Assembly: GCA_017984435.1 (NCBI GenBank)
Contig: JAGNZK010000006.1
Location: forward strand, 16,252-80,251
DNA length: 64,000 bases
Direction: 5' to 3'
DNA from: Nitrosomonas sp.
Lineage (GTDB): Bacteria; Pseudomonadota; Gammaproteobacteria; Burkholderiales; Nitrosomonadaceae
A program made the translations under genes and the position numbers. A model generated the notes under the pieces. That model ran no database searches. It worked only from the letters and a program-made list of their open reading frames with translations, and was not told where the DNA came from. This document shows, piece after piece, positions 1 through 64,000 of the stretch; the stretch's first letter is position 1, and each line of letters starts with the position of its first letter.

Positions 1-1428
1 ACTTACACCAAATCCCGTAATTTCGCTATCAACAGCACCTAAGCCATCTTTATGACTGCTGGCTGATAAATCCATATGTAGCCAAGGTATGTCGTTAACA
101 AACCGGCGCAGAAAGCATGCGGCGAGAATATGGTCAAACTCTCCACCAAGTTCGCATTGCTTGATATCTGCAATATTGCTTTCAAGATTTTCTTCATAAT
201 CCGTGTCCATTGGGAAGACACAAACACGCTCGCCACTTTTTTTTCCTGCTGAAATAGCCTTCTGGGATAACTCATCACGATTGCTAAAAATTCCACTATA
301 TCGTGAACCTAAAGCAGTTCTCATGCTGCCAGTTAATGTAGCGAAATCGATAATCAAGTCTGGTTCCAGTTTAATTGCCAATGTTAAGGTATCTGCTAAA
401 ACCATCCGTCCCTCAGCATCTGTATGCACTACTTCAATTGATAGTCCGCTCAACGCTGAAATAATGTCATTCTGCTTATAAGCACGTGGACTGATATGGT
501 TCTGTGCTATTGCAAGCCAGCAATCAATTTTGACTGGAATTTCAGCCCGTGTTGCCGCCAGTAGAATGCCCAATGCAACTGCGGAGCCGTTCATATCTTC
601 ATGCATGCCTTGCATATAGCGAGGTGGTTTTAAGTTATGACCACCGGTATCAAAACAGATGCCTTTGCCGACAATGGCAACACTTTTGTTTTGTGAATTC
701 TGTGTGCAATTATGTTGTAGATGAACAATGGCGGCATCTTCTGAGTCACTGCCTTGTGCAACCGCGACAAAAGCACCTGCACCGATTTCTTTTAATTTGT
801 TAAAATCAAATTCCTGATATTTCCAACCTTCATTTTCCGCCAGCTTCTTAATCTGCTGACGATAGGTTTTAGGGGTTAATTCATTGGCGGGCAATACGGT
901 TAAGCCGCGCGCCAATAAGTTGCCTTCAGCCAGTGCACGCTGCAGTGTAAAGTTTTCAGCATCTTTGTAACCATAAAGGAAAATCTTCGTTAATGATTTT
1001 CTAACAGGTTTGTTTTTTCGTACAGGTAGCGTAGCACCATTGACCCAGGCAGCATAAACAGCTAACTCAGAAAAACACTTCTTCTGGTGAGGAGTGCCAT
1101 AAACGGCAATATGTAATTCAGAAGGATTTTCTATGAGTAGCAATTTGATTGCTTTACGTATATAAGTTTGCTGATCGAATATGGATTCACTCGTGTCGAC
1201 CATAACCCAAGCACATAATTCACCATTTGCAAGATTTGCACTGACCGGAGTGCGGCTTAGATCGGTCAATTTCATTTCGCGCCGCAGAAGCAATTTTTCC
1301 AGCGATTCTTCGCCAGTGACACTGTGCTTCTTGGACAGTTTTTCTAGTTTAGGGAGTATTACGAGAATATGCGGTGCTTTAATAGATTGATCGATAGGTG
1401 ATATATTTTGGAAAAGTGATGCCAGCAT
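1..1428 (-). CDS. M17 family leucyl aminopeptidase, 3' end outside window
   Basis: This gene encodes a cytosolic metallo-aminopeptidase that removes N-terminal residues from peptides with two metal ions. It reads without a stop from ATG at 1428 to the window edge, giving 476 codons, close to the full length of the family (480-500). The start has AGGAAA about 8 bases upstream. The catalytic half shows the metal-binding stretch VGKGICFDTGGHNLKPPR and the signature HTDAEGRMVLADTL. Most members have Asn in place of the first His of that signature. The end of the visible protein (DLSASSHKDG, then ITGFGV) matches the family C-terminus, so only a few residues are missing. It is divergent from thyA. 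Substrate range cannot be read from sequence. Confidence 0.9.
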   Translation of the reverse strand, partial: MLASLFQNISPIDQSIKAPHILVILPKLEKLSKKHSVTGEESLEKLLLRREMKLTDLSRTPVSANLANGELCAWVMVDTSESIFDQQTYIRKAIKLLLIENPSELHIAVYGTPHQKKCFSELAVYAAWVNGATLPVRKNKPVRKSLTKIFLYGYKDAENFTLQRALAEGNLLARGLTVLPANELTPKTYRQQIKKLAENEGWKYQEFDFNKLKEIGAGAFVAVAQGSDSEDAAIVHLQHNCTQNSQNKSVAIVGKGICFDTGGHNLKPPRYMQGMHEDMNGSAVALGILLAATRAEIPVKIDCWLAIAQNHISPRAYKQNDIISALSGLSIEVVHTDAEGRMVLADTLTLAIKLEPDLIIDFATLTGSMRTALGSRYSGIFSNRDELSQKAISAGKKSGERVCVFPMDTDYEENLESNIADIKQCELGGEFDHILAACFLRRFVNDIPWLHMDLSASSHKDGLGAVDSEITGFGVS

Positions 1429-1588
1429 TGAAAGCTTTCCTGTCAAATATTATTTTTTGAGTGGCAATATCGGGAGTCATTGCGTGAAGAATGGCCGCTA
1501 TTAACTGTTAAATTGCTATCATTATATACTTTCTGTGGGTGGGATAGCTTGATTTATTCTGGTTCTAATAAGGGGGTGTCAAATAATA

Positions 1589-2383
1589 ATGCGTCAATAT
1601 CTCGAGCTAATGCAACATGTTATTGATCATGGATATCAAAAATCAGATCGTACGGGTACTGGCACACTATCAATCTTTGGTTATCAAATGCGTTTTAACC
1701 TAGCCGATGGCTTTCCATTGGTCACTACTAAAAAGTGTCACCTAAGATCGATTATTCATGAATTATTGTGGTTTTTACAAGGTGACACGAATATCGACTA
1801 CCTGCGCAAGCATGGCGTGTCAATATGGGATGAGTGGGCTGATCAAAATGGTGATCTCGGTCCTATATACGGTCATCAGTGGAGATCCTGGACAACAGTG
1901 GATGGTAAGCATATTGATCAGCTAAAGCAGGTCATCGAACAAATAAAAAATACTCCCGATTCACGGCGCATGCTGGTTTCTTCTTGGAATGTAGGTGATT
2001 TACATAAAATGCGGTTGCCGCCGTGCCATGCTTTCTTTCAGTTTTATGTGGTAGATAATCGATTATCGTGCCAGCTTTATCAACGCAGTGCGGATATTTT
2101 TCTGGGCGTGCCTTTCAATATTGCATCGTATGCATTGTTAACGATGATGATCGCTCAAGTCTGCAACCTTGAATCAGGAGATTTTGTGCATACGCTTGGT
2201 GATGCGCATTTGTATTTGAACCATCTTGAGCAGGCGCATGAACAATTAAAGCGTGCTCCCAAATCATTGCCGACTATGAAACTAAATCCAAGCACACGAG
2301 AGATTCTGGATTTTAAATATGAAGATTTTATTCTGGAAAATTATAATCCTCATCCAGCTATCAAAGCACCGGTGGCCGTATGA
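1589..2383 (+). CDS. thyA: Thymidylate synthase
   Basis: The enzyme methylates dUMP to dTMP using methylene-tetrahydrofolate in the cytosol. The protein is 264 residues, the same length as the E. coli enzyme. The catalytic cysteine is C146 in the segment [12 protein letters not shown]. The folate and phosphate-binding segments [11 protein letters not shown] (residues 21-31) and [11 protein letters not shown] are intact. A G-rich Shine-Dalgarno (AAGGGGGTG) precedes the ATG. Its stop overlaps the start of folA by 4 bases (ATGA), so the two genes are cotranscribed and translationally coupled. This is a sensible pairing because thyA produces the dihydrofolate that folA reduces. Confidence 0.98.
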
Positions 2384-2889
2384 CGTCTTTGCGGCTATCG
2401 ATATTAGTGGCAATGGCCAGAAACCGTGTAATTGGTCAGGATAACAAATTGCCATGGCATTTACCGGCTGATCTGAAACATTTCAAATCTCTGACGATGG
2501 GAAAAACTATCGTGATGGGACGAAAAACCTATGAGTCTATTGGCAGACCTTTACCCGGAAGAACCAACATCATTATTACGCAACAGAGAAATTTTGAAGT
2601 GCCCGGCGCAACGGTCATTCATTCTATTGAAGATGCTCTGCTGGTATGTGAACAAGCCAATGCAACTAATGGCGAATGTTTCATCATTGGAGGAGAGGGG
2701 CTTTATCGGCAAACAATTGCAATATGCCAACGTATGTATGTCACAGAAATTCAGAGAGACTTTGAAGGAGATACTATTTTTCCAAAGTACGACCCGGGCG
2801 AGTGGGAAGAAACGCAACGGGAAAAATATTTTGCTGATAGCGATAACAATATGGAATACCATTTTGTTATATTGGATCGCAAAGTATGA
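2380..2889 (+). CDS. folA: Dihydrofolate reductase
   Basis: The enzyme reduces dihydrofolate to tetrahydrofolate with NADPH. The protein is 169 residues, a normal length. Family motifs are visible: [16 protein letters not shown] with the active-site acid D31, the NADPH-binding [15 protein letters not shown], and [10 protein letters not shown]. The start codon lies inside the end of thyA, which indicates coupled translation. A strong hairpin terminator follows about 45 bases after the stop. Confidence 0.97.
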
Positions 2890-2934
2890 TTCTAAGGTTC
2901 TGGAAGAATTCTGGAATTTAAATTGATACGAAGT

Positions 2935-2977
2935 AAAAATGGTGAAATGAACACTTTATGTCATTTCACCATTTTTT
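2935..2977. terminator. Bidirectional rho-independent terminator between folA and the decarboxylase
   Basis: A perfect 16-bp inverted repeat (arms 2935-2950 and 2961-2976) encloses a 10-base loop. Each arm carries an A or T run at its outer edge, so the hairpin ends in a T tract on both strands. It sits between the converging folA and decarboxylase genes and can serve both. Confidence 0.9.
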
Positions 2978-3017
2978 ATGGTCGTTGATGACTATATGTA
3001 TTGATGAATGTGAATAT

Positions 3018-4193
3018 TTATATCACTTTTACATCGGGCAATGGAAACCCGTTAAAATTACTGGCATACGCCGTCGTGTAAGCGCCAGCATTGGGAATAT
3101 AAATAAAATCACCTTCTTGTATATCACTAGGCAGCATCAGATCATGTACTAGAATATCCACTGAGTCACAGGTCGGTCCGGCAACAGACCAAGGGATATT
3201 ACCGCTTTTACGATCAGTCAGTATCTCATAGCGTAAACCTTCTGTAATCTCGATGACGCCGCCAAACATACCGGCATCCCAATACATCCAGCGCTTTCCA
3301 TTACGGGTTGCAGTACCCACCACACGACAAACAAAGTAAGCTGAATCAGACACCAAATAGCGCCCGGGTTCTGCCATGATACGAATACTGTCGGGTAAAT
3401 CGGCGATGGCTTCATTGACGACTTCAGCAATCACTTCAATCGACGGAATCGGTTTGACGTGGCGAACTGGATAGCCGCCACCAATGTTAAGCAATCGGGG
3501 ATTCAATCCTGCAGTCTGCATGTCGGCAAAAACTTTTTTTGCACGCTCAATGCCAACTCGCCAGTTTTGAGGGTTACGGCATTGCGAGCCCACGTGGAAT
3601 GTAACGCCGGCCAGATCTGCTTTGAGTTTTGCAGCTTCCTGAATAATCTCATGAATATCGGCAAGATGCGTTCCAAATTTGCCCGCTAATGGCCAGTCAC
3701 TACCGATATTCGGGGTATCAATGCGCAGATACATCTTAGCATCGGGTTTGACACTAACGATTTTGCGCAATTCTTCCACACTATCAAGTACATACCATTC
3801 TACGCCTTTAGCTGCGGCATATTCAAGGTAAGCGCGAGATTTCATCGGATTACTGTAAAATATTTCAGCTGCGGGCACACCCAGGCTTAGTAACAAATCA
3901 AGTTCGGCAATAGAGGCGATTTCGAAGCCGGCGCCTTCTTCAATCAGTGCTTTTAGCACACGATGGTCGGGATTCGCCTTGACGGCATAATGCGGATGAA
4001 CTCGTGGCATTGCAGTTTTAAATCGTCGGGTTTTATACCGGACAATATTGCTATCAACCAATAAAAACGGGCGCTGGTAGCCTTTTTTCAGTACATTCTG
4101 AACATGCTTGAAATTTAGACTGATTTCAGGATGAGTATCAAATAGGACTTCAGATGGATCGGGTTTTTGAAGTGTGGATGAAAGTATAGACAT
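3018..4193 (-). CDS. Fold type III PLP-dependent ornithine/lysine decarboxylase
   Basis: The enzyme decarboxylates a basic amino acid, most likely ornithine to putrescine, the first step of polyamine synthesis. It is of the eukaryote-like alanine-racemase fold. At 391 residues it matches bacterial members. Motifs in order are the PLP lysine K72 in HYAVKANP, HVGSQ at 200-204, the glycine loop GGGYP at 238-242, EPGR at 275-278, the catalytic Cys C342 in GPTCDSVD, and NAGAYTTAY near the end. A Shine-Dalgarno AAGGAG lies 7 bases before the ATG. A well-initiated 21-codon ORF lies 21 bases upstream and may control expression. Ornithine is the likely substrate, but lysine or carboxynorspermidine-type activity cannot be excluded by sequence alone. 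Confidence 0.9.
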   Translation of the reverse strand: MSILSSTLQKPDPSEVLFDTHPEISLNFKHVQNVLKKGYQRPFLLVDSNIVRYKTRRFKTAMPRVHPHYAVKANPDHRVLKALIEEGAGFEIASIAELDLLLSLGVPAAEIFYSNPMKSRAYLEYAAAKGVEWYVLDSVEELRKIVSVKPDAKMYLRIDTPNIGSDWPLAGKFGTHLADIHEIIQEAAKLKADLAGVTFHVGSQCRNPQNWRVGIERAKKVFADMQTAGLNPRLLNIGGGYPVRHVKPIPSIEVIAEVVNEAIADLPDSIRIMAEPGRYLVSDSAYFVCRVVGTATRNGKRWMYWDAGMFGGVIEITEGLRYEILTDRKSGNIPWSVAGPTCDSVDILVHDLMLPSDIQEGDFIYIPNAGAYTTAYASNFNGFPLPDVKVI

Positions 4194-4214
4194 GAGTGTG
4201 CTCCTTAAAAAACA

Positions 4215-4280
4215 CTACGTTTCAGGAATATGAACATTGACTAGATCAACTGGAGCAAAAAAGTTCTTAATACATATCAT
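4215..4280 (-). CDS. 21-residue upstream ORF, possible leader peptide
   Basis: A 21-codon ORF starts with ATG at 4280 behind a near-perfect Shine-Dalgarno (AAAGGAGG, 5 bases before the ATG). It ends in TAG 21 bases before the decarboxylase start. The peptide begins MICIKNFFAPVDLV and ends HIPET. It lies between a good sigma-70 promoter and the decarboxylase, so any transcript of that gene must include it. Short ORFs before decarboxylase genes can act as regulatory leader peptides (SpeFL before speF in enterobacteria senses ornithine). No sequence similarity to SpeFL is visible, so a regulatory role is an inference. Confidence 0.55.
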   Translation of the reverse strand: MICIKNFFAPVDLVNVHIPET

Positions 4281-4324
4281 GATGACCTCCTTTTAGTGAG
4301 TTTATTTATTTCCAATTTGCACGC

Positions 4325-4352
4325 ATTATAGTCTGCATTTCGAGTAAATCAA
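4325..4352 (-). promoter_or_regulatory. Sigma-70-type promoter for leader ORF and decarboxylase
   Basis: On the minus strand a TTGATT -35 hexamer (4347-4352) is separated by 16 bases from a perfect TATAAT -10 hexamer (4325-4330). It lies about 35 bases before the Shine-Dalgarno of the 21-codon ORF. The remaining upstream gap to 4562 is AT-rich and holds no gene that I recognise. Confidence 0.65.
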
Positions 4353-4562
4353 GTGTTTTTTGTGTCAAAATTATTTTTTGACATAATCAATATATATAAT
4401 TAAAAACAATAAGTTGTATATTTATTAATTGTGCTGGATTTGACGGTATTTTTTAAAGAAAGTTTATATCGGTTTTGCATTTTTTTAGACGATGACTAAT
4501 TCCAGTACTAAACGATATGTTTTACTTCATCTATTCGGATGATTGTATTTTCGGGTGATTTT

Positions 4563-5816
4563 CTAATGCCACTGTAATCTTAGGTAACCATCTACTTTTT
4601 CATTAAATCTGAAGTGAAACCGATTTTCTCCCGGGTGAGTTGCTTGTTGTTGCAGAAGAAGCTTGAACGGACCGGCGGCAGAATGTGACTCCTCGATGCG
4701 CAATTTTCCAGGGCGTGGTGAAAAAAATTTTAATTCAAACCGGCCTGGGCTAATTTCCCGTAATAACGGCGCAAATGGCCTGGCGAGCGGTTCACCGATG
4801 AACACGCCTTGTCCGGGCCAGGCCACACTTTTCCAATAGGCTTCAATGGCACTGGCACCTGATGCGTAATGAAACATAGCAATGGCGGGGGAGGGGAATT
4901 TTTGCGGATAGCTGCATGGCTCGACGACGGTACCGTAGCTCGCTGTCGCGCCGGCTTCCAGCCAGCGCAAGCTACTCATCTGAAGAGAATCGGTGAGCAT
5001 GCCGCCGGCTGATGTTAGGTGGTCTGCTAGCGCACCTGGCAGAAAACCCAGCGTTTGCAACATAGGCACTTCAGTTAATCCGGTAAAGTAGAAAAATACA
5101 TCCTGATGATCGGAAATGACGTTGGTTTCAAGTACCTGTATAGAAAAAACACCGGCCAGATCTTTTGCAGTCTGCGCAAAACTAATCGCACGGCTATTAC
5201 GCGCTTTATCTGAAGTACTTAATAAATAAGCCCGGCCCTTGGGGAAGCTATGGTCTGATGCGATACCTCGGTCAATCAACGCCTTGACCTGTTCAAAGGA
5301 GGTTCCAGCCAGCATCATGGCAGGGCGCAACTTGTAATCATTGAATGGATACAGGCTTGCTGCATTGAAATAGAGATTAGGTGCTGTCGGTTCACATTTC
5401 TTCGCGCAAAATTTTCTATCGAAACCAAATGCCAGGGCAGAAGTCAGCGACATGCAACCCACCCGATAGGGAGCAGTCCATGCAACTGCATATGCCTGCA
5501 CATGAGAAGGAGTAAGCCGATCAATGATAGCTTTCAGTTGCTTGAATTCTTTCGGTGTCATGACACTGCGCTCTGGCGGGAAGTGCAGGTGAATCATATT
5601 AGTTTCAGGAATCTGCCGTGCTCGCTGGTAGTAGCTACCTATTTGACGGGATAACGGATCGTCATCATTGACGATGATAGCAATGTCGTTCGGTTCCAAT
5701 CCGGTGCGTGGTAAGGAGATGTGCTTTTGTGCTTCGGCAGAGAGCGTGGTAGAAAATAAAACGAGCGCCCAGATAGCAACGAGTCGTTTGATCAACTGTA
5801 AACTTTTTTGTGTCAA
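4563..5816 (-). CDS. TIGR03790-like exported protein of unknown function
   Basis: This is a 417-residue protein with an N-terminal signal sequence (residues about 1-28, ending LSAEA). It resembles the uncharacterised TIGR03790 family found in various proteobacteria and planctomycetes. Visible hallmarks are the opening LEPNDIAIIVNDDDPLS, which announces successive periods of contact, and a central YAVAWTAPYRVGC segment. A conserved SAGGMLTDSLQMS block and GATASYGTVVEPC lie near residues 265-300. The start is a TTG at 5816 with GGAG upstream. It is the third gene of an apparent operon apbC-dcd-this gene, but the pairing offers no obvious functional clue. Function unknown. Confidence 0.75.
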   Translation of the reverse strand: MTQKSLQLIKRLVAIWALVLFSTTLSAEAQKHISLPRTGLEPNDIAIIVNDDDPLSRQIGSYYQRARQIPETNMIHLHFPPERSVMTPKEFKQLKAIIDRLTPSHVQAYAVAWTAPYRVGCMSLTSALAFGFDRKFCAKKCEPTAPNLYFNAASLYPFNDYKLRPAMMLAGTSFEQVKALIDRGIASDHSFPKGRAYLLSTSDKARNSRAISFAQTAKDLAGVFSIQVLETNVISDHQDVFFYFTGLTEVPMLQTLGFLPGALADHLTSAGGMLTDSLQMSSLRWLEAGATASYGTVVEPCSYPQKFPSPAIAMFHYASGASAIEAYWKSVAWPGQGVFIGEPLARPFAPLLREISPGRFELKFFSPRPGKLRIEESHSAAGPFKLLLQQQATHPGENRFHFRFNEKVDGYLRLQWH

Positions 5817-5847
5817 TATTAAAACGTCTCCGCATCCGCCTAAAACT

Positions 5848-6414
5848 TTAAATTTTCGGCAATGTCACACCCTGCTGCCCTTGGTATTTGCCACCTCGAT
5901 CTTTGTAAGAAGTTTCACAGACTTCATCCGATTCAAAAAAAATGACTTGCGCAACACCTTCGTTGGCATAGATTTTAGCGGGCAGGGGGGTGGTGTTGGA
6001 GAATTCCAGCGTGACATAGCCTTCCCATTCCGGTTCAAAAGGGGTGACATTGACGATAATGCCGCAGCGTGCATAGGTGGATTTACCCAAACAGATGGTC
6101 AATATATTGCGCGGAATACGGAAATATTCCACCGTACGTGCCAGTGCAAAGGAATTGGGTGGAATGATGCAAATATCGCTTTTGACATCAACGAATGAAT
6201 TCGAATCAAAATTTTTCGGATCGACGATGGTGGAATTGATATTGGTGAACAACTTGAATTCATCCGAGCAACGAATATCGTAGCCGTAGCTTGACGTGCC
6301 GTAGGAAACGATGCGCTGATGATCTTTCTGGCGAATCTGATCAGGCTCAAATGGCTCAATCATGCCATGCGCTTGCGCCATCCGACGTATCCATTTATCT
6401 GATTTAATCGTCAT
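5848..6414 (-). CDS. dcd: dCTP deaminase
   Basis: The enzyme deaminates dCTP to dUTP, which supplies dUMP for thymidylate synthesis. The protein is 188 residues, the usual length. The family motifs [17 protein letters not shown], the substrate-binding [16 protein letters not shown] and [10 protein letters not shown], and the catalytic region [17 protein letters not shown] are present. It follows apbC by 13 bases and is presumably cotranscribed with it. Confidence 0.96.
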
Positions 6415-6427
6415 GCTTTAACCTTTT

Positions 6428-7516
6428 CTAGTCATTTTCCATGATGATCTTGGCGAACAATTCCGAATGATCTTCCGCAGATTCAGCCACTTTAACAGCG
6501 ACTCGCCGTGCAATTAGCCGGTATATCTCGGCTATTTTCCCATCCGGTTCGGCGACGACGCTGGGCTTTCCCAGATCCGTATGCTCGCGGATTTTGATAT
6601 CGAGCGGTAATGCGCCGAGAAACTCTACATTGTAATCTCGGCACATTTTCTCACCGCCACCGGTGCCAAAGATAGGCTCAGTGTGTCCGCATTGTGAGCA
6701 GGTATGCGTGCTCATGTTTTCCACGATGCCAAAGATCGGGATGCCTACTTTCTCAAACATTTTTAAACCCTTGCGCGCATCGAGCAAGGCGATATCTTGC
6801 GGCGTGGTGACGATGACTGCGCCTGTCACGGGGATTTTTTGTGCCAGCGTCAACTGAATATCTCCGGTACCGGGTGGTAAATCGACGACGAGATAGTCCA
6901 CGTCTTTCCAATTGGTATCGTTCAATAATTGCTGCAATGCTTGGGTAACCATCGGGCCGCGCCAAACCATCGGGGTTTCGACATCGATCAACAGACCGAT
7001 GGACATGGCCTGAATGCCGTGTGCCAGGACTGGCTCCATGGTTTTGCCATCGAGCGATTCCGGATGATGGGTGATTCCCAGCATCTGCGGTTGTGACGGG
7101 CCATAAATATCCGCATCCAGAATACCCACGGACGCACCTTCTGCCGCCAATGCCAAAGCCAGATTGACTGCTGTCGCCGATTTTCCGACACCACCCTTGC
7201 CGGATGCCACCGCAATGATATTTTTAACGCCGGGAATGAGCTTGACGCCGCGTTGCACGCTGTGTGGAATAATTTTGCTGCTGACTGCTACCTGAATATT
7301 TCCGATGCCCGGAATTGACTTCAGTGCCTCAATAATCTGTTTCTGCACGTTATTCCTGACACTGTTGGCTGGATAACCCAACTCGATGTCAATGGATACA
7401 TTATTCTGATCAATTTGAATAGTGCGTACTGCTTGTGCGGTAACGTAATCCTTACCTGTGGTTGGATCGATGGTTTGCCCGAGTATGGATTGTATGTGTT
7501 GCTCAGAAATGGTCAC
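6428..7516 (-). CDS. apbC: Iron-sulfur cluster carrier protein, Mrp/ApbC family
   Basis: This is a cytosolic P-loop NTPase that binds an Fe-S cluster and passes it to target apoproteins. At 362 residues it has an N-terminal MIP18-like domain (about 1-85), a deviant Walker A GKGGVGKS at 106-113, a Walker B-like region LVVDLPPGTGD around 209-219, and the cluster-binding pair C273 and C276 (TCSQC). It is the first gene of the run apbC-dcd-TIGR03790-like and diverges from metG across 125 bases that must hold both promoters. Confidence 0.95.
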   Translation of the reverse strand: MTISEQHIQSILGQTIDPTTGKDYVTAQAVRTIQIDQNNVSIDIELGYPANSVRNNVQKQIIEALKSIPGIGNIQVAVSSKIIPHSVQRGVKLIPGVKNIIAVASGKGGVGKSATAVNLALALAAEGASVGILDADIYGPSQPQMLGITHHPESLDGKTMEPVLAHGIQAMSIGLLIDVETPMVWRGPMVTQALQQLLNDTNWKDVDYLVVDLPPGTGDIQLTLAQKIPVTGAVIVTTPQDIALLDARKGLKMFEKVGIPIFGIVENMSTHTCSQCGHTEPIFGTGGGEKMCRDYNVEFLGALPLDIKIREHTDLGKPSVVAEPDGKIAEIYRLIARRVAVKVAESAEDHSELFAKIIMEND

Positions 7517-7641
7517 TGCAGAACTCCTTTGTGCTGCTGGTTAGCGGTTAATAATTTAATACAGGGATGGTAACAAATATCAGGAATGTGTACACAGTTT
7601 GTTACAATTAGCCTTTATTCAATCCGGTTTGCGAGCAGCTA

Positions 7642-9747
7642 ATGAACAAGCGAAAAATTCTGGTCACTTCTGCGCTGCCTTATGCCAATGGCAGCATCCA
7701 TTTAGGTCATTTGGTGGAATATATTCAAACGGATATCTGGGTGCGATTTCAGAAAATGCGCGGGCATACGGTCTACTATGTGTGCGCGGACGATACGCAT
7801 GGTACACCGATCATGCTACGCGCGGAAAAAGAGGGCATTACGCCGGAAGCTTTGATTGCGCGTGTACATAGTGAACATTTCGGGGATTTTACGGGCTTCC
7901 ACATCCGATTTGATAACTATTACAGCACGCATTCAACGGAAACGCGGCATTTTTCCGAGGATATCTATGGCAAGCTCAAAGCTGCCGGTTTGATCGCAGT
8001 GCGTGGCATCGAACAGCTCTATGATCCGGTCAAAAACATGTTTCTGCCTGACCGGTTTGTCAAAGGGGAGTGCCCGAAATGTGCCGCCAAAGACCAGTAT
8101 GGCGATTCCTGCGAAGCCTGCGGCGCGGCTTATGCGCCGACGGAACTCAAGAATCCCTATTCCGCCGTATCTGGCGCCAAACCAGTTAAAAAATCGTCGG
8201 AGCATTATTTCTTCAGTTTATCGGATCCGCGCTGCGCGGATTTTTTGCGCCGTTGGACTCGTGAAGCCGATCATTTGCAGCCGGAAGCCGCCAATAAAAT
8301 GCGCGAATGGTTGGGAGAGGCAGGAGAAAACAAGCTTTCCGATTGGGATATTTCACGCGATGCGCCTTATTTTGGTTTTGAAATACCCGATGCACCGGGT
8401 AAGTATTTTTATGTCTGGCTGGATGCGCCGGTTGGTTATATGGGTAGTTTCAAGCATTTATGCGAACGTGAACACCTCGATTTTGATGCATTCTGGCAGC
8501 AGGCATCGGATACCGAGTTGTATCATTTTATCGGCAAGGATATTTTATATTTTCATGCATTGTTCTGGCCAGCCATGCTGCAGAATGCCGGCTATCGTAC
8601 GCCGACCAAGATTTTTGCGCATGGTTTTCTCACCGTGAATGGTGAAAAAATGAGCAAATCGCGCGGCACGTTCATTACGGCGCAAAGCTATCTGAAGCAA
8701 GGCCTGAATCCGGAATGGCTGCGTTATTACTACGCGGCAAAACTCAATAGCACGCTGGAAGATATCGATCTGAATCTGGAAGATTTTGTCGCGCGCGTCA
8801 ACTCCGATCTGGTCGGTAAGTTTATTAATATTGCCAGTCGTTGCGCGGGTTTTATCAGTAAGCGGTTTGATGGCAGGCTTGCGGATGGTGCGCAGTATCA
8901 ACAATTGCAATCCTTGATGAATGAACGCTTTGCTACTTGGCGTCCCGATTCCATTGAGAAAGCGTTTGAAGAAAGAGAATTTTCATCTGCGATTCGCCAG
9001 ATCATGAAATTTGCTGACGAAGCAAATGAAATGATTCACGAATTGGCGCCGTGGGAAATTGCCAAGAATCCTGATAGAGGAGAAGAGTTACAGCGAGTCT
9101 GTAGCTTGGGCATACAACTTTTCTATGTGCTATCGCGCTACCTGAAACCGATCTTGCCGGAAACGGTGAAGCAGATTGAGGTTTTTCTGAATTGTGAGCC
9201 GTTGACTTGGCCCGAGTTGGGTGAGGGGCAGCCGGTCTCAGACTTATTGCTGCCTGCAGGGCATACTATCCATATTTATCAACATTTGATGACACGCATT
9301 GATGCTAAACAAATTGACGCATTGATTGCCGCCAATACGCAAAGCTTGGCGCCCGCAACGCAAGATGCGCCGGTGCGGCATGCGGAGAAACAGCAACACG
9401 CCATTACACCCGTTGCTGAGACGATCTCCATTGATGACTTTAGCAAAATTGATTTGCGTGTGGCAAAAATTGTTAATGCCGAGCACGTGCCGGGAGCGGA
9501 GAAACTGCTGAAATTGACGCTGGATATCGGCAATGAACAGCGCACGGTGTTCGCCGGTATCAAATCCGCGTATGACCCGGAGCAACTGAAAGGGCGCCAT
9601 ACCGTCATGGTGGCAAATCTTGCGCCACGGCAAATGAAATTCGGTTTATCGGAAGGCATGGTGCTGGCAGCCGGTGGCGGCAATCCGGGTGAGTTATTTA
9701 TTCTTGCTCCGGATGCCGGTGCGCAGCCAGGAATGCGGGTTAAGTAA
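7642..9747 (+). CDS. metG: Methionyl-tRNA synthetase
   Basis: The enzyme charges tRNA-Met. At 701 residues it is the long form with a C-terminal tRNA-binding (EMAP/Trbp111-like) domain from about residue 595, opening [14 protein letters not shown]. The class I HIGH motif appears as HLGH at 20-23. The zinc knuckle CPKC...CEAC is at about 142-158, and the KMSKS loop is intact in [10 protein letters not shown]. The genomic order apbC divergent from metG is common in beta- and gammaproteobacteria. Confidence 0.98.
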
Positions 9748-9761
9748 CCGGCATCGCGTCG

Positions 9762-10124
9762 ATGGATCTGACCGAACACATCAGACAACGCGAGCTTGCG
9801 TTGTTGCACACCGATCTGATGGCAAATCCTGCGTTGATTAATGAACTGTTGTCTGCCGACTTTGAAGAAATCAGCAGCAGCGGGGCGGTGAATTCAAGAA
9901 ATGACGTGGTCAACTGGTTGCTGAGCAAGGATCAGCATATTCAGTGGGCACTGACTGATTTCAGAATCAGAGTGTTAGCCGATGATTGGGTGTTGGCGCA
10001 CTATATCGCACAAAAGTGCAATGATCCGAATGTCACCGGCAAAGGGTCGATCAGAACCTCGATTTGGCAACATCAGGGGAATCATTGGAAAATGGTATTT
10101 CATCAGGCATCCAGGAAAAGTTAA
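9762..10124 (+). CDS. Small NTF2-like (DUF4440) protein
   Basis: This is a 120-residue soluble protein with the cone-shaped NTF2-like signature. It has an N-terminal helix pair (LTEHIRQRELALLHTDLMAN), then LLSADFEEISSSG, and a C-terminal sheet ending TSIWQHQGNHWKMVFHQAS. This order is typical of DUF4440 proteins. It sits 15 bases after metG and before the yggS-like gene, so it may belong to a metG transcript. No catalytic role can be assigned. Confidence 0.75.
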   Translation: MDLTEHIRQRELALLHTDLMANPALINELLSADFEEISSSGAVNSRNDVVNWLLSKDQHIQWALTDFRIRVLADDWVLAHYIAQKCNDPNVTGKGSIRTSIWQHQGNHWKMVFHQASRKS

Positions 10125-10148
10125 CGTTTCGAATAACAGGAGAATGCA

Positions 10149-10898
10149 GTGGAACTCAACGAAGAGCAGCAACTCAACGAAATCAAAGCCAATCTTACAA
10201 CCGTTCAGCAGCGTATCGTCGATACCTGCCAGCGGATTGGCCGCGATCCCGCCAGCGTGCGGCTTTTGCCGGTCACTAAAACCGTATCTGCTGAGCGATT
10301 ACGCATTGCCTATGCGGCAGGTTGCCTTGAAATGGGTGAAAACAAGATTCAGGAAGCACGCGAAAAATCCGAAGCGCTGAAGGACCTGGACATCAAATGG
10401 TCGATCATCGGCCATCTGCAAACCAACAAAGCCAAATACTTGGCGCGCTTTGCCAATGAATTCCAAGCACTCGACAGCCTGAAAGTCGCCGAAGAGCTCG
10501 ATAAACGTCTGCAAAATGAAGGACGGGCAATTGATGTCTATGTGCAAGTCAATAGCTCTGGCGAAGAAAGCAAATTCGGCTTGCCGCCGGAAGCCGTGCG
10601 CGATTTTGTCCAAAGCTTGCCGCAATTTTCATCGCTACGCATTAAGGGCTTAATGACGCTCGCCATCTTCTCATCCGATCACGATCGCGTGCGCGAATGC
10701 TTTATCAAAATGCGGGAAATCCAAGCCATGCTGCGCCAGGAAGCGCCGGCGGGATTGTCGTTCGACGAGTTATCGATGGGTATGTCGGGAGATTATGAAC
10801 TGGCGATTGAAGAAGGTGCAACCGTTGTGCGGGTCGGGCAGGCTATTTTTGGTAAACGACCGTTACCGGATAGTCATTATTGGCCTGGGCTTGGATAA
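10149..10898 (+). CDS. YggS-family pyridoxal phosphate homeostasis protein
   Basis: This single-domain fold type III PLP-binding protein (YggS/PROSC/YBL036C family) maintains the free PLP pool and has no known substrate. At 249 residues it is a normal length. The PLP lysine is K44 in LLPVTKTVSAERL. The conserved GENKIQEAREK, WSIIGHLQTNKAKYL and C-terminal SMGMSGDYELAI...GATVVRVGQAIFG motifs are visible. The start is GTG, chosen because AGGAGA lies 6-11 bases upstream. It is cotranscribed with the NTF2-like gene and the SDR gene by spacing. Confidence 0.95.
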   Translation: MELNEEQQLNEIKANLTTVQQRIVDTCQRIGRDPASVRLLPVTKTVSAERLRIAYAAGCLEMGENKIQEAREKSEALKDLDIKWSIIGHLQTNKAKYLARFANEFQALDSLKVAEELDKRLQNEGRAIDVYVQVNSSGEESKFGLPPEAVRDFVQSLPQFSSLRIKGLMTLAIFSSDHDRVRECFIKMREIQAMLRQEAPAGLSFDELSMGMSGDYELAIEEGATVVRVGQAIFGKRPLPDSHYWPGLG

Positions 10899-10918
10899 AC
10901 TGATAGTGGACTCGATGC

Positions 10919-11617
10919 ATGAGAACAACATTAATTACAGGTACGAATCGTGGCATTGGACTTGAATTTGTCCGGCAATACGCCATGGGCGGTTGGTGGG
11001 TTTTTGCTTGCTGCCGCAATCCGGTAACAGCCGAGGCGCTGAATCGTTTAGCCGCGCAATATCCGGATCAGATAACCATTCATGCATTGGATGTAGCCAA
11101 TCATGCGCAGATTGAACAATTATCTCAGGCGTTATCCAATCAGACGATTGATTTGTTGATCAATAATGCCGGTGTTTATCCGCCGGGGCAGGGCGATACT
11201 TTCGGGAAAACGGATTATGCCGCATGGGCGTATGCTTTTGAGATCAATACCATGGCGCCGCTTAAAATGGCTGAGGCTTTCATTCAGCAAATTTCCGGAA
11301 GTCAGCTCAAGACCATCATCACGATTACCAGCAAGATGGGCAGCATCGCAGACAATCGTGGTGGCGGCAGTTATATCTACCGTTCCAGCAAATCGGCGGT
11401 GAATATCGTGATGAAGAGTTTAGCGATTGATTTGCAAGCGCAGCGGATTACAGCCGTTTTATTGCATCCGGGATGGGTCAGAACCGATATGGGTGGTCCC
11501 AATGGATTGATTTCGACCGAGCAAAGTGTCACCGGTATGCGTCACGTCATCAGCAATCTGAGATTTGAGGATTCAGGCAAGTTTTATGCGTTTGATGGGC
11601 AGATTGTGCCTTGGTAA
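10919..11617 (+). CDS. Short-chain dehydrogenase/reductase
   Basis: This is a 232-residue NAD(P)-dependent oxidoreductase of unknown substrate. It has the cofactor loop TGTNRGIG at 7-14, the NNAG motif after LINNAGVYPPG, an active-site serine region ITITSKMGS, and the catalytic YxxxK as YRSSK. It lies 20 bases after the yggS-like gene. The last 80 or so bases of its coding sequence reappear, decayed, at 17680-17761, about 6 kb downstream. This suggests an earlier tandem copy or an insertion event. Confidence 0.92.
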   Translation: MRTTLITGTNRGIGLEFVRQYAMGGWWVFACCRNPVTAEALNRLAAQYPDQITIHALDVANHAQIEQLSQALSNQTIDLLINNAGVYPPGQGDTFGKTDYAAWAYAFEINTMAPLKMAEAFIQQISGSQLKTIITITSKMGSIADNRGGGSYIYRSSKSAVNIVMKSLAIDLQAQRITAVLLHPGWVRTDMGGPNGLISTEQSVTGMRHVISNLRFEDSGKFYAFDGQIVPW

Positions 11618-11693
11618 CCGATTTAGGAATTGTGTGGCGGTATATTGTCGACAAAAAAACTGAGCTTGATATATTTATTGTTAACAAGAATTC

Positions 11694-14600
11694 ATGAGCC
11701 TAAGCACAGCAGATCAGAAAAATCAAAATGATTTAAAGAAAGAGCTGCAGAATGATCCAAAGAAGCACTCCAAACTGGAGAAATTGGCAGCAGCTCTGAT
11801 AAGTCGGCTTCTCGGTGTACCGATTGCGGTCGCAAAATCTGGCTTTCAACATGGCGGTGATGCCGGTCCAGCAGGCCAGCAAGGACGACGTTTCCGGTTG
11901 GAATGTAAGAAGTACAGCGATACCACTAGCTTGAGTGACCGGGAGTTACTAGGTGAAATAGATGATGCACTGGCTCGAGACACTGCATTAGAAGCCTGGT
12001 TTCTTATAGTAACTCGCAATGTTCCTGAGCAACTCCGACAAAAACTTATGCTAAAAGGTGAAAAAGAAGGGGTGCCTGTAGAAATCATTGATTGGGAGGA
12101 CCACGAACTAGCACCTCTTGCAGCACTATGTGCTTTTGCACCTGATTTGGTAAAAGTTGAATTCTCGGAAGAGGCTGGAACATTGGCATACGCACTTCAA
12201 CCAGTCTCAGCCAACGCGATTGAAATGTTACGACGCAATCTACAGTCTTGGTGCCTTGGTTTTGAGGCATTACGAAGCCGATCGCATGAGAAGCTCAGTA
12301 AAATCTGGAATTTGCCTCGTGAATCGAACGCGATACTGGGACAAAACGCAGCTGGTGGTGCGTGCACAAAGAGAATTAAACGCGCCGCAGTTCATCAAGC
12401 CCTCAACGATTGGTGGTCTGCATCGACAAATGCAGACTCTCCTGCAGCAGTTATTGGTTGGGAGGGAGTTGGAAAGACTTGGGCAACAATTAATTGGTTG
12501 ATCGAGAAAATTGATGAGCAGCCAATCGTCTTGGTTGTTCCGTCTTCTTCAGCAGTTGCCCTTTCTGGTATTTCCGAAACAAAGGTAAAACAGTTCTTAG
12601 CTGTTCGGCTTTATGAGCTCAGTGGAGTTCGAAATACCGAGCATTGGTTACGACGGCTTGATTACCTGCTCAAACGACCCACCCATGAGAAGCCTGTTCT
12701 GACTATTTTCTTTGATGGTTTGAATCAAGAACCATCTGTTCAGTGGCTACCGCTTCTCAAGATTTTGCAAGGTGAATCTTTTTCAACAAAAGTACGAGTA
12801 ATTATCAGCACGCGCAAGCATCACTTTGAAAACAAGCTATCAAGCCTTCGCGGCCTGAATTCTGCGGCGATACCCATTGAAGTGGATAGTTACGATACAG
12901 TACCAGATGGTGAACTCGACCAGATGCTAGCGTTTGAGGGCTTAACTCAGACAGATTTACACCCAGACCTAATTGAGCTAGCCCGTACACCTCGCTTATT
13001 CGCACTTGTAGTTCGATTTCGCGATAGATTGATCGAAGCAGGCCAAGTTACTGTTCACAGACTACTTTGGGAATATGGTCGTGATACCTTGGGAGTCCGT
13101 GCCGGAAAGTCATTCAGCGAAAATGAATGGCAAACCTGGTTAAAAGCGATTGCACAGAAATACCGCGACGGCATCAAAGAGCACTACACAGTTAAATCTC
13201 TTGGGGAATCAGTAAGTCGTCCCGATCTTAACGAATCAGAAAATTATGCACGCCTGAGTGACATCATCGATGGCCGGTTTGCTGAGTCTGACTTATCAGA
13301 CAATTTACACTTTACTCCGACAGTAATCGAACATGCTTTTGGTGTTGCGCTATTAACCCACCTTGACACCGTGGCGGAAGCTAATTTTACGTCACTTCAT
13401 ACCGCACTCACGCAATGGCTCGACCCCATCGTGGGACTTGACGAACGTGCGGAAATCCTGCGAGCGGCTGTTTCTATTTTGCTAGAACAAGATTCTAAGC
13501 CTCCAGTTCAAGCAGAAGTACTTGTCACAACATGGCTGCAAACTCAGAATGTAACCGATAACCACCGCAGAGAATTAGCCGCACTTGCCCCGAATCTCAT
13601 AAATGCATTACTTGTCGCAATAGAGCAATCGGACAGTGATACTCATGCCTCTGCGCGACTTTGGGCTGTTAATGCGTTACGCGTCATTCCACGGGATAAC
13701 TACGCAGCTGTGACCGTGATATTCGCACGAATAAAGCAGTGGTTCAGTATCGTCTCCAGAGATGTCTACCCACATCAAGGCGCAGATTATGAAAAAAATC
13801 GATCTGAAGGCTTTATACGCCGGATTGGCATCGACTCATCAAGAAATGTTACGATTGCCGGGGTAGTGCTGGAGCTTGTTGATCAGTACGATGGCACATT
13901 ACAACTAATAGCACCTTCGATTATGGAAGGATTTCCACTTGCTGATGCGCTACCAATTTTTGAAGCAGCAGCAATCACACTAGCAATTCGAAATCGTTGC
14001 GAAGGCTGGGATGCTCTAAAATGGCTCTGTTTATTGAACGAAATCGATCCAGATGAAACATCCTTGGTTTTACGCGGACATGCAGAAAAAATCCGACAGC
14101 GGCAACCGGAGTCAGGTATAAATCCAGGCATCCCTGATCGTATCGCTGCACTTCTCCTTTGGTTGACCGGCCAGGAGTCAGACGAAACCGCTGCCGCAAT
14201 GATCAATCCGCGCATTAATCACGGATATTCCTATGAAAGGGATTACTTACCGAATCCGGGTCGTAGTTTTTTTGCGCTAGAAAGGCAGCATGCCGACCTT
14301 GCTCTAACCGATCCCGGATCGTCTTTAATCCGGCGTGTGCAAAGAACTAAAGAGTTTTGGTTCGACCCGAACTTCCAACCCCCAACTTCCTTTATTACCG
14401 AAATTCGCGAACTCGCAACTTGCATTGAAGTCGACAAACTCAATAGACACGGCTCATATACCACTGAAGATCACAATTTCAAGCAATTAGAGCATTCTTT
14501 TGCCCGATGCACACCTGATCTGCTGGCTGATATGTTGCGCCGTAAAATCCAGAGTCTCACTTTTTGTCCGGCGGAATCTCGTTATTGGAGTGCTATTCAT

Positions 14601-16352
14601 GTAACCGATCATCTACTTTTGGCCGGTGAAAAAGAAGCTGTGGCAGCGAAAAATCTGCGATTAAGTGGCACCGATCCTGATGGGAAACAAGAATATTACG
14701 TTGCCAATCAGCTTTTATTGGTAGAAATACTGAAACTTGATGCTCGAGCTCAGTTTGATGCATTAATCAGTGCGGGCTTAGAATGTATTTTGGATGACAT
14801 CGGCCAAGTTTTACAGCCGCCCAGCCAGGAAGATGTTGATGCACTGATTACTCGTTATGCTAATGGTTCGTCTAAACAAAAGAACGAACTTCTCCTTCTT
14901 TTATCGATCCATCCAGTTGAGTACAGTGACAGCGCCTGGTCATGGCTAACTGGTTTCGCACACCAAACTGATCATGAGTTCTGTCACATTGCCTTCCAAA
15001 CCCTTGCTCTTTCCAATGCAGCTTGCTTTGGACAGATGTTGATGGCAGAAAATTGGCATTGGAGCGCAAACAAACATTTCTGGATTAATCACTACGGCAC
15101 TGGCGCGATTATCGAAGCGACACAAGCGTTTCCTTTTGATCAAATAGCACCGCGATTAGCACCATGGCGGTTGCTGGAAGCTGCTCGTCTGCGTGGTGCT
15201 CATCCTGAAGAAATACGATTGGCGGCTGAAATAGTAGGATATATTCTATTCGCCGAAAAAGTCAGTGAGCCTGATCCGGGATCAATCTTATCGTTCGACC
15301 GGAATGCTGCCAAGATTTCCCCCTTTTCGTTTTCTATTACACTACACCAAAGTCAAACTGATACCAATGATCCATCTGCTGCATTTAGGGCAACTATGGA
15401 TGATGATGCATGGATAAAAGCGCATCAGCTTGCCACCAAAGTAGCCATTTCTAGAATAGATGAAGCAAGAATATCTGGCGCAGATTTATACCTTACGATT
15501 TTGAGTTCTGCTGATTTCGAACCTGTTCTGAAGTATGCCTCGAATATGGTTGAGCATTGGCTTGAAGGTTCTCGTGAACTTACAACGGATTTCAGGCGCC
15601 GTGTTCACTTGGCAGAAGGCACTTATCTTGCACTTTGTGAAGCGCTTCTTTCTTATGATCCTCCACAAGGTGTGAGTTTGTGGCGATCTCTCCGCGCAAC
15701 GATATCAACACGCTATCTGGGCAAAGCAAGTATTGAGGATTCCTTGCACATGATCTTTCGTGTTCGTAATTCACCAGAAGTCATCGCACTCCGTGAAGAG
15801 TTGCTTGAATTAAAGTACAGTAATACTGATCAAGATTTGTTAGATCTCGCAATTGCAGCCTCACTCAACGGTAAAGCAGATTGGTTGGCCGCCATGATTG
15901 AATCCGATCAAAAATCCACACTTGTATGGAAGCGAAAACGTGGCGTGGTTCTTTCTGGATTTACTGCAAATAATACGCTGCCTGTTGCAGATGCTTGGCC
16001 GGATGGTGAAATTAAAACAGCTCACGCTTTACTACTAACCAGATCAGCACGTTTTCGATGGATTGAAGCCTGTGCTCACCATTGGTGGAAAGTCTATCTT
16101 AAAACGAAGGATCCAGCTGAGGCTTATGCCGCCTGGGTACTTTTCCTCAATGCGGCAGATCCTCGTGCCTGGATATGGATGGATCAAGACATTCAGGCAG
16201 CAAACGATTCCAGTAGTTTCTTTAAACTTAAGTTGAGTCATTTACAGCTCAACCGATCAAAACTAAAGCGAGCCATGGAGAAGCGCACTGAAAAACTTAA
16301 TAAGAAATTATTTGATAGAGATATTTGTACTGGAATAGGTCCCTGGGAATAA
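11694..16352 (+). CDS. Large STAND-type NTPase with N-terminal PD-(D/E)XK nuclease, candidate Avs-like antiviral protein
   Basis: This protein has 1552 residues. The N-terminal 150 residues resemble a restriction-endonuclease fold. They contain a helix rich in Lys and Leu, GGDAG with D56, and RRFRLECKKY with E70 and K72, giving a D...E-x-K catalytic set. A P-loop follows, with Walker A GWEGVGKT at 255-262 and Walker B TIFFDG at 337-342. A sensor-like VIISTRK lies at 369-375, and a winged-helix-like region ELARTPRLFALVVRFRDRL lies near 435-455. The remaining 1000 or more residues look mainly helical and unrelated to anything I recognise, as expected for a ligand-sensing C-terminus. There is no signal peptide or membrane segment. 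Nuclease plus STAND NTPase plus long sensor is the plan of Avs proteins, which recognise phage proteins and then cleave DNA. The family assignment and the antiviral role are inference. Confidence 0.8.
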   Translation: MSLSTADQKNQNDLKKELQNDPKKHSKLEKLAAALISRLLGVPIAVAKSGFQHGGDAGPAGQQGRRFRLECKKYSDTTSLSDRELLGEIDDALARDTALEAWFLIVTRNVPEQLRQKLMLKGEKEGVPVEIIDWEDHELAPLAALCAFAPDLVKVEFSEEAGTLAYALQPVSANAIEMLRRNLQSWCLGFEALRSRSHEKLSKIWNLPRESNAILGQNAAGGACTKRIKRAAVHQALNDWWSASTNADSPAAVIGWEGVGKTWATINWLIEKIDEQPIVLVVPSSSAVALSGISETKVKQFLAVRLYELSGVRNTEHWLRRLDYLLKRPTHEKPVLTIFFDGLNQEPSVQWLPLLKILQGESFSTKVRVIISTRKHHFENKLSSLRGLNSAAIPIEVDSYDTVPDGELDQMLAFEGLTQTDLHPDLIELARTPRLFALVVRFRDRLIEAGQVTVHRLLWEYGRDTLGVRAGKSFSENEWQTWLKAIAQKYRDGIKEHYTVKSLGESVSRPDLNESENYARLSDIIDGRFAESDLSDNLHFTPTVIEHAFGVALLTHLDTVAEANFTSLHTALTQWLDPIVGLDERAEILRAAVSILLEQDSKPPVQAEVLVTTWLQTQNVTDNHRRELAALAPNLINALLVAIEQSDSDTHASARLWAVNALRVIPRDNYAAVTVIFARIKQWFSIVSRDVYPHQGADYEKNRSEGFIRRIGIDSSRNVTIAGVVLELVDQYDGTLQLIAPSIMEGFPLADALPIFEAAAITLAIRNRCEGWDALKWLCLLNEIDPDETSLVLRGHAEKIRQRQPESGINPGIPDRIAALLLWLTGQESDETAAAMINPRINHGYSYERDYLPNPGRSFFALERQHADLALTDPGSSLIRRVQRTKEFWFDPNFQPPTSFITEIRELATCIEVDKLNRHGSYTTEDHNFKQLEHSFARCTPDLLADMLRRKIQSLTFCPAESRYWSAIHVTDHLLLAGEKEAVAAKNLRLSGTDPDGKQEYYVANQLLLVEILKLDARAQFDALISAGLECILDDIGQVLQPPSQEDVDALITRYANGSSKQKNELLLLLSIHPVEYSDSAWSWLTGFAHQTDHEFCHIAFQTLALSNAACFGQMLMAENWHWSANKHFWINHYGTGAIIEATQAFPFDQIAPRLAPWRLLEAARLRGAHPEEIRLAAEIVGYILFAEKVSEPDPGSILSFDRNAAKISPFSFSITLHQSQTDTNDPSAAFRATMDDDAWIKAHQLATKVAISRIDEARISGADLYLTILSSADFEPVLKYASNMVEHWLEGSRELTTDFRRRVHLAEGTYLALCEALLSYDPPQGVSLWRSLRATISTRYLGKASIEDSLHMIFRVRNSPEVIALREELLELKYSNTDQDLLDLAIAASLNGKADWLAAMIESDQKSTLVWKRKRGVVLSGFTANNTLPVADAWPDGEIKTAHALLLTRSARFRWIEACAHHWWKVYLKTKDPAEAYAAWVLFLNAADPRAWIWMDQDIQAANDSSSFFKLKLSHLQLNRSKLKRAMEKRTEKLNKKLFDRDICTGIGPWE

Positions 16353-16379
16353 AAATGTTGATTCAGGTAAAAATCAGTT

Positions 16380-16449
16380 GCACTAACTCAGATCTAGTCA
16401 AAAAACTCCAGTCGTTTGATAACATTCTGATTAGATCTGAGCTTAGTGC
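16380..16449. repeat. Long imperfect inverted repeat after the STAND gene
   Basis: Arms 16380-16400 and 16428-16449 are inverted copies of each other, about 20 matching bases with one gap and one mismatch, separated by 27 bases. The repeat lies between the converging STAND NTPase and RNase T2 genes. It could be a terminator, though no T tract follows, or the trace of a recombination end. Confidence 0.6.
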
Positions 16450-16489
16450 GTATAAATCTACCTATACAGTCGATTTATAAGAGTTATTA

Positions 16490-17494
16490 CTATTGACCGA
16501 TAGCATCAACCCGGAAAGTCTCTCCGCAGTTGGAACTACTCTGCGCTGGCGCATTCATAAGCAATTTCTCGAGATCGGCGCCTGGGGCTAGGTCGGCAAT
16601 CAGATTCAATTGAATCTCCACCAACATGCCTTGGTCGCAATTGAGCTTGATACGCTCCTTGGCGGTAGATCCCAGTACGGCGGCTACGCGATTGAGAAAA
16701 TCTTCGGTACGGACCTGCTGACCGATTCGGCGATTCATAAAATAAGCCATGCCGGAATCATTGAACTGACGTGTCAAATCCACCGATAAATCAAAAAATT
16801 CTTCCATGGCTTTAGTCTGGCAAGTGCCATGTTTATGCCATTCGTGACGCTCCAGACAAGAGCCTGCTGTCACGCTGGGCATGACTTCCGCTAATGCAGC
16901 TTGCGAAGTGGAATCCAATTGAACCGCCGGATAATCACAGAAATTATCTTTTTTTCCTTTGACTTCACCGCAGAATCCGTAGCTTATGCCACATTTTTGT
17001 TTATTAGGCCATAAGCCATGCAAAGTAAAATGTTTGGCTTGATAGACGTGCGGATCGGTAATTTTACACTCAGGTTTTTGTGGTTTGGTTTCACAGAAAG
17101 CGGGTTGCCATGACAGTGCGAGCACATAACTATCCGCTTGACCGGCAACACTGCAACTATTGTTGCCGTTGCCTCCGGTTCCGCCGCCAGTTGTTATCTG
17201 GGCTTGACCGCATGCAGCGCTAACCCAACGCTCCTTAGGGTTAGCAGCAGGCAGGATAATCCGGTACCAGTCGGGATAATTCGGATTAGTCACTTCGATA
17301 ATGTTGTATTGGTTACCCGCCAGAATTTGCGCATTATCCGGGTTGGTCGATTTGTTTTTTGAAACATAAGCCGGGCAGGATTGCTGCGCAGAGAAAACGC
17401 CTGTTGCTTTGTTTGCCCAGATTGGGTGGATATACCCGATTGTTAATATGGTCAGAAAAATCTGAAGAACGACACTTTTTCGTAGACATATCAT
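16490..17494 (-). CDS. Secreted ribonuclease T2-family protein with N-terminal SH3-like domain
   Basis: This is an exported endoribonuclease that cleaves RNA through a 2',3'-cyclic phosphate. I take ATG 17494 as the start because GAGGAGA lies 6 bases upstream and a signal peptide follows directly (MICLRKSVVL...HPIWA). The protein is 334 residues. Residues about 30-100 form a region typical of bacterial SH3-like domains (GVFSAQQSCPAY ... RWVSAACG). A Gly-rich linker then leads to the T2 domain, with both active-site motifs: HGLWP at 159-163 and HEWHKHGTC at 217-225. Multiple cysteines fit periplasmic or extracellular disulfides. It converges with the STAND gene and is probably unrelated in function. 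Confidence 0.93.
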   Translation of the reverse strand: MICLRKSVVLQIFLTILTIGYIHPIWANKATGVFSAQQSCPAYVSKNKSTNPDNAQILAGNQYNIIEVTNPNYPDWYRIILPAANPKERWVSAACGQAQITTGGGTGGNGNNSCSVAGQADSYVLALSWQPAFCETKPQKPECKITDPHVYQAKHFTLHGLWPNKQKCGISYGFCGEVKGKKDNFCDYPAVQLDSTSQAALAEVMPSVTAGSCLERHEWHKHGTCQTKAMEEFFDLSVDLTRQFNDSGMAYFMNRRIGQQVRTEDFLNRVAAVLGSTAKERIKLNCDQGMLVEIQLNLIADLAPGADLEKLLMNAPAQSSSNCGETFRVDAIGQ

Positions 17495-17679
17495 TTTATT
17501 TCTCCTCGATGGATTAGGCAAGAATAAAACGCAAACGGGTCTTGTATGACTAATTTATCATTATTCAGATGGATCATTGAATTAACTGTGATATTTACCA
17601 CACTAAAACCGGCTTATTTTGAACACCAGATACTAGAAACACGTGTGAATACAACTGGATAATTATCTCAATCGCGTAA

Positions 17680-17761
17680 AGTATCGCATATCATCAGCAG
17701 CCTGAAATTTGAGGATTCCGGCAAGTTTTATGCGTTTGACGGGTAGGGTGTGTCTTGGTAA
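17680..17761 (+). pseudogene. Fragment of a second SDR gene (3' end only)
   Basis: These bases match the last 80 or so bases of the SDR gene at 10919-11617, with a few substitutions and a 1-base difference. In frame it reads SLKFEDSGKFYAFDG, then an in-frame TAG, then GVSW and a stop. The intact copy reads NLRFEDSGKFYAFDG and ends QIVPW. The rest of this copy is missing. It shows that the 6 kb between the two copies (STAND NTPase and RNase T2) interrupts what was once a different arrangement. Confidence 0.75.
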
Positions 17762-17795
17762 GGTGTTCGGGTTTATCAATCTGGAGGAAGGCGCA

Positions 17796-19214
17796 ATGAA
17801 TGAGATGCTGGATGTTATTATCGTTGGTGCCGGTAGCGCAGGTCTTGCCGCGCTGCGGGAAGTGAGAAAACGTACGCAGCGTTTTGTCATTATTAATGAC
17901 GGTCCTTGGGGTACGATATGTGCCCGGGTTGGTTGTATGCCGTCCAAATTGTTAATCGAAGCGGCAAATGCTTTCCACCGCCGCAACACCTTTGAGGAAT
18001 TCGGTATTCGCGGTGCCAGCCATCTTACCCTCGATATTCCGGCTGCATTGCGGCGTATGCGACGGTTGCGCGATGATTTCGTTGCCAGTACGCGGAAAAC
18101 CACGGAGGAATTGGGTGAACGTGCGATTTCCGGGCGTGCACGCCTGCTTGCACCTGATAGATTGGTGGTAAACGGACAAGAGTTGCATGCACGCAAAATT
18201 ATTATTGCCACCGGTTCACGCCCGATTGTACCTTCAGCCTGGCAGCATCTAGGGGAACGGTTATTGACCACGGATACCTTGTTCGAACAGGAAATGCTAC
18301 CTGCTCGTATGGCAGTCGTAGGAATGGGCCCCATCGGGGTTGAGATGGCCCAGGCGCTTTCCCGGCTTGGCATTCAGGTAACGGCATTTAGCCGCGGTCA
18401 AACTGTCGCCGGATTGACAGATCCACAGGTGAATGCGGTTGCAGCCGAGCTGTTAACACGTGAATTTCAGCTATATCTGGGAGATAAAGCTGATCTGAGT
18501 ATTGTGAATGGGGGTGTGCAAGTCAGCGCCGGGAGTACGAAAGTTACTGTTGATGGTGTTCTTGTTGCACTGGGAAGACATCCCAATATTGAGAATCTGG
18601 GCCTCGAAACACTGGGGATTGCGCTGGATCAATACGGCATGCCGCCTGTCAGTACAGGCACCATGCAAGTTGCTGATCTACCGGTATTTATGGCAGGGGA
18701 TGCGAATGGGCAAATACCGTTATTGCATGAGGCTGCTGACGAGGGACACATTGCCGGATTAAATGCTACTACGCAATCCAATTTAATCTGTTTTAAACGC
18801 CGGACGCCGCTTGCCATCGTTTTTTCTGACCCGGATATTGCAGTCGTGGGCAGTCGTTTTCAAGCATTCGATAACGCAGAAATACTGATCGGAGAAGTGC
18901 GTTTTGACCGCCAGGGGCGTGCACGTGCGAGCCAACGTAACAAAGGTATCATGCGCCTTTATGCGGAAGCGGGGAGTGGCCGATTGTTAGGCGCGGAAAT
19001 GTGCGCGCCGGCAGGCGAGCATATGGCGCATCTACTGGCGTTGGCGATTGATCGTGCGCTCACGGTACAGGATATGCTACGCCTTCCGTTTTATCATCCG
19101 GTGCTTGAAGAAGGTTTACGCACAGCGTTGCGTGCCTTGGCAGCACAACTGCCTGTTGCTGGCGAATCCGATTTGGCCGCGTGCGGCGCATACAATGCCG
19201 AAGCGCTGGATTGA
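17796..19214 (+). CDS. Dihydrolipoamide dehydrogenase-like flavoprotein disulfide reductase
   Basis: This is an FAD and NAD(P)-dependent oxidoreductase of the pyridine nucleotide-disulfide family. The start at 17796 is supported by GGAGG upstream. An extension to 17709 would run through the SDR fragment. The 472-residue protein has the FAD loop VGAGSAGLAAL, the redox-active pair in CARVGCMPSK, the NAD loop VVGMGPIGVEMAQAL, the FAD segment VFMAGDANG, and a C-terminal interface with the active-site His in YHPVLEEG. It is not next to 2-oxoacid dehydrogenase genes, so its physiological disulfide partner is unknown. Family assignment is firm; substrate is not. Confidence 0.88.
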   Translation: MNEMLDVIIVGAGSAGLAALREVRKRTQRFVIINDGPWGTICARVGCMPSKLLIEAANAFHRRNTFEEFGIRGASHLTLDIPAALRRMRRLRDDFVASTRKTTEELGERAISGRARLLAPDRLVVNGQELHARKIIIATGSRPIVPSAWQHLGERLLTTDTLFEQEMLPARMAVVGMGPIGVEMAQALSRLGIQVTAFSRGQTVAGLTDPQVNAVAAELLTREFQLYLGDKADLSIVNGGVQVSAGSTKVTVDGVLVALGRHPNIENLGLETLGIALDQYGMPPVSTGTMQVADLPVFMAGDANGQIPLLHEAADEGHIAGLNATTQSNLICFKRRTPLAIVFSDPDIAVVGSRFQAFDNAEILIGEVRFDRQGRARASQRNKGIMRLYAEAGSGRLLGAEMCAPAGEHMAHLLALAIDRALTVQDMLRLPFYHPVLEEGLRTALRALAAQLPVAGESDLAACGAYNAEALD

Positions 19215-19320
19215 TACTACCCTGCGATCAATCTCACATAGGGATTCCAGATGAGGCTGCGGTAATCCACCTATTGTTAATAGTGGGTTACTGTATTGAT
19301 TATTCAGTTGGGTGCCTGAT

Positions 19321-19342
19321 ATCCCGCCAAAAATGGCGGGAT
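19321..19342. terminator. Hairpin between converging lpd-like and lipoprotein genes
   Basis: A perfect 8-bp stem (ATCCCGCC and GGCGGGAT) with a 6-base loop lies about 105 bases after the flavoprotein gene. No strong T tract follows, so it may be an atypical terminator for either converging gene. Confidence 0.5.
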
Positions 19343-19402
19343 TACTTATTCGTTTGTCGAAGAATTTCTTTCACCAGGTTTTAACAATGAACTTTGATTT
19401 TT

Positions 19403-20020
19403 TTATTTCGTAAGTTGACGAAATGTTCCCATTCTCGGCGGAGAAATTAGATCAGTTTTGTTAAATGTAAAAAGGAATAATACGGTGTATGCGTTATAGA
19501 AAGTGTCGGCAAGAAACGGTGAGGAAGAGGCAAGAAACCGACCGGAGGGTAATTCAAAAATATCGAAGTGGAATCGTGTGTATCCCGTTTGGTTTTCTGC
19601 TTTGTAAAACGCGAGTTCAGGCAGTGAAATGGGTATTAGCGAAGCCTGAATAGGTGGAATTCCGAAGAAAGTGGTGGCCAGTTCAGTACCGAGTGAATTG
19701 ACCACGATATTGATACGGTGACTCGCATTGTCATCCTGAACAGCATAACCATGCAGTCCCAGCCACCCTGCTACAATGCCTTTCACAATATCCTTATCCG
19801 GGCTTATCCCGGTAACATCCAGCTTGATGGCTGAGCCGCGCGGAATAGGGAAGGGCATGTCGCGTTGCTTGGGCAGGCTGCGCATGACTGACTCAGTAAT
19901 CAGTAATTGTTCGGTTGCCGTTCTGGCTGAGCTGGTTATTTTTTGTGTGGATGAACATGCTGAAAGTAGGCCGACCAAAGCCATACCTAAACAAAGTGCC
20001 TTAATAATTTTCTTTACCAT
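19403..20020 (-). CDS. Putative lipoprotein of unknown function
   Basis: This is a 205-residue protein with a signal sequence and lipobox (LLSACSS, Cys near residue 22), so it is probably anchored to a membrane by lipid. The mature part contains SSARTATEQLLITESVMRSL and a Gly/Leu-rich GIVAGWLGLHGYAV. I recognise it only as a conserved family of bacterial lipoproteins without a known role (possibly DUF6655). A CGGAGTG Shine-Dalgarno precedes the ATG. It stands alone, converging with the flavoprotein gene. Confidence 0.75.
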   Translation of the reverse strand: MVKKIIKALCLGMALVGLLSACSSTQKITSSARTATEQLLITESVMRSLPKQRDMPFPIPRGSAIKLDVTGISPDKDIVKGIVAGWLGLHGYAVQDDNASHRINIVVNSLGTELATTFFGIPPIQASLIPISLPELAFYKAENQTGYTRFHFDIFELPSGRFLASSSPFLADTFYNAYTVLFLFTFNKTDLISPPRMGTFRQLTK

Positions 20021-20081
20021 AACTTTTCACTCCGGATGATTATTCATTAGTCGCTTTCTGCTTAAAACACTCCTGAGTAAC

Positions 20082-20108
20082 TGTCATTTCGAGCATAGCG
20101 AGAAATCG
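20082..20108 (+). repeat. Short dispersed repeat of the TTTCGAGC...GCGAGAAAT type
   Basis: An imperfect palindrome TTTCGAGC ATAGCGAGAAA lies in the non-coding gap upstream of the lipoprotein gene. Repeats with this core occur in intergenic DNA of many bacterial genomes. Only one copy is seen in this window, so its status as a repeat rests on general knowledge. The rest of 20021-20318 shows no gene. Confidence 0.4.
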
Positions 20109-20318
20109 ATGTTGTTGATTATCTCAAGACTTATCGCTATCTGCAGAATGATAAATGTAAGTTATTTAGAACTTCCTCAAGCAGAAAAACATACAGTAGC
20201 ATAAAACGTAACCGGGGTTTATTTTATTGTTTATACAATAAACAGACTGCTACAGAGATCGGAAGATCAACTCGTTTAGATTTGTTTATGTCGTCTGTTT
20301 AAAAGCAATGCTTGTAAT

Positions 20319-20588
20319 CTATATCTTACTTAATGAGATAAATCCTATCAGACCCAATCTGGCTAACAACATTCTATCGGTGTGTGGTTCCCGAATTGGC
20401 AATGTGATTGGTGTTGGCAAAAACTGAGTGACTTGATAATTGTTGCCATTATGTATAACGCTGATGATTTGTCTATTACTGTTGATATCGAATACATGGC
20501 TAAACTTGCTATTGGGCAACGTGTCTAACTCAATAACGTGAGTGTTGTTCCAAAGCGGATTGTTCGAAATGAGAATATGAAGGTGCAT
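20319..20588 (-). pseudogene. Remnant of a HAF-repeat/PEP-CTERM surface protein
   Basis: This 89-codon reading frame ends in a degraded PEP-CTERM-like sorting tail, REPHTDRMLLARLGLIGFIS. The tail has a polar start, a hydrophobic helix and a Lys near the end, but the Pro-Glu-Pro motif is altered. The preceding part, IELDTLPNSKFSHVFDINSNR followed by QIISVI, resembles the HAF repeats found in extracellular proteins of PEP-CTERM genomes. The frame lacks a signal peptide and its start directly follows a stop. It therefore looks like the 3' scrap of a larger gene, not a working one. Confidence 0.45.
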
Positions 20589-20791
20589 TTAAATATTTGC
20601 TTCGTGGCGTTAATCAAACTGGAATTAAGTAATTTTCTGATAATTTTTCAGTATCTTGACAACCATTCTGACCTTTCAGTATATTTGTTTTCAATGGAAA
20701 GCTGCGGAAAGTGCGCTTATTTTTTATACACATAACAACACCAATAAGATAGTGCACAATACTTATTTTTGTTGGTCATGAGGGTTTTACC

Positions 20792-22603
20792 ATGCCGATT
20801 GTAAATGATTACACAGCATTGCTTACAGGCTCATACTGGGGGGGTATCGAAGTTACCAATCGTCCGACCCTAGTAACGTATTCCTTTGCCACTAGCGCCC
20901 CGGGCACCGACGAAGGCGTGATTGGGACACCTGCTTTTGCCACCTTTCAGGCGTTTACTGCTACCCAGGAAGCGCAAACTCGGACAGCACTTGCCGAGTG
21001 GGGAAATGCCAGTGGCCTTACTTTCATTGAGGTACCCGCCGGTGCCAGCGAAATTACCTTTTCCGCCTACGATTTCACCGGCTCCCCATACGATGGTGCC
21101 GGTGGGGTTGGCTTTTACCCTTTCGGTAATTGGAATTTTTTCTCTTTTCCGAACTATCTCGACGGTTGGAATGGTGCGGGAAATGTCCTGCTGAATAGCG
21201 ACTTTATCACTGCCGAACAATTCGATTATGGTCTTATTCTGCACGAAATCGGACATACTCTCGGACTGAAACATCCCACCGAAACCTGGACGAGCGCTGC
21301 CGGTATTCTGCACGACCAGGTACTAGCGGTGGACGATCCCAGTTTGACGATCATGAGCCAGCTAGGTGGCCCGCTTGTTCATTTGGCCGCTCTCGACATT
21401 GCCGCCATCCAGAATATCTATGGGTTCAATAGCGCTGATTTGACCAACTGGTCCTACGATAATCTTAATAATATCCTGACTCAGACCGCTGGTGCCGGCG
21501 CTGTCACGTTGCGCGGCACCAATATTCGTGATGTGCTCAATGGCGGCACAGGTAATAATACATTGACCGGCTTATTTGGCGATGACTCGATATTCGGTAA
21601 CGGCGGTAATGATTTGATGTTTGGCGGTTCGGGCAACGATTTACTGAATGGTGGTGCCGGTAACGATACCATGCATGGTGGCTTCGGCGATGATAAATAC
21701 GTCATTAATACTGCGCTCGATCAAATCATTGAATTCGCCGGTGAAGGCATCGATACGGCGACTTCGAGTGTCACCTATACATTGCCTGCTGAAGTTGAAA
21801 AATTGACACTCTCCGGTACCGCAGCAATCAATGGCATCGGCAATACGCTCAATAACACGATCACTGGTAATACTGCTGTGAACACGCTGACGGGAAATGA
21901 TGGTAACGATACGCTCGACGGCAAGCTTGGCAATGACATTCTGATCGGAGGGGCAGGTAACGATACCTATATTCTGGATAACAGTAGTGATCAGGTGACC
22001 GAACTGGCCGGTGCAGGTACCGATACCATTAAGGTGGGTTTTACTTTCGATATGGCACCGATCGCCAATGTCGAGAAACTGACACTGACAGGCACACTGG
22101 CGATCAACGGTAGCGGCAATAGTTTAGCCAATACGCTGACAGGGAACGCCGCTGCAAACATACTCAACGGTAACAGCGGTGCCGATAAACTCCTGGGTGC
22201 CGCGGGTGATGATAATCTAAATGGTGGTCTTGGCACCGACACATTAACAGGCGGACTTGGTCGCGATACCTTGTCCGGTGGCAGCACGGATATTGATATC
22301 TTTGTCTATACCGCAATCGCAGATAGCGGTATCGGTGTCGCTAATCGCGATAGTATTACCGATTTCGATGCGGTCGATCGTATCAGTCTTGCGGCAATTG
22401 ATACCAACCCAGCGTTAGCGGGCGATCAAGCGTTTACCTTCGTTGGTAATGGTGCGATCACGGGTAATTGGCAAGTGGCCTATCAGATTGCCGGTGCCGA
22501 CACCCTAGTATCGATCAACGCGACAGGCACTCCGGCAGTAGAGATGGAAATATTATTAGTGGGTTACAGCGCTGGATTGACGTCGTTGGATTTTTTGTTG
22601 TAA
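20792..22603 (+). CDS. Serralysin-like M10 metalloprotease with RTX repeats
   Basis: This is a 603-residue secreted zinc protease. The zinc motif is HEIGHTLGLKH at 151-161, followed by a Met-turn-like TIMSQL. The C-terminal 350 residues carry many Ca-binding RTX nonapeptides (such as GGSGNDLLNGGAGNDT). They also contain duplicated blocks around VEKLTLSGTAAING and VEKLTLTGTLAING. There is no N-terminal signal peptide, as expected for export by a type I system, and the protein ends in the hydrophobic LTSLDFLL. No ABC/MFP/TolC export genes lie next to it. A second, RTX-poor M10 protease is at 37648-39186. Confidence 0.93.
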   Translation: MPIVNDYTALLTGSYWGGIEVTNRPTLVTYSFATSAPGTDEGVIGTPAFATFQAFTATQEAQTRTALAEWGNASGLTFIEVPAGASEITFSAYDFTGSPYDGAGGVGFYPFGNWNFFSFPNYLDGWNGAGNVLLNSDFITAEQFDYGLILHEIGHTLGLKHPTETWTSAAGILHDQVLAVDDPSLTIMSQLGGPLVHLAALDIAAIQNIYGFNSADLTNWSYDNLNNILTQTAGAGAVTLRGTNIRDVLNGGTGNNTLTGLFGDDSIFGNGGNDLMFGGSGNDLLNGGAGNDTMHGGFGDDKYVINTALDQIIEFAGEGIDTATSSVTYTLPAEVEKLTLSGTAAINGIGNTLNNTITGNTAVNTLTGNDGNDTLDGKLGNDILIGGAGNDTYILDNSSDQVTELAGAGTDTIKVGFTFDMAPIANVEKLTLTGTLAINGSGNSLANTLTGNAAANILNGNSGADKLLGAAGDDNLNGGLGTDTLTGGLGRDTLSGGSTDIDIFVYTAIADSGIGVANRDSITDFDAVDRISLAAIDTNPALAGDQAFTFVGNGAITGNWQVAYQIAGADTLVSINATGTPAVEMEILLVGYSAGLTSLDFLL

Positions 22604-22648
22604 CCGGGATACTGCACGCTATATCCCGTATTCCTGAGTGTTAGGAGG

Positions 22649-22796
22649 GTAACAGGCCGTTGAGAAACGTTTTCGAGGTAGCCGATACTGAACAAAAACA
22701 GGCGAGAAAGCGCAGTTTATGGGTAATAAATGAGCATTTTAAGCCTGTTTTTAACACTGTAGCGGCAACGCAGATAGTTTTTCAACGGCCTGTTAC
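22649..22796. mobile_element. MITE, copy 1, overlapping the cobO stop
   Basis: This is a 148-bp non-coding element with imperfect 21-bp terminal inverted repeats (GTAACAGGCCGTTGA...TCAACGGCCTGTTAC). It has an internal inverted repeat AAAAACAGGC...GCCTGTTTTT around 22693-22752. A second copy, about 85% similar, lies at 49303-49448. It holds no ORF and was presumably moved by a transposase encoded elsewhere. Its right terminus contains the TAA stop of cobO. The internal hairpin with its T run could end transcription on either strand. Confidence 0.8.
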
Positions 22797-23398
22797 AAAT
22801 CAATGCCTTTCTGTGCCTGAATACCGGCGCGAAAGGCGTGTTTGATGTCGGTCATTTCAGTGACGGTATCCGCAACCTCACAAAGCGCATCCGGTGCGCC
22901 GCGTCCGGTAATCACAACATGCTGCATAGCGGGGCGGTTTTTCAGATCGCTCAGTACCATCGCCAAATCCAGCCAGCCAAACTTGAGCGGATAAGTCAGC
23001 TCATCCAGTATGATCAGATCCAGTGAGGGGTCGCACAACATTTTGTGTACGATAGTCCAGCCACGTTGAGCCGTTTCCGTGTCGCGCTCCAGATTCTGCG
23101 TGTCCCAGGTAAAACCTTCACCGAGAACATGCCAGATTACATTTTCCTGTTTACGAAAAAAAGCTTCTTCGCCGGTATCCGAGCGGCCTTTAATAAACTG
23201 TGCGACGCCTACGCGCATGCCATGCCCCAGTGCTCGTGCAATCATGCCAAATGCCGAACTGGATTTGCCTTTGCCGTTACCCGTGTGAACCAATAATAAG
23301 CCTTGTTCACGATCAGCACGCGCAATCGCTGCATCAACCACCTCTTTTTTCCGCTGCATGCGATCGCGGTAGCGTTGCGCGCGCCCGGAATCCGCCAT
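22793..23398 (-). CDS. cobO: Cob(I)alamin (corrinoid) adenosyltransferase
   Basis: The enzyme transfers the 5'-deoxyadenosyl group of ATP to cobalt in corrinoids (CobA/CobO/BtuR type). I place the start at 23398 because the protein then opens MADSGRAQRYRDRMQRKKE, as BtuR proteins do. An in-frame upstream ATG at 23443 would overlap the preceding gene. The 201-residue protein has the P-loop TGNGKGKS at 39-46, RVGVAQFIKG, and the ILDELTYPL block. It is the last gene of the riboswitch-btuB operon, completing uptake and activation of B12. Its stop codon lies within a MITE end. Confidence 0.93.
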   Translation of the reverse strand: MADSGRAQRYRDRMQRKKEVVDAAIARADREQGLLLVHTGNGKGKSSSAFGMIARALGHGMRVGVAQFIKGRSDTGEEAFFRKQENVIWHVLGEGFTWDTQNLERDTETAQRGWTIVHKMLCDPSLDLIILDELTYPLKFGWLDLAMVLSDLKNRPAMQHVVITGRGAPDALCEVADTVTEMTDIKHAFRAGIQAQKGIDL

Positions 23399-23402
23399 AT
23401 GG

Positions 23403-24008
23403 TTATCCCGTTGTGGTGTTGCGTGGATTGAATTGCTGTGCAATCAACGCGAATAGCGCATGTATTACAGCGACGATACCGACATAAAATACGAATGTCT
23501 CGATATAAGGTGGGAAATATTTGATCACTTGTTCAGCAAACTCGCGCCAGGTAGTTTCTGCAAAGCGGCCGGAGAAGAAATAGAATCCGCCGTTGGAGAA
23601 TAATTCACACAATGTCAGACCTGCCATGATACTGAGACAAAGTGGCATTAGGGTGCGCCATGCAAATTGATGCTGCTTGGCATACCAGCGACCGGCCAGC
23701 CATAAGGAAGCGTAAGCCGGTAATAGAAACACATAAGCCGGCGTCAAACAGAAATCACTGACACCACCCCAACTGGTAGCCGCAAAATCCAACCACCAAC
23801 CCAGTGCAAAGAAACCGAACAATGGCCATGCTGAACGCACATAGATACCAGCCAGGAAGAAGATTGCCCAGGAAGCATCCATCAAGCTATGTGTCGATAA
23901 AAAAATCGGGCTTGGTATCGACACAAAATAATGACTGCGGGTAAGAATCATTGCGAGTCCGAGCAGTAATACGATGGCTGTTTGATTGCGGGTGGATAAA
24001 TTCAGCAT
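23403..24008 (-). CDS. Polytopic membrane protein of the B12 operon
   Basis: This is a 201-residue integral membrane protein with about five to six hydrophobic segments (for example AIVLLLGLAMIL, ASWAIFFLAGIYV, LFGFFALGWWLDFA, FVFYVGIVAVIHALFALIA). It lies between btuB and cobO with gaps of 12 and 4 bases, all behind one cobalamin riboswitch. Position and topology suggest a role in moving corrinoids across the inner membrane, as predicted for several small proteins in B12 regulons. I do not recognise the family with certainty and no ATPase partner is nearby. Confidence 0.7.
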   Translation of the reverse strand: MLNLSTRNQTAIVLLLGLAMILTRSHYFVSIPSPIFLSTHSLMDASWAIFFLAGIYVRSAWPLFGFFALGWWLDFAATSWGGVSDFCLTPAYVFLLPAYASLWLAGRWYAKQHQFAWRTLMPLCLSIMAGLTLCELFSNGGFYFFSGRFAETTWREFAEQVIKYFPPYIETFVFYVGIVAVIHALFALIAQQFNPRNTTTG

Positions 24009-24020
24009 GTTGGGTTCCTG

Positions 24021-25856
24021 TTAGGGTTGATAACGTACCATGGCAAAGAAATTTCGCCCGGGTTGATTATAGAATGCTGCCGTTTCATAGCGTTCATTAA
24101 ATAAATTTTCAATGCGTCCCTGCAAACGCCAATGCTTATTCAGAATATATTCAGCACGCAGATCAAATTTGACGTAACTGTCCAGTTTCCGCGTATTGGC
24201 CAGATCATCATAACGCTCACCTTCAACCAGCAGCATTCCGCCTAACATATATTGACCGAACTGGCGATCGACATCCAGTCTGAATGATTGTTCGGCGCGT
24301 CGTGGCAGTATATTACCGCGATTTTCGGATGAACGGTTCTGAGGGTCAAGTAGTGTCAGATTCGTATTGAATTGCCAGCCTTTAATCTGTGCACTGACAA
24401 CACCTTCCAATCCGCGAATCCGTGCATGATCAATGTTGGCAGGCATGAAAGTGCTGGCATCAAAAGCGATCAACTGATCAATACGGGTTTCATAAACATT
24501 CAACGACCAACTGCCCCAATCAGTCTTGCCACGTGGGCCGAATTCATAACTGAGTGAATCTTCCGGACGTAAATTGGGGTTACTAAAACCGGGAAAATAC
24601 AACTCATTAAAGGTGGGAGCTTTAAAGGCAGTGCCGAAATTGGCGAGCAAGCGGATCTTCTCAGTGATCGGATAACCCCAACCGGCACCGCCTGTCACCC
24701 GGCTGCCAAATTGTTGATTGTCGTCGTGACGTACCGATAATTGGATATCATGTTTGACAATCGTTGCCTGATGTTGCGCGAAAACACCCCAATTGTTACG
24801 CGCATGAGTGGTAAAGGCCTCGGAACTTCTAATGTGATCTTTTTGATAATCCATACCGATTGTCAATAAATGACTGGGGTTGATGGTGAAGTCATTCAAC
24901 ACGGAAATGGTATCGCGTATGGTGTTAAACCGGCTTTGGAAAGCAGTGCCGAGAAAATTGTCCGAATCTTCCCGGCTGCGGCCGCCAATCAGATTAATGC
25001 GCCAGAAATCCAACGGGGAATATCGTGCGGTACCGCCAAGAACCTGCTGCATTAAAACGGTTTTATTGGCAAAGCTGCCATCAAACTGAGATCTGCCGGC
25101 AGATTGCATAAAGCTACCGTCGATTTCCAGGCCATTTTGGAAGCGATACCCGGCGCGCGCGGAACCCGCGACATTACGATAGCCATCCCGATCAGGTTCG
25201 GGTTCATTAATAAAACAGCCGGCACTGCTGGAACCGTTGCACGCATTAAAACCTTGGGTACCGATACCGCTGGCGGTCATATTAAACCAACCTTGCTGGC
25301 CACCGTACGACAAACCCGTGGAGCCTTCCAAACTACCGTAGCTGCCGCCGCCAAAGCCTAAAGTCTGCTTAAACCCACCGCCGTCACCTTTGCGCGTAAA
25401 AATATGAATGACACCACCGATGGCTTCCGAACCATATAAACTGGAGCGCGGGCCGCGCACGATCTCAATACGATCAATCTGCTCGATGGGAATGTTTTCA
25501 AACGCAGTCGTACCGGATGTGGCTGAGCCGACCTTGATGTTGTCGATCATCACCAGGACATGATCCGATTCAGTGCCGCGCATGTGTACGAAGGTAGCTT
25601 TTCCCGCGCCACCCTGATTGACAATATTGACACCGGGTACACCACGCAACAAATCCTGAATCGAACGTACTTGTTGACGCTCAATATCCTTGCGCGTGAT
25701 CACTGTCACCGAAGCCAATGAAGCATCGGCAGTCTGTGCCGTGCGTGTTGCCGTGACAATAACCGGCTTCTCCTGATGATTCGCATTCGCTGCGAATACC
25801 GTTGGGGTTGTGCCAAGCCATAGCACAGCCAGCGCCGACAAACGGCATTTTTGCAT
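24021..25856 (-). CDS. btuB: TonB-dependent vitamin B12 receptor
   Basis: This is an outer-membrane beta-barrel that imports cobalamin using TonB energy. I use ATG 25856, with AAGGA 8 bases upstream. It gives a 611-residue protein with a signal peptide ending TVFAANA. The TonB box is near EKPVIVTATRT. A plug domain follows (RSIQDLLRGVPGVNIVNQGG, IEIVRGPRSSLYGSEAIGG), then the barrel, which ends in the aromatic FFAMVRYQP typical of outer-membrane proteins. The cobalamin riboswitch 150 bases upstream fixes the substrate class. Confidence 0.95.
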   Translation of the reverse strand: MQKCRLSALAVLWLGTTPTVFAANANHQEKPVIVTATRTAQTADASLASVTVITRKDIERQQVRSIQDLLRGVPGVNIVNQGGAGKATFVHMRGTESDHVLVMIDNIKVGSATSGTTAFENIPIEQIDRIEIVRGPRSSLYGSEAIGGVIHIFTRKGDGGGFKQTLGFGGGSYGSLEGSTGLSYGGQQGWFNMTASGIGTQGFNACNGSSSAGCFINEPEPDRDGYRNVAGSARAGYRFQNGLEIDGSFMQSAGRSQFDGSFANKTVLMQQVLGGTARYSPLDFWRINLIGGRSREDSDNFLGTAFQSRFNTIRDTISVLNDFTINPSHLLTIGMDYQKDHIRSSEAFTTHARNNWGVFAQHQATIVKHDIQLSVRHDDNQQFGSRVTGGAGWGYPITEKIRLLANFGTAFKAPTFNELYFPGFSNPNLRPEDSLSYEFGPRGKTDWGSWSLNVYETRIDQLIAFDASTFMPANIDHARIRGLEGVVSAQIKGWQFNTNLTLLDPQNRSSENRGNILPRRAEQSFRLDVDRQFGQYMLGGMLLVEGERYDDLANTRKLDSYVKFDLRAEYILNKHWRLQGRIENLFNERYETAAFYNQPGRNFFAMVRYQP

Positions 25857-26004
25857 AGTCTGATTCCTTCGCACACACCCGTGCGTTTTGAATTTTGGAA
25901 ATTAAGGCATGCGAAGGGGAATTCAGGAACGGACAAACAGATCGGCTTATAAAATAAAGCCGATCGAAATGCCACTGATTGCCCTCCGCAATACCGTAGT
26001 AGTA

Positions 26005-26200
26005 TTCACTTCAGGCCGGTCTCCGGACTCATGAGCGGAATAAATTCCACATTTGCGCCTTCCCATGTTGTTACACAGTGGCATGCTGCAGATGATTAAC
26101 TCAATTACCGTTGCGGGGGCAGTGCTGGCATTGCCTGAATCCAATCGAGGCGCACCAGCTTCCCGTTTAACCTTCAAGGATGAGCTTGAAGGCACCTGAA
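26005..26200 (-). ncRNA. Cobalamin riboswitch
   Basis: On the minus strand the leader contains the B12 box pattern GCCACTG...GGGAAGGC (26057-26082). It also has the upstream conserved parts GGTGCC, GGGAAGCTGGTG and GCACTGCCCCCGCAACGGTAA. These occur in the right order for an adenosylcobalamin-sensing element. It precedes btuB by about 150 bases and should shut off the btuB operon when B12 is plentiful. An alternating pair of hairpins toward 26005 (GAGTCCGGAGACCGGCC) marks its 3' end. Confidence 0.95.
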
Positions 26201-26354
26201 AAGCGAGGGCGCAAACTTACATGACATGTAGCGACTGTGTCAAGAAATTGGTCGTTTTCTACATGGATTGAGGTAATGGAACATCTGAAGCAGCATTTTG
26301 TAAACGGTAATACACGTTCATAACGATTGGTCATGTCACTTTACATGTCAGTTT

Positions 26355-26388
26355 CATGCATAATTCCGACTGTTATGGAATATGCATG
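26355..26388. promoter_or_regulatory. Palindromic site upstream of the DevBCA-type operon
   Basis: An imperfect palindrome with arms CATGCATAATTCC and GGAATATGCATG, separated by 8 bases, lies about 75 bases before the first gene of the exporter operon. Nearby ACATGT repeats (around 26220 and 26344) share the CATG core. Its form suggests an operator for a dimeric regulator. No regulator gene lies nearby. Confidence 0.4.
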
Positions 26389-26461
26389 AGGCCAATATGT
26401 AGGAATGAATAAAAGAATTGGTGGTTGGTTTTTTGGAAAATTAATCAGAATTAAATGATTT

Positions 26462-27361
26462 ATGTATTTGACGGTAAGTTACCTGGTTTTTATTGTGGTC
26501 AGTTTCATGTTGGCGAGTTCCGTCGTATTGGCGGATGGGCTTTGCAGGTTCGATACCCATCAGGGAGTGGGGGCGCTAGGACGGATTGAACCGCGCTCTC
26601 GCGTGATTAAAGTGTCTCATAACGCAGGTCCTGACGGTGCTCGTGTTGAACAACTCTTTTTTCAGGAAGCGGATCACGTTAAAGCGGGTGAGCAATTAGC
26701 AATCTTGTCGGATCACATGAAGAAAAATGCCGAAGTTGAAACGGCTAAAGCGCGTATTAAAGTGTTGCAAGCACAACGTGTTGTCGAACAAACTGCGTTG
26801 ACATTCAATAAAAAAGAGCATTTGCGTTATCAATCATTGGCGTCGAGTTCTGCGACCAGTATTTCTCTGGTTGACTCCAAATGGTTTGCGCTGCAACAAT
26901 CCGAAGCCAATTTGAAGCGTTTGTCGGCTGAAATCGCGCATGCCCAGTCCAAACAGAAAATTAACGAAGCAACACTGAACAATACACAGATTGTTGCACC
27001 GATTACCGGCACCTTATTAAAAATTTTCACCCGACCGGGAGAGCGCATCGGGGATCGGGGTTTGCTGGAGATGGCGGATTTGTCACAGCTGGATGTAGTT
27101 GCCGAAGTTTATGAATCGGATCTGTCGCGTGTCAGAATAGGCCAATCAGGATGTATACATGCGGTTGGATTGAAACGGAGCTATCACGCGCAAGTCAGGG
27201 AATTGGGATTTCTGGTCAGGAAAAACGATTTAAACGATACCGATCCATTAGCGGATCGGGATAATCGCATTATTGAAGTGCGTTTGACGCTTGAACCGGA
27301 AGCTGTGGCTGATTTGCAGCATCAAATTTTCCGCCAGGTCAAGGTGCGGATTATCCCGTGA
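26462..27361 (+). CDS. HlyD/DevB-type membrane fusion protein of an ABC exporter
   Basis: This is a 299-residue periplasmic adaptor anchored by an N-terminal hydrophobic segment (residues 4-24, ending VVLADG). It has the biotinyl-lipoyl-like halves (IEPRSRVIKVS, then NNTQIVAPITGTLLKIFTRPGE) around a Lys/Gln-rich coiled-coil hairpin (about 90-170). A beta-barrel region (DLSRVRIGQSG) follows. In the DevBCA family this protein links the inner-membrane transporter to an outer-membrane channel. The stop overlaps the GTG start of the next gene, so the two are translationally coupled. Confidence 0.85.
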   Translation: MYLTVSYLVFIVVSFMLASSVVLADGLCRFDTHQGVGALGRIEPRSRVIKVSHNAGPDGARVEQLFFQEADHVKAGEQLAILSDHMKKNAEVETAKARIKVLQAQRVVEQTALTFNKKEHLRYQSLASSSATSISLVDSKWFALQQSEANLKRLSAEIAHAQSKQKINEATLNNTQIVAPITGTLLKIFTRPGERIGDRGLLEMADLSQLDVVAEVYESDLSRVRIGQSGCIHAVGLKRSYHAQVRELGFLVRKNDLNDTDPLADRDNRIIEVRLTLEPEAVADLQHQIFRQVKVRIIP

Positions 27362-28527
27362 ACTGGATAAGTTGGCTTTATTTTCCGGCACAGCTGGCTT
27401 GGCGACAATTAATTTTTGATCGGACGAAATTGATCGCTGCTATTTGCGGTGTTTTGTTTGCCAGCGTATTGGTATTCATGCAATTGGGTTTTCGCGATTC
27501 ACTCTATGCCAGTTCCGCATTAGCGCCGGTAAAATTAAATGGCGATTTATTTCTGATGCATAAGCAAAGCGAAGCCATGTGGCGTCCGGTTCAATTTAAA
27601 CGTAGTGAATTGATGCGAGTCTTGGGGAATCCGGCTGTGGCTAACGCTTACCCGCTATACTTGGGGCTGGCGCCTTTCAAAAATATCCAAACCCGGACAA
27701 AACGGACTTTAATGATTTATGGCTTTGATCCGGATTCACTAATATTTGATTTGGCATCCGTGCAGAACCTGCGCGCAGAATTGCGGCAGAAGGATACCGT
27801 GTTGTTTGATGAATATTCCCGTCCTGAATTCGGACCGATTGGCAAATTTCTGCAAGCGGGGCAAAATGTGACCGAAATCAATGACTATAAAGTCTCCATT
27901 ATCGGCTTGTTTCGCTTAGGTGTATCTTTTGCTGCGGATGGCAACGTGATTACCAGCGATTTAAATTTCATGCGTATTTTCCCTAGAAGGAATCACGATG
28001 GTATCGACATGGGTATCATCAAACTGCATGCCGGTGCATCCGTCCCACAAATCCAAGCCGAACTAAAAAGCCAGTTGAATGAGTATGTCAATATTTTTAC
28101 CTATGATGAATTACAGCAGTTCGAGAAAAACTATTGGTCTGATACGGCGCCGATCGGATTTATTTTTAATTTTGGCATCGTAATGGGATGGATAGTCGGT
28201 TTGGTCATCGTTTATCAAATTCTTTTTACCGACATCACTAATCATCGCAATGAATTTGCGACATTGAAGGCCATGGGCTATGAACATGGCTATTTTGTTC
28301 GTGTGGTATTCTCCTCTGCTTTCTTTTTGACCGTTTTGGGATTTATTCCCGGTTATCTGCTTTCTTTTGGTTTATATTATTTAGGCGAATCTCAAATGTT
28401 CATGCCCATGCCGATGAGTCCCGGTAAAGTTTTTACCGTATTTATTTGTATGCTCTCCATGTGTTTTATGGCAGGTGTGCTGGCCATACGCAAATTGAAA
28501 GACGCGAATCCCGCCGACATGTTCTGA
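27358..28527 (+). CDS. DevC-type ABC exporter permease
   Basis: This is a 389-residue inner-membrane permease of the MacB/FtsX-like class. It has one N-terminal transmembrane segment (LIAAICGVLFASVLVFMQLG), a large periplasmic domain (about 45-255), and three C-terminal segments. The closing IRKLKDANPADMF is typical of DevC. The start is GTG in a 4-base overlap with the adaptor gene, and the stop overlaps the ATPase start (TGATG). DevBCA was described in cyanobacteria for glycolipid export. In this organism the cargo is unknown. Confidence 0.88.
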   Translation: MNWISWLYFPAQLAWRQLIFDRTKLIAAICGVLFASVLVFMQLGFRDSLYASSALAPVKLNGDLFLMHKQSEAMWRPVQFKRSELMRVLGNPAVANAYPLYLGLAPFKNIQTRTKRTLMIYGFDPDSLIFDLASVQNLRAELRQKDTVLFDEYSRPEFGPIGKFLQAGQNVTEINDYKVSIIGLFRLGVSFAADGNVITSDLNFMRIFPRRNHDGIDMGIIKLHAGASVPQIQAELKSQLNEYVNIFTYDELQQFEKNYWSDTAPIGFIFNFGIVMGWIVGLVIVYQILFTDITNHRNEFATLKAMGYEHGYFVRVVFSSAFFLTVLGFIPGYLLSFGLYYLGESQMFMPMPMSPGKVFTVFICMLSMCFMAGVLAIRKLKDANPADMF

Positions 28528-29204
28528 TGCCAGATGTTATCGATGTGAATCATTTGAGTTTTAGCTTTGGCAGCGGCGCATTAACGCAACCCGTGCTAAA
28601 AGATATGACGATCGCCATTCAGAAGGGTGAAATTGTCCTGATAACCGGACCTTCCGGTTCCGGTAAAACGACATTTTTAACGATCATTGGGGGACTACGG
28701 CAAGCTTTTCACGGTAGTGTGAAGGTGCTTGATCAGGAATTTATCAATAGTAGCGAAGTTGCGAGAGTTAAGGTTCGTCAACAAATTGGTTATATATTCC
28801 AGCAGCATAATCTTCTGAAATCACTGACTGCGCTGCAAAATGTCAGCATGACCCTGGAAATGCAGCACACCATGACGGAGCAGCAAAGATATGATCGGGC
28901 TGCGGCGATGCTTAAGGCTGTGGGCTTAAGCGAGCGGTTACATTATAAACCGGACCAACTTTCCGGCGGGCAGCGTCAACGTGTTTCAATCGCACGCGCT
29001 TTGGTCGGGCAACCCAAGATCATCCTGGCTGACGAGCCGACCGCTTCGCTCGATAAACAGAGCGGTTATGAAGCGGTCAGCATACTGAAACAATTGGCCA
29101 AAGAATCACACACCACTATTCTTCTGGTAACGCATGACTACCGTATTCTCGACGTGGCCGATCGGGTTGTGGAATTGGAAGATGGCGTAATCAAGAATAC
29201 TTGA
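28527..29204 (+). CDS. DevA-type ABC exporter ATPase
   Basis: This is a 225-residue ATPase that powers the DevC-type permease. It has Walker A GPSGSGKTT at 41-49, the Q-loop YIFQQHNLLKSL, the ABC signature LSGGQRQRVSIARAL, Walker B IILADEPTA, and the switch His in LLVTHD. I place the start at ATG 28527, which overlaps the permease stop by one base. A longer upstream frame would run inside the permease gene. It is the last gene of the three-gene operon. Confidence 0.92.
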   Translation: MPDVIDVNHLSFSFGSGALTQPVLKDMTIAIQKGEIVLITGPSGSGKTTFLTIIGGLRQAFHGSVKVLDQEFINSSEVARVKVRQQIGYIFQQHNLLKSLTALQNVSMTLEMQHTMTEQQRYDRAAAMLKAVGLSERLHYKPDQLSGGQRQRVSIARALVGQPKIILADEPTASLDKQSGYEAVSILKQLAKESHTTILLVTHDYRILDVADRVVELEDGVIKNT

Positions 29205-29295
29205 TTGGATATCGGAAGAAACTTTTATATACATGATATTACCTAAATTTTGAGGTATGTCTTCACGGATTGAAATTACGCTGAATAATGGGTTC

Positions 29296-30999
29296 TTACC
29301 GCACAAGTGCAGATTGTCTTAGTTCAAAAGTCAGGATCGGCAAATCCACAATTTGTTGAAGTTCGGCGGCGTAGGTGGATATCTGGCTGTTAGTATCGAC
29401 AACATTGGTAAACCGGAGGTTGAGTTTGCCACTGATCTGATCAAAAGTGGCATTATCGTCCCGGAAACGATCAGCTAATTTCTCTGCTTGGATCAGTTCG
29501 AAACGTAGTGGTTGGCTATCGGGAACGAGTTGCAAGCGAGCACGGTAAATGCCGGTGTCACCATTATCAAACACGACATCAACAGCGGGTATTTCGAGAA
29601 TAGTGGCATCAAAACTGGCATTGGGAACCAGTTTGTACACCGCGCCGGTCGTTCCGAAAGGAATGCCTGTTGTGTTGCCGAGCACATAGAGCTCGCCATC
29701 GCCATCTTGCCCGAAACCAAGCACCCAGAAACCAGGCTGATCCTGCTCGGTCAGATCCAATTCCAGAATGCCGCTGCCATCGGCATAAAATAACCGCCCA
29801 TCACCATTACCCGTTCTGGCGACATCTCCGAATAAATATTTTCCTTGCAAGGCAGAAATGGCATTACCGCGATAAATAAAGCCACCGATGATGGCAGTAC
29901 CTTCATCGTGATCATACTGAACGACCGGATCGATCAAATTGCCTACAACCGAGCCATCGGTAACAAATCCTGGTTCATTGCCGTTAGGTTCAAAGCGAAA
30001 ACTGCCTTCTTTCAATCTCCAGCCATAATTACTGCCAGACTGCACCAGATTCACTTCCTCAATATTGTTCTGCCCGACATCGGCGAGCACGAGTGCGCCT
30101 GTTTTAGAATCAAAAGAGAAGCGGAATGGATTGCGGAAACCGTAAGCATACGTCTCAGGAAGTGCTGTACCTGAACTGACAAAAGGATTGTCGCTCGGAA
30201 TACCATATTTTCCATTGCCGGAATTGTTTCCAGTCGGATCGATCCTGAGCAGGCTGCCGAGAGGATTGTCGGGATTCTGGCTATTGCCTTCGGCACTATG
30301 GCCAATACCCTCATCATCAGAACCACCGCCATCTCCGAATGCAATGTACAACAGGTTATCCGGACCAAAATTAAGCGCTCCGCCATTGTGATTGAATTGG
30401 GGTTGATCGACAGTTAATAGTTCTCGCACAAGCTCTATCGAAGCTGGGAAGTCATTTAAGCTGGGAGAGATCGAGCGCCATTCCGTGATGACCGAGCGAT
30501 GATTGGGTGCAACACCAGCAGGCATGGTGGAGAAATCGCTGCTGTCTCCCGCTATTTGTGATGTATAGGTGTACCATAGCCCATTCTCAGCATACTGCGG
30601 GTGGAAGGCAAAGCCGAGCAAGCCGCGTTCATCATAAGATCTGTCACCAGCAATTCCCAACGGTAATGGTGGGTTGAAAGACACGGCTAAGAAAATTTCT
30701 TTGGTGTTACTCGCTAGATTAATGCGCCACAGTTTATAGTCCTGATCACTCACATATAGATGTTCGGTGGCACCAGGAATGGAAACCGCCCAGTTTGGCG
30801 CAGTCAGACCATCGGCTATCTGTTTTAACCTCAGACGGATCGGACCCTTCTGAAGCGGAGCGGGGGTCGGATCATCCAGGCGCTGTCCCACTGCGGAAAT
30901 GACTAAATTTTCTGTAGTTGTTGAACTGGCATTAATTTCTGTGCTGTTGGCAGCGATACCTAGTAACAATAAAGATAATATTGAATAATGAGATTTCAT
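29296..30999 (-). CDS. Secreted PQQ-dependent sugar dehydrogenase-like protein
   Basis: This is a 567-residue exported protein of the soluble glucose/sorbosone dehydrogenase beta-propeller family. These use pyrroloquinoline quinone and Ca to oxidise aldoses, though many homologues have no known substrate. The signal peptide is residues 1-22. Family segments include GLLGFAFHPQY, YIAFGDGGGSDDEG, LGSLLRIDPTG, YAYGFRNPFRFSFD and VGQNNIEEVNLV followed by NYGWRLKEG. About 100 residues after the propeller (from about 460) form a separate C-terminal region. GGAGG precedes the ATG. It converges with the exporter operon. Confidence 0.88.
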   Translation of the reverse strand: MKSHYSILSLLLLGIAANSTEINASSTTTENLVISAVGQRLDDPTPAPLQKGPIRLRLKQIADGLTAPNWAVSIPGATEHLYVSDQDYKLWRINLASNTKEIFLAVSFNPPLPLGIAGDRSYDERGLLGFAFHPQYAENGLWYTYTSQIAGDSSDFSTMPAGVAPNHRSVITEWRSISPSLNDFPASIELVRELLTVDQPQFNHNGGALNFGPDNLLYIAFGDGGGSDDEGIGHSAEGNSQNPDNPLGSLLRIDPTGNNSGNGKYGIPSDNPFVSSGTALPETYAYGFRNPFRFSFDSKTGALVLADVGQNNIEEVNLVQSGSNYGWRLKEGSFRFEPNGNEPGFVTDGSVVGNLIDPVVQYDHDEGTAIIGGFIYRGNAISALQGKYLFGDVARTGNGDGRLFYADGSGILELDLTEQDQPGFWVLGFGQDGDGELYVLGNTTGIPFGTTGAVYKLVPNASFDATILEIPAVDVVFDNGDTGIYRARLQLVPDSQPLRFELIQAEKLADRFRDDNATFDQISGKLNLRFTNVVDTNSQISTYAAELQQIVDLPILTFELRQSALVR

Positions 31000-31287
31000 T
31001 TTGTTACCTCCTGATGGCGAAAGTTAACTGCTGAAGTTTCAATTTCTCATTCTTTTTAATGGACATTGTAGACTATTATGCAAGTAATAATCATCTGAGT
31101 AATGCGATGAAGAATGCTGTTGGAGCTGATACTTGTTATTGATGGAGAGGAAGAATCAGAATGATAATCGTAGTTTGGCGGTAATGAAGGTAATCATCTT
31201 CCGGTTGGTTGAGATACGCGGAGATTTTTTATGAAGGACGACCGTGCAGTTGATGCTATTAGCGATTAAGGGTCTGAACAGCGGATA

Positions 31288-32532
31288 TTAGACAGCCTGA
31301 TTAACCGTATCGCTGATGCGGCTTGCCCACGCTGCAGCTTCCAGTTCCATGGTGGTGAATTCACTGATGCCGAGAAAACCCAGCTCTGTCAGTATTGCTA
31401 AAACTCTTTCAAATTCACCTTTTTCATGGGCTTCAATCAATTGCAGTTGACGTCCCAGATAACCGCGCCGAGTCAGCAGGGCTTCGCTCATATCTTTTTG
31501 GATACTCAGTGTCTCGACCAGTTTGGGCATTTCTACCCCTAGCAAAGTATCCAATAAGGATAAAACACCGACCATAAAGGCGCGATCCTGGTGATTTTTA
31601 TCATGCGGACGATCCGCGGTAGCGATAAACTCTAGTAGTTTGCCGCGTACGGCGGCTGTTTGCATGAGTGCATCGGACGAGCTACCGTCTTTTTGCTTGG
31701 CGGCATAGAGTAATATCTGTACCCAGCGTTGCAGTTGCTTGCGTCCGAGTATCATGATGGCGCGTTTGATGGAGTTAATCTTGCTCGGTAAACCGTTTGC
31801 AGCTGAATTGACTACGCGTAGAAGATTGTAGCTTAAGCCAGGTTGATACTTAAGTTCGTTCTCGATTTCAGTCACTTCGGTGTCTTTGACCACCAATAAT
31901 AACAATTTCAATAGCGATAGCTTGGATGGATCAATCCGTTTGCCTGCGATGATTTCCGGTTTGGCAAAATAAAAACCTTGCAGCATGTGAAAATTTAAAG
32001 CGATACAGCGTCTGGCAGTTTCCAGGTTTTCAACTTTCTCCGCTAACAATAAAACCGGCCAGCGCTTTAATTCTTTCATGAGGCTGATTAATTCATTCTG
32101 GTTCAACGCATTAACGTTGATTTTAACCACATTGACCAATGGCATGAGGTAACGCAGTTGTTTGTTCAGTTGAACTACATTAGAAAGTGCTAATTGGTAG
32201 CCTTTCTGTTTTAAGAATGTGCAACGATTAATGATCTCTTCATTAATTTCCACGCTTCTTAAGATTTCAAGAACCACATGTTTTTTGGGAAGCATGCAAA
32301 TGGCATCATGCATGAGTAACTTGGCGTCCACTTTGATAAAACCACGCCGCTTTCCGATCACATTTTCTATGCCCAATTGTCCGTAAGTATCAATAATGAC
32401 ATTTGCTGAAGCAGCAGAATTATTTGTCACTGTGACAGTACTCTGTTGATCGGCTCGAAATAAGAGTTCGAATGCGACTAAATTCTGTTTGCTGTCAAGA
32501 ATCGGTAATCTGCCAAGATAAACTTCACTCAT
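31288..32532 (-). CDS. EAL-HDOD (YuxH-type) signalling protein
   Basis: This is a 414-residue cytosolic protein. The N-terminal half (1-200) is an EAL-fold domain that opens YLGRLPILDSKQNLVAFELLFR. The catalytic ELL(R) is degenerate, so it may bind c-di-GMP without cleaving it. The C-terminal half is an HDOD domain (about 200-400; LLRVVNSAANGLPSKI, then RAIMILGRKQLQRW). Such proteins usually relay or scaffold signals in motility or cell-cycle control. GAGGAG lies close before the ATG. It stands alone. Confidence 0.9.
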   Translation of the reverse strand: MSEVYLGRLPILDSKQNLVAFELLFRADQQSTVTVTNNSAASANVIIDTYGQLGIENVIGKRRGFIKVDAKLLMHDAICMLPKKHVVLEILRSVEINEEIINRCTFLKQKGYQLALSNVVQLNKQLRYLMPLVNVVKINVNALNQNELISLMKELKRWPVLLLAEKVENLETARRCIALNFHMLQGFYFAKPEIIAGKRIDPSKLSLLKLLLLVVKDTEVTEIENELKYQPGLSYNLLRVVNSAANGLPSKINSIKRAIMILGRKQLQRWVQILLYAAKQKDGSSSDALMQTAAVRGKLLEFIATADRPHDKNHQDRAFMVGVLSLLDTLLGVEMPKLVETLSIQKDMSEALLTRRGYLGRQLQLIEAHEKGEFERVLAILTELGFLGISEFTTMELEAAAWASRISDTVNQAV

Positions 32533-32712
32533 ATTTTCTCCTCAATCCATCTTGCACGGTTTTGTTTATCGTCCAAGATTGATTTGACTTGAGATTTAGG
32601 AGGAATATCTGCGGAAATGAGATGTCAGTACATAGTGCAGTACCGGGTTTGATTGTTTATTGTGAGTGGATTGAAACTGCTGAATAATCGTCTTTTGAGC
32701 ACAACGAGAAAT

Positions 32713-34236
32713 TTATAGGGTTGTGCGGTCATTACGGCTATCGGGTGCCATATGCGCTCTTTCAAGGAGGAGTGTCTCGCCACGGAAGAATTTAGGTTCA
32801 CGTATGCTCCACAATACCATCAGCGGAACACCGCAAAATAGCGTGACAACACCAATCAGGAACACCGCACCCACACCGGCTATCGATCCGCTGGAACCAT
32901 AAGCAGGATCCATCATATTCCATGCTTGCAGGATACTCACCGCGATCAAAATAACGGCGGCGATTGTCGGTAGGATCACTTGCGATATTGCCGTGTGCCA
33001 ATGATTAAATGCGGTGCGATGGAAGTAAAGTGCACAGGATAACGCCGCCACAGTGTAGTAGGTGCAGACCGCGATACTCACGCTTTGGATGGTATCTTTG
33101 ACGATGGATTCGCTGATCAGGCTCAGCGTAATATAGATGATCAATGTCATCAGACCGATTGTCCAGGTTGCAAACTTCGGTGTTTGTGTGGCTTCATTGA
33201 CTGAAGAAAATTTGCGTGGAAGTGCCCGATATGTCGCCATTGCCAGCGTGGCGCGCGCTGCCGGCATGATCGTCGACATAGTGGCCGAGAAGGCAGAGAT
33301 TGCGATGATCAATGCGGCAATTAATGCGCCTTTGGCGCCGATGACATCTGTTGCCAGAGCTGTGATGATCGAGTCGATATTATCCTTGAACGTCAGGCTG
33401 GACTTGTCTTGCGCATCAATGCCAGCGTAGGCCAATGCAGCGGTGGAAAAAGCGACATAAGTAATTACCGTGATGATCATCGCAATGATTCCACTGCGTC
33501 CGGCCTGTTCCGCACTGCCATCTGTTTCCTCAGACATTGCCAGCGCTGCATCAAACCCCCAAAATATGAACAACGCGACAAGAAATCCATTGAGGAAGGC
33601 ACTGAATGAAGAGATTGCAAACGGATTGAGCCATTCCAGTGAGAATGGCTCGGCAGTGCTCACGGCGTCTCCCTGCATGACGCGCATGAACAAAATCAAT
33701 GCTAACCCGATAAGCCCACCGTATTGAATGATTGTCAGTATCACGGTGGTACGTGAAGATTCCTCAGCCCCGAGCGCGGTCAGGTAGGTAGTGCAGAGGA
33801 TGAACAAGATGGCTACTCCAAAATGGAACCACGCAGGTGTCTCTGCTAAATTAAAGAGGATCGCCATTGCATTGACGATGATCTGGGTTGCAGTAACTCC
33901 CGCCAAAATGCTTGCCAATAACAGCGCCCAGCCGCCGAACCAGCCAAACCGCGGACCAATGGCTTTGGTGCCCCAAGTAAAAACTGTGCCGGAATCCGGA
34001 GCAGAGGTTGTTAGGTGTTTATAGGACAGGGCGATAAAGAACATTGGAATTACGGATAGAATAAACACAATCGGTAGTTGATAACCGCTTTCGGAAGCAC
34101 CATAACCCAATGCACCGGTTAACGAATATGCCGGAGCAGTTGCCGCCAAGCCAATGGTGACCGCAGCCGATTTGGATACGGATCCTTTTTTCAATCCCTT
34201 GGCCTTTAGTCCGTGCATCACATTTTCTTCGTGCAT
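32713..34236 (-). CDS. APC-superfamily amino acid permease
   Basis: This is a 507-residue inner-membrane transporter with about 12 to 14 hydrophobic segments. It carries the unwound-helix motif near TIGLAATAPAYSLTGALG and an FIFWGFDAALAMSEETDG segment, which is typical of amino-acid/polyamine transporters. ATG 34236 is preferred, with GAGGT 6 bases upstream, over an ATG four codons earlier. The substrate is not evident. No related catabolic genes lie nearby. Confidence 0.88.
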   Translation of the reverse strand: MHEENVMHGLKAKGLKKGSVSKSAAVTIGLAATAPAYSLTGALGYGASESGYQLPIVFILSVIPMFFIALSYKHLTTSAPDSGTVFTWGTKAIGPRFGWFGGWALLLASILAGVTATQIIVNAMAILFNLAETPAWFHFGVAILFILCTTYLTALGAEESSRTTVILTIIQYGGLIGLALILFMRVMQGDAVSTAEPFSLEWLNPFAISSFSAFLNGFLVALFIFWGFDAALAMSEETDGSAEQAGRSGIIAMIITVITYVAFSTAALAYAGIDAQDKSSLTFKDNIDSIITALATDVIGAKGALIAALIIAISAFSATMSTIMPAARATLAMATYRALPRKFSSVNEATQTPKFATWTIGLMTLIIYITLSLISESIVKDTIQSVSIAVCTYYTVAALSCALYFHRTAFNHWHTAISQVILPTIAAVILIAVSILQAWNMMDPAYGSSGSIAGVGAVFLIGVVTLFCGVPLMVLWSIREPKFFRGETLLLERAHMAPDSRNDRTTL

Positions 34237-34331
34237 CTGATACCTCATATTTTTCCGGGTTATAGGAAAAAGACCCCCGTTTCGAGCCGGAAATTAACAA
34301 AGATTACGCGTGAAGTCAAAAACGGCGTTAC

Positions 34332-34436
34332 GTGATCGAACAACAGGATTATCTTTTGATTATTGTCAGCATACTGCTTGTTGTACTTTTGACCATGCAT
34401 GGGATCTTTGGTACATTTCAAGGCTATTACCGTTAG
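34332..34436 (+). CDS. Possible 34-residue single-span membrane protein
   Basis: A GTG-initiated 34-codon ORF, VIEQQDYLLIIVSILLVVLL then a short tail ending FGTFQGYYR, sits 26 bases before the rhodanese gene on the same strand. It is almost entirely one transmembrane helix. No clear Shine-Dalgarno is visible, and other frames across it lack such structure. The composition and position make a real small protein plausible but unproven. Confidence 0.35.
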   Translation: MIEQQDYLLIIVSILLVVLLTMHGIFGTFQGYYR

Positions 34437-34461
34437 CCGGTTTGAATAAAGGGGGGAGACA

Positions 34462-34842
34462 ATGCAGCATAATTCGGGATTTCTACGATTAGTGGAGCAA
34501 GCGAAACAGCGGGTAAAAGAATGTACCGTAGCCGATGTACAGGAAAGGTTGGCGCAAGGGGAGCCATTTCATTTTATCGATGTGCGGGAAGATCATGAGT
34601 TTTGGATAGATCACGCGGCTGGTGCCCGTCATCTTGGGAAAGGCATTATCGAGCGTGATATTGAAACGATGATACCCGACAAACAAGCATCCATTGTGTT
34701 GTATTGCGGAGGAGGCTACCGTTCGGCTCTCGTAGCGGATACGTTACAGCAAATGGGCTATGCCAATGTGATTTCGATGGATGGTGGGATTAAAGCTTGG
34801 CGGGATGCCAATTTGCCGCTTGAGAAAGATAAGTCAATCTGA
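34462..34842 (+). CDS. Rhodanese-like sulfurtransferase
   Basis: This is a 126-residue single-domain rhodanese. The active-site cysteine is C82 in YCGGGYRSALVA. The preceding FHFIDVREDHEFWIDHAAGA and the final ISMDGGIKAWRDANLP are family hallmarks. The catalytic loop CGGGYR is of the length for thiosulfate-type transfer, but the physiological substrate is unknown. AAGGGGGGAG precedes the ATG. Confidence 0.92.
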   Translation: MQHNSGFLRLVEQAKQRVKECTVADVQERLAQGEPFHFIDVREDHEFWIDHAAGARHLGKGIIERDIETMIPDKQASIVLYCGGGYRSALVADTLQQMGYANVISMDGGIKAWRDANLPLEKDKSI

Positions 34843-35028
34843 CAACGTTGCATTAAACTATCGGTAGCTCATCGTTTTATCAGTTTCGCTGCGCTGGATC
34901 GAGAAGCATGATTTATCAATCCAGTAGGATTGGACCCTCCCGATCATTGAATCAACATCGACGCACAATATAAAAATCTCTTGTAATTTGAAATCTAATC
35001 GAGATTAGCAACGGGGATACTAAAAATC

Positions 35029-36666
35029 ATGACACATATACACGATAAAATTCTGTCTGCCGGCACGCAAATCGGTGTCTACGAAATTAAAGATGCCGCA
35101 AAAATTAGCGCATTCGATATCACTTATCGCGCCTGGAATCACCATATGAAGGAACGGGTGAAAATACAGGAATATTTTCCTCACGATTTTGCCATTCGTA
35201 GCAGTAATGGCCTTGGCGTAGAGCCCAAGTCTCCGAGCGATAAAGAAAATTTTGAATATGGTTTGAGGGTATTTTTGGATCAAGCCGAGATACTCACGCA
35301 AATCGAACATCCTAATATTGTCGCGGCAGAGAATATCCTGCCATTCAATGGCACAGCTTATCTGATTATGGGTACCCGGGAAGGTACGCCGCTTTCCAAG
35401 CTGACGGAATCTCAGGCGGCATTTGCCGAAACAGAATTAAAATTTATTCTGACATCCATCCTGAATGCTTTGCAGAAAATACACGAACAACAAATAGTGC
35501 ATGGCGGCATTCAACCGGCAACGATACTGATAGGTAAGGATGGTGAGCCGCTGCTGATCAATTTTGCCGCTGCACGATTGGCGATTGCGGCACGCACCCC
35601 GCAGCTCGCTGATGAATTAGCTACCGGTTATGCGCCGGTGGAACAATATGAATCTGCGAATGAACCTGGACCGGCAACCGATTTTTATGCGCTCGGCGCA
35701 ACCATGTATGTTTGTATGACACACCATCAACCCGTTGCCGCGCAGAGCCGGATATTGGCTTTAAACCAAGGCGAACCCGATCCGATGACTTTGTCTGCTG
35801 AATTTACGGATACTGCCTATAGTGCGGAATTGCTGCAAGCAGTTCAGTGGATGCTGCAACCTGCATATAATGACCGTCCACAATCGGCAACAGAGATTTT
35901 GGCACTTCTGAAAGCAGCGGATACTAACGATTTGACAGGATCATCCATTTCCAAGCAAGCAGCCACAGAGGTTGACAATAGTCGCCCCGTTGCTAAAAAT
36001 GTCCTATTGATCGGTGTCATGGCCGGGATTGTTGCATTGGTGACGATTGGATTGTGGTTTGATGAAAAACCGACAGATCTATTGGTGGATGACAAACCAA
36101 GTACAGTGGACAATCGGCCTTTATTCGAACGTAACCCCGGAAAACCGACAGCCATACCGGAAATAAAAGAAGATTTAGCCGTGGATTTATCTGTTGCTCA
36201 ATTGAATGAAAGATCCGATCCGGTAAACTTATCAGTTACCGAACCAGAACTTAAAGATAAAGAATCTACCGAACCGGCATCTGACAATAATCATCAATTA
36301 GCAGTGCCTGATCAATCATTTCCTCAGTCTACGCAACAGAACTTGTCAGAAAAACCAACCGATGCGAAATTAATTAAGAAGCACTTGGCGGCGGCTGAAA
36401 GAGCCATAAAAGTAGGGCGTTTCACTACGCCGTTAAAAGATAATGCTCATAAATACTACCAGATAATACTGGCTATGGAGCCCAACAATGCGGAAGCGCG
36501 TGCCGGGCTGCAGAAAATAGTGGATCGGTATATTCAGTTTATAGGCAAGGCAAAGGCTGAAGGCAGACTTAATGATGCGAAGTTATATCTGCAAAGAGCG
36601 GAATCTGTTTTGCCAAACGATCCTGAACTGCAGCGCATTCGAACGGAATTGGCAGCGGCTAAATAA
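35029..36666 (+). CDS. Membrane-anchored protein kinase-like protein, probable pseudokinase
   Basis: This is a 545-residue protein with an N-terminal kinase-like domain (about 10-290), one transmembrane helix (about 325-345, VLLIGVMAGIVALVTIGLWF), an acidic Pro/Thr-rich linker, and a C-terminal TPR-like helical part (about 440-545). The ATP-lysine is K45 (RVKIQEYFP). The catalytic loop reads HGGIQPATI at 158-166, so the HRD Asp is lost, and DFG is NFA at 178-180. It belongs to the proteobacterial family whose members normally read HRDIKP and DFGAAR. It therefore probably binds ligands or scaffolds instead of phosphorylating. No partner phosphatase or FHA gene adjoins it. Confidence 0.85.
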   Translation: MTHIHDKILSAGTQIGVYEIKDAAKISAFDITYRAWNHHMKERVKIQEYFPHDFAIRSSNGLGVEPKSPSDKENFEYGLRVFLDQAEILTQIEHPNIVAAENILPFNGTAYLIMGTREGTPLSKLTESQAAFAETELKFILTSILNALQKIHEQQIVHGGIQPATILIGKDGEPLLINFAAARLAIAARTPQLADELATGYAPVEQYESANEPGPATDFYALGATMYVCMTHHQPVAAQSRILALNQGEPDPMTLSAEFTDTAYSAELLQAVQWMLQPAYNDRPQSATEILALLKAADTNDLTGSSISKQAATEVDNSRPVAKNVLLIGVMAGIVALVTIGLWFDEKPTDLLVDDKPSTVDNRPLFERNPGKPTAIPEIKEDLAVDLSVAQLNERSDPVNLSVTEPELKDKESTEPASDNNHQLAVPDQSFPQSTQQNLSEKPTDAKLIKKHLAAAERAIKVGRFTTPLKDNAHKYYQIILAMEPNNAEARAGLQKIVDRYIQFIGKAKAEGRLNDAKLYLQRAESVLPNDPELQRIRTELAAAK

Positions 36667-36672
36667 ACTGCT

Positions 36673-37353
36673 TCACTGCAAGGCTCTTAGTAATAATTCA
36701 GCAACTGCGCCACCGGATGCCGGGTTTTGTCCACTGATAAGCCTTTTGTCTTCCACGGCAAATACCGCCCAAGGTTCAGCAGCTTTCTGATAAATCGCGC
36801 CTCGATCGACCAACTCGGTTTCCGTCAGGAAGGGTACGTGTTTGTCGAGCTCAGCAAGCTTTTCTTCTTCGTTTGAGAAGCCCGTGACTTTTTTCCCTTT
36901 GACAAGCAAAGTGCCATCGGATAACCGGATGTTTAAGAGACCCGCTGCGCCATGGCAGACAGATGACACATAACCACCATTCTCATAGATCTTGCGGCTG
37001 ATGACTTGAAGTGCTTCGTTATCTGGAAAATCCCAAATGACGCCGTGGCCACCGGCAAAGTAAATGGCTGTGTAATCATCAGGATTGACTTGACTGGGTT
37101 TTAATGTCGAACCCAGGCGGTTCATGAATGCTTTTTCTTGGTACCAAGCCCAATCAGTATCATCCGCCATGGCAAGACTGTGAGGATCAATCGGTGTGTA
37201 GCCACCTTTCGGACTCACATAATCCACCTGATAGCCAGCCGCTTCCACTTTTTTTACGAAATGTACCGCTTCTCCCAGCCACAAGCCAGTTGCGCGATTC
37301 ATATTAGGGTATTTTTCAACGCTGGTTAGTACGATGAGAATTTTTTTGTTCAT
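36673..37353 (-). CDS. DJ-1/PfpI-family (Hsp31-like) protein
   Basis: This is a 226-residue protein of the class I glutamine amidotransferase-like superfamily. The reactive cysteine lies in the nucleophile elbow SSVCHGAAGLL, and the acidic residue in YFAGGHG follows the family pattern. Such proteins act as glyoxalases, deglycases or chaperones. The opening MNKKILIVLTSVEKYP and the insertion TGLWLGEAVHF are typical of Hsp31-like members. It converges with the pseudokinase gene only 6 bases away. Confidence 0.92.
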   Translation of the reverse strand: MNKKILIVLTSVEKYPNMNRATGLWLGEAVHFVKKVEAAGYQVDYVSPKGGYTPIDPHSLAMADDTDWAWYQEKAFMNRLGSTLKPSQVNPDDYTAIYFAGGHGVIWDFPDNEALQVISRKIYENGGYVSSVCHGAAGLLNIRLSDGTLLVKGKKVTGFSNEEEKLAELDKHVPFLTETELVDRGAIYQKAAEPWAVFAVEDKRLISGQNPASGGAVAELLLRALQ

Positions 37354-37647
37354 GATTCGATTTTCCTTCCGGTTCGTAAATAAATAGCAGTGCTTGATAG
37401 ATTCTATAAGATGTTGATTGATAATTTTTTTTGGAGCAAGAAGCAGTTGTTATTCAATTAATTTAGCCAATTTATATAATCTTGGCCACTGACTGAAATT
37501 CTTTCAGTATGCCAAACGAAAAGCGTATAGAAATACGGTGGAGCTATCTTAGCTGAAGCTGGGGATCGTATGGTTATAATTTAGATAGATATGCGGCTTT
37601 CGTAAAAGCTCCCATCAGCAGGCATTGAGAAATCAACATAGCATGTA

Positions 37648-39186
37648 TCAAACAAATGCAATGCCGGTTTGCATGAGTCCCGTCAAATTGATATTCCCGG
37701 CATTAGCGCTACTGTCTGCGGCCAGTATCGCTAAGGTACCTGCTGACATTTCGCCGCTGTCAACCAGCTGAATGTAGGGAGATTTTTCGGTTTCTGAGGG
37801 GATATTTCCGAACAGATTGTTCCATAGTAGAGTCACCATTTCATCAGTGGTTTTTAATTCTCTCGCATTGAGCGCGAATTCACCCAATTGTTCATAGCTC
37901 AGGCCTGTGTCTGCTTCAGCCAAGCCAATGCCGACATATTCTTTGTTGTTGATAGTGGCAGCGCCGAATACAGCGCCCAGTAGTTTGGCAACTTCGCCGG
38001 CGTGACTATCCAGATCTAATGCCAGTTTGATGTTATCAAATTCCAGGCGTTCAACAGCTACCAGCGTATCCTGGTTATCGGGATTAGCGTTGTCAACGAT
38101 GCTGTAACCATCGAGTGCTTTATGCAATACGTACTGATCGCGTTGTGATTTCACCTGAACGGTGTCAATTCCGGAACCGCCATCTAAAATATTACTGATG
38201 CTGTTTCCAATCAGAAAATCATCACCTTGATCGGTAATGGCATTCTCAATCATGGCACCGTCAGCAATCCACACATTCGGAACGGGCGAACCCAGGTTAA
38301 CGCCATCGGATAGAACGTACACCGGCTGACCAATAAACGATGCAGCGGTTGGGTTCAAATCAATGCGGGTAGAAGCCTTGCCTGCATACTGAAGAGTGTC
38401 CGTGCCTCCCGCATCCCAGATGGTTTCATGGTAGGTATTTGATTCGTAATAGACGTAGGTGTCATTGCTGCTATGATAATTGTTGTTAGCACCGTAGAGA
38501 TATTGTATGGCAGCGATATCCAGTACCATTGGTGTCGTGGGATGAAAGGAAAATTCATTGCCTTCATTGCCTTCCAGATCCGCATAGGTATAGCTCATGA
38601 GGGTATGTATGGTTTTATCCAAAGTGGCCGGAAGCGTTGCCGCTGCTGGGTCATCGGAGTTGAAGAACGGGTGTTTAAACCCTAACGTATGGCCGATTTC
38701 ATGTAAGATTGTCTCAAAAGAAATAGTCCCCGGGTCCCATTCTTGGAAGTTGAGAAGACCTAACGTGTTAATCCAGATATCCCCTGACCGGACACTGAAA
38801 CCGGGCAGATAAGACCAAGCCAATGTAAATTCATCCGGATCTCCACTGTACGCTACACGTATATCGCCTACTTCATTAGGTGTCTCCGTTATCTTTTTAA
38901 AGTTTAAATTGGCAACGTTGGCCCATTGTTGCAACGCCAGTTCAAAATTGTTTTGGTCTCTACTGGTCAGTGGTTTGGCCGCACTGTTCCACGGCTCACC
39001 ATCATCGAATTGGGTACCATACCCCAGTCCAGGATCCATAGACCAAAAGAGTGGACTACTGCTGGCTGGAAAGCTGTAAGCGATCGTTGCGGTGGTCCAA
39101 CGTAAATCTCCCAATAAGGAATCAATCCTATTGGCATTGGCTGGATTAATGTTAGTAACACTGCTTGAGATAAATGGAGTAGTCAT
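37648..39186 (-). CDS. Second serralysin-like M10 metalloprotease with DUF4214-like C-terminus
   Basis: This is a zinc protease with motif HEIGHTLGFKH (residues 162-172 from the start I prefer, ATG 39186) and a Met-turn LMSYTY. Only one or two RTX-type repeats survive (GDDFLIGNSISNILDGGSG). The last 150 residues resemble the DUF4214 type seen in some serralysins (YVGIGLAEADTGLSYEQLGE). An upstream GTG at 39240 would add 18 residues, and neither start has a strong Shine-Dalgarno. It is probably exported by a type I system, as for the RTX-rich paralogue at 20792-22603. No dedicated secretion genes lie nearby. Confidence 0.87.
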   Translation of the reverse strand: MTTPFISSSVTNINPANANRIDSLLGDLRWTTATIAYSFPASSSPLFWSMDPGLGYGTQFDDGEPWNSAAKPLTSRDQNNFELALQQWANVANLNFKKITETPNEVGDIRVAYSGDPDEFTLAWSYLPGFSVRSGDIWINTLGLLNFQEWDPGTISFETILHEIGHTLGFKHPFFNSDDPAAATLPATLDKTIHTLMSYTYADLEGNEGNEFSFHPTTPMVLDIAAIQYLYGANNNYHSSNDTYVYYESNTYHETIWDAGGTDTLQYAGKASTRIDLNPTAASFIGQPVYVLSDGVNLGSPVPNVWIADGAMIENAITDQGDDFLIGNSISNILDGGSGIDTVQVKSQRDQYVLHKALDGYSIVDNANPDNQDTLVAVERLEFDNIKLALDLDSHAGEVAKLLGAVFGAATINNKEYVGIGLAEADTGLSYEQLGEFALNARELKTTDEMVTLLWNNLFGNIPSETEKSPYIQLVDSGEMSAGTLAILAADSSANAGNINLTGLMQTGIAFV

Positions 39187-39528
39187 TAAATAAATCTTGG
39201 TAGTCGATACATGGCGTGGTTTAAGCGCCGCATTAACCACAATCCGAATTTATGTTTCCATCATAATTCTTGATGATTTCACAATAATCATGATGGACTA
39301 CATTACCCTACTTGTTAATAACAATACGCCTTATTTTGATGATTGAACAGCGTGTCTATTCGATGATCGCACGGTCTTTCAGGATCTTAGTGACTTGAGA
39401 TATCGCTTTGAAAATTGATTTGATAGGTTGAGAGACTATCGTTCAATCGGAAAGTAGCGATATGAAAAATTTCACGAATAATCTCGATTACTTTTACAAA
39501 AATTGTTTATAGCTTGGATGGATGTTAA

Positions 39529-39660
39529 GGAAACGTTGAATAATTCGGCGGACGAGATGAAACACGAGGCGCACGGAACGCAGCAACCAGGACATATCAA
39601 TAAGATAGGCGAGGGAGCGAGTACCGAGCATGCTCGTATAGTCAATTAATCAGCGTTCCC
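39529..39660. mobile_element. 132-bp MITE with 17-bp terminal inverted repeats
   Basis: A non-coding element has imperfect ends GGAAACGTTGAATAATT and (reverse complement) GGGAACGCTGATTAATT, with 14 of 17 bases matching. TAA flanks both ends, as expected of a 3-bp target duplication. That end form and duplication fit IS5-like transposases. No ORF is present. It lies about 100 bases past the phoB 3' end and about 340 bases upstream of the second serralysin gene. The rest of 39187-39757 shows no gene. Confidence 0.65.
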
Positions 39661-39757
39661 TAAGTTTAGACAATATAATATCGAGAAGAGGGGTGTTGTA
39701 GTGCCGTCGTTATTAGCAAAAGAAAAGAAACATTGTATGGTTCTTGATTGGGCATGC

Positions 39758-40486
39758 TTACCCTATGTTTTCTTCGTTACATTCGACTGAGAATCGATAG
39801 CCGGTTCCGCGCACAGTTTGCACAAGGTTTTCTTTGCCGACCGATTCAAGAATCTTGCGTAATCTACGAATATGGACATCAACGGTGCGATCCTCAATAA
39901 AAACATGATCACCCCAGACGCGATCCAGTAATTGCGCGCGCGTATGTACGCGTTCTTTATATGCCATCAGAAAATGTAAAAGGCGAAATTCCGTAGGTCC
40001 CAAAGCGACTTCCGTCGGCTTGGACGGTTCGTCACCGCCACAAACATGCACCCGGTGCGTGGTTGGATCAAGCTTTAACCCACCCAGCTCGATAATTTCA
40101 TCCGACATTTCCGGTAATCGCCGGCGTAGTACAGCCTTGATCCGAGCAATTAATTCACGGGGGGAGAAAGGCTTGGTAATATAATCGTCCGCCCCAGACT
40201 CGAGTCCGGAGATTTTGTCATTTTCCTGGATACGGGCGGTGAGCATAATAATTGGAATGGTTTTGGTACGTTCCTCTCGCCGTAATTTGCGTGCAAATTC
40301 CAAACCGGTGATATCAGGTAGCATCCAATCCAGCAATACAAGATCAGGCAGAACGTTGTTGATCATTAGCCTTGCATGTTCCGCACTATCCGCACATAAA
40401 ACCATATGGCCGGCTCTTTTCAAATTGATAGCAATCAATTCCTGGATTGCAGGTTCATCTTCAACGACAAGTATTGTGACAGCCAT
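39758..40486 (-). CDS. phoB: Phosphate regulon response regulator PhoB
   Basis: This is a 242-residue OmpR-type response regulator. The receiver domain (about 1-125) has the acidic pair ED, the phosphorylated Asp in LVLLDWMLPDITG, and the Lys in ADDYITKPFS. The DNA-binding wHTH domain follows (ALGPTEFRLLHFLM ... VDVHIRRLRK ... VRGTGYRF). It should respond to PhoR under phosphate limitation, but no phoR lies downstream because the next features are a MITE and a protease gene. A Pho box in front of it indicates self-activation. Confidence 0.93.
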   Translation of the reverse strand: MAVTILVVEDEPAIQELIAINLKRAGHMVLCADSAEHARLMINNVLPDLVLLDWMLPDITGLEFARKLRREERTKTIPIIMLTARIQENDKISGLESGADDYITKPFSPRELIARIKAVLRRRLPEMSDEIIELGGLKLDPTTHRVHVCGGDEPSKPTEVALGPTEFRLLHFLMAYKERVHTRAQLLDRVWGDHVFIEDRTVDVHIRRLRKILESVGKENLVQTVRGTGYRFSVECNEENIG

Positions 40487-40534
40487 ATTTATATTTAATG
40501 TAATTAAGAGTTGCTGAGATAATATAAATAAAGC

Positions 40535-40552
40535 ATGACATTTTTATGACAA
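40535..40552 (-). promoter_or_regulatory. Pho box for phoB autoregulation
   Basis: On the minus strand two 7-base half-sites TTGTCAT and ATGTCAT are separated by AAAA, giving the 11-bp spacing of a Pho box. The 18-bp unit closely matches the known consensus of paired TGTCA-type repeats. It ends about 50 bases before the phoB ATG. A further ATGTCAT-like half-site lies near 40565. Confidence 0.8.
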
Positions 40553-40640
40553 TATCGTGAATGTCATATTTTATTAATCGCAGATTTTGTAACTTGTAGT
40601 TTTCCGCAGTTTTGCGACAGGAAATTGCAGGCTAAGATAT

Positions 40641-40762
40641 TGAGATTCCCCCAGCTCCTTCGCTACCAAACCAATCGATTTCTCCGTTGCCACTTGTTTG
40701 ATCGCTTGTTCCTTGAACTAGGCTATGTCCTGCTTCGGTGTCTTCTTTATCGTCTTACTCAC
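40641..40762 (-). pseudogene. IS3-family transposase orfA fragment
   Basis: Read from GTG at 40762, this stretch gives SKTIKKTPKQDIA, then an in-frame TAG, then FKEQAIKQVATEKSIGLVAK and ELGES. This is the N-terminal HTH part of an IS3 OrfA (usual form: EEFKEQAV...VAKELG). The frame breaks off toward 40640. It is a relic, most likely of an insertion that also truncated the secreted-protein gene just downstream in coordinate. Confidence 0.6.
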
Positions 40763-40813
40763 ATGTAACGTTAATTGTACGTCAACCTTGGAAGACTATT
40801 TTTCGGGGGAAGC

Positions 40814-41026
40814 TCAATTCGATGTGGTCGAATAGATCAGTGTTTCCTTAGGATCTGTAGTGATCACGTAACCACCATCGAAAATCGATGGAACATAATC
40901 CGAAGTGAAACCAATATTTCCAAACTCGAATGAGCCGTTCTTAACAAAATTGGTGGGGGCTCCGGTTACTGACAATGCATATAGCGCCAACAGTGAGAAT
41001 GTGGTGATTGTTTGATAGGTATTCAT
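40814..41026 (-). pseudogene. Truncated exported PEP-CTERM-type protein, 5' part
   Basis: From ATG 41026, with GGAG 7 bases upstream, 70 codons remain. They encode a signal peptide (MNTYQTITTFSLLALYALSVTG) and the start of a mature domain NFVKNGSFEFGNIGFTSDYV. This resembles the opening of PEP-CTERM exported proteins of the type NGDFSAGNTGFTS. The frame ends at 40814, about 50 bases from the IS3 OrfA fragment, and no sorting tail survives. The gene was probably broken by that insertion. Confidence 0.6.
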
Positions 41027-41163
41027 TTTTACTCTCCTGTGCTTTATTATGTGTAAGTTTGTTAAATTCATAACAATAGCTACTAACTATATTATTCATG
41101 CATTGAAGCGATTTACTTTGACATGGATTAATTGAACAGCTGCCAAGTGAGAAAATTGGCTTT

Positions 41164-41436
41164 TTAAGCTTTTATCAGCGTCCACATACCAATGATGATA
41201 AATCCTGCGCCGGCGATATATTGCAGGTGTTTCGCACTGATATAGTCGGAAATGACGCTGCCCGCCAAGACACCAAGCGCTGAAGTTGCGACCAATGCCA
41301 ATGACGCACCGATAAATATCGTCCATTTGCTAACTTCCTTGTCGGCGGCAAACAGCATGGTTGCCAATTGCGTTTTATCACCCAGTTCAGCAATAAATAC
41401 CGTGGCAAAAACCGTCAATAGTATTCTGTAATCCAT
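41164..41436 (-). CDS. Small GDT1/UPF0016-family membrane protein (single repeat)
   Basis: This is a 90-residue membrane protein with the cation-exchange motif ELGDKTQLA near residue 17 and about three transmembrane helices. The usual GDT1/UPF0016 protein has two such repeats (about 190 residues). This has one, so it probably works as a homodimer or with a partner that is not adjacent. GDT1 proteins export Mn or Ca. AGGA precedes the ATG by 8 bases. Confidence 0.85.
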   Translation of the reverse strand: MDYRILLTVFATVFIAELGDKTQLATMLFAADKEVSKWTIFIGASLALVATSALGVLAGSVISDYISAKHLQYIAGAGFIIIGMWTLIKA

Positions 41437-41863
41437 TTTTAATCCTGGAAATTAAAGTTGTTGTTGTGTACTTCGTGCGGCTCATTCAAAGAGTTAGCCA
41501 TATAGCGTGTATCTTTTTGCGAGAAATTACCGCGTTGTTGTGAATAAATTGCCGAGTAAGGCGGGGTCGAAGTATCAGTTAGCGCAACAGAAAATTTGAT
41601 TTGACCACAATTACCCTGATGGGAACTTTTCAACGTTGACTTACTCACAATTTTAGTGTGTTTTGTATGTTGATTGACATTCAAAAGTCCAATCATTGCC
41701 CAATGCCTTTATAATACCGGTAGCATTCAATCCAACAGATACCCGATTCGCTCGGTAGCTATCCAATTAAATCAAACAAATCAAATCTTAATACTTCTAA
41801 AAAATAGAATAAATACCTCTTGCCATGAATGATGAGAGGTTTCATCACTGGAAAGCTCATTTT
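41437..41863. other. Gap upstream of GDT1-like gene
   Basis: This stretch has no convincing gene. A minus-strand frame at 41439-41696 (85 codons) ends just before the GDT1-like ATG but has no coding character or recognisable family. No Mn riboswitch signature is seen. The divergent promoters of the GDT1-like gene and of the acyltransferase gene must lie here. Confidence 0.5.
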
Positions 41864-43036
41864 ATGATTCATATATCAAACAAAAAAGAAATTCGTTCGC
41901 ATACTTCGCTGCGCGGTTGGGCCGCTTTGATGGTTGTTTTCGTTCATTTTCGATATTATTTGCATTCATCGATAGATCCCGATGAAATCACCCTTTATTT
42001 TTACAAAGGTTACCTCTGGGTTGACTTCTTCTTCATTCTCAGTGGATTCGTGATGGCCTATGTGTATAACATCGAACATCCCAGATGTTATAGCATGCGT
42101 GACACTTTGCATTATCTGATTGCCCGGATTGCCAGAATTTATCCCCTGCATTTCATTACATTGTTGGCAACAGTGCTTTTTTTTACGCTGCTAGCGCTGA
42201 TCAATTGGGGATTGGGAAAAGAAGCCTGCTGCTTGTTCGACGACTCCTTGCGCACGCCCGAATCACTGGTCGCCAACCTGTTTCTGATTCACTCCTGGGG
42301 CATGTTTGACTGGGTCACCTGGAATTTCCCCTCGTGGTCGCTGAGTGCGGAATTTTTTTGCTATTTGCTCTTTGCTGCGCTTCTGACCATCAATGGCGAT
42401 AACCGCAAGCTGGCTTTAGTGGTGTTGTCATGCATTGCAGTGCTTTTCTATTGTTTATGTATGGCGACGGATAACGATGTCAACGACAACTTTCGTTTGT
42501 CCACCATCCGCGCCGCGTCCGCTTTCACGATCGGCATGTTGCTGTTCTTAGCACGTAACGCGGTTTCTACTTTGTCAGATAGATGCCTGACGTGTATTCA
42601 GATTGTTGCCTCCATTGCACTTTTCCTTTCACTCCACTTTGGTGTAACCGATGTTCTGGTGATTGGCTTGATGGCCTTGATCGTATTAGTCACCTGGGAA
42701 GATCGCGGCTATTTATGCACTTGCCTCGATACGCGCGGCCTACACACGATTGGGGTATTGTCATTTTCTATTTATATGTGGCATTACCTGGTCCAGTTTA
42801 TTGCAAAACAAGACTGGGAAAGCATCACCGGGCTGCCAGTGGAAAGCAGTGTAGCGGGATCAATGCTATTTGTGGCTGGTATGGTCGGTTCGGCTATTTC
42901 GATCGCGATCTGGAGTTACCGACACTTGGAAATGCCCACGCGCAAATGGATTAGCTTACGATTGAATGGCTTGCTTGAGGCCAAGTATCCGCCAAACTGG
43001 CAGCCGATATTGGTACCTAGTGAAAGAAAAAGATAA
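41864..43036 (+). CDS. Acyltransferase 3 family membrane protein
   Basis: This is a polytopic inner-membrane protein (about 390 residues, around 10 hydrophobic segments) of the acyltransferase 3 family. Such enzymes O-acylate surface polysaccharides or other exported molecules. The family opening is IRSHTSLRGWAALMVVFVHF, followed by GYLWVDFFFILSGFVMAYVY. Later the typical FSIYMWHYLVQF lies near residue 315. I use ATG 41864, which has GGAAAG upstream. An in-frame ATG at 41825 lacks a ribosome site. The substrate is unknown. Confidence 0.9.
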   Translation: MIHISNKKEIRSHTSLRGWAALMVVFVHFRYYLHSSIDPDEITLYFYKGYLWVDFFFILSGFVMAYVYNIEHPRCYSMRDTLHYLIARIARIYPLHFITLLATVLFFTLLALINWGLGKEACCLFDDSLRTPESLVANLFLIHSWGMFDWVTWNFPSWSLSAEFFCYLLFAALLTINGDNRKLALVVLSCIAVLFYCLCMATDNDVNDNFRLSTIRAASAFTIGMLLFLARNAVSTLSDRCLTCIQIVASIALFLSLHFGVTDVLVIGLMALIVLVTWEDRGYLCTCLDTRGLHTIGVLSFSIYMWHYLVQFIAKQDWESITGLPVESSVAGSMLFVAGMVGSAISIAIWSYRHLEMPTRKWISLRLNGLLEAKYPPNWQPILVPSERKR

Positions 43037-43317
43037 ACAGATCTTCTCGGTAATTTACCAAATCGCTAAGATTCTTCCTGATTGCCAAGAATCATCATGA
43101 GTTTTAAGAGTTGTTCTGCGACGAATGGTGTCTAATGGCGCATAAAGTGAGCCCATGGTTATTTCCTACAGTCATGTTTTACGCTTGGAATATCATCGTC
43201 AGATGCCCATTCATTATTTGGCAGCAACAACTCCTGCATTCTGATTCACATAATGAATGAGGTATGCTGATTTTCAAGGAGTCCGACGTTTCATAAAATG
43301 AAGACTTGAAATGGAGG

Positions 43318-43553
43318 ATGAAGATGGAATTACCCCACATACAATATAGTCAGGAATCTAGGAAGGAATCAATTATTGTTTTTCAAAGAAAGTGGATTGA
43401 CTCTGGTAAAAACGGCAAAACAACTGTCGTTACCCAAGGGGACACTAAGAAACGGGGTTTATGCTGACAAACGAGGAGAACTCGCTACAATAGGCAAGCT
43501 CAGAAGCCGCTGACTGAACTTGAGTTAGCGGGCGTTTCACCGAAGGACAAGTG
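43318..43553 (+). pseudogene. Decayed IS3-family transposase orfA
   Basis: The stretch reads KTAKQLSLPKGTLRNGVYAD followed by KRGELATIGKLRSR in one frame, then AQKPLTELELAGVSPKD in a neighbouring frame. These are the middle and end of an IS3-type OrfA (usual form: ...LSLPKGTLKNWV...KRGELA...). A frameshift near 43360 and another near 43505, plus stops, make it non-functional. No orfB remains. The stretch 43037-43317 before it shows no gene. Confidence 0.6.
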
Positions 43554-43624
43554 ATCATTTCATTATGATATTCTATTTGTGCAGGGAAACATTTATTTCA
43601 AAAACGAATTGGAGGATCTTTAAC

Positions 43625-44479
43625 ATGAAACACTATATGAAACAGCTGATCATGTCTGTTTGTACATTTTTGCTACTTGGCAACATGCATTTTGCTGCGG
43701 CGGATACCGCCAGTGATACTGAAATTTTGCTGAATTGGGCTGAAAATACTTATCCAGAGTATTTTCCAACGCATCAGAACACACAGAATATTGATCCTTG
43801 GATATTCAGATTTTATCCTGAAACAGGGATTTATGCCGGTGTGAACAAGACCGACAATAACGTCTATGTGTTGGGAGGACCATGGGGAGATACGCCGACA
43901 GTAATCGATACACTGCCTAATTTGATGACGCTTGCAAACGCCGGCAACAGTAGCATTCCTGCTTGTAATACCGCGAATGCACCGGCTGGCTTGGTTTATA
44001 CGCAGAGCGGCAATGTCGTCAATGTCACCACCAACGGGCAATGTATTCAGCTGCCCACCAGCAACAACGTGTGTCAGGCACCCCAGCAAACGACAGCAAC
44101 CGGAATTTCCGTATTGACCAGCAACACGCTGATCTCATCCGAGTTCAGAGGATTTTCCATTGATATCCCCAACATTCCTAATCCATTCCAGTCTCTTGCT
44201 GATAATTTTTCCAACAGCAAGCATTGCACCATCAATGTCCCTGCTGAAGGAGCCAACCTGATTATCAACGCCGATGTCTGCTATGACATGACTGCACAAT
44301 TTAGCGAATTTGAAAATATCCCTGGCATTACGATTACTCCGCCGATTACCATGGCGAGGAAAGATACCACAACCAACCAGAGCGTATCTGATTGTTTTGC
44401 TACCGATGCGGATACCATTTTCGATGCATTCACTAACGAATTCTGGATCAAGCAGAATGGCACTTTTGTGAAGCAATAG
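43625..44479 (+). CDS. Exported protein of unknown function
   Basis: This is a 284-residue protein with a signal peptide (MKHYMKQLIMSVCTFLLLGN ... FAAA). The start at 43625 is chosen for GGAGG upstream. Residues about 30-95 form a domain seen in secreted proteins of betaproteobacteria, with the pattern LNWAENTYPEYFP ... WIFRFYPETGIYAGV ... NNVYVLGG. The remaining 190 residues are Asn/Thr-rich with four or more cysteines and are not recognisable. There is no lipobox or sorting tail. Confidence 0.75.
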   Translation: MKHYMKQLIMSVCTFLLLGNMHFAAADTASDTEILLNWAENTYPEYFPTHQNTQNIDPWIFRFYPETGIYAGVNKTDNNVYVLGGPWGDTPTVIDTLPNLMTLANAGNSSIPACNTANAPAGLVYTQSGNVVNVTTNGQCIQLPTSNNVCQAPQQTTATGISVLTSNTLISSEFRGFSIDIPNIPNPFQSLADNFSNSKHCTINVPAEGANLIINADVCYDMTAQFSEFENIPGITITPPITMARKDTTTNQSVSDCFATDADTIFDAFTNEFWIKQNGTFVKQ

Positions 44480-44482
44480 TCA

Positions 44483-44674
44483 TTAATTGTAAGGGTTCGA
44501 TCCCCCGCCCCAAGGGGCGGGGGGTATATGTTCTACTGCATCTTTTGCAGCTTTCTTAACTGCATCGGTATTTTCATTCTCACCTTCTTTAATCGGGTCG
44601 GTTAAGCACTGAATACCCTCGATCAGGGACAGGGAGCATGCTCTCCAGTGATAATTCGAATGAATGGCCGCCAT
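44483..44674 (-). CDS. Doubtful small ORF, possibly a gene remnant
   Basis: A 63-codon minus-strand frame contains SLIEGIQCLTDPIKEGENEN and KKAAKDAVEHI, which looks like protein and not random sequence. It lacks a clear ribosome site and ends close to a C/G-rich hairpin (44502-44523). It converges with the exported-protein gene. It may be the 3' end of a lost gene. The stretch 44675-44957 holds an 8-bp inverted repeat (TGAGGAAA/TTTCCTCA at 44771-44798) and no other gene. Confidence 0.25.
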   Translation of the reverse strand: MAAIHSNYHWRACSLSLIEGIQCLTDPIKEGENENTDAVKKAAKDAVEHIPPAPWGGGSNPYN

Positions 44675-44957
44675 CGAAGCAATTCACCATCAGCGATTGA
44701 ATGCCTTGTGAAACGTGGGTGCCTGTCTATTGAGGTCTCTATGGAAATATCAGAAGAATTTAATTCAGTGTGAGGAAAGTCACAGTAAAGTTTCCTCAAT
44801 GTATGTTTATATCTGGATGTGAAAACGATCAGGTGTGCAGAAAGATTTTTAACTGCAGGATGGATGGTAATAATTTTCACGACATGGAAAGGACATGCAT
44901 TTTTTAATATCCATGTGATCGGAAAATCCAATAACTATTTCGAGGAGGTACCTTCAA

Positions 44958-46436
44958 ATGACTACAGCGACAAGTGAATTACGTTTCTGGTGTGATATGA
45001 GTATGGAATGTATCCGCAGAGACCATACAGCAGCATTGAGCTCTGGGGATCAGAGAGGCCCATTTTTAACTGCGCGTGCAGTTGCTATGGCATTGGCAGC
45101 ACTTAACGATGCGACGGCACATGCTTCGGGTCGTTCAACATTATTGAACATCCCTGCTCCACCAGGGCTACCAGGAGTCGGCGCGGCACAAGCTAAAGTT
45201 GCTGGCGCAGCTGCTTGCGCGCAAGTTCTCAGATTGCGATATCCCAATCAGGCACATCTTTTGGAACCGGCATGGCTGCGCTGGCTCGATTATTTTAACT
45301 TGGGACCAGCCGGTAGTTCGGCTGAAACGACGGGGCGCGCTTTTGGCATATTGGTTCATCAAAAAGGCATGAACGATCCGGTGAATGCTGCTGCCGATCA
45401 ATATACGCCCACTGGCGCACCATACGATCATCGGGTGCCGCCGAACGATCCTATGCAAGGCTATGCCGGTGGGCATTGGGGTAGGTCAACGCCATTACTG
45501 GCTACCAGAGTCACGGGTTTCCCGCCTCCACCGGGACGTGTATCTGCGACACAGGTGGATTCGACGGCACATTTTGCAGCTGATTTCGCGCAAGTCTTCA
45601 ACAAAGGCGGAGCTAACAGGATGCCGGGTTCTCGTACCCTACCGGAAGAGATCACCGGCATCGCCTGGGGTTATGACGGCCCCATGGAGATTGGAACACC
45701 GCCTCGACTATACCTGCAAGTTGTACTGACAGTGCTCGATTTGATCGAAGCGCAGAATCCCGGTTCTCTCACTTGGGAAGATGAATTGGCGATTTTGGCG
45801 GGTATTGGTATTGCGATGGCAGATGCCGGAATAGACGCATGGCACTACAAGTATGCGCCAACCCATATGATGTGGCGTCCAGCTGTCGGTATTCGTAATG
45901 CAGTAGCTGGAAACGGTGTGGCCGATCCGGATTGGAAGCCACTCGGTCGTCCGGACACAAATAGTACTGGGACCAATAAGACGCCAAATTTCCCGGCATA
46001 TCCATCGGGTCACGCAACATTTGGTGCGGCGGCATTTCAACTACTGAGGCTTTTTCTGGTTGAGAAGGGTGTGGCAACCTTTGATGGAAATGGCGTTGAT
46101 AATGTGCGTTTTGATTTTGTATCGGACGAATTTAATGGCCGCAATAAAGACCCCATAACGATGCAGCCGCGGGAATATATAACGCTTGGCTGTGATAGTC
46201 TGTGGCGGGCGATCAAAGATAACTCAGTGAGTCGCTTATATTTGGGTGTTCACTGGCAGTTCGATGGTATTACGAAACGTAATGCTGGGGGAACGGATGA
46301 TGAATTTGGCATTCCCGATTTTCCGAGTGAATTAGGCAAGACTGGCGGTGTTTGGTTAGGCGCGCAAATTGCTAATGAAATTGCACGTAAACTCGGCGTT
46401 AGCGAAGCCACGATCTCAGCTTCAAAAATATTGTGA
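44958..46436 (+). CDS. Vanadium-dependent haloperoxidase/PAP2-type protein
   Basis: This is a 492-residue protein of the vanadium haloperoxidase superfamily. Vanadate-site motifs are visible in order: the Lys/Arg element within HYKYAPTHMMWRPAVGIR, AYPSGHATFGAA with P349-H352, and SRLYLGVHWQFD with S425, R426 and H432. Related enzymes oxidise halides with hydrogen peroxide. Phosphatase activity is also possible in this fold. There is no obvious signal peptide. GAGGAGGT lies 10 bases before the ATG. Confidence 0.85.
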   Translation: MTTATSELRFWCDMSMECIRRDHTAALSSGDQRGPFLTARAVAMALAALNDATAHASGRSTLLNIPAPPGLPGVGAAQAKVAGAAACAQVLRLRYPNQAHLLEPAWLRWLDYFNLGPAGSSAETTGRAFGILVHQKGMNDPVNAAADQYTPTGAPYDHRVPPNDPMQGYAGGHWGRSTPLLATRVTGFPPPPGRVSATQVDSTAHFAADFAQVFNKGGANRMPGSRTLPEEITGIAWGYDGPMEIGTPPRLYLQVVLTVLDLIEAQNPGSLTWEDELAILAGIGIAMADAGIDAWHYKYAPTHMMWRPAVGIRNAVAGNGVADPDWKPLGRPDTNSTGTNKTPNFPAYPSGHATFGAAAFQLLRLFLVEKGVATFDGNGVDNVRFDFVSDEFNGRNKDPITMQPREYITLGCDSLWRAIKDNSVSRLYLGVHWQFDGITKRNAGGTDDEFGIPDFPSELGKTGGVWLGAQIANEIARKLGVSEATISASKIL

Positions 46437-46441
46437 TCCCA

Positions 46442-46475
46442 GGTTTTTGTGGTTCGTTAGCGAACCACAAAAACC
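46442..46475. terminator. Perfect hairpin downstream of the haloperoxidase-like gene
   Basis: A perfect 15-bp stem (arms 46442-46456 and 46461-46475) with a TTAG loop lies 5 bases after the stop. No T tract follows it, but the stem is strong enough to stall transcription or protect the mRNA end. Confidence 0.65.
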
Positions 46476-46929
46476 GTCAAGAAATTTGAAGTCAGTCGCC
46501 GTTTTTTCAATCAAATCGATCCATTCAAATAGTCATGTTGTCGATAAGTTACAACGTTGTAACGGAATCTATCACAATTCTTACCTGATGAACGTCAGAT
46601 ACAGTAGCACTGTGAATCAGCGTGTGCGCCTTTTGTTAGCCCCAGTGCCGAGGGTACCCGGGAGTCTACAACCTCTTGCTTATAAGCCGTTCGGTTAATC
46701 GGATTGTTATGTGCGGGATACTGAGAGGAGAATATTGAATTTTCTCTATTGTCGTTATCTTTGGAAAAGATTATTCTAGAATATGATATAAGATCAAGAT
46801 TAATGGAAGTGGGGTATGATTTTCTGATTAAAATTTATGCAGCAAAATTATTTTGGCCTTAGTTTAAAGCATGGAAATTTTCAGTAAGAATATAATATGA
46901 TTGCTAATCAGTAAGTTGTTTTTAATTGA
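46476..46929. other. Gap without recognised gene
   Basis: About 450 AT-rich bases separate the haloperoxidase-like gene from tRNA-Leu. No credible ORF is present. A GC-richer patch at about 46620-46700 (containing CCCCAGTGCCGAGGGTACCC) stands out and could be the remains of a repeat or small RNA, but I do not recognise it. Confidence 0.4.
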
Positions 46930-47014
46930 TGGTGCCCAGAAGAGGACTCGAACCTCCACACCCGAAGGCACATGGACCTGAACCATGCGCGTCTACCAAT
47001 TCCGCCATCTGGGC
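46930..47014 (-). tRNA. tRNA-Leu (anticodon CAG)
   Basis: On the minus strand GCCCAGA...TCTGGGC forms a perfect 7-bp acceptor stem, with the CCA end encoded. The D-arm GGCGGAATTGGTAGACGC, the anticodon loop containing TTCAGGT (CAG), a long variable arm (TGCCTTCGGGTG) and the TTCGAGTCC T-arm are all present. The long variable arm and the anticodon identify leucine (CUG codons). Confidence 0.95.
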
Positions 47015-47072
47015 AATACAGCAGCCTGACTAGGCTGCGAAAGAACGCGTAATTCTATAGGAAACCACTGTT

Positions 47073-49298
47073 TTGTCAAATCAGAAGAAGCAAAAGCTGC
47101 GTAGTTTGGATCCTTACCTTGAGCGTGAAAAAACACGTTATGCACATCCATTGCCAAGCCGGGAATACATTTTGCAGCTATTGAAACAGCAAGGAATCCC
47201 GACGGATGAACATGCATTACAGAAAATGTTGTCTATTACTAAAAAAGAGGAAGAACTCTTTAATCGCCGTTTGACAGCGATGATTCGCGAAGGTCAGATT
47301 TTTCGCAACCGCAAAGGCGATATTTGCGTGATGGAGAAATTGGATCTGATTAAAGGCACAGTTCAAGGTCATGCAGACGAGTTTGGTTTTCTAATCCCTG
47401 ATGACGGCAGTGCGGATTTGTATCTGAGTGCCAAAGAAATGCACAAGGCGTTGCATGGCGACCGGGTTTTAGTGCGCGAAATCGGATTGGACCGGCGAGG
47501 GCGCCGGGAAGCCGTCATTGTGGAAGTGCTGGAATATACCAATACGCAATTGGTGGGTCGATTACATATCGATCATGGCATTTTGTTTGTGGTGGCCGAG
47601 AACAAACGTATCAGTCAGGATATTCTGATCGCCAAGGAACACTCGTTAAAAGCCAAGGCAGGCCAGGTTGTGATGGTGGAAATTATTCAGCAACCGAGCA
47701 AGCAGGCTCAGCCAATCGGTAAGATCATTGAGATTTTGGGCGATTACACGGCTTCCGGGATGGAGATTGAGATAGCTTTACGCAAACATGATCTGCCTCA
47801 TGTGTTCGCCCCCGAGATTGAGAAACTTTCAGCCAAATTTCCCAAGAATGTATTAAAAAAAGAGCTGGCGGGACGCAAAGATATTTGTCACTTACCGCTG
47901 GTGACCATTGACGGCGAGACGGCGCGTGATTTCGATGACGCGGTTTATTGCGAAGAGGATGGTAAAGGATACCGGCTCTATGTGGCGATCGCGGATGTCA
48001 GTCACTATGTCAAACCGCATGATGCCATCGATCAGGAAGCGTTGAATCGGGGCAATTCGGTTTATTTCCCACGCCGCGTGATTCCGATGTTGCCCGAGGT
48101 TTTGTCGAACGAATTGTGTTCGCTCAATCCGGATAAAAAACGCCTCTGCATGGTGTGTGAAATACAGTTTCAAGCGAATGGCGAGATGCTGGATTATTCG
48201 TTTTATTCCGCTGTCATGCTGTCACATGCCCGTCTGACTTACACCAAGGTAGCGGCCATGCTGGCTAATCCGAAAGGAGCGGAAGCCAAAGAGCACGTAA
48301 AGCTGTTACCGTACTTGCAGCTTATCTATAAGTTGTTTAAAGCATTACTGAAAGCGCGCAAGAAACGCGGTGCGATTGATTTTGAAACCACTGAAACGCA
48401 GATGTTTTTTAATGATCAGGGAAAGATCGACAAGATTGAACCGGTACAACGCACGGAAGCACATCGTTTGATTGAGGAATGCATGTTGGCAGCTAATGTA
48501 TGCGCCGCAGATTTTCTGCAAAAACATCATCAAATGACGCTTTATCGCATCCATGAAGATCCAAAGCCTGAAAAGATTGAAGCGCTGCGCAACTTTCTCA
48601 AGGAATTCGGTATTCAGTTGAGTGGCAAAGATAGACCCAGCGCCAAAGATTATGCCCAAACATTGCTGAAGATAAAAGACAGACCGGATGTGCAATTACT
48701 GCAAACGGTCATGTTGAGGTCTTTGCAACAGGCTGTTTACAGCCCGGACCTCGCCGGACATTTCGGACTTGCTTATGATTCCTACACCCACTTCACCTCC
48801 CCGATTCGCCGTTATCCCGATCTACTGATCCATCGTGCGATTAAAGCGGTATTGGATGAAAAAACATATCAACCCGGAGACTGGCACGAATTGGGCAAAC
48901 ATTGCTCAATGACCGAGCGTCGCGCTGATGACGCAACACGTGATGTGGAATCATGGCTTAAGTGTTTCTATATGCAGGATAAGATCGGTGAATGTTTCGA
49001 CGGTGTGATCAGCAGTGTGACGGGTTTTGGTTTGTTTGTGGCTTTGGATAACGTGTATGTGGAAGGGCTGGTGCATATTTCAGAGCTGCCGAGCGATTAT
49101 TTTCATTTCGATGCCATCAAACATATGTTGTTGGGTGAGCGTAGCGGCAAGCAATATCGTCTCGGCGACCGATTACAAGTCAAATTGGTTCGCGTTGATC
49201 TGGAAACCAGCAAAATCGATTTTGTATTGGCTGAACCGGAAAAAAAGCCTGGTCGACTCAAAGCAACGGCTTCATCCAAAAGCAAGAAATCGCGCTAG
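47073..49298 (+). CDS. rnr: Ribonuclease R
   Basis: This is a 3'-5' exoribonuclease of the RNB family that degrades structured RNA. At 741 residues it has an N-terminal helix-turn-helix-like part, two cold-shock OB folds (about 85-235), the RNB catalytic domain (about 265-600; DGETARDFDDAVYCEE and SPIRRYPDLLIHRAI visible), and a C-terminal S1 domain (about 640-720, ISSVTGFGLFVALDN) with a Lys-rich tail. The start is a TTG preceded by AGGAAA. It runs into rlmB as in E. coli, but a MITE separates the two. Confidence 0.95.
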   Translation: MSNQKKQKLRSLDPYLEREKTRYAHPLPSREYILQLLKQQGIPTDEHALQKMLSITKKEEELFNRRLTAMIREGQIFRNRKGDICVMEKLDLIKGTVQGHADEFGFLIPDDGSADLYLSAKEMHKALHGDRVLVREIGLDRRGRREAVIVEVLEYTNTQLVGRLHIDHGILFVVAENKRISQDILIAKEHSLKAKAGQVVMVEIIQQPSKQAQPIGKIIEILGDYTASGMEIEIALRKHDLPHVFAPEIEKLSAKFPKNVLKKELAGRKDICHLPLVTIDGETARDFDDAVYCEEDGKGYRLYVAIADVSHYVKPHDAIDQEALNRGNSVYFPRRVIPMLPEVLSNELCSLNPDKKRLCMVCEIQFQANGEMLDYSFYSAVMLSHARLTYTKVAAMLANPKGAEAKEHVKLLPYLQLIYKLFKALLKARKKRGAIDFETTETQMFFNDQGKIDKIEPVQRTEAHRLIEECMLAANVCAADFLQKHHQMTLYRIHEDPKPEKIEALRNFLKEFGIQLSGKDRPSAKDYAQTLLKIKDRPDVQLLQTVMLRSLQQAVYSPDLAGHFGLAYDSYTHFTSPIRRYPDLLIHRAIKAVLDEKTYQPGDWHELGKHCSMTERRADDATRDVESWLKCFYMQDKIGECFDGVISSVTGFGLFVALDNVYVEGLVHISELPSDYFHFDAIKHMLLGERSGKQYRLGDRLQVKLVRVDLETSKIDFVLAEPEKKPGRLKATASSKSKKSR

Positions 49299-49302
49299 TA
49301 TC

Positions 49303-49448
49303 TAACAGGTCGTTTAAAAAAGTTTTCGAGGAAGTCGGTACAAGGCAAAAACAGGCGAAAAAGCGCAGCTTATGCGTGATAAATGAGCATTTTGAGCCTG
49401 TTTTTAACACAGTGGCGGCAACACAGATAGTTTCTCAACGGCCTGCTA
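49303..49448. mobile_element. MITE, copy 2, between rnr and rlmB
   Basis: This 146-bp non-coding element is about 85% similar to that at 22649-22796, with the same terminal inverted repeats (TAACAGGTCGTTTAA...CTCAACGGCCTGCTA) and internal AAAAACAGGC...GCCTGTTTTT palindrome. It begins 4 bases after the rnr stop. It may end or dampen transcription from rnr into rlmB. Confidence 0.8.
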
Positions 49449-49595
49449 AATTGTTTTACAATACCCGGTTATAAGCAATGGTTTGTAATGGGTGGGGAAA
49501 TCAGAGTTCAGCGGTAGCACGCTGCTTTTTTTCATGGAATATTCCTCATGCCGAGCAATGCTAGGTAAAGTTTTCAGATTGGTTAACAAAGAATT

Positions 49596-50336
49596 ATGTC
49601 CAGCACTCGCCTTATCTTTGGTTTTCATGCGGTTACCAGCCGTTTGCGGCAGAATCCGGATAGCATCAAAGAGATATTTATCGATGCTGTGCGGGATGAT
49701 CAGCGCGCGCGCAGCTTGATCAAGCTTGCTGAAACCCGGAGAATCCATTTGATTACCTGCGAAGGATCAAGACTCACCAGCATGACGGGTAACAATCGTC
49801 ACCAAGGCGTAGTGGCGAATATCGATATTACACGCAGTTATGTCGACATCAACGATGTTCTGGATACTTTGACTGAGCCTGCGCGATTGCTGGTATTGGA
49901 TGGCATTCAGGATCCGCACAACTTGGGTGCCTGTTTGCGTGTCGCGGATGCTTTCGCGGTGCATGCAGTGATTGCGCCCAAAGACCGGGCGGTAGGGTTG
50001 ACCGCAGCGGTTTATAAAGTTTCCAGCGGCGCCGCGGATACCGTGCCTTATATCGCGGTGACCAATTTGGCACGCACGTTAAAGCAATTAAAGGAACAGG
50101 GAATCTGGATTATCGGTACCGCGGAGAATGCAGACTACGATCTGACTCATTTGCAAATTAAAGGGCCGGTTGCCTGGGTGTTGGGTTCCGAAGAGAAAGG
50201 GCTGCGGCGTTTAACGCGTGAAACGTGCGATCAGCTGGTACGTATTCCAATGCTGGGTAGTGTCGAGAGTTTGAATGTCGCTGTCAGTGCGGGAATTTGT
50301 CTTTTTGAAACGCATCGTCAGCAAGCGATGGCTTGA
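49596..50336 (+). CDS. rlmB: 23S rRNA (guanosine-2'-O-)-methyltransferase
   Basis: This is an RlmB-type SpoU/TrmH methyltransferase for G2251 of 23S rRNA, 246 residues. It has an N-terminal L30e-like domain (1-75) and a trefoil-knot domain with DGIQDPHNLGACLRVADAF, VLGSEEKGLRRLTRE and the final IPMLGSVESLNVAVSAGICL. The functional pairing with rnr (RNA turnover and rRNA modification) is common in proteobacteria. Confidence 0.95.
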   Translation: MSSTRLIFGFHAVTSRLRQNPDSIKEIFIDAVRDDQRARSLIKLAETRRIHLITCEGSRLTSMTGNNRHQGVVANIDITRSYVDINDVLDTLTEPARLLVLDGIQDPHNLGACLRVADAFAVHAVIAPKDRAVGLTAAVYKVSSGAADTVPYIAVTNLARTLKQLKEQGIWIIGTAENADYDLTHLQIKGPVAWVLGSEEKGLRRLTRETCDQLVRIPMLGSVESLNVAVSAGICLFETHRQQAMA

Positions 50337-50408
50337 TTCGATGAAAACAATCTCAGTCATGCTGTATTACTCAATTCAATCAATTATTAATACCACCTAT
50401 TCTCAGCC

Positions 50409-52166
50409 ATGATCTTATCCGCCCCTCCCGATTTTAAAACACATTTTGCCGAACTTTTTCATCAGGCAGCGAGTAGTATCACCACGCTGGATGTCGCTAT
50501 CCGTATAGAATTGGCGCGCACTAAGCAAGCCAGTCACGGGGATTACTCATGCAATCTTGCTATGCAACTGGCCAAGTCATTACATAGAAATCCACGTGAA
50601 GTCGCGCAGTTATTGATCGATAACATGCCTGCCTCACCGTATGTCGAGAAGATTGAAGTGGCGGGCGCGGGGTTTATCAATTTGTTTCTGAAGAATTCCG
50701 TCAAGCAACACTATTTGCATTATGTTTTACAAAACAAGGATGCGTTTGGTAACAGTGACTTTGGTCAGGGGAAAAAGATTCAGGTGGAATTTGTGTCAGC
50801 CAACCCAACCGGACCATTGCATGTCGGTCATGGCCGTGGAGCGGCGATCGGCGCCAGTCTATCCAATATACTGGCTGCAGCGGGTTTTAATGTATCCCGG
50901 GAATTCTATGTGAACGATGCGGGACGACAGATGGATATCCTGACGCTTTCGACTTGGTTGCGCTATCTGGAGTTTAATCATGTTCATATTCCTTTCCCGG
51001 CGAATGCTTATCAAGGGGAGTATGTCAAAACCATGGCGCAATTGATATTCCAAGCACATGCCGAACGTTATGTGCATCAGCCTGATTTGTTGCTGGACGG
51101 TTTGCCGGCGGATTCGCATGAAACAGCGATAAATACCGACGAGCTGCTGGATCAATTAATCGCCAATGCAAAAAAAATACTCGGTCAGGATTATGCGTAC
51201 ATTCATAATTTCGTCTTGACAGAGCAGCTGGGAGACTGCCGTAATGATTTGATGGAATTCGGCGTAGAGTTCGATACCTGGTTCTCGGAACAGTCGCTGT
51301 TTGATAACGGACTTGTTGCGCATACCATCCAATTGCTGGAGAAAAAACATTACTTGTATCAGCAAGACGGCGCTACCTGGTTTCGCTCAACCGATTTTGG
51401 TGACGAAAAAGATCGTGTCGTCAAAAGAGAAAATGGGCAATTTACCTACTTTGCTTCAGATATCGCCTACCATCTGAATAAATTTGAGCGTGGTTTCGAT
51501 CAAGTCATCAATATTTGGGGTGCAGATCATCATGGTTATATTGCGCGAGTGAAAGGCGCTTTACAGGCGCTGGAATTGGATCCGGAGAAACTGCAGATTG
51601 CCCTGGTGCAATTTGCGGTTCTCTACCGCGATGGTAAAAAAGCACCGATGTCCACTCGTTCCGGAGAGTTTGTCACGTTGCGGGAATTACGCCAGGAAGT
51701 TGGCAAGGATGCGGCACGGTTTTTTTATGTGATGCGTAAAAGCGATCAACATTTGGATTTTGATTTGGATCTGGCCAAATCGCAAAGCAATGACAATCCG
51801 GTTTATTATGTACAGTACGCGCATGCCCGTGTGTGTAGCGTATTGGCACAATGGGATGGCGATATGGACGATCTGACTGAAGCCAATATGGATGCATTAT
51901 CCAGTCCTGCTGAATTGGCTTTATTGCAAAAATTGATCGATTTTCCAGATACTGTGGAAATGGCTGCCAAAGAATTCTCGCCGCACCTGATTGCTTTCTA
52001 CCTTAAAGAATTGGCCGGTGAATTTCATAGTTACTATAATTCGACACGTTTTCTGGTGCCTGAAATTCCGCTGCTGCACGCCCGGTTGGTGCTCATTGCA
52101 TCCATTCGCCAGATATTGAATAATGGTCTTAGGTTACTGGGTGTGAATGCACCTGATAAAATGTGA
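50409..52166 (+). CDS. argS: Arginyl-tRNA synthetase
   Basis: The enzyme charges tRNA-Arg. At 585 residues it has an N-terminal additional domain (1-110), the class I motif HVGHGRGA after NPTGPL, the KMSKS counterpart PMSTRSGEFVTL, and the C-terminal anticodon-binding domain ending NNGLRLLGVNAPDKM. The SPOR-domain gene follows by 24 bases. Confidence 0.96.
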   Translation: MILSAPPDFKTHFAELFHQAASSITTLDVAIRIELARTKQASHGDYSCNLAMQLAKSLHRNPREVAQLLIDNMPASPYVEKIEVAGAGFINLFLKNSVKQHYLHYVLQNKDAFGNSDFGQGKKIQVEFVSANPTGPLHVGHGRGAAIGASLSNILAAAGFNVSREFYVNDAGRQMDILTLSTWLRYLEFNHVHIPFPANAYQGEYVKTMAQLIFQAHAERYVHQPDLLLDGLPADSHETAINTDELLDQLIANAKKILGQDYAYIHNFVLTEQLGDCRNDLMEFGVEFDTWFSEQSLFDNGLVAHTIQLLEKKHYLYQQDGATWFRSTDFGDEKDRVVKRENGQFTYFASDIAYHLNKFERGFDQVINIWGADHHGYIARVKGALQALELDPEKLQIALVQFAVLYRDGKKAPMSTRSGEFVTLRELRQEVGKDAARFFYVMRKSDQHLDFDLDLAKSQSNDNPVYYVQYAHARVCSVLAQWDGDMDDLTEANMDALSSPAELALLQKLIDFPDTVEMAAKEFSPHLIAFYLKELAGEFHSYYNSTRFLVPEIPLLHARLVLIASIRQILNNGLRLLGVNAPDKM

Positions 52167-52190
52167 TTGAATTAACACAGAAGGACGTTC

Positions 52191-52973
52191 ATGAGTCGAG
52201 ATTATAAAGCCCGAAAATCTTCAAAATCCGAGAATGAAAAAGGTGGCTCAGCATTTTTTGGGGGATTCGTTGGCTATGCACTAGGCTTGGTCAGTGCAAT
52301 TGGCATATGGTTATATCTGAACTATGCGCCCAGTCCTTTTTTACCCACTGAGAAAGTTGCGGATTCATCCGCGAAAAGCGAAACTCGTCCAGCGTCCGAA
52401 CAACCTAAAACACCAGCAAAGCCGGCTCAGGAAGAGCCATTAAGTGCAGTCGAAGAAAAACCCCGGTTTGATTTTTATAAGATACTTCCCGGCATTGATG
52501 AACCGGAGATTGACCAAGCCAGTAGAAAAGTGGATGAGCGACCCGTTCAACCGCCTGTTTCCGCGAAAATCCCGGAAAGTAGCCAAAAGTCGGTTGAAAT
52601 CGTGCGCCAACCCGTGCCCTATCCAAACATCAGTTCGATTGAAACTCCACGGCAAGCTGCTGCAATTCAACCACGCAGTATTCCCGCAGAACCGATACAA
52701 CAGCCCGTAACACCTCAGATCAAGAGTCCCCCTGCGAAAGAAAAATTTTTTCTCCAAGCCGGATCATTCAGGAAAAATGATGATGCAGAGAACCTGAAAG
52801 CCAGGCTTGCACTACTCGGAATATTGGCATCTGTACAACCTATTGATTTGGAAGAGAAAGGAACTTGGTATAGAGTGCGCGTTGGTCCTTTTGCTAAAAA
52901 AGAAGATGTGGATGAAACAAGTGCTTCGTTAAAAGAAAACGGGATAGTCGCTCAATTTATTAAAACACAATAA
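52191..52973 (+). CDS. SPOR-domain cell envelope protein
   Basis: This is a 260-residue bitopic inner-membrane protein. It has a short basic cytoplasmic tail, one transmembrane segment (about 22-45, FFGGFVGYALGLVSAIGIWL), a long Pro/Gln/Glu-rich periplasmic linker, and a C-terminal SPOR domain (about 185-260; FFLQAGSFRKNDDAENLKAR to YRVRVGPFAKKEDV). SPOR domains bind denuded peptidoglycan at the division septum, so a role in division or wall remodelling (FtsN-like) is likely. A dsbA gene follows, as in many betaproteobacteria. Confidence 0.9.
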   Translation: MSRDYKARKSSKSENEKGGSAFFGGFVGYALGLVSAIGIWLYLNYAPSPFLPTEKVADSSAKSETRPASEQPKTPAKPAQEEPLSAVEEKPRFDFYKILPGIDEPEIDQASRKVDERPVQPPVSAKIPESSQKSVEIVRQPVPYPNISSIETPRQAAAIQPRSIPAEPIQQPVTPQIKSPPAKEKFFLQAGSFRKNDDAENLKARLALLGILASVQPIDLEEKGTWYRVRVGPFAKKEDVDETSASLKENGIVAQFIKTQ

Positions 52974-53023
52974 ATATTAAATGGAATCAAGTTGCTAATC
53001 AGATGACTTTTTGGGGAGTAAAA

Positions 53024-53662
53024 ATGAATCAACGTAAATTTCTTGTAGTTTTCTGCTTATTGCTGAGTTTTGGTTTGATCAATAGTTCGAATGCGCGCGC
53101 GGATATCGTGGCAGGTAAAGATTACACGGTTTTGACTAACCCGCAGCCGACACAAGATAGCGGCAGAATTGAGGTTTTGGAGTTTTTCTGGTACGGCTGT
53201 CCGCATTGCTATAGCTTGCATCCGCATATCAAAACTTGGTTGATGAATGTGCCCGGTGATGTCGATTTCCGCTATGTGCCTGCGATTTTCCGCCCCAACT
53301 GGGTATCGGGGGCGAAAATATTTTATACCATAGAAGCTATCGGGGTAACCGATACCTTGCACGATAAAGTTTATGATGCCATGCATCGTGACAAAATTGA
53401 TTTAAATAATGAATCGATTTTGTTTGATTGGATCGAAAAACAGGGTATCGACAGGAAAAAATTTGAGAGTACTTACAGTTCATTTGCAGTACAGAATCAG
53501 GTGGCACGGTCAACGCAAATGTCCCGTCAGTATCAACTGACGGGTGTTCCTGCACTGGTTGTTAATGGCAAGTATCTTACCAGCGGTAGCATGGGTGGCA
53601 CACCGCAAGATACGATTAGAACCCTGGAAGCACTGATTGAGAAAGCGCGTAAAGAAAAATAA
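53024..53662 (+). CDS. dsbA: Thiol:disulfide interchange protein DsbA
   Basis: This periplasmic oxidase introduces disulfides into exported proteins. I use ATG 53024, with GGGGAG 5 bases upstream. It gives 212 residues with a signal peptide ending NARA. The active site is C59-P-H-C62 in FFWYGCPHCYSLHP, within a thioredoxin fold. The cis-Pro loop lies in LTGVPALVVNGKYL. Confidence 0.95.
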   Translation: MNQRKFLVVFCLLLSFGLINSSNARADIVAGKDYTVLTNPQPTQDSGRIEVLEFFWYGCPHCYSLHPHIKTWLMNVPGDVDFRYVPAIFRPNWVSGAKIFYTIEAIGVTDTLHDKVYDAMHRDKIDLNNESILFDWIEKQGIDRKKFESTYSSFAVQNQVARSTQMSRQYQLTGVPALVVNGKYLTSGSMGGTPQDTIRTLEALIEKARKEK

Positions 53663-53668
53663 AACGCA

Positions 53669-54133
53669 ATGGCGATCAATAAGATAATTTTTGGTGCAGG
53701 TTGTTTTTGGGGTGTGGAAGCGGCTTTTCGTTGTATCAAAGGTGTTACTGACGTCACCTGCGGCTATTCCGGCGGACAGTCTGACAATCCAACTTATGAG
53801 GCAGTTTGTAGCAATACCACCGGTCATATTGAAGTCGTTTTGGTGGAATATGATACCGCAGAGGTAGCCCTTGAAACACTCCTGGATCATTTCTGGTACT
53901 GCCATAATCCTACGACTCCGGACCGGCAAGGACCGGATATCGGAACACAATATCGCTCGATTATTTTTTTCTTTACACCAGAGCAAGAATCGATCGCCCA
54001 AGAATCCAGAAATGGAGTACAAAATAGTGGCCGTTGGCAAGATCCAGTGATAACAAAAATTCTACCGGTTACTCAATTTTACGTTGCTGAAGAATATCAC
54101 CAGAACTATTTCAAAAAGCACGGTATTCATTAA
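53669..54133 (+). CDS. msrA: Peptide methionine sulfoxide reductase MsrA
   Basis: The enzyme repairs methionine-S-sulfoxide in proteins. It has 154 residues, at the short end of the family. The catalytic cysteine is C12 in GAGCFWGVEAAF, and the family segments VTDVTCGYSGGQ, DHFWYCHNPTTPDRQGPD and GTQYRSIIFF are intact. It starts 6 bases after dsbA, and the pair handles oxidised thiols and methionines. Confidence 0.95.
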   Translation: MAINKIIFGAGCFWGVEAAFRCIKGVTDVTCGYSGGQSDNPTYEAVCSNTTGHIEVVLVEYDTAEVALETLLDHFWYCHNPTTPDRQGPDIGTQYRSIIFFFTPEQESIAQESRNGVQNSGRWQDPVITKILPVTQFYVAEEYHQNYFKKHGIH

Positions 54134-54287
54134 TTGCTGTTAATTAATAGTTAGCCGTGCCGATGATAAGGTCTTTGCAGTACTTGTAAGTAATTCTTTC
54201 TTTGAAGAGAAATACAAAAATTATTGTTTTGTTAACAAACAAAATAAAAAGAATTTCTTGCGTTATTCTGCTACTTATTTCCTTACT

Positions 54288-55892
54288 ATGGCTATGGGAC
54301 TATTTTATAAAAAGAATGCATCAGAGATTGATGATATTTCGGTAACCGGAGAAAAAACGGCAATCTCTACAAAAGATAAGCTATTAAAAGCGATTCATGA
54401 TGATTCCGGCCTTCCGTCACTGGGTAGCTCGATATCATATATTATTCAATTATCCTCATCGGAAGATGAATCGATACGGCAACTGTCGCATTTTATATTA
54501 TCCGATGTTTCGTTGACTCAAAAAATTCTGTGTTTATCCAATTCCATAACTTTCCGCACCAGCTCTACGCAAGTCATTACCAGTATTACTAAGGCAATTT
54601 TTCTGCTTGGTTTCGATACTGTCAAGACTTGCGCGTTAGCCATACTTTTGGTTGATGGTATGATGTCCGGCAAACGTGCGGAATATGTACGTGCAGAGTT
54701 GATCCATGCTTTAGCTGCCAGCATGTTGGGCCGGGAACTCGCTAAGCATAGTCAATTTAAGGACAGTGAAGAAATTGCGGTAGCTGCTTTATTTAAAAAT
54801 ATTGGTCGTTTACTGCTCGCGGCACATGTTTACGATAAATATGAAGAATTAATGGCTCTAATCGAACAAGATGCACACACTTCAGAACAAGCATCCATAA
54901 AAGTATTGGATTTTAGTCTGAATGATTTTACAGAGGCGGTACTGGAAAATTGGAATATTCCTGCTAGTATTATCCAGGCAATTAAGACTAAACCGTCTTG
55001 CGCATTGAGTTCTCCCAAAAATAAACAGGAATGGATGCGGCAAGCAGCAGAATTCAGCGAGAAAGCAGTGCCGCTTATTATAAAAGCAAATGAAGCAGAG
55101 AGTTCAGCGCTTGAAGATGAGCTACTCGCTCGCTTTGGCAAAGCGCTTTGTTTGGATAGATCTAAACTGAATCAGTTGATTAAAGGTGCTACAGAAGAAG
55201 CTTCTGCGTTGCAGAATCTATTGCCGACGGATAAAAAGAGCAAAATCAGCGCAGATATGAAAGATGCGGCCTCTAACTTCGAGGTTAAAGAAGATATGCT
55301 GACGGAGCTTGTGCTTGCAGAGGTTGAAATGGACGAGATTCAGATTGATCAGCGTTATGCAAGTGGCAAACCCTATAATGCATCGGCACTATTATTGTCA
55401 GCAGTTCAAGATGTCACAGAAATGATGACCGCCAACAATTACAAGCTCAGTGAATTAATCGTGTTGATCTTAGAGCATTTTTATCATAGCTTGGGTTTTC
55501 GCTTTGCCACGCTTTGTTTGAAAGATACACAAAAGAATCAATATCGGGCGCGTAGTTCGGTAGGTAAAAATAGTTCTGAATATCAGAAAGCTTTTTGTTT
55601 TCCAGCGACACTATCAACAGATCTGTTTTATCTTGCCATGGAAAGAGATACCGATTTATTCATTTTAAATGCATTAACTCCCAAAGTGCGTGAGTTATTG
55701 CCACAATGGCACCAGGATTTGTTGCCTGATACGCGCAGTTTTATCGTACTTCCTTTGGTTTTTAATAAAAATCCTGTCGGTTTTGTCTACGCTGATCGCC
55801 GATTAGAGTCACCGGAAGGCACGACATCGGAAGAGACAAGATTAATTAAAATATTAAAAAGACAGGTATTGACAGTTTTAAACGCAAAGTAA
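54288..55892 (+). CDS. HDOD-domain signalling protein
   Basis: This is a cytosolic protein of about 535 residues. It has an N-terminal HDOD domain (about 30-240; SISYIIQLSSSEDESIRQLS, LSDVSLTQKILCLSNS), then a linker, then a GAF-like region from about 370 (ALLLSAVQDVTEMMTANN ... FIVLPLVFNKNPVGFVYADR). HDOD proteins without catalytic residues usually regulate signalling. The start is ambiguous: a TTG at 54258 or one of two ATGs at 54288 and 54294, none with a good ribosome site. Confidence 0.85.
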   Translation: MAMGLFYKKNASEIDDISVTGEKTAISTKDKLLKAIHDDSGLPSLGSSISYIIQLSSSEDESIRQLSHFILSDVSLTQKILCLSNSITFRTSSTQVITSITKAIFLLGFDTVKTCALAILLVDGMMSGKRAEYVRAELIHALAASMLGRELAKHSQFKDSEEIAVAALFKNIGRLLLAAHVYDKYEELMALIEQDAHTSEQASIKVLDFSLNDFTEAVLENWNIPASIIQAIKTKPSCALSSPKNKQEWMRQAAEFSEKAVPLIIKANEAESSALEDELLARFGKALCLDRSKLNQLIKGATEEASALQNLLPTDKKSKISADMKDAASNFEVKEDMLTELVLAEVEMDEIQIDQRYASGKPYNASALLLSAVQDVTEMMTANNYKLSELIVLILEHFYHSLGFRFATLCLKDTQKNQYRARSSVGKNSSEYQKAFCFPATLSTDLFYLAMERDTDLFILNALTPKVRELLPQWHQDLLPDTRSFIVLPLVFNKNPVGFVYADRRLESPEGTTSEETRLIKILKRQVLTVLNAK

Positions 55893-55928
55893 ACACTGAG
55901 CATATGTTTATTATATGACAGGTATAAA

Positions 55929-56546
55929 ATGACTAAAACGGTAGGTTGCTTATTTGTTATCAGCGCGCCCTCCGGTGCCGGAAAAACCAGTCTGGTCAAA
56001 GCATTGGTTCACTCAGATCTCGATCTTAGTCTATCGATTTCGCATACTACTCGTCCGCCGCGTTCTGAAGAAGTGAATGGGCGGGACTATCATTTTGTGA
56101 ATAAGGATACTTTTCAGAAAATGTTAGTCAATGGAGAGTTTCTGGAGAATGCCGAGGTTTATGGCAACTACTATGGCACATCACAAAAATGGATAAACGA
56201 AGCGGTTGCACACGGACAGGATATCCTGCTTGAAATAGACTGCCAGGGAGCAAAACAGGTACGTCAGATTTTTCCTCAATCCGTTGGAATCTTTATTCTT
56301 CCTCCATCGGCTGATGCATTGGCAACACGATTAAAAACGAGAGCGCAAGATAATTCGGCAGTCATTCAGATGAGACTCGCCGCAGCGCGTGAAGAAATCA
56401 GTCATGTCGGCGAGTTTGATTATGTTATTATCAACAATAGGCTGGAAGATGCGTTGAATGAGCTGATCTGTGTCATCAAGGCCGAACGCTTAAAAAGAGA
56501 TCGGCAACTGATGAGATTTCATTCGTTAATCGCGCAGTTATCATAA
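55929..56546 (+). CDS. gmk: Guanylate kinase
   Basis: The enzyme phosphorylates GMP and dGMP with ATP. It has 205 residues. The P-loop APSGAGKTS is at 13-21, and the GMP-binding TTRPPRSEEVNGRDYHFV and ILEIDCQGAKQVR-type segments follow. It is first in the widespread gmk-rpoZ-spoT gene order. Confidence 0.97.
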   Translation: MTKTVGCLFVISAPSGAGKTSLVKALVHSDLDLSLSISHTTRPPRSEEVNGRDYHFVNKDTFQKMLVNGEFLENAEVYGNYYGTSQKWINEAVAHGQDILLEIDCQGAKQVRQIFPQSVGIFILPPSADALATRLKTRAQDNSAVIQMRLAAAREEISHVGEFDYVIINNRLEDALNELICVIKAERLKRDRQLMRFHSLIAQLS

Positions 56547-56632
56547 TCAGCTCGAATGATGAGTAGCGTTATTTGTTAGCGCTTTATTGTAAATTCTTTT
56601 TGTTCATTTCTAAATATCCGAGGCAAATACCC

Positions 56633-56839
56633 ATGGCACGAATTACTGTTGATGATTGTTTAAAAAGAATCCCTAATCGATTTGACATGACTTTGGTTGC
56701 CACAACGCGAGCCAGACAACTGGCTATCGGTTCAGCACCGATGGTGGATCCTGTACGCGACAAACCGACTGTTGTCGCTTTACGTGAACTGGCGCAGGGC
56801 AAAGTAGGTTTGGATATTCTCAATCCGAAAAATATGTAA
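56633..56839 (+). CDS. rpoZ: RNA polymerase omega subunit
   Basis: This is the small omega subunit that helps assemble and stabilise RNA polymerase. From ATG 56633 it has 68 residues and opens [20 protein letters not shown], the family signature. A longer frame would start 20 codons upstream with non-family sequence. It lies between gmk and spoT, the usual order. Confidence 0.96.
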
Positions 56840-57065
56840 GGCGTATCATATTTTTAATGGACAAATTTGTCGTCGATCAATGTAAGGCACTATTATTCAA
56901 TATTAATAACCCAGTAGTAGAATTAAGCAAAAATTACTTTCTTTCACTCCCAGTAAATCCAGGCATATAATCACATCAAGGATCGGTTTGAGGCGTTTAG
57001 AGATCATCGTATCTCAAACAAATTCACGATCGGCAAGCTTGTCATTTTGAATAACAACTTACTGC

Positions 57066-59195
57066 ATGACCGATAGGTCATCAAAGTCTATGGCTGAAGC
57101 GGAATCTCTATTTTCTGAAACATCTCAATATCTGAAGCCAGAGGATGTGACGCAACTCAGAAATGCTTATTCATTTGGTCAAGGCGCCCATTCCGGGCAA
57201 TTCCGCAAATCCGGCGAACCTTACATCTCGCATCCTGTCGCGGTAGCCAGGATTCTTGGTAAGCTACATCTGGATGCACCTACGCTGACAGCGGCTTTAT
57301 TGCATGATGTCGTGGAGGATACGGATATCTCCAGAGCTGAAATCAGCGAAAGATTTGGTGAGCCCGTGGCAGAGCTGGTGGATGGTGTTTCCAAACTCAC
57401 TAAAATTGAGTTCCAAACACAAGAGGAAGCACAGGCTGAGAATTTTCGTAAAATGCTGCTGGCAATGGCGCGCGATGTGCGTGTCATACTCATCAAACTG
57501 GCTGACCGGTTGCATAATATGCAGACGCTTGAAGTCATGCACCCCGCAAAACAGCGTCGCATTGCCCGTGAAACACTGGAAATTTATGCACCCATCGCGC
57601 ATCGCTTAGGACTCAACAATATCTATCAGGAATTACAGGAACTGGGTTTTCGGTATTTCTATCCCTTGCGCTATAAAGTACTGGTGAAAGCGACCAAAGC
57701 AGCGCGTGGCAATCGTCGCGAAGTCGTTGGAAAGATTCTTGAAGCCATTAATCTTAAATTAAAAGAAGTAAAACTAAACGCCGAAGTGACCGGACGTGAA
57801 AAACATCTGTATAGTATTTATACCAAGATGGTGGACAAGCATCTGTCATTTTCAGAAGTGCTGGATATTTATGGTTTCCGCGTTATCGTCAAAGATATTT
57901 CCTCATGCTATGTCGCATTGGGGATGCTGCACAGTCTATACAAACCCATCCCAGGTAAATTCAAAGACTATATTGCCATTCCAAAAAACAATGGCTACCA
58001 ATCGTTACACAGCACTTTGCTGGGGCCATTCGGCATACCGATAGAAATGCAGATTCGTACTGCTGAAATGCACCGGATTGCTGAAAACGGTGTCGCTTCA
58101 CATTGGCTTTATAAAAGCTCAGATGCCGATCTCAATGATTTGCATATGAAAACCAGTCAATGGCTGCAAAGCCTGCTGGAAGCACTCAGCGGCTCTACCG
58201 ATTCGCTGGAATTTCTAGAGCATCTTAAAATTGATTTGTTTCCCGGCGATGTGTATGTGTTCACGCCGCAGGGAAAAATTCTGACGCTTCCCAGAGGATC
58301 GACCGCTGTCGACTTTGCCTACGCAGTACATTCCGATGTGGGCAACTGCTGTGTGGCGGTTAAGATTAACGGTGAGAATGCACCGCTACGCACCGTACTG
58401 AAAACGGGTGAGCGAGTGGAAATCGTTACCGCACCTTATGCCAAGCCCAATCCTTCCTGGCTTAGTTATGTGGCGACAGGGAGAGCGCGTTCACATATCC
58501 GCCATTTCCTTAAAAACATCCAATACGATGAATCGGTCAAATTGGGTGAGCGCATGCTGAATCAAGCGCTGCTGTCTTTTAATATCAATCCGGATACGAT
58601 CAATGAAGCGCAATGGGAAAAACTGGTGCGCGACAGCGGCGTCAAATCGAAGGATGAATTAATGGCTGAAATGGCTCTGGGCAAGCAATTTCCTGCGGTA
58701 GTGGCAAAACGCTTGACCTTGCCATTGGAATCGGTATCCAGTGAGCAGGCAGCAGGCCCGATTACTATATTGGGAACGGAAGGACTGACAGTGCAATTTG
58801 CTAAGTGCTGCCGTCCCATCCCGGGTGATGCCATCGTCGGCATGATTAAAAAGGATTATGGCCTCGTCATTCATACGTACGACTGCGCAATCATCGCCAA
58901 TAGCCAGAAAAGCTCGGAGAATTACCTGGATGTGGCATGGGGCAAAGACATTCCCAGAACCTTTGAAGCCAGTATCAAAGTAACAGCGGTAAACAAGCAG
59001 GGGGTATTAGCCCGAGTTGCAGCTGAAATGGCCAAGGCGGAATCCAATATCGACGATATCGAGATGGAAAGTGACGGTGACTACACGCAAATGCGCTTTA
59101 TCCTGCAGGTTAATAACCGGCAACATCTTGCGCAAATCCTACGCAGCCTGAGGCACATCAAGGAAATTGTCAAAATCAGCCGGATTAAAAATTAG
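57066..59195 (+). CDS. spoT: Bifunctional (p)ppGpp synthetase/hydrolase (SpoT/RelA)
   Basis: This is the stringent-response enzyme of 709 residues. It has an HD hydrolase domain (about 45-190; catalytic HDVVEDT at 80-86), a synthetase domain (about 240-350; YGFRVIVKD, KDYIAIPKNNGYQSLH), a TGS domain (about 390-450; FTPQGKILTLPRGSTAVDFA) and a C-terminal ACT domain. Both catalytic halves look intact. It is the likely only RelA/SpoT protein of the organism if, as in many betaproteobacteria, a separate RelA exists elsewhere or not at all; the window cannot show this. Confidence 0.95.
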   Translation: MTDRSSKSMAEAESLFSETSQYLKPEDVTQLRNAYSFGQGAHSGQFRKSGEPYISHPVAVARILGKLHLDAPTLTAALLHDVVEDTDISRAEISERFGEPVAELVDGVSKLTKIEFQTQEEAQAENFRKMLLAMARDVRVILIKLADRLHNMQTLEVMHPAKQRRIARETLEIYAPIAHRLGLNNIYQELQELGFRYFYPLRYKVLVKATKAARGNRREVVGKILEAINLKLKEVKLNAEVTGREKHLYSIYTKMVDKHLSFSEVLDIYGFRVIVKDISSCYVALGMLHSLYKPIPGKFKDYIAIPKNNGYQSLHSTLLGPFGIPIEMQIRTAEMHRIAENGVASHWLYKSSDADLNDLHMKTSQWLQSLLEALSGSTDSLEFLEHLKIDLFPGDVYVFTPQGKILTLPRGSTAVDFAYAVHSDVGNCCVAVKINGENAPLRTVLKTGERVEIVTAPYAKPNPSWLSYVATGRARSHIRHFLKNIQYDESVKLGERMLNQALLSFNINPDTINEAQWEKLVRDSGVKSKDELMAEMALGKQFPAVVAKRLTLPLESVSSEQAAGPITILGTEGLTVQFAKCCRPIPGDAIVGMIKKDYGLVIHTYDCAIIANSQKSSENYLDVAWGKDIPRTFEASIKVTAVNKQGVLARVAAEMAKAESNIDDIEMESDGDYTQMRFILQVNNRQHLAQILRSLRHIKEIVKISRIKN

Positions 59196-59272
59196 TTAAG
59201 CAGATTCGATTCGCTGTCATTCGGAGTCATTTTGCAAATATTTTTTCGTAACACGACGCCTATCTTTGGAGC

Positions 59273-60541
59273 ATGTCAATGATTCGCCATGCATTTATAC
59301 TACTTGCGATCGGGATACCGTTTTTATTTTCCGCATGCGCAACCAAAACTCCAGGAAAAAAGCCGCTTGAAGCATCAGGTGGCGCAAAAATCGCTACACC
59401 TTTTGAGCAATTATCCTTAAAAACAATAGGAAAAACGGTTTTTGAAGATGAAGGTAGATTCATTCTGATTGAAGGCAGCCAATGTATCCAGCGCGATAAT
59501 GGCGCAGAGGCTGCCACCATTTTGCAATGGGTTGAAATGCCGAGCTACGTGGATAACGGCACCGTCGTATTGAATGGCTGGGATTTGCGTTATCTGCACA
59601 GCGATCGCGAAGTGAACTCCATGCGAGCTGACATCACGCACAGCAAGCTGGTGAAGAATGCCGGCTCGGCTTTGCTGATGTTTGAAGTGCAAGGCAAACT
59701 GGATGATCAGAACCGCAACGACGCGTACGAATTTTGTGTGTTTTATACCGGATTTGGTTATCGTTCCGTTTGGTTTGATGCCGTGATAGAAAGCGATTAC
59801 AGCGGTTTTGAGGCGGTAACGCTGCAGCATAAAAATCAAGGTGCGGTTGCCACGCTGGAGAATACGGGAAACAAAGGCACACTTAAAAATAATGATGCGA
59901 TTGCAATTATTCCGCGTGGGTTTGATTTTCAATTCGATGATACCTTTGAATGCGAGTTGCGTTTTCCACCTTGCAAATGGGGGGATCGTGCAGATTATCG
60001 CTTCTTGCAGGCCGCCTATAGTCTTTCCCAAACCGGTGCTTCACTCAACCAGGACGGTAGCCCGCACTGGGCGACTCAGACCATTTTCAAGGATAATGAT
60101 ACCCGCACGCACCGAATTAGAACGCGCACGGCGATGATTCGCGGCAGCAGCGTCAAATTGCGCCCGGATTTTCTGGCATTGAATCCTCGCGCAGGAAAAA
60201 CAAACACCTGCCGCAAAAATACCGACGGCGTTGTCCGTACCCAAACATTCCGCATCAATGATTTACCCTATGACTACGCCGTACCGATGTTGACTGGCTG
60301 GGATCTCGCCTACGAATGCGAAAATCAGCGGGTGCAACGAGCGGGTATCTGGATACACGATATCCGTTTCGACCCTAACACCAGCAGCATGGAATATAAA
60401 GTATCGTCGATTTTGCGTGATCAGGATGGCGCCCCCAGCTTTAACGCCGCGCATCGTGTCACGGTTTTGGGGTTAAATCGCATGCATCCACCGGCTCAGC
60501 GTCAATCACCCGAAATTAATATCAAGATTCGGGGGCACTGA
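59273..60541 (+). CDS. Putative lipoprotein with duplicated domain
   Basis: This is a 422-residue protein with a lipobox (FLFSACATK, Cys near 22). Two halves share a pattern: VVLNGWDLRYLHSDREVNSM and PMLTGWDLAYECENQRVQRA each open a similar block, followed by an Ile/Arg/Asp-rich strand set. This indicates an internal duplication. I do not recognise the family. It is followed 42 bases on by the HIRAN-like gene, which may be in the same operon. Confidence 0.7.
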   Translation: MSMIRHAFILLAIGIPFLFSACATKTPGKKPLEASGGAKIATPFEQLSLKTIGKTVFEDEGRFILIEGSQCIQRDNGAEAATILQWVEMPSYVDNGTVVLNGWDLRYLHSDREVNSMRADITHSKLVKNAGSALLMFEVQGKLDDQNRNDAYEFCVFYTGFGYRSVWFDAVIESDYSGFEAVTLQHKNQGAVATLENTGNKGTLKNNDAIAIIPRGFDFQFDDTFECELRFPPCKWGDRADYRFLQAAYSLSQTGASLNQDGSPHWATQTIFKDNDTRTHRIRTRTAMIRGSSVKLRPDFLALNPRAGKTNTCRKNTDGVVRTQTFRINDLPYDYAVPMLTGWDLAYECENQRVQRAGIWIHDIRFDPNTSSMEYKVSSILRDQDGAPSFNAAHRVTVLGLNRMHPPAQRQSPEINIKIRGH

Positions 60542-60583
60542 TGAATCAGTTACACAGAATATTCAAAATAATCAACAATTGAT

Positions 60584-61219
60584 ATGAAGGAAAAGAAAGC
60601 AACGCCGGGAATAAGCATATTCTCCATCTTAATATGTTCATTGTTCCTCGGATTGATTGTTGGTGCTGGAGTCGACAAATCGCATATTCTTCCGGTAGCG
60701 TTCATTGCTGCGGTAATTCTCTATGCCAATAGAAACAAAATTGCTGCCGAAAGTACCGCTTCGCAGTCGGATGACGATTCCCCACAAGCTTCCAATCCGG
60801 CAGAGAATTATTATGCTTGGCCGGAACCGGGTCAGTTTGCTTTTGAATTAACCGCAGCATCCTATCAAGGCGCCATCAAGCAACTGATGCAGGAAAATCC
60901 TTCAAATCCCAGGAAAGACTCAGATTCCAAAATAAATACCCTGATAGCTTACCTGATACCGGATAACGACAATCCCTATGACAGCAGCGCCATCCGGGTG
61001 GATATTCATGATCGAACTGTCGGTTTATTGAACCGCGAACAAGCGCACAGCTTCCGCTGCAGACTTGACGAGAGGGGGCTCTCCAACCGCATAACCACCT
61101 GCAACGCAATCATCACTGGCGGTGATGAAGTGAACGGCAAAATCCTTGATTATGGCGTAAGGCTGGACATAGAACCGTTCGAATCACATAAATCCAGAAT
61201 CGATACTGGATTCCTTTGA
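60584..61219 (+). CDS. Membrane-anchored HIRAN-like protein
   Basis: This is a 211-residue protein with two hydrophobic segments near the N-terminus (about 10-28 and 35-48), then a Ser/Asp-rich linker, then a HIRAN-like domain (about 83-200). The domain shows the hallmarks FELTAASYQGAIKQL, LIPDNDNPYDSSAIRVDI, TVGLLNREQAHSF and CNAIITGG. HIRAN domains in other proteins bind DNA ends or substrates. Here one is fused to a membrane anchor, and no catalytic domain is attached. Confidence 0.75.
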   Translation: MKEKKATPGISIFSILICSLFLGLIVGAGVDKSHILPVAFIAAVILYANRNKIAAESTASQSDDDSPQASNPAENYYAWPEPGQFAFELTAASYQGAIKQLMQENPSNPRKDSDSKINTLIAYLIPDNDNPYDSSAIRVDIHDRTVGLLNREQAHSFRCRLDERGLSNRITTCNAIITGGDEVNGKILDYGVRLDIEPFESHKSRIDTGFL

Positions 61220-61354
61220 TTTCTATGTTGGGTAATCAAAGTTTGTATAAAAACCTGTTTGAAGAAACAATTGTTGCTTAGCCTATCCTGAACAATTTTA
61301 TTTTCAGATAAAGCGGCGGTGAGACGCTGATTGGCTCTGTCTTATTGCACAATT

Positions 61355-61543
61355 CTAGCTGACAGGATTTTCTGATACCTTCGGTGCATCCTCGCCGATC
61401 ATCACCGGTTTGCCGTCCCGCCAGACTACGGCGTAGTGGCCCAAGCGGCGTTTCCTTTCAAGTTCCTGCGTTACGGCTTTTTGCAACGAATCCAGCATCA
61501 CCTGACCTTCTTCGGAAGGCGTGGTTTTCAGAGTGATTTTCAT
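61355..61543 (-). CDS. Small partner protein of the zeta-like toxin gene
   Basis: This is a 62-residue soluble protein, MKITLKTTPSEEGQVMLDSL then a Glu/Arg-rich helix and HYAVVWRDGKPVMIGEDAP. Its ATG overlaps the stop of the zeta-like gene (TAATG), so the two formed one coupled operon. Similar small proteins accompany zeta-type ATPase genes. Whether it is an antitoxin is unknown, and its partner gene is broken here. Confidence 0.6.
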   Translation of the reverse strand: MKITLKTTPSEEGQVMLDSLQKAVTQELERKRRLGHYAVVWRDGKPVMIGEDAPKVSENPVS

Positions 61544-62115
61544 TATGTGACTACCTTTATTAATTGTTGATAATAAACTTCGTGGAGAATATTACGACTA
61601 TTGCCTTTTTGTTCAAACACGGGAATCGGCATTTCACCATCGTTCATGAAACAAATGCAATGATCAACCTTGTGACTGAATACATGGAACAGATTGCCAA
61701 GGCTGCGCGAGAAACGCCGCTCGATGTCGCGCGACGGGATATTATGGCCACCATGCATTACTTGTTCTGCTACGCGCATTTTCGACATTCCCACATTTGG
61801 TAAAGCAAGATAGATCAGTTCCACTTGCTAGCCATCACGTTGCAGCCGATTGATCAGACGTAAATAACTACGCCCTGAAAGCGTGGTCTCGAATGCAAAA
61901 TTCTCTTGGCGTTTGATGTTTTCTTCGATCTCGTTCAGAAAGATATGGCTTGCCGCAATAAATTCTCGTTCCGGTGCCAGTGGAGACAGGCCGGCCGCGA
62001 TCAGATCGGCATTAACAAAATGAGTACAGCCCGCCGCCACCTTGGGCAGATATTCCAGTGCGAAGGTGGTTTTACCCGCGCCATTGGGGCCGGCAATGAT
62101 CCAGCAGGTGGGCAT
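61543..62115 (-). pseudogene. Zeta toxin-like P-loop kinase gene with in-frame amber stop
   Basis: A continuous frame reads [20 protein letters not shown] (Walker [10 protein letters not shown] at 9-17), [36 protein letters not shown], then TAG (61826-61828), then [20 protein letters not shown] and on to [13 protein letters not shown]. The two parts are exactly in frame and make up one zeta/YbiA-type NTPase of about 190 residues. The amber is therefore a nonsense mutation. Zeta toxins phosphorylate cell-wall precursors. The stop, unless suppressed, leaves only the P-loop half. Confidence 0.75.
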
Positions 62116-62392
62116 AATAATTACCTTTGGATTTTTTTTGTATCCTGATGGGACATTGTTTCTTTTCTTTACTTGGTTTATTCACTATATGTTCTTGTTA
62201 TTTCATCTTTGCTATCAAAGGAAATTTTTGATTACATGATTAGTGTCCATCAATGGCGTACTTATCATCATTTTAATTCAAGACCTGGTACCTTTATGTT
62301 GATTGAGATTGGGTTGGGAATGTAAAGTGACAGTAGAATCAATGGAGTCCGTCCCCATTGTTTCTTGATTCATTTCGGTTTAACTAACAAAC

Positions 62393-62662
62393 TCATTCTT
62401 GTTCAGTTGCAGCTGAATTTGATACTGCTGAAGTTTTATCGTAAGCATCGACATAGCTATCAATCAGGTTTCGAATCATGCGCTGATATTGCGTATGGTG
62501 TTTCGCTGCTTCCGCTTTGAAAAATTTAACGCTTTTCTTGCTGAGCGCAATCGTCACTTTCACGCCCTCTTCTCGGAAAGCAAGCTGCTCGGGCGAGGGC
62601 AGAAAATCCTCAATGATTTTGGCTTCAATCGGCTCATCCTGATACTTGATTTTTTTGCTCAT
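62393..62662 (-). CDS. brnA: BrnA-type antitoxin
   Basis: This is an 89-residue protein with a disordered N-terminus and a C-terminal ribbon-helix-helix-like part (VKVTIALSKKSVKFFKAEAA then QYQRMIRNLIDSYV), as in BrnA and CopG-type antitoxins. It overlaps the toxin gene by 29 bases, downstream of it. In BrnTA systems the antitoxin neutralises the toxin and represses the operon. The pairing supports the name. Confidence 0.78.
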   Translation of the reverse strand: MSKKIKYQDEPIEAKIIEDFLPSPEQLAFREEGVKVTIALSKKSVKFFKAEAAKHHTQYQRMIRNLIDSYVDAYDKTSAVSNSAATEQE

Positions 62663-62924
62663 AAATTACTTTTCCTTTTCGCCAATAACCGGCGCCGAAT
62701 ATACGAATCACTCCACCACGATAAGTGAAGCGGACGGTAAGAATGCCGCCTTCAACCGCACCGAAACAAAAATAACGCTTTTCCGTTTCGCTATGTGCAA
62801 TATCCTCGGCGATAACACGATTACGATCGGCAAAAGCATATTGCGCCAAGGAAAAAGCAACGCCGTGTTTCTGTTGATTCTCGGCATCCTTATCCGCATT
62901 CCACTCAAACCGCGCTTTCTTCAT
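62634..62924 (-). CDS. brnT: BrnT-family ribonuclease toxin
   Basis: This is a 96-residue protein of the BrnT family, related to RelE-fold RNases. It opens FEWNADKDAENQQKHGVAFS, a hallmark of the family, and continues with AEDIAHSETEKRYFCFG and VRFTYRGGVIRIFGAG. The next gene, overlapping by 29 bases, encodes the antitoxin. Toxin-first order is the rule for brnTA. Confidence 0.88.
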   Translation of the reverse strand: MKKARFEWNADKDAENQQKHGVAFSLAQYAFADRNRVIAEDIAHSETEKRYFCFGAVEGGILTVRFTYRGGVIRIFGAGYWRKGKVIYEQKNQVSG

Positions 62925-63179
62925 GGAATCAGCTTAGCATATCGTTATGTCAGATTCCATATAAAAATATGGCTTCCAATTAAATCACGGTTTGAAGGAT
63001 CGCGACAAACGGCGAAAGCACACTGCACTATGTCATTGTTGCTTCTTTATGGTACGTTCAATGTACGGGACTGTTGTGAAAAATCTCTGGAAAAATTCAG
63101 GGATATGCTGGGGTTCATTGTATTTACCCCAACCTTGTATATTAAACCTGCCAGGAAAATTGTATTAGAGTAATGCCAA

Positions 63180-63409
63180 TTTCTGGGGAAGCCGGCCCAA
63201 CCTTAAGCTTTGAGCTTGTATGTAGAGAGGCTCCCCGCCCTCGTCATCCATATCGTGGAGTATCCAAGGTCTGTAAGCTTAGCTTCTGAACCTGAATTTG
63301 CAAGGAAGATAGATGAAGTGCCAGGGTCAGGGAAACCAGAAAGCATGATAACAAAAATGATTTCGAGGTGATAAGCAATGAATCATATTGGTATTGATGT
63401 TTCAGGTAA
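63180..63409 (+). mobile_element. IS110-family element, left end and first codons only
   Basis: From ATG 63378, with GAGGTG 7 bases upstream, the frame reads MNHIGIDVSG. This is the start of an IS110-family DEDD recombinase (usual form M-N-x-I-G-I-D-V-S-K). It is cut by an IS3 end at 63410. The roughly 200 bases upstream are non-coding and contain a nested stem-loop: outer stem 63185-63193 with 63229-63236, inner AAGCT/AGCTT. In IS110-type elements this end can encode a bridge RNA. The outer boundary of the element is not defined. Confidence 0.55.
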
Positions 63410-63459
63410 TGAATCGCCCCGGATTTTCCGGAGATAAAATGATTTGAGAGGAGGAAGAG

Positions 63460-63777
63460 ATGAAGAATCAAATCAGTTATTCACCGGAAGTACGAGAACG
63501 AGCGATAAGATTGGTATTCGAGCAGCAAAAGGAGCATGAATCGCAATAGATGGCGATCAAGTCGATCGCATCAAAGATTGGCTGTACAGCGGAGACTTTG
63601 CGCACCTGGGTAAGACGAACAGAGATTGATCAGGGAATTCGAGGCGGCATGTCGACTGCGGATCGTGAGCGGCTCAAGGAATTGGAACAGGAGAATCGGG
63701 AATTAAAGCGAGCCAACGAGATATTACGTAAGGCATCCGCTTATTTCGCGAAAGGACGCTCGACCGCCGCCCGAAAT

Positions 63778-63798
<21 letters not shown>
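63460..63798 (+). pseudogene. IS3 OrfA with in-frame stop
   Basis: From ATG 63460, with AGGAGG upstream, the frame gives MKNQISYSPEVRERAIRLVF then KEHESQ, TAG at 63547, [20 protein letters not shown] and the leucine-zipper-like [17 protein letters not shown]. The usual protein has Trp at the TAG (TGG to TAG). The end is shifted by a small deletion near 63750, so the usual AELDRRPK tail is lost. OrfA provides the HTH and dimerisation parts of the transposase. Confidence 0.8.

Positions 63799-64000
<202 letters not shown>

Follow-up and report, generated by a model that had tools for sequence, protein, structure and literature searches.

Avs and bNACHT proteins are the bacterial counterparts of the NLR immune receptors of animals and plants. 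Animal NLRs carry an inflammasome adaptor domain at the N-terminus and leucine-rich repeats at the C-terminus, and Avs4 presumably has the plan that is also seen in the protein described here, namely an N-terminal nuclease, a STAND NTPase and a large C-terminal part. In the excerpts of the literature drawn on here, the nuclease effectors of Avs1-4 cause cell death upon sensing phage proteins (PMC12931631), and members of bNACHT clade 6 are described as placing a PD-(D/E)XK DNase effector at the N-terminus, ahead of a NACHT module and a C-terminal helical domain, with the effector of bNACHT25 and bNACHT32, both of this clade, being required for defence (PMC12169576).

The window, a stretch of 64,000 nucleotides of Nitrosomonas sp. 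DNA, contains a gene that belongs to a system of this already known kind. The family to which it belongs is, as a new family, well supported: it is a coherent group that joins a known effector and switch to a C-terminal superhelix of its own, and extends from Nitrosomonas to Latescibacterota. It widens the range of sensors that could be paired with phage triggers and provides a candidate antiviral gene for bacteria that oxidise ammonia.

A STAND NTPase gene with a putative nuclease domain

The features of the locus are as follows.

11694..16352, + strand: single gene for a STAND NTPase with a putative N-terminal PD-(D/E)XK nuclease, 1552 aa; start common to close relatives
11751..12113, + strand: putative Mrr-type PD-(D/E)XK nuclease domain, residues 20-140, from invariant residues, the modelled helix-strand order and weak Pfam Mrr_cat matches in 3/27 relatives
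11751..12113, + strand: motifs within the nuclease domain, E29, Q52-x-G54-x-D56 and E70-x-K72-x-Y74
12381..13103, + strand: STAND/NACHT-type NTPase, residues 230-470, from conservation, Pfam NACHT in relatives and structure matches
12456..12479, + strand: Walker A, residues 255-262, from the 27-member alignment
12702..12719, + strand: Walker B, residues 337-342 (D341, then G342-L-N344), from the 27-member alignment
13104..13493, + strand: helical/winged-helix-like part of the STAND module, residues 471-600, from the model, partly at low confidence
13494..16349, + strand: HEAT/ARM-like alpha-superhelix, presumed sensor, residues 601-1552, from the predicted structure
10919..11617, + strand: SDR gene immediately upstream of the STAND gene; the stop codon of its counterpart is the left insertion edge in N. 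oligotropha
11546..11617, + strand: final 72 bp of the SDR gene, candidate recombination site; copies adjoin the STAND gene elsewhere and recur at 17687-17761
17687..17761, + strand: degenerate copy of the SDR 3' end (nhmmer E 1e-13), whose translation includes its stop
16490..17521, - strand: RNase T2-family gene, flanked by the STAND gene and the SDR remnant; in two genomes found downstream of the SDR gene with no STAND gene there

The gene is an intact open reading frame of 1552 codons from ATG to stop (11694-16352, + strand), as the sequence-only reading had it. Its base composition is only mildly unusual within the window, with a GC content of 45.7% and a GC3 of 0.375; GC3 is 0.515-0.556 in the upstream metG, alanine-racemase-type and SDR genes and 0.374 in thyA. 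By itself, the protein has no significant match in Pfam, NCBIfam or PADLOC, and neither a sequence search of the PDB nor NCBIfam returned anything relevant to it. None of the libraries searched has a model for the family, which goes unnamed in PADLOC 2.0.0 and NCBIfam 20.0. Searches of open-licence PMC papers, for which there was no family name to use, yielded no paper on it.

Relatives were gathered by a whole-genome search, by tblastn against plasmids (11 records) and by a pattern plus tblastn scan over GTDB genomes (32 loci). The alignment used throughout has 27 members, comprising the window protein, 23 of the 32 genome loci and three plasmid loci, with identities to the window protein from 78% down to 21%; left out were six split or truncated loci (L022, L028, L030, L041, L044 and L049), one containing N letters (L046), two near copies of L048 (L051 and L052) and a relative at 28% identity in genome G309.

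Conserved residues and predicted folds

Eight residues of the N-terminal domain (E29, G50, Q52, G54, D56, E70, K72 and Y74) are identical in 27/27 members. The D56/E70/K72 core named in the sequence-only reading is correctly placed, and since these residues and those of the Walker motifs below are retained even by relatives at 21-23% identity to the window protein, chance is excluded as the source of this conservation. The model of this region has a helix at 22-40 and strands at 67-72, 101-106 and 129-132 with helices between them, so that a D...(E/Q)xK motif in an alpha-beta core, as in Mrr-type enzymes, is present, the stretch around D56 being modelled at low confidence. We take this stretch, together with E70-C-K72-K-Y74, to resemble the Mrr type of the restriction-endonuclease fold. 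Pfam Mrr_cat gives weak matches in 3/27 relatives (best E 0.058), and NA-iREase1, which describes inactive REase domains associated with NACHT, matches 1/27 (E 0.0032). The domain is most likely a Mrr-type DNase effector.

The NTPase motifs are also where they had been placed, Walker A being G255-x-x-G258-x-G260-K261-T262 and Walker B lying around D341-G342-x-N344. G255, G258, G260, K261, W263, D341 and G342 are identical in 27/27 members and T262, N344 and R374 in 26/27. Pfam NACHT (PF05729) matches 10/27 relatives at E<=0.1 (best 5.8e-7), the window protein not being one of them. STAND-type helical domains follow the Walker motifs, which identifies the module as a STAND NTPase of the NACHT-like kind. 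In VIA-align, the NTPase part of the model of residues 1-690 matches NACHT domains of animal NLRs (NLRP9, NOD2 and NLRP3), and the NLR NACHT-HD alignments extend to about residue 625 of the window protein. The window protein differs from the NLRs at both ends, where it has a putative nuclease and an alpha-superhelix.

The helical C-terminus of about 1000 residues proposed earlier is borne out by the model, in which residues 590-1552 (~960 residues) are almost wholly helical with a mean pLDDT of 90.6, and this part is predicted with high confidence to be a HEAT/ARM-like all-helical superhelix. The VIA matches listed for it (best 50) include no bacterial immune protein, which is uninformative either way. 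Relatives from Nitrospinota and Latescibacterota (L032, L034 and L037) lack about 75-80 residues inside positions 1180-1275 of the window protein, a gap around the part of the superhelix where conservation is lowest.

Comparison with Avs and bNACHT proteins

An effector, a STAND module and a large C-terminal repeat part, the putative sensor, are found in this order in one protein, and the best Foldseek match of the residues 1-690 model is Avs4; the nuclease-NTPase-sensor plan of Avs proteins that the sequence-only reading had recognised is therefore present. The Avs4 chains (PDB 8dgf; AVAST type 4) are also close in size to the window protein, at 1541 and 1534 residues. In contrast, the PADLOC Avs4 model is unmatched in the genome of the window (E<=1e-10) and in the 27 relatives (E<=0.1), and Avs4 is not among the best 50 of 848 Foldseek matches for the C-terminal part, which carries little weight alone.

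PADLOC, in which we identified Avs2, Avs4 and Avs5 models by name, also contains Avs1 and Avs3 models. The window protein matches no PADLOC Avs model at E<=0.1, and Avs2 is the sole one to score among the 27 relatives at this threshold, in two with the N-terminal part (best E 0.012) and in one at full length (E 0.029). The likeness to Avs2 (PADLOC PDLC02164 and PDLC02166) consists of a weak co-linear profile match across nuclease and NTPase and of a D-x-(I/L)-N-(E/Q) motif at Walker B in Avs2 and the window family alike. However, the hhalign comparison with two proteins that match PADLOC Avs2 reached a probability of only 29% for the N-terminal part (E 0.00057) and 19% for the full length (E 0.0012), with no alignment past column 402. 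Within the class, the Avs4 model had no match in 303 genomes and the Avs5 model none in 229, absences that mean little because none of 14 controls matched either. The family is Avs-like by plan, yet outside the described Avs types as filed in PADLOC.

Members of bNACHT clade 6, compared here by published description only, share the order of effector and NTPase but have an NCH1 domain, as far as the excerpted description goes (PMC12169576), whereas about 950 residues follow the STAND module in the window family. No NCH1-named Pfam match was found in the window protein; in the relatives, the Pfam scan covered residues 1-690.

These likenesses bear on whether the family is a divergent lineage of a described Avs or bNACHT clade that lacks a library profile, in which case its trigger (terminase, portal or other) may already be known. 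Such a lineage would use the same mechanism, and only the separateness of the family would be denied. The Avs4 structural match, the co-linear hhalign match to Avs2-matching proteins (E 0.00057, at the low probability given above) and the effector-NTPase order shared with clade 6 in the available description (PMC12169576) point in this direction. Against it, no PADLOC Avs model apart from Avs2 scores at E<=0.1, Avs2 itself doing so in one or two of the 27 relatives (0.012-0.029), and the hhalign match ends before the C-terminal part. We regard a divergent lineage as possible but on the unlikely side. A tentative reading, somewhat less likely than not, is a separate Avs-like type in which the ~950-residue superhelix would read a phage component other than those known for Avs1-5 and so drive a Mrr-type nuclease-NACHT module, and which would move between bacteria by insertion at gene 3' ends and via plasmids.

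Defence genes near the relatives

To assess the neighbourhoods, up to three predicted genes per side were taken at 18 of the 32 loci, giving 105 proteins since the flanks of L026 and L036 are cut by contig ends. As controls, six genes were taken in each of 18 genomes from elsewhere on the same contig (108 proteins), at positions that had been fixed before scanning and that lie at least some 44 kb away from the gene; 18 of 19 stretches were used, L120 being dropped when its partner L040 was excluded as a near twin of L033. At E<=1e-10, 298 PADLOC models matched the neighbours versus 19 for the controls, a ratio that overstates the effect because these are models rather than proteins and PADLOC represents a single gene by many of them (one GajB protein matches 29 families).

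Ten promising-looking neighbours were chosen for naming, and eight of them match PADLOC at E<=1e-10. Several are unmistakable. The Sedimenticola gene is adjoined by GajB (1.3e-267) and the Sphingomonas gene by a UG9-type reverse transcriptase and RTasPolA (8.1e-238 and 1.7e-174); a Latescibacterota gene has a type I restriction enzyme in its vicinity (1.4e-158), and the Paraburkholderia gene has CBASS E1-E2 (1.1e-180). Matches to LmuB/mad3 and to DrmMI/type IIG possibly reflect generic ATPase and methylase similarity, and mad3 and AriA also occur among the controls. By annotation, XamI, N6-methylase, SAVED and DEAD-box genes surround the relative on a Manganitrophus plasmid, VapC, AAA ATPase and RloB genes that on a Sphingobium plasmid, and HamA that on a Methylobacterium plasmid. 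The window's own neighbours (metG, the alanine-racemase-type gene, SDR, RNase T2 and a pyridine-nucleotide oxidoreductase) gave no convincing PADLOC match. The expectation that homologues cluster in defence islands is upheld for the relatives but not for the surroundings in the window.

In two Latescibacterota genomes the relative stands within the same gene set (L034:1649-12260 and L037:8874-19463), four neighbours being 73-94% identical; the final gene of the set is a type I restriction enzyme (L037), so the relative may be embedded in a restriction operon. On an Azospirillum oryzae plasmid, a 1735-aa P-loop protein, possibly another STAND-type receptor, is encoded directly upstream of the relative (L007:4676-9883) and the pair is flanked by IS66 elements. 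It was rejected as a partner, having its own P-loop and matching only around the NTPase (hhalign probability 7.9%). The gene lists of relatives, compared without sequence similarity, have no constant neighbour, and consequently we claim no partner gene.

Distribution and possible movement

Counting the window's own genome, matches were found in 3/61 genomes of the relatives set, 3/369 of the class and 4/398 of the phylum. The GTDB scan added Sedimenticola, Azospirillum, Bradyrhizobium, Paraburkholderia, Pseudomonas, Stenotrophomonas and several Sphingomonadales, and further, among others, Desulfoferrobacter, Nitrospinota, Dadabacteria and Latescibacterota; the relatives are sparse yet spread over several phyla. 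Identity to the window protein is 78% in N. communis isolate mag.23, 62% in Azospirillum, 61% in Desulfoferrobacter and only 38% in Stenotrophomonas. The frame is split or truncated in 6/32 loci, including three of the four Nitrosomonas loci of the GTDB scan (L022, L028 and L030, with an assembly error possible in L028, which is from a MAG); the copy in N. ureae Nm13 is broken. In the tree, the Pseudomonadota label needs two changes, and a single change suffices in 0% of 200 bootstrap trees. Horizontal transfer is no more than suggested by this, since the starred branches force only one change and the labels cluster clearly by phylum, with 1/500 shuffles giving so low a number.

When plasmids were searched with the C-terminal part, and likewise with the relative from Sphingobium, no effector swap came to light, a Sphingomonas changnyeongensis match being left aside. 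An Ensifer match that aligns only from residue 259 was rejected as a swap, its 1518-aa frame having the same nuclease-type N-terminus.

The SDR site gives a closer view of gain or loss. N. oligotropha Nm45 (L030) has an SDR gene with 76% protein identity to that of the window, followed by the STAND gene; in two other Nitrosomonas genomes (L091 and L094) these flanks are present and the STAND gene is missing. The alignment of L030 with L091 runs at 92% as far as the SDR stop codon and resumes downstream, with 4,854 bp between the aligned flanks in L030 versus 56 bp in L091. In N. communis, similarity to the window begins 72 bp before the SDR end, the full SDR gene being on another contig. In each of the five Nitrosomonas copies whose 5' side is covered (window, L014, L016, L030 and L028), the STAND gene lies some 70-105 bp downstream of an SDR 3' end that is either complete or truncated. 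The earlier impression of an inserted segment gains support from the SDR sites without the gene in two genomes and from the same SDR gene upstream in the window; these empty sites correspond to the N. oligotropha site, and for the window they do not define exactly where the insertion ends on the right. From these junctions it is fair to infer a recombination site at the 3' end of the SDR gene, which may be an integration hotspot; both SDR flanks are variable across the genus. No integrase was identified among the ten proteins and the window genes examined for one.

The RNase T2 gene, considered as a partner and rejected, probably lies outside the system, because two genomes have it downstream of the SDR gene with no STAND gene at that site. 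In Nitrosomonas G020, DUF6978 and DUF1828/DUF1829 genes directly follow the SDR gene (L084:2727-4006). DUF1829 belongs to a validated defence system according to an excerpt of PMC13092281, so the SDR site may hold other defence genes.

A predicted abortive-infection receptor

Taken together, we think it likely that the gene encodes a single-gene abortive-infection receptor of the Avs/bNACHT kind that would sense through its superhelix and degrade DNA. This reading draws on the domain order, the conserved residues, the predicted folds, the neighbourhoods, the sparse distribution and the presence or absence of the gene at one site; nuclease activity, ligand sensing, oligomerisation, cell death and antiviral function are what we infer from analogy with the described systems. 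At rest, the C-terminal alpha-superhelix would keep the ATP/ADP-binding STAND module inactive. During infection it would bind a conserved phage component produced at that time, upon which the module would change its nucleotide state and oligomerise, bringing the N-terminal Mrr-type PD-(D/E)XK domains together. The paired domains would then degrade phage and host DNA and so halt the production of phage, the cell itself probably being lost in the process. The earlier label of a candidate antiviral, Avs-like protein is supported by the plan, the conservation and the defence neighbours.

Gabija, DRT, CBASS and type I restriction are known mainly for phage defence, and genes of all four adjoin relatives on genome contigs. 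This speaks against a STAND receptor whose task would be to keep out plasmids or other mobile DNA, or to help a mobile element compete with rival elements, rather than phage defence proper. The STAND-nuclease architecture is silent on what is sensed, and among the 11 plasmid records one relative lies between IS66 elements and another beside an integrase and VapC, as such a role would have it; no relative was found, on the other hand, in 50,697 phage records or among 127 pattern matches in viral contigs, and we consider this role improbable. Bacteria do have STAND regulators, including transcription regulators, but a host-regulatory STAND signalling ATPase whose N-terminal fold binds DNA rather than cutting it, for which the low-confidence model of the active-site stretch and the single match to the inactive REase model (1/27, E 0.0032) could be cited, is very improbable here, as D56, E70 and K72 are invariant in 27/27, unlike an inactivated fold, and the sparse presence, 6/32 broken frames and defence-gene neighbours ill suit a housekeeping regulator.

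Further downstream, the window encodes an RTX-repeat protein that weakly matches M10 metallopeptidase (20792-22603), and RTX-repeat matches recur downstream of the SDR gene in several other Nitrosomonas genomes.
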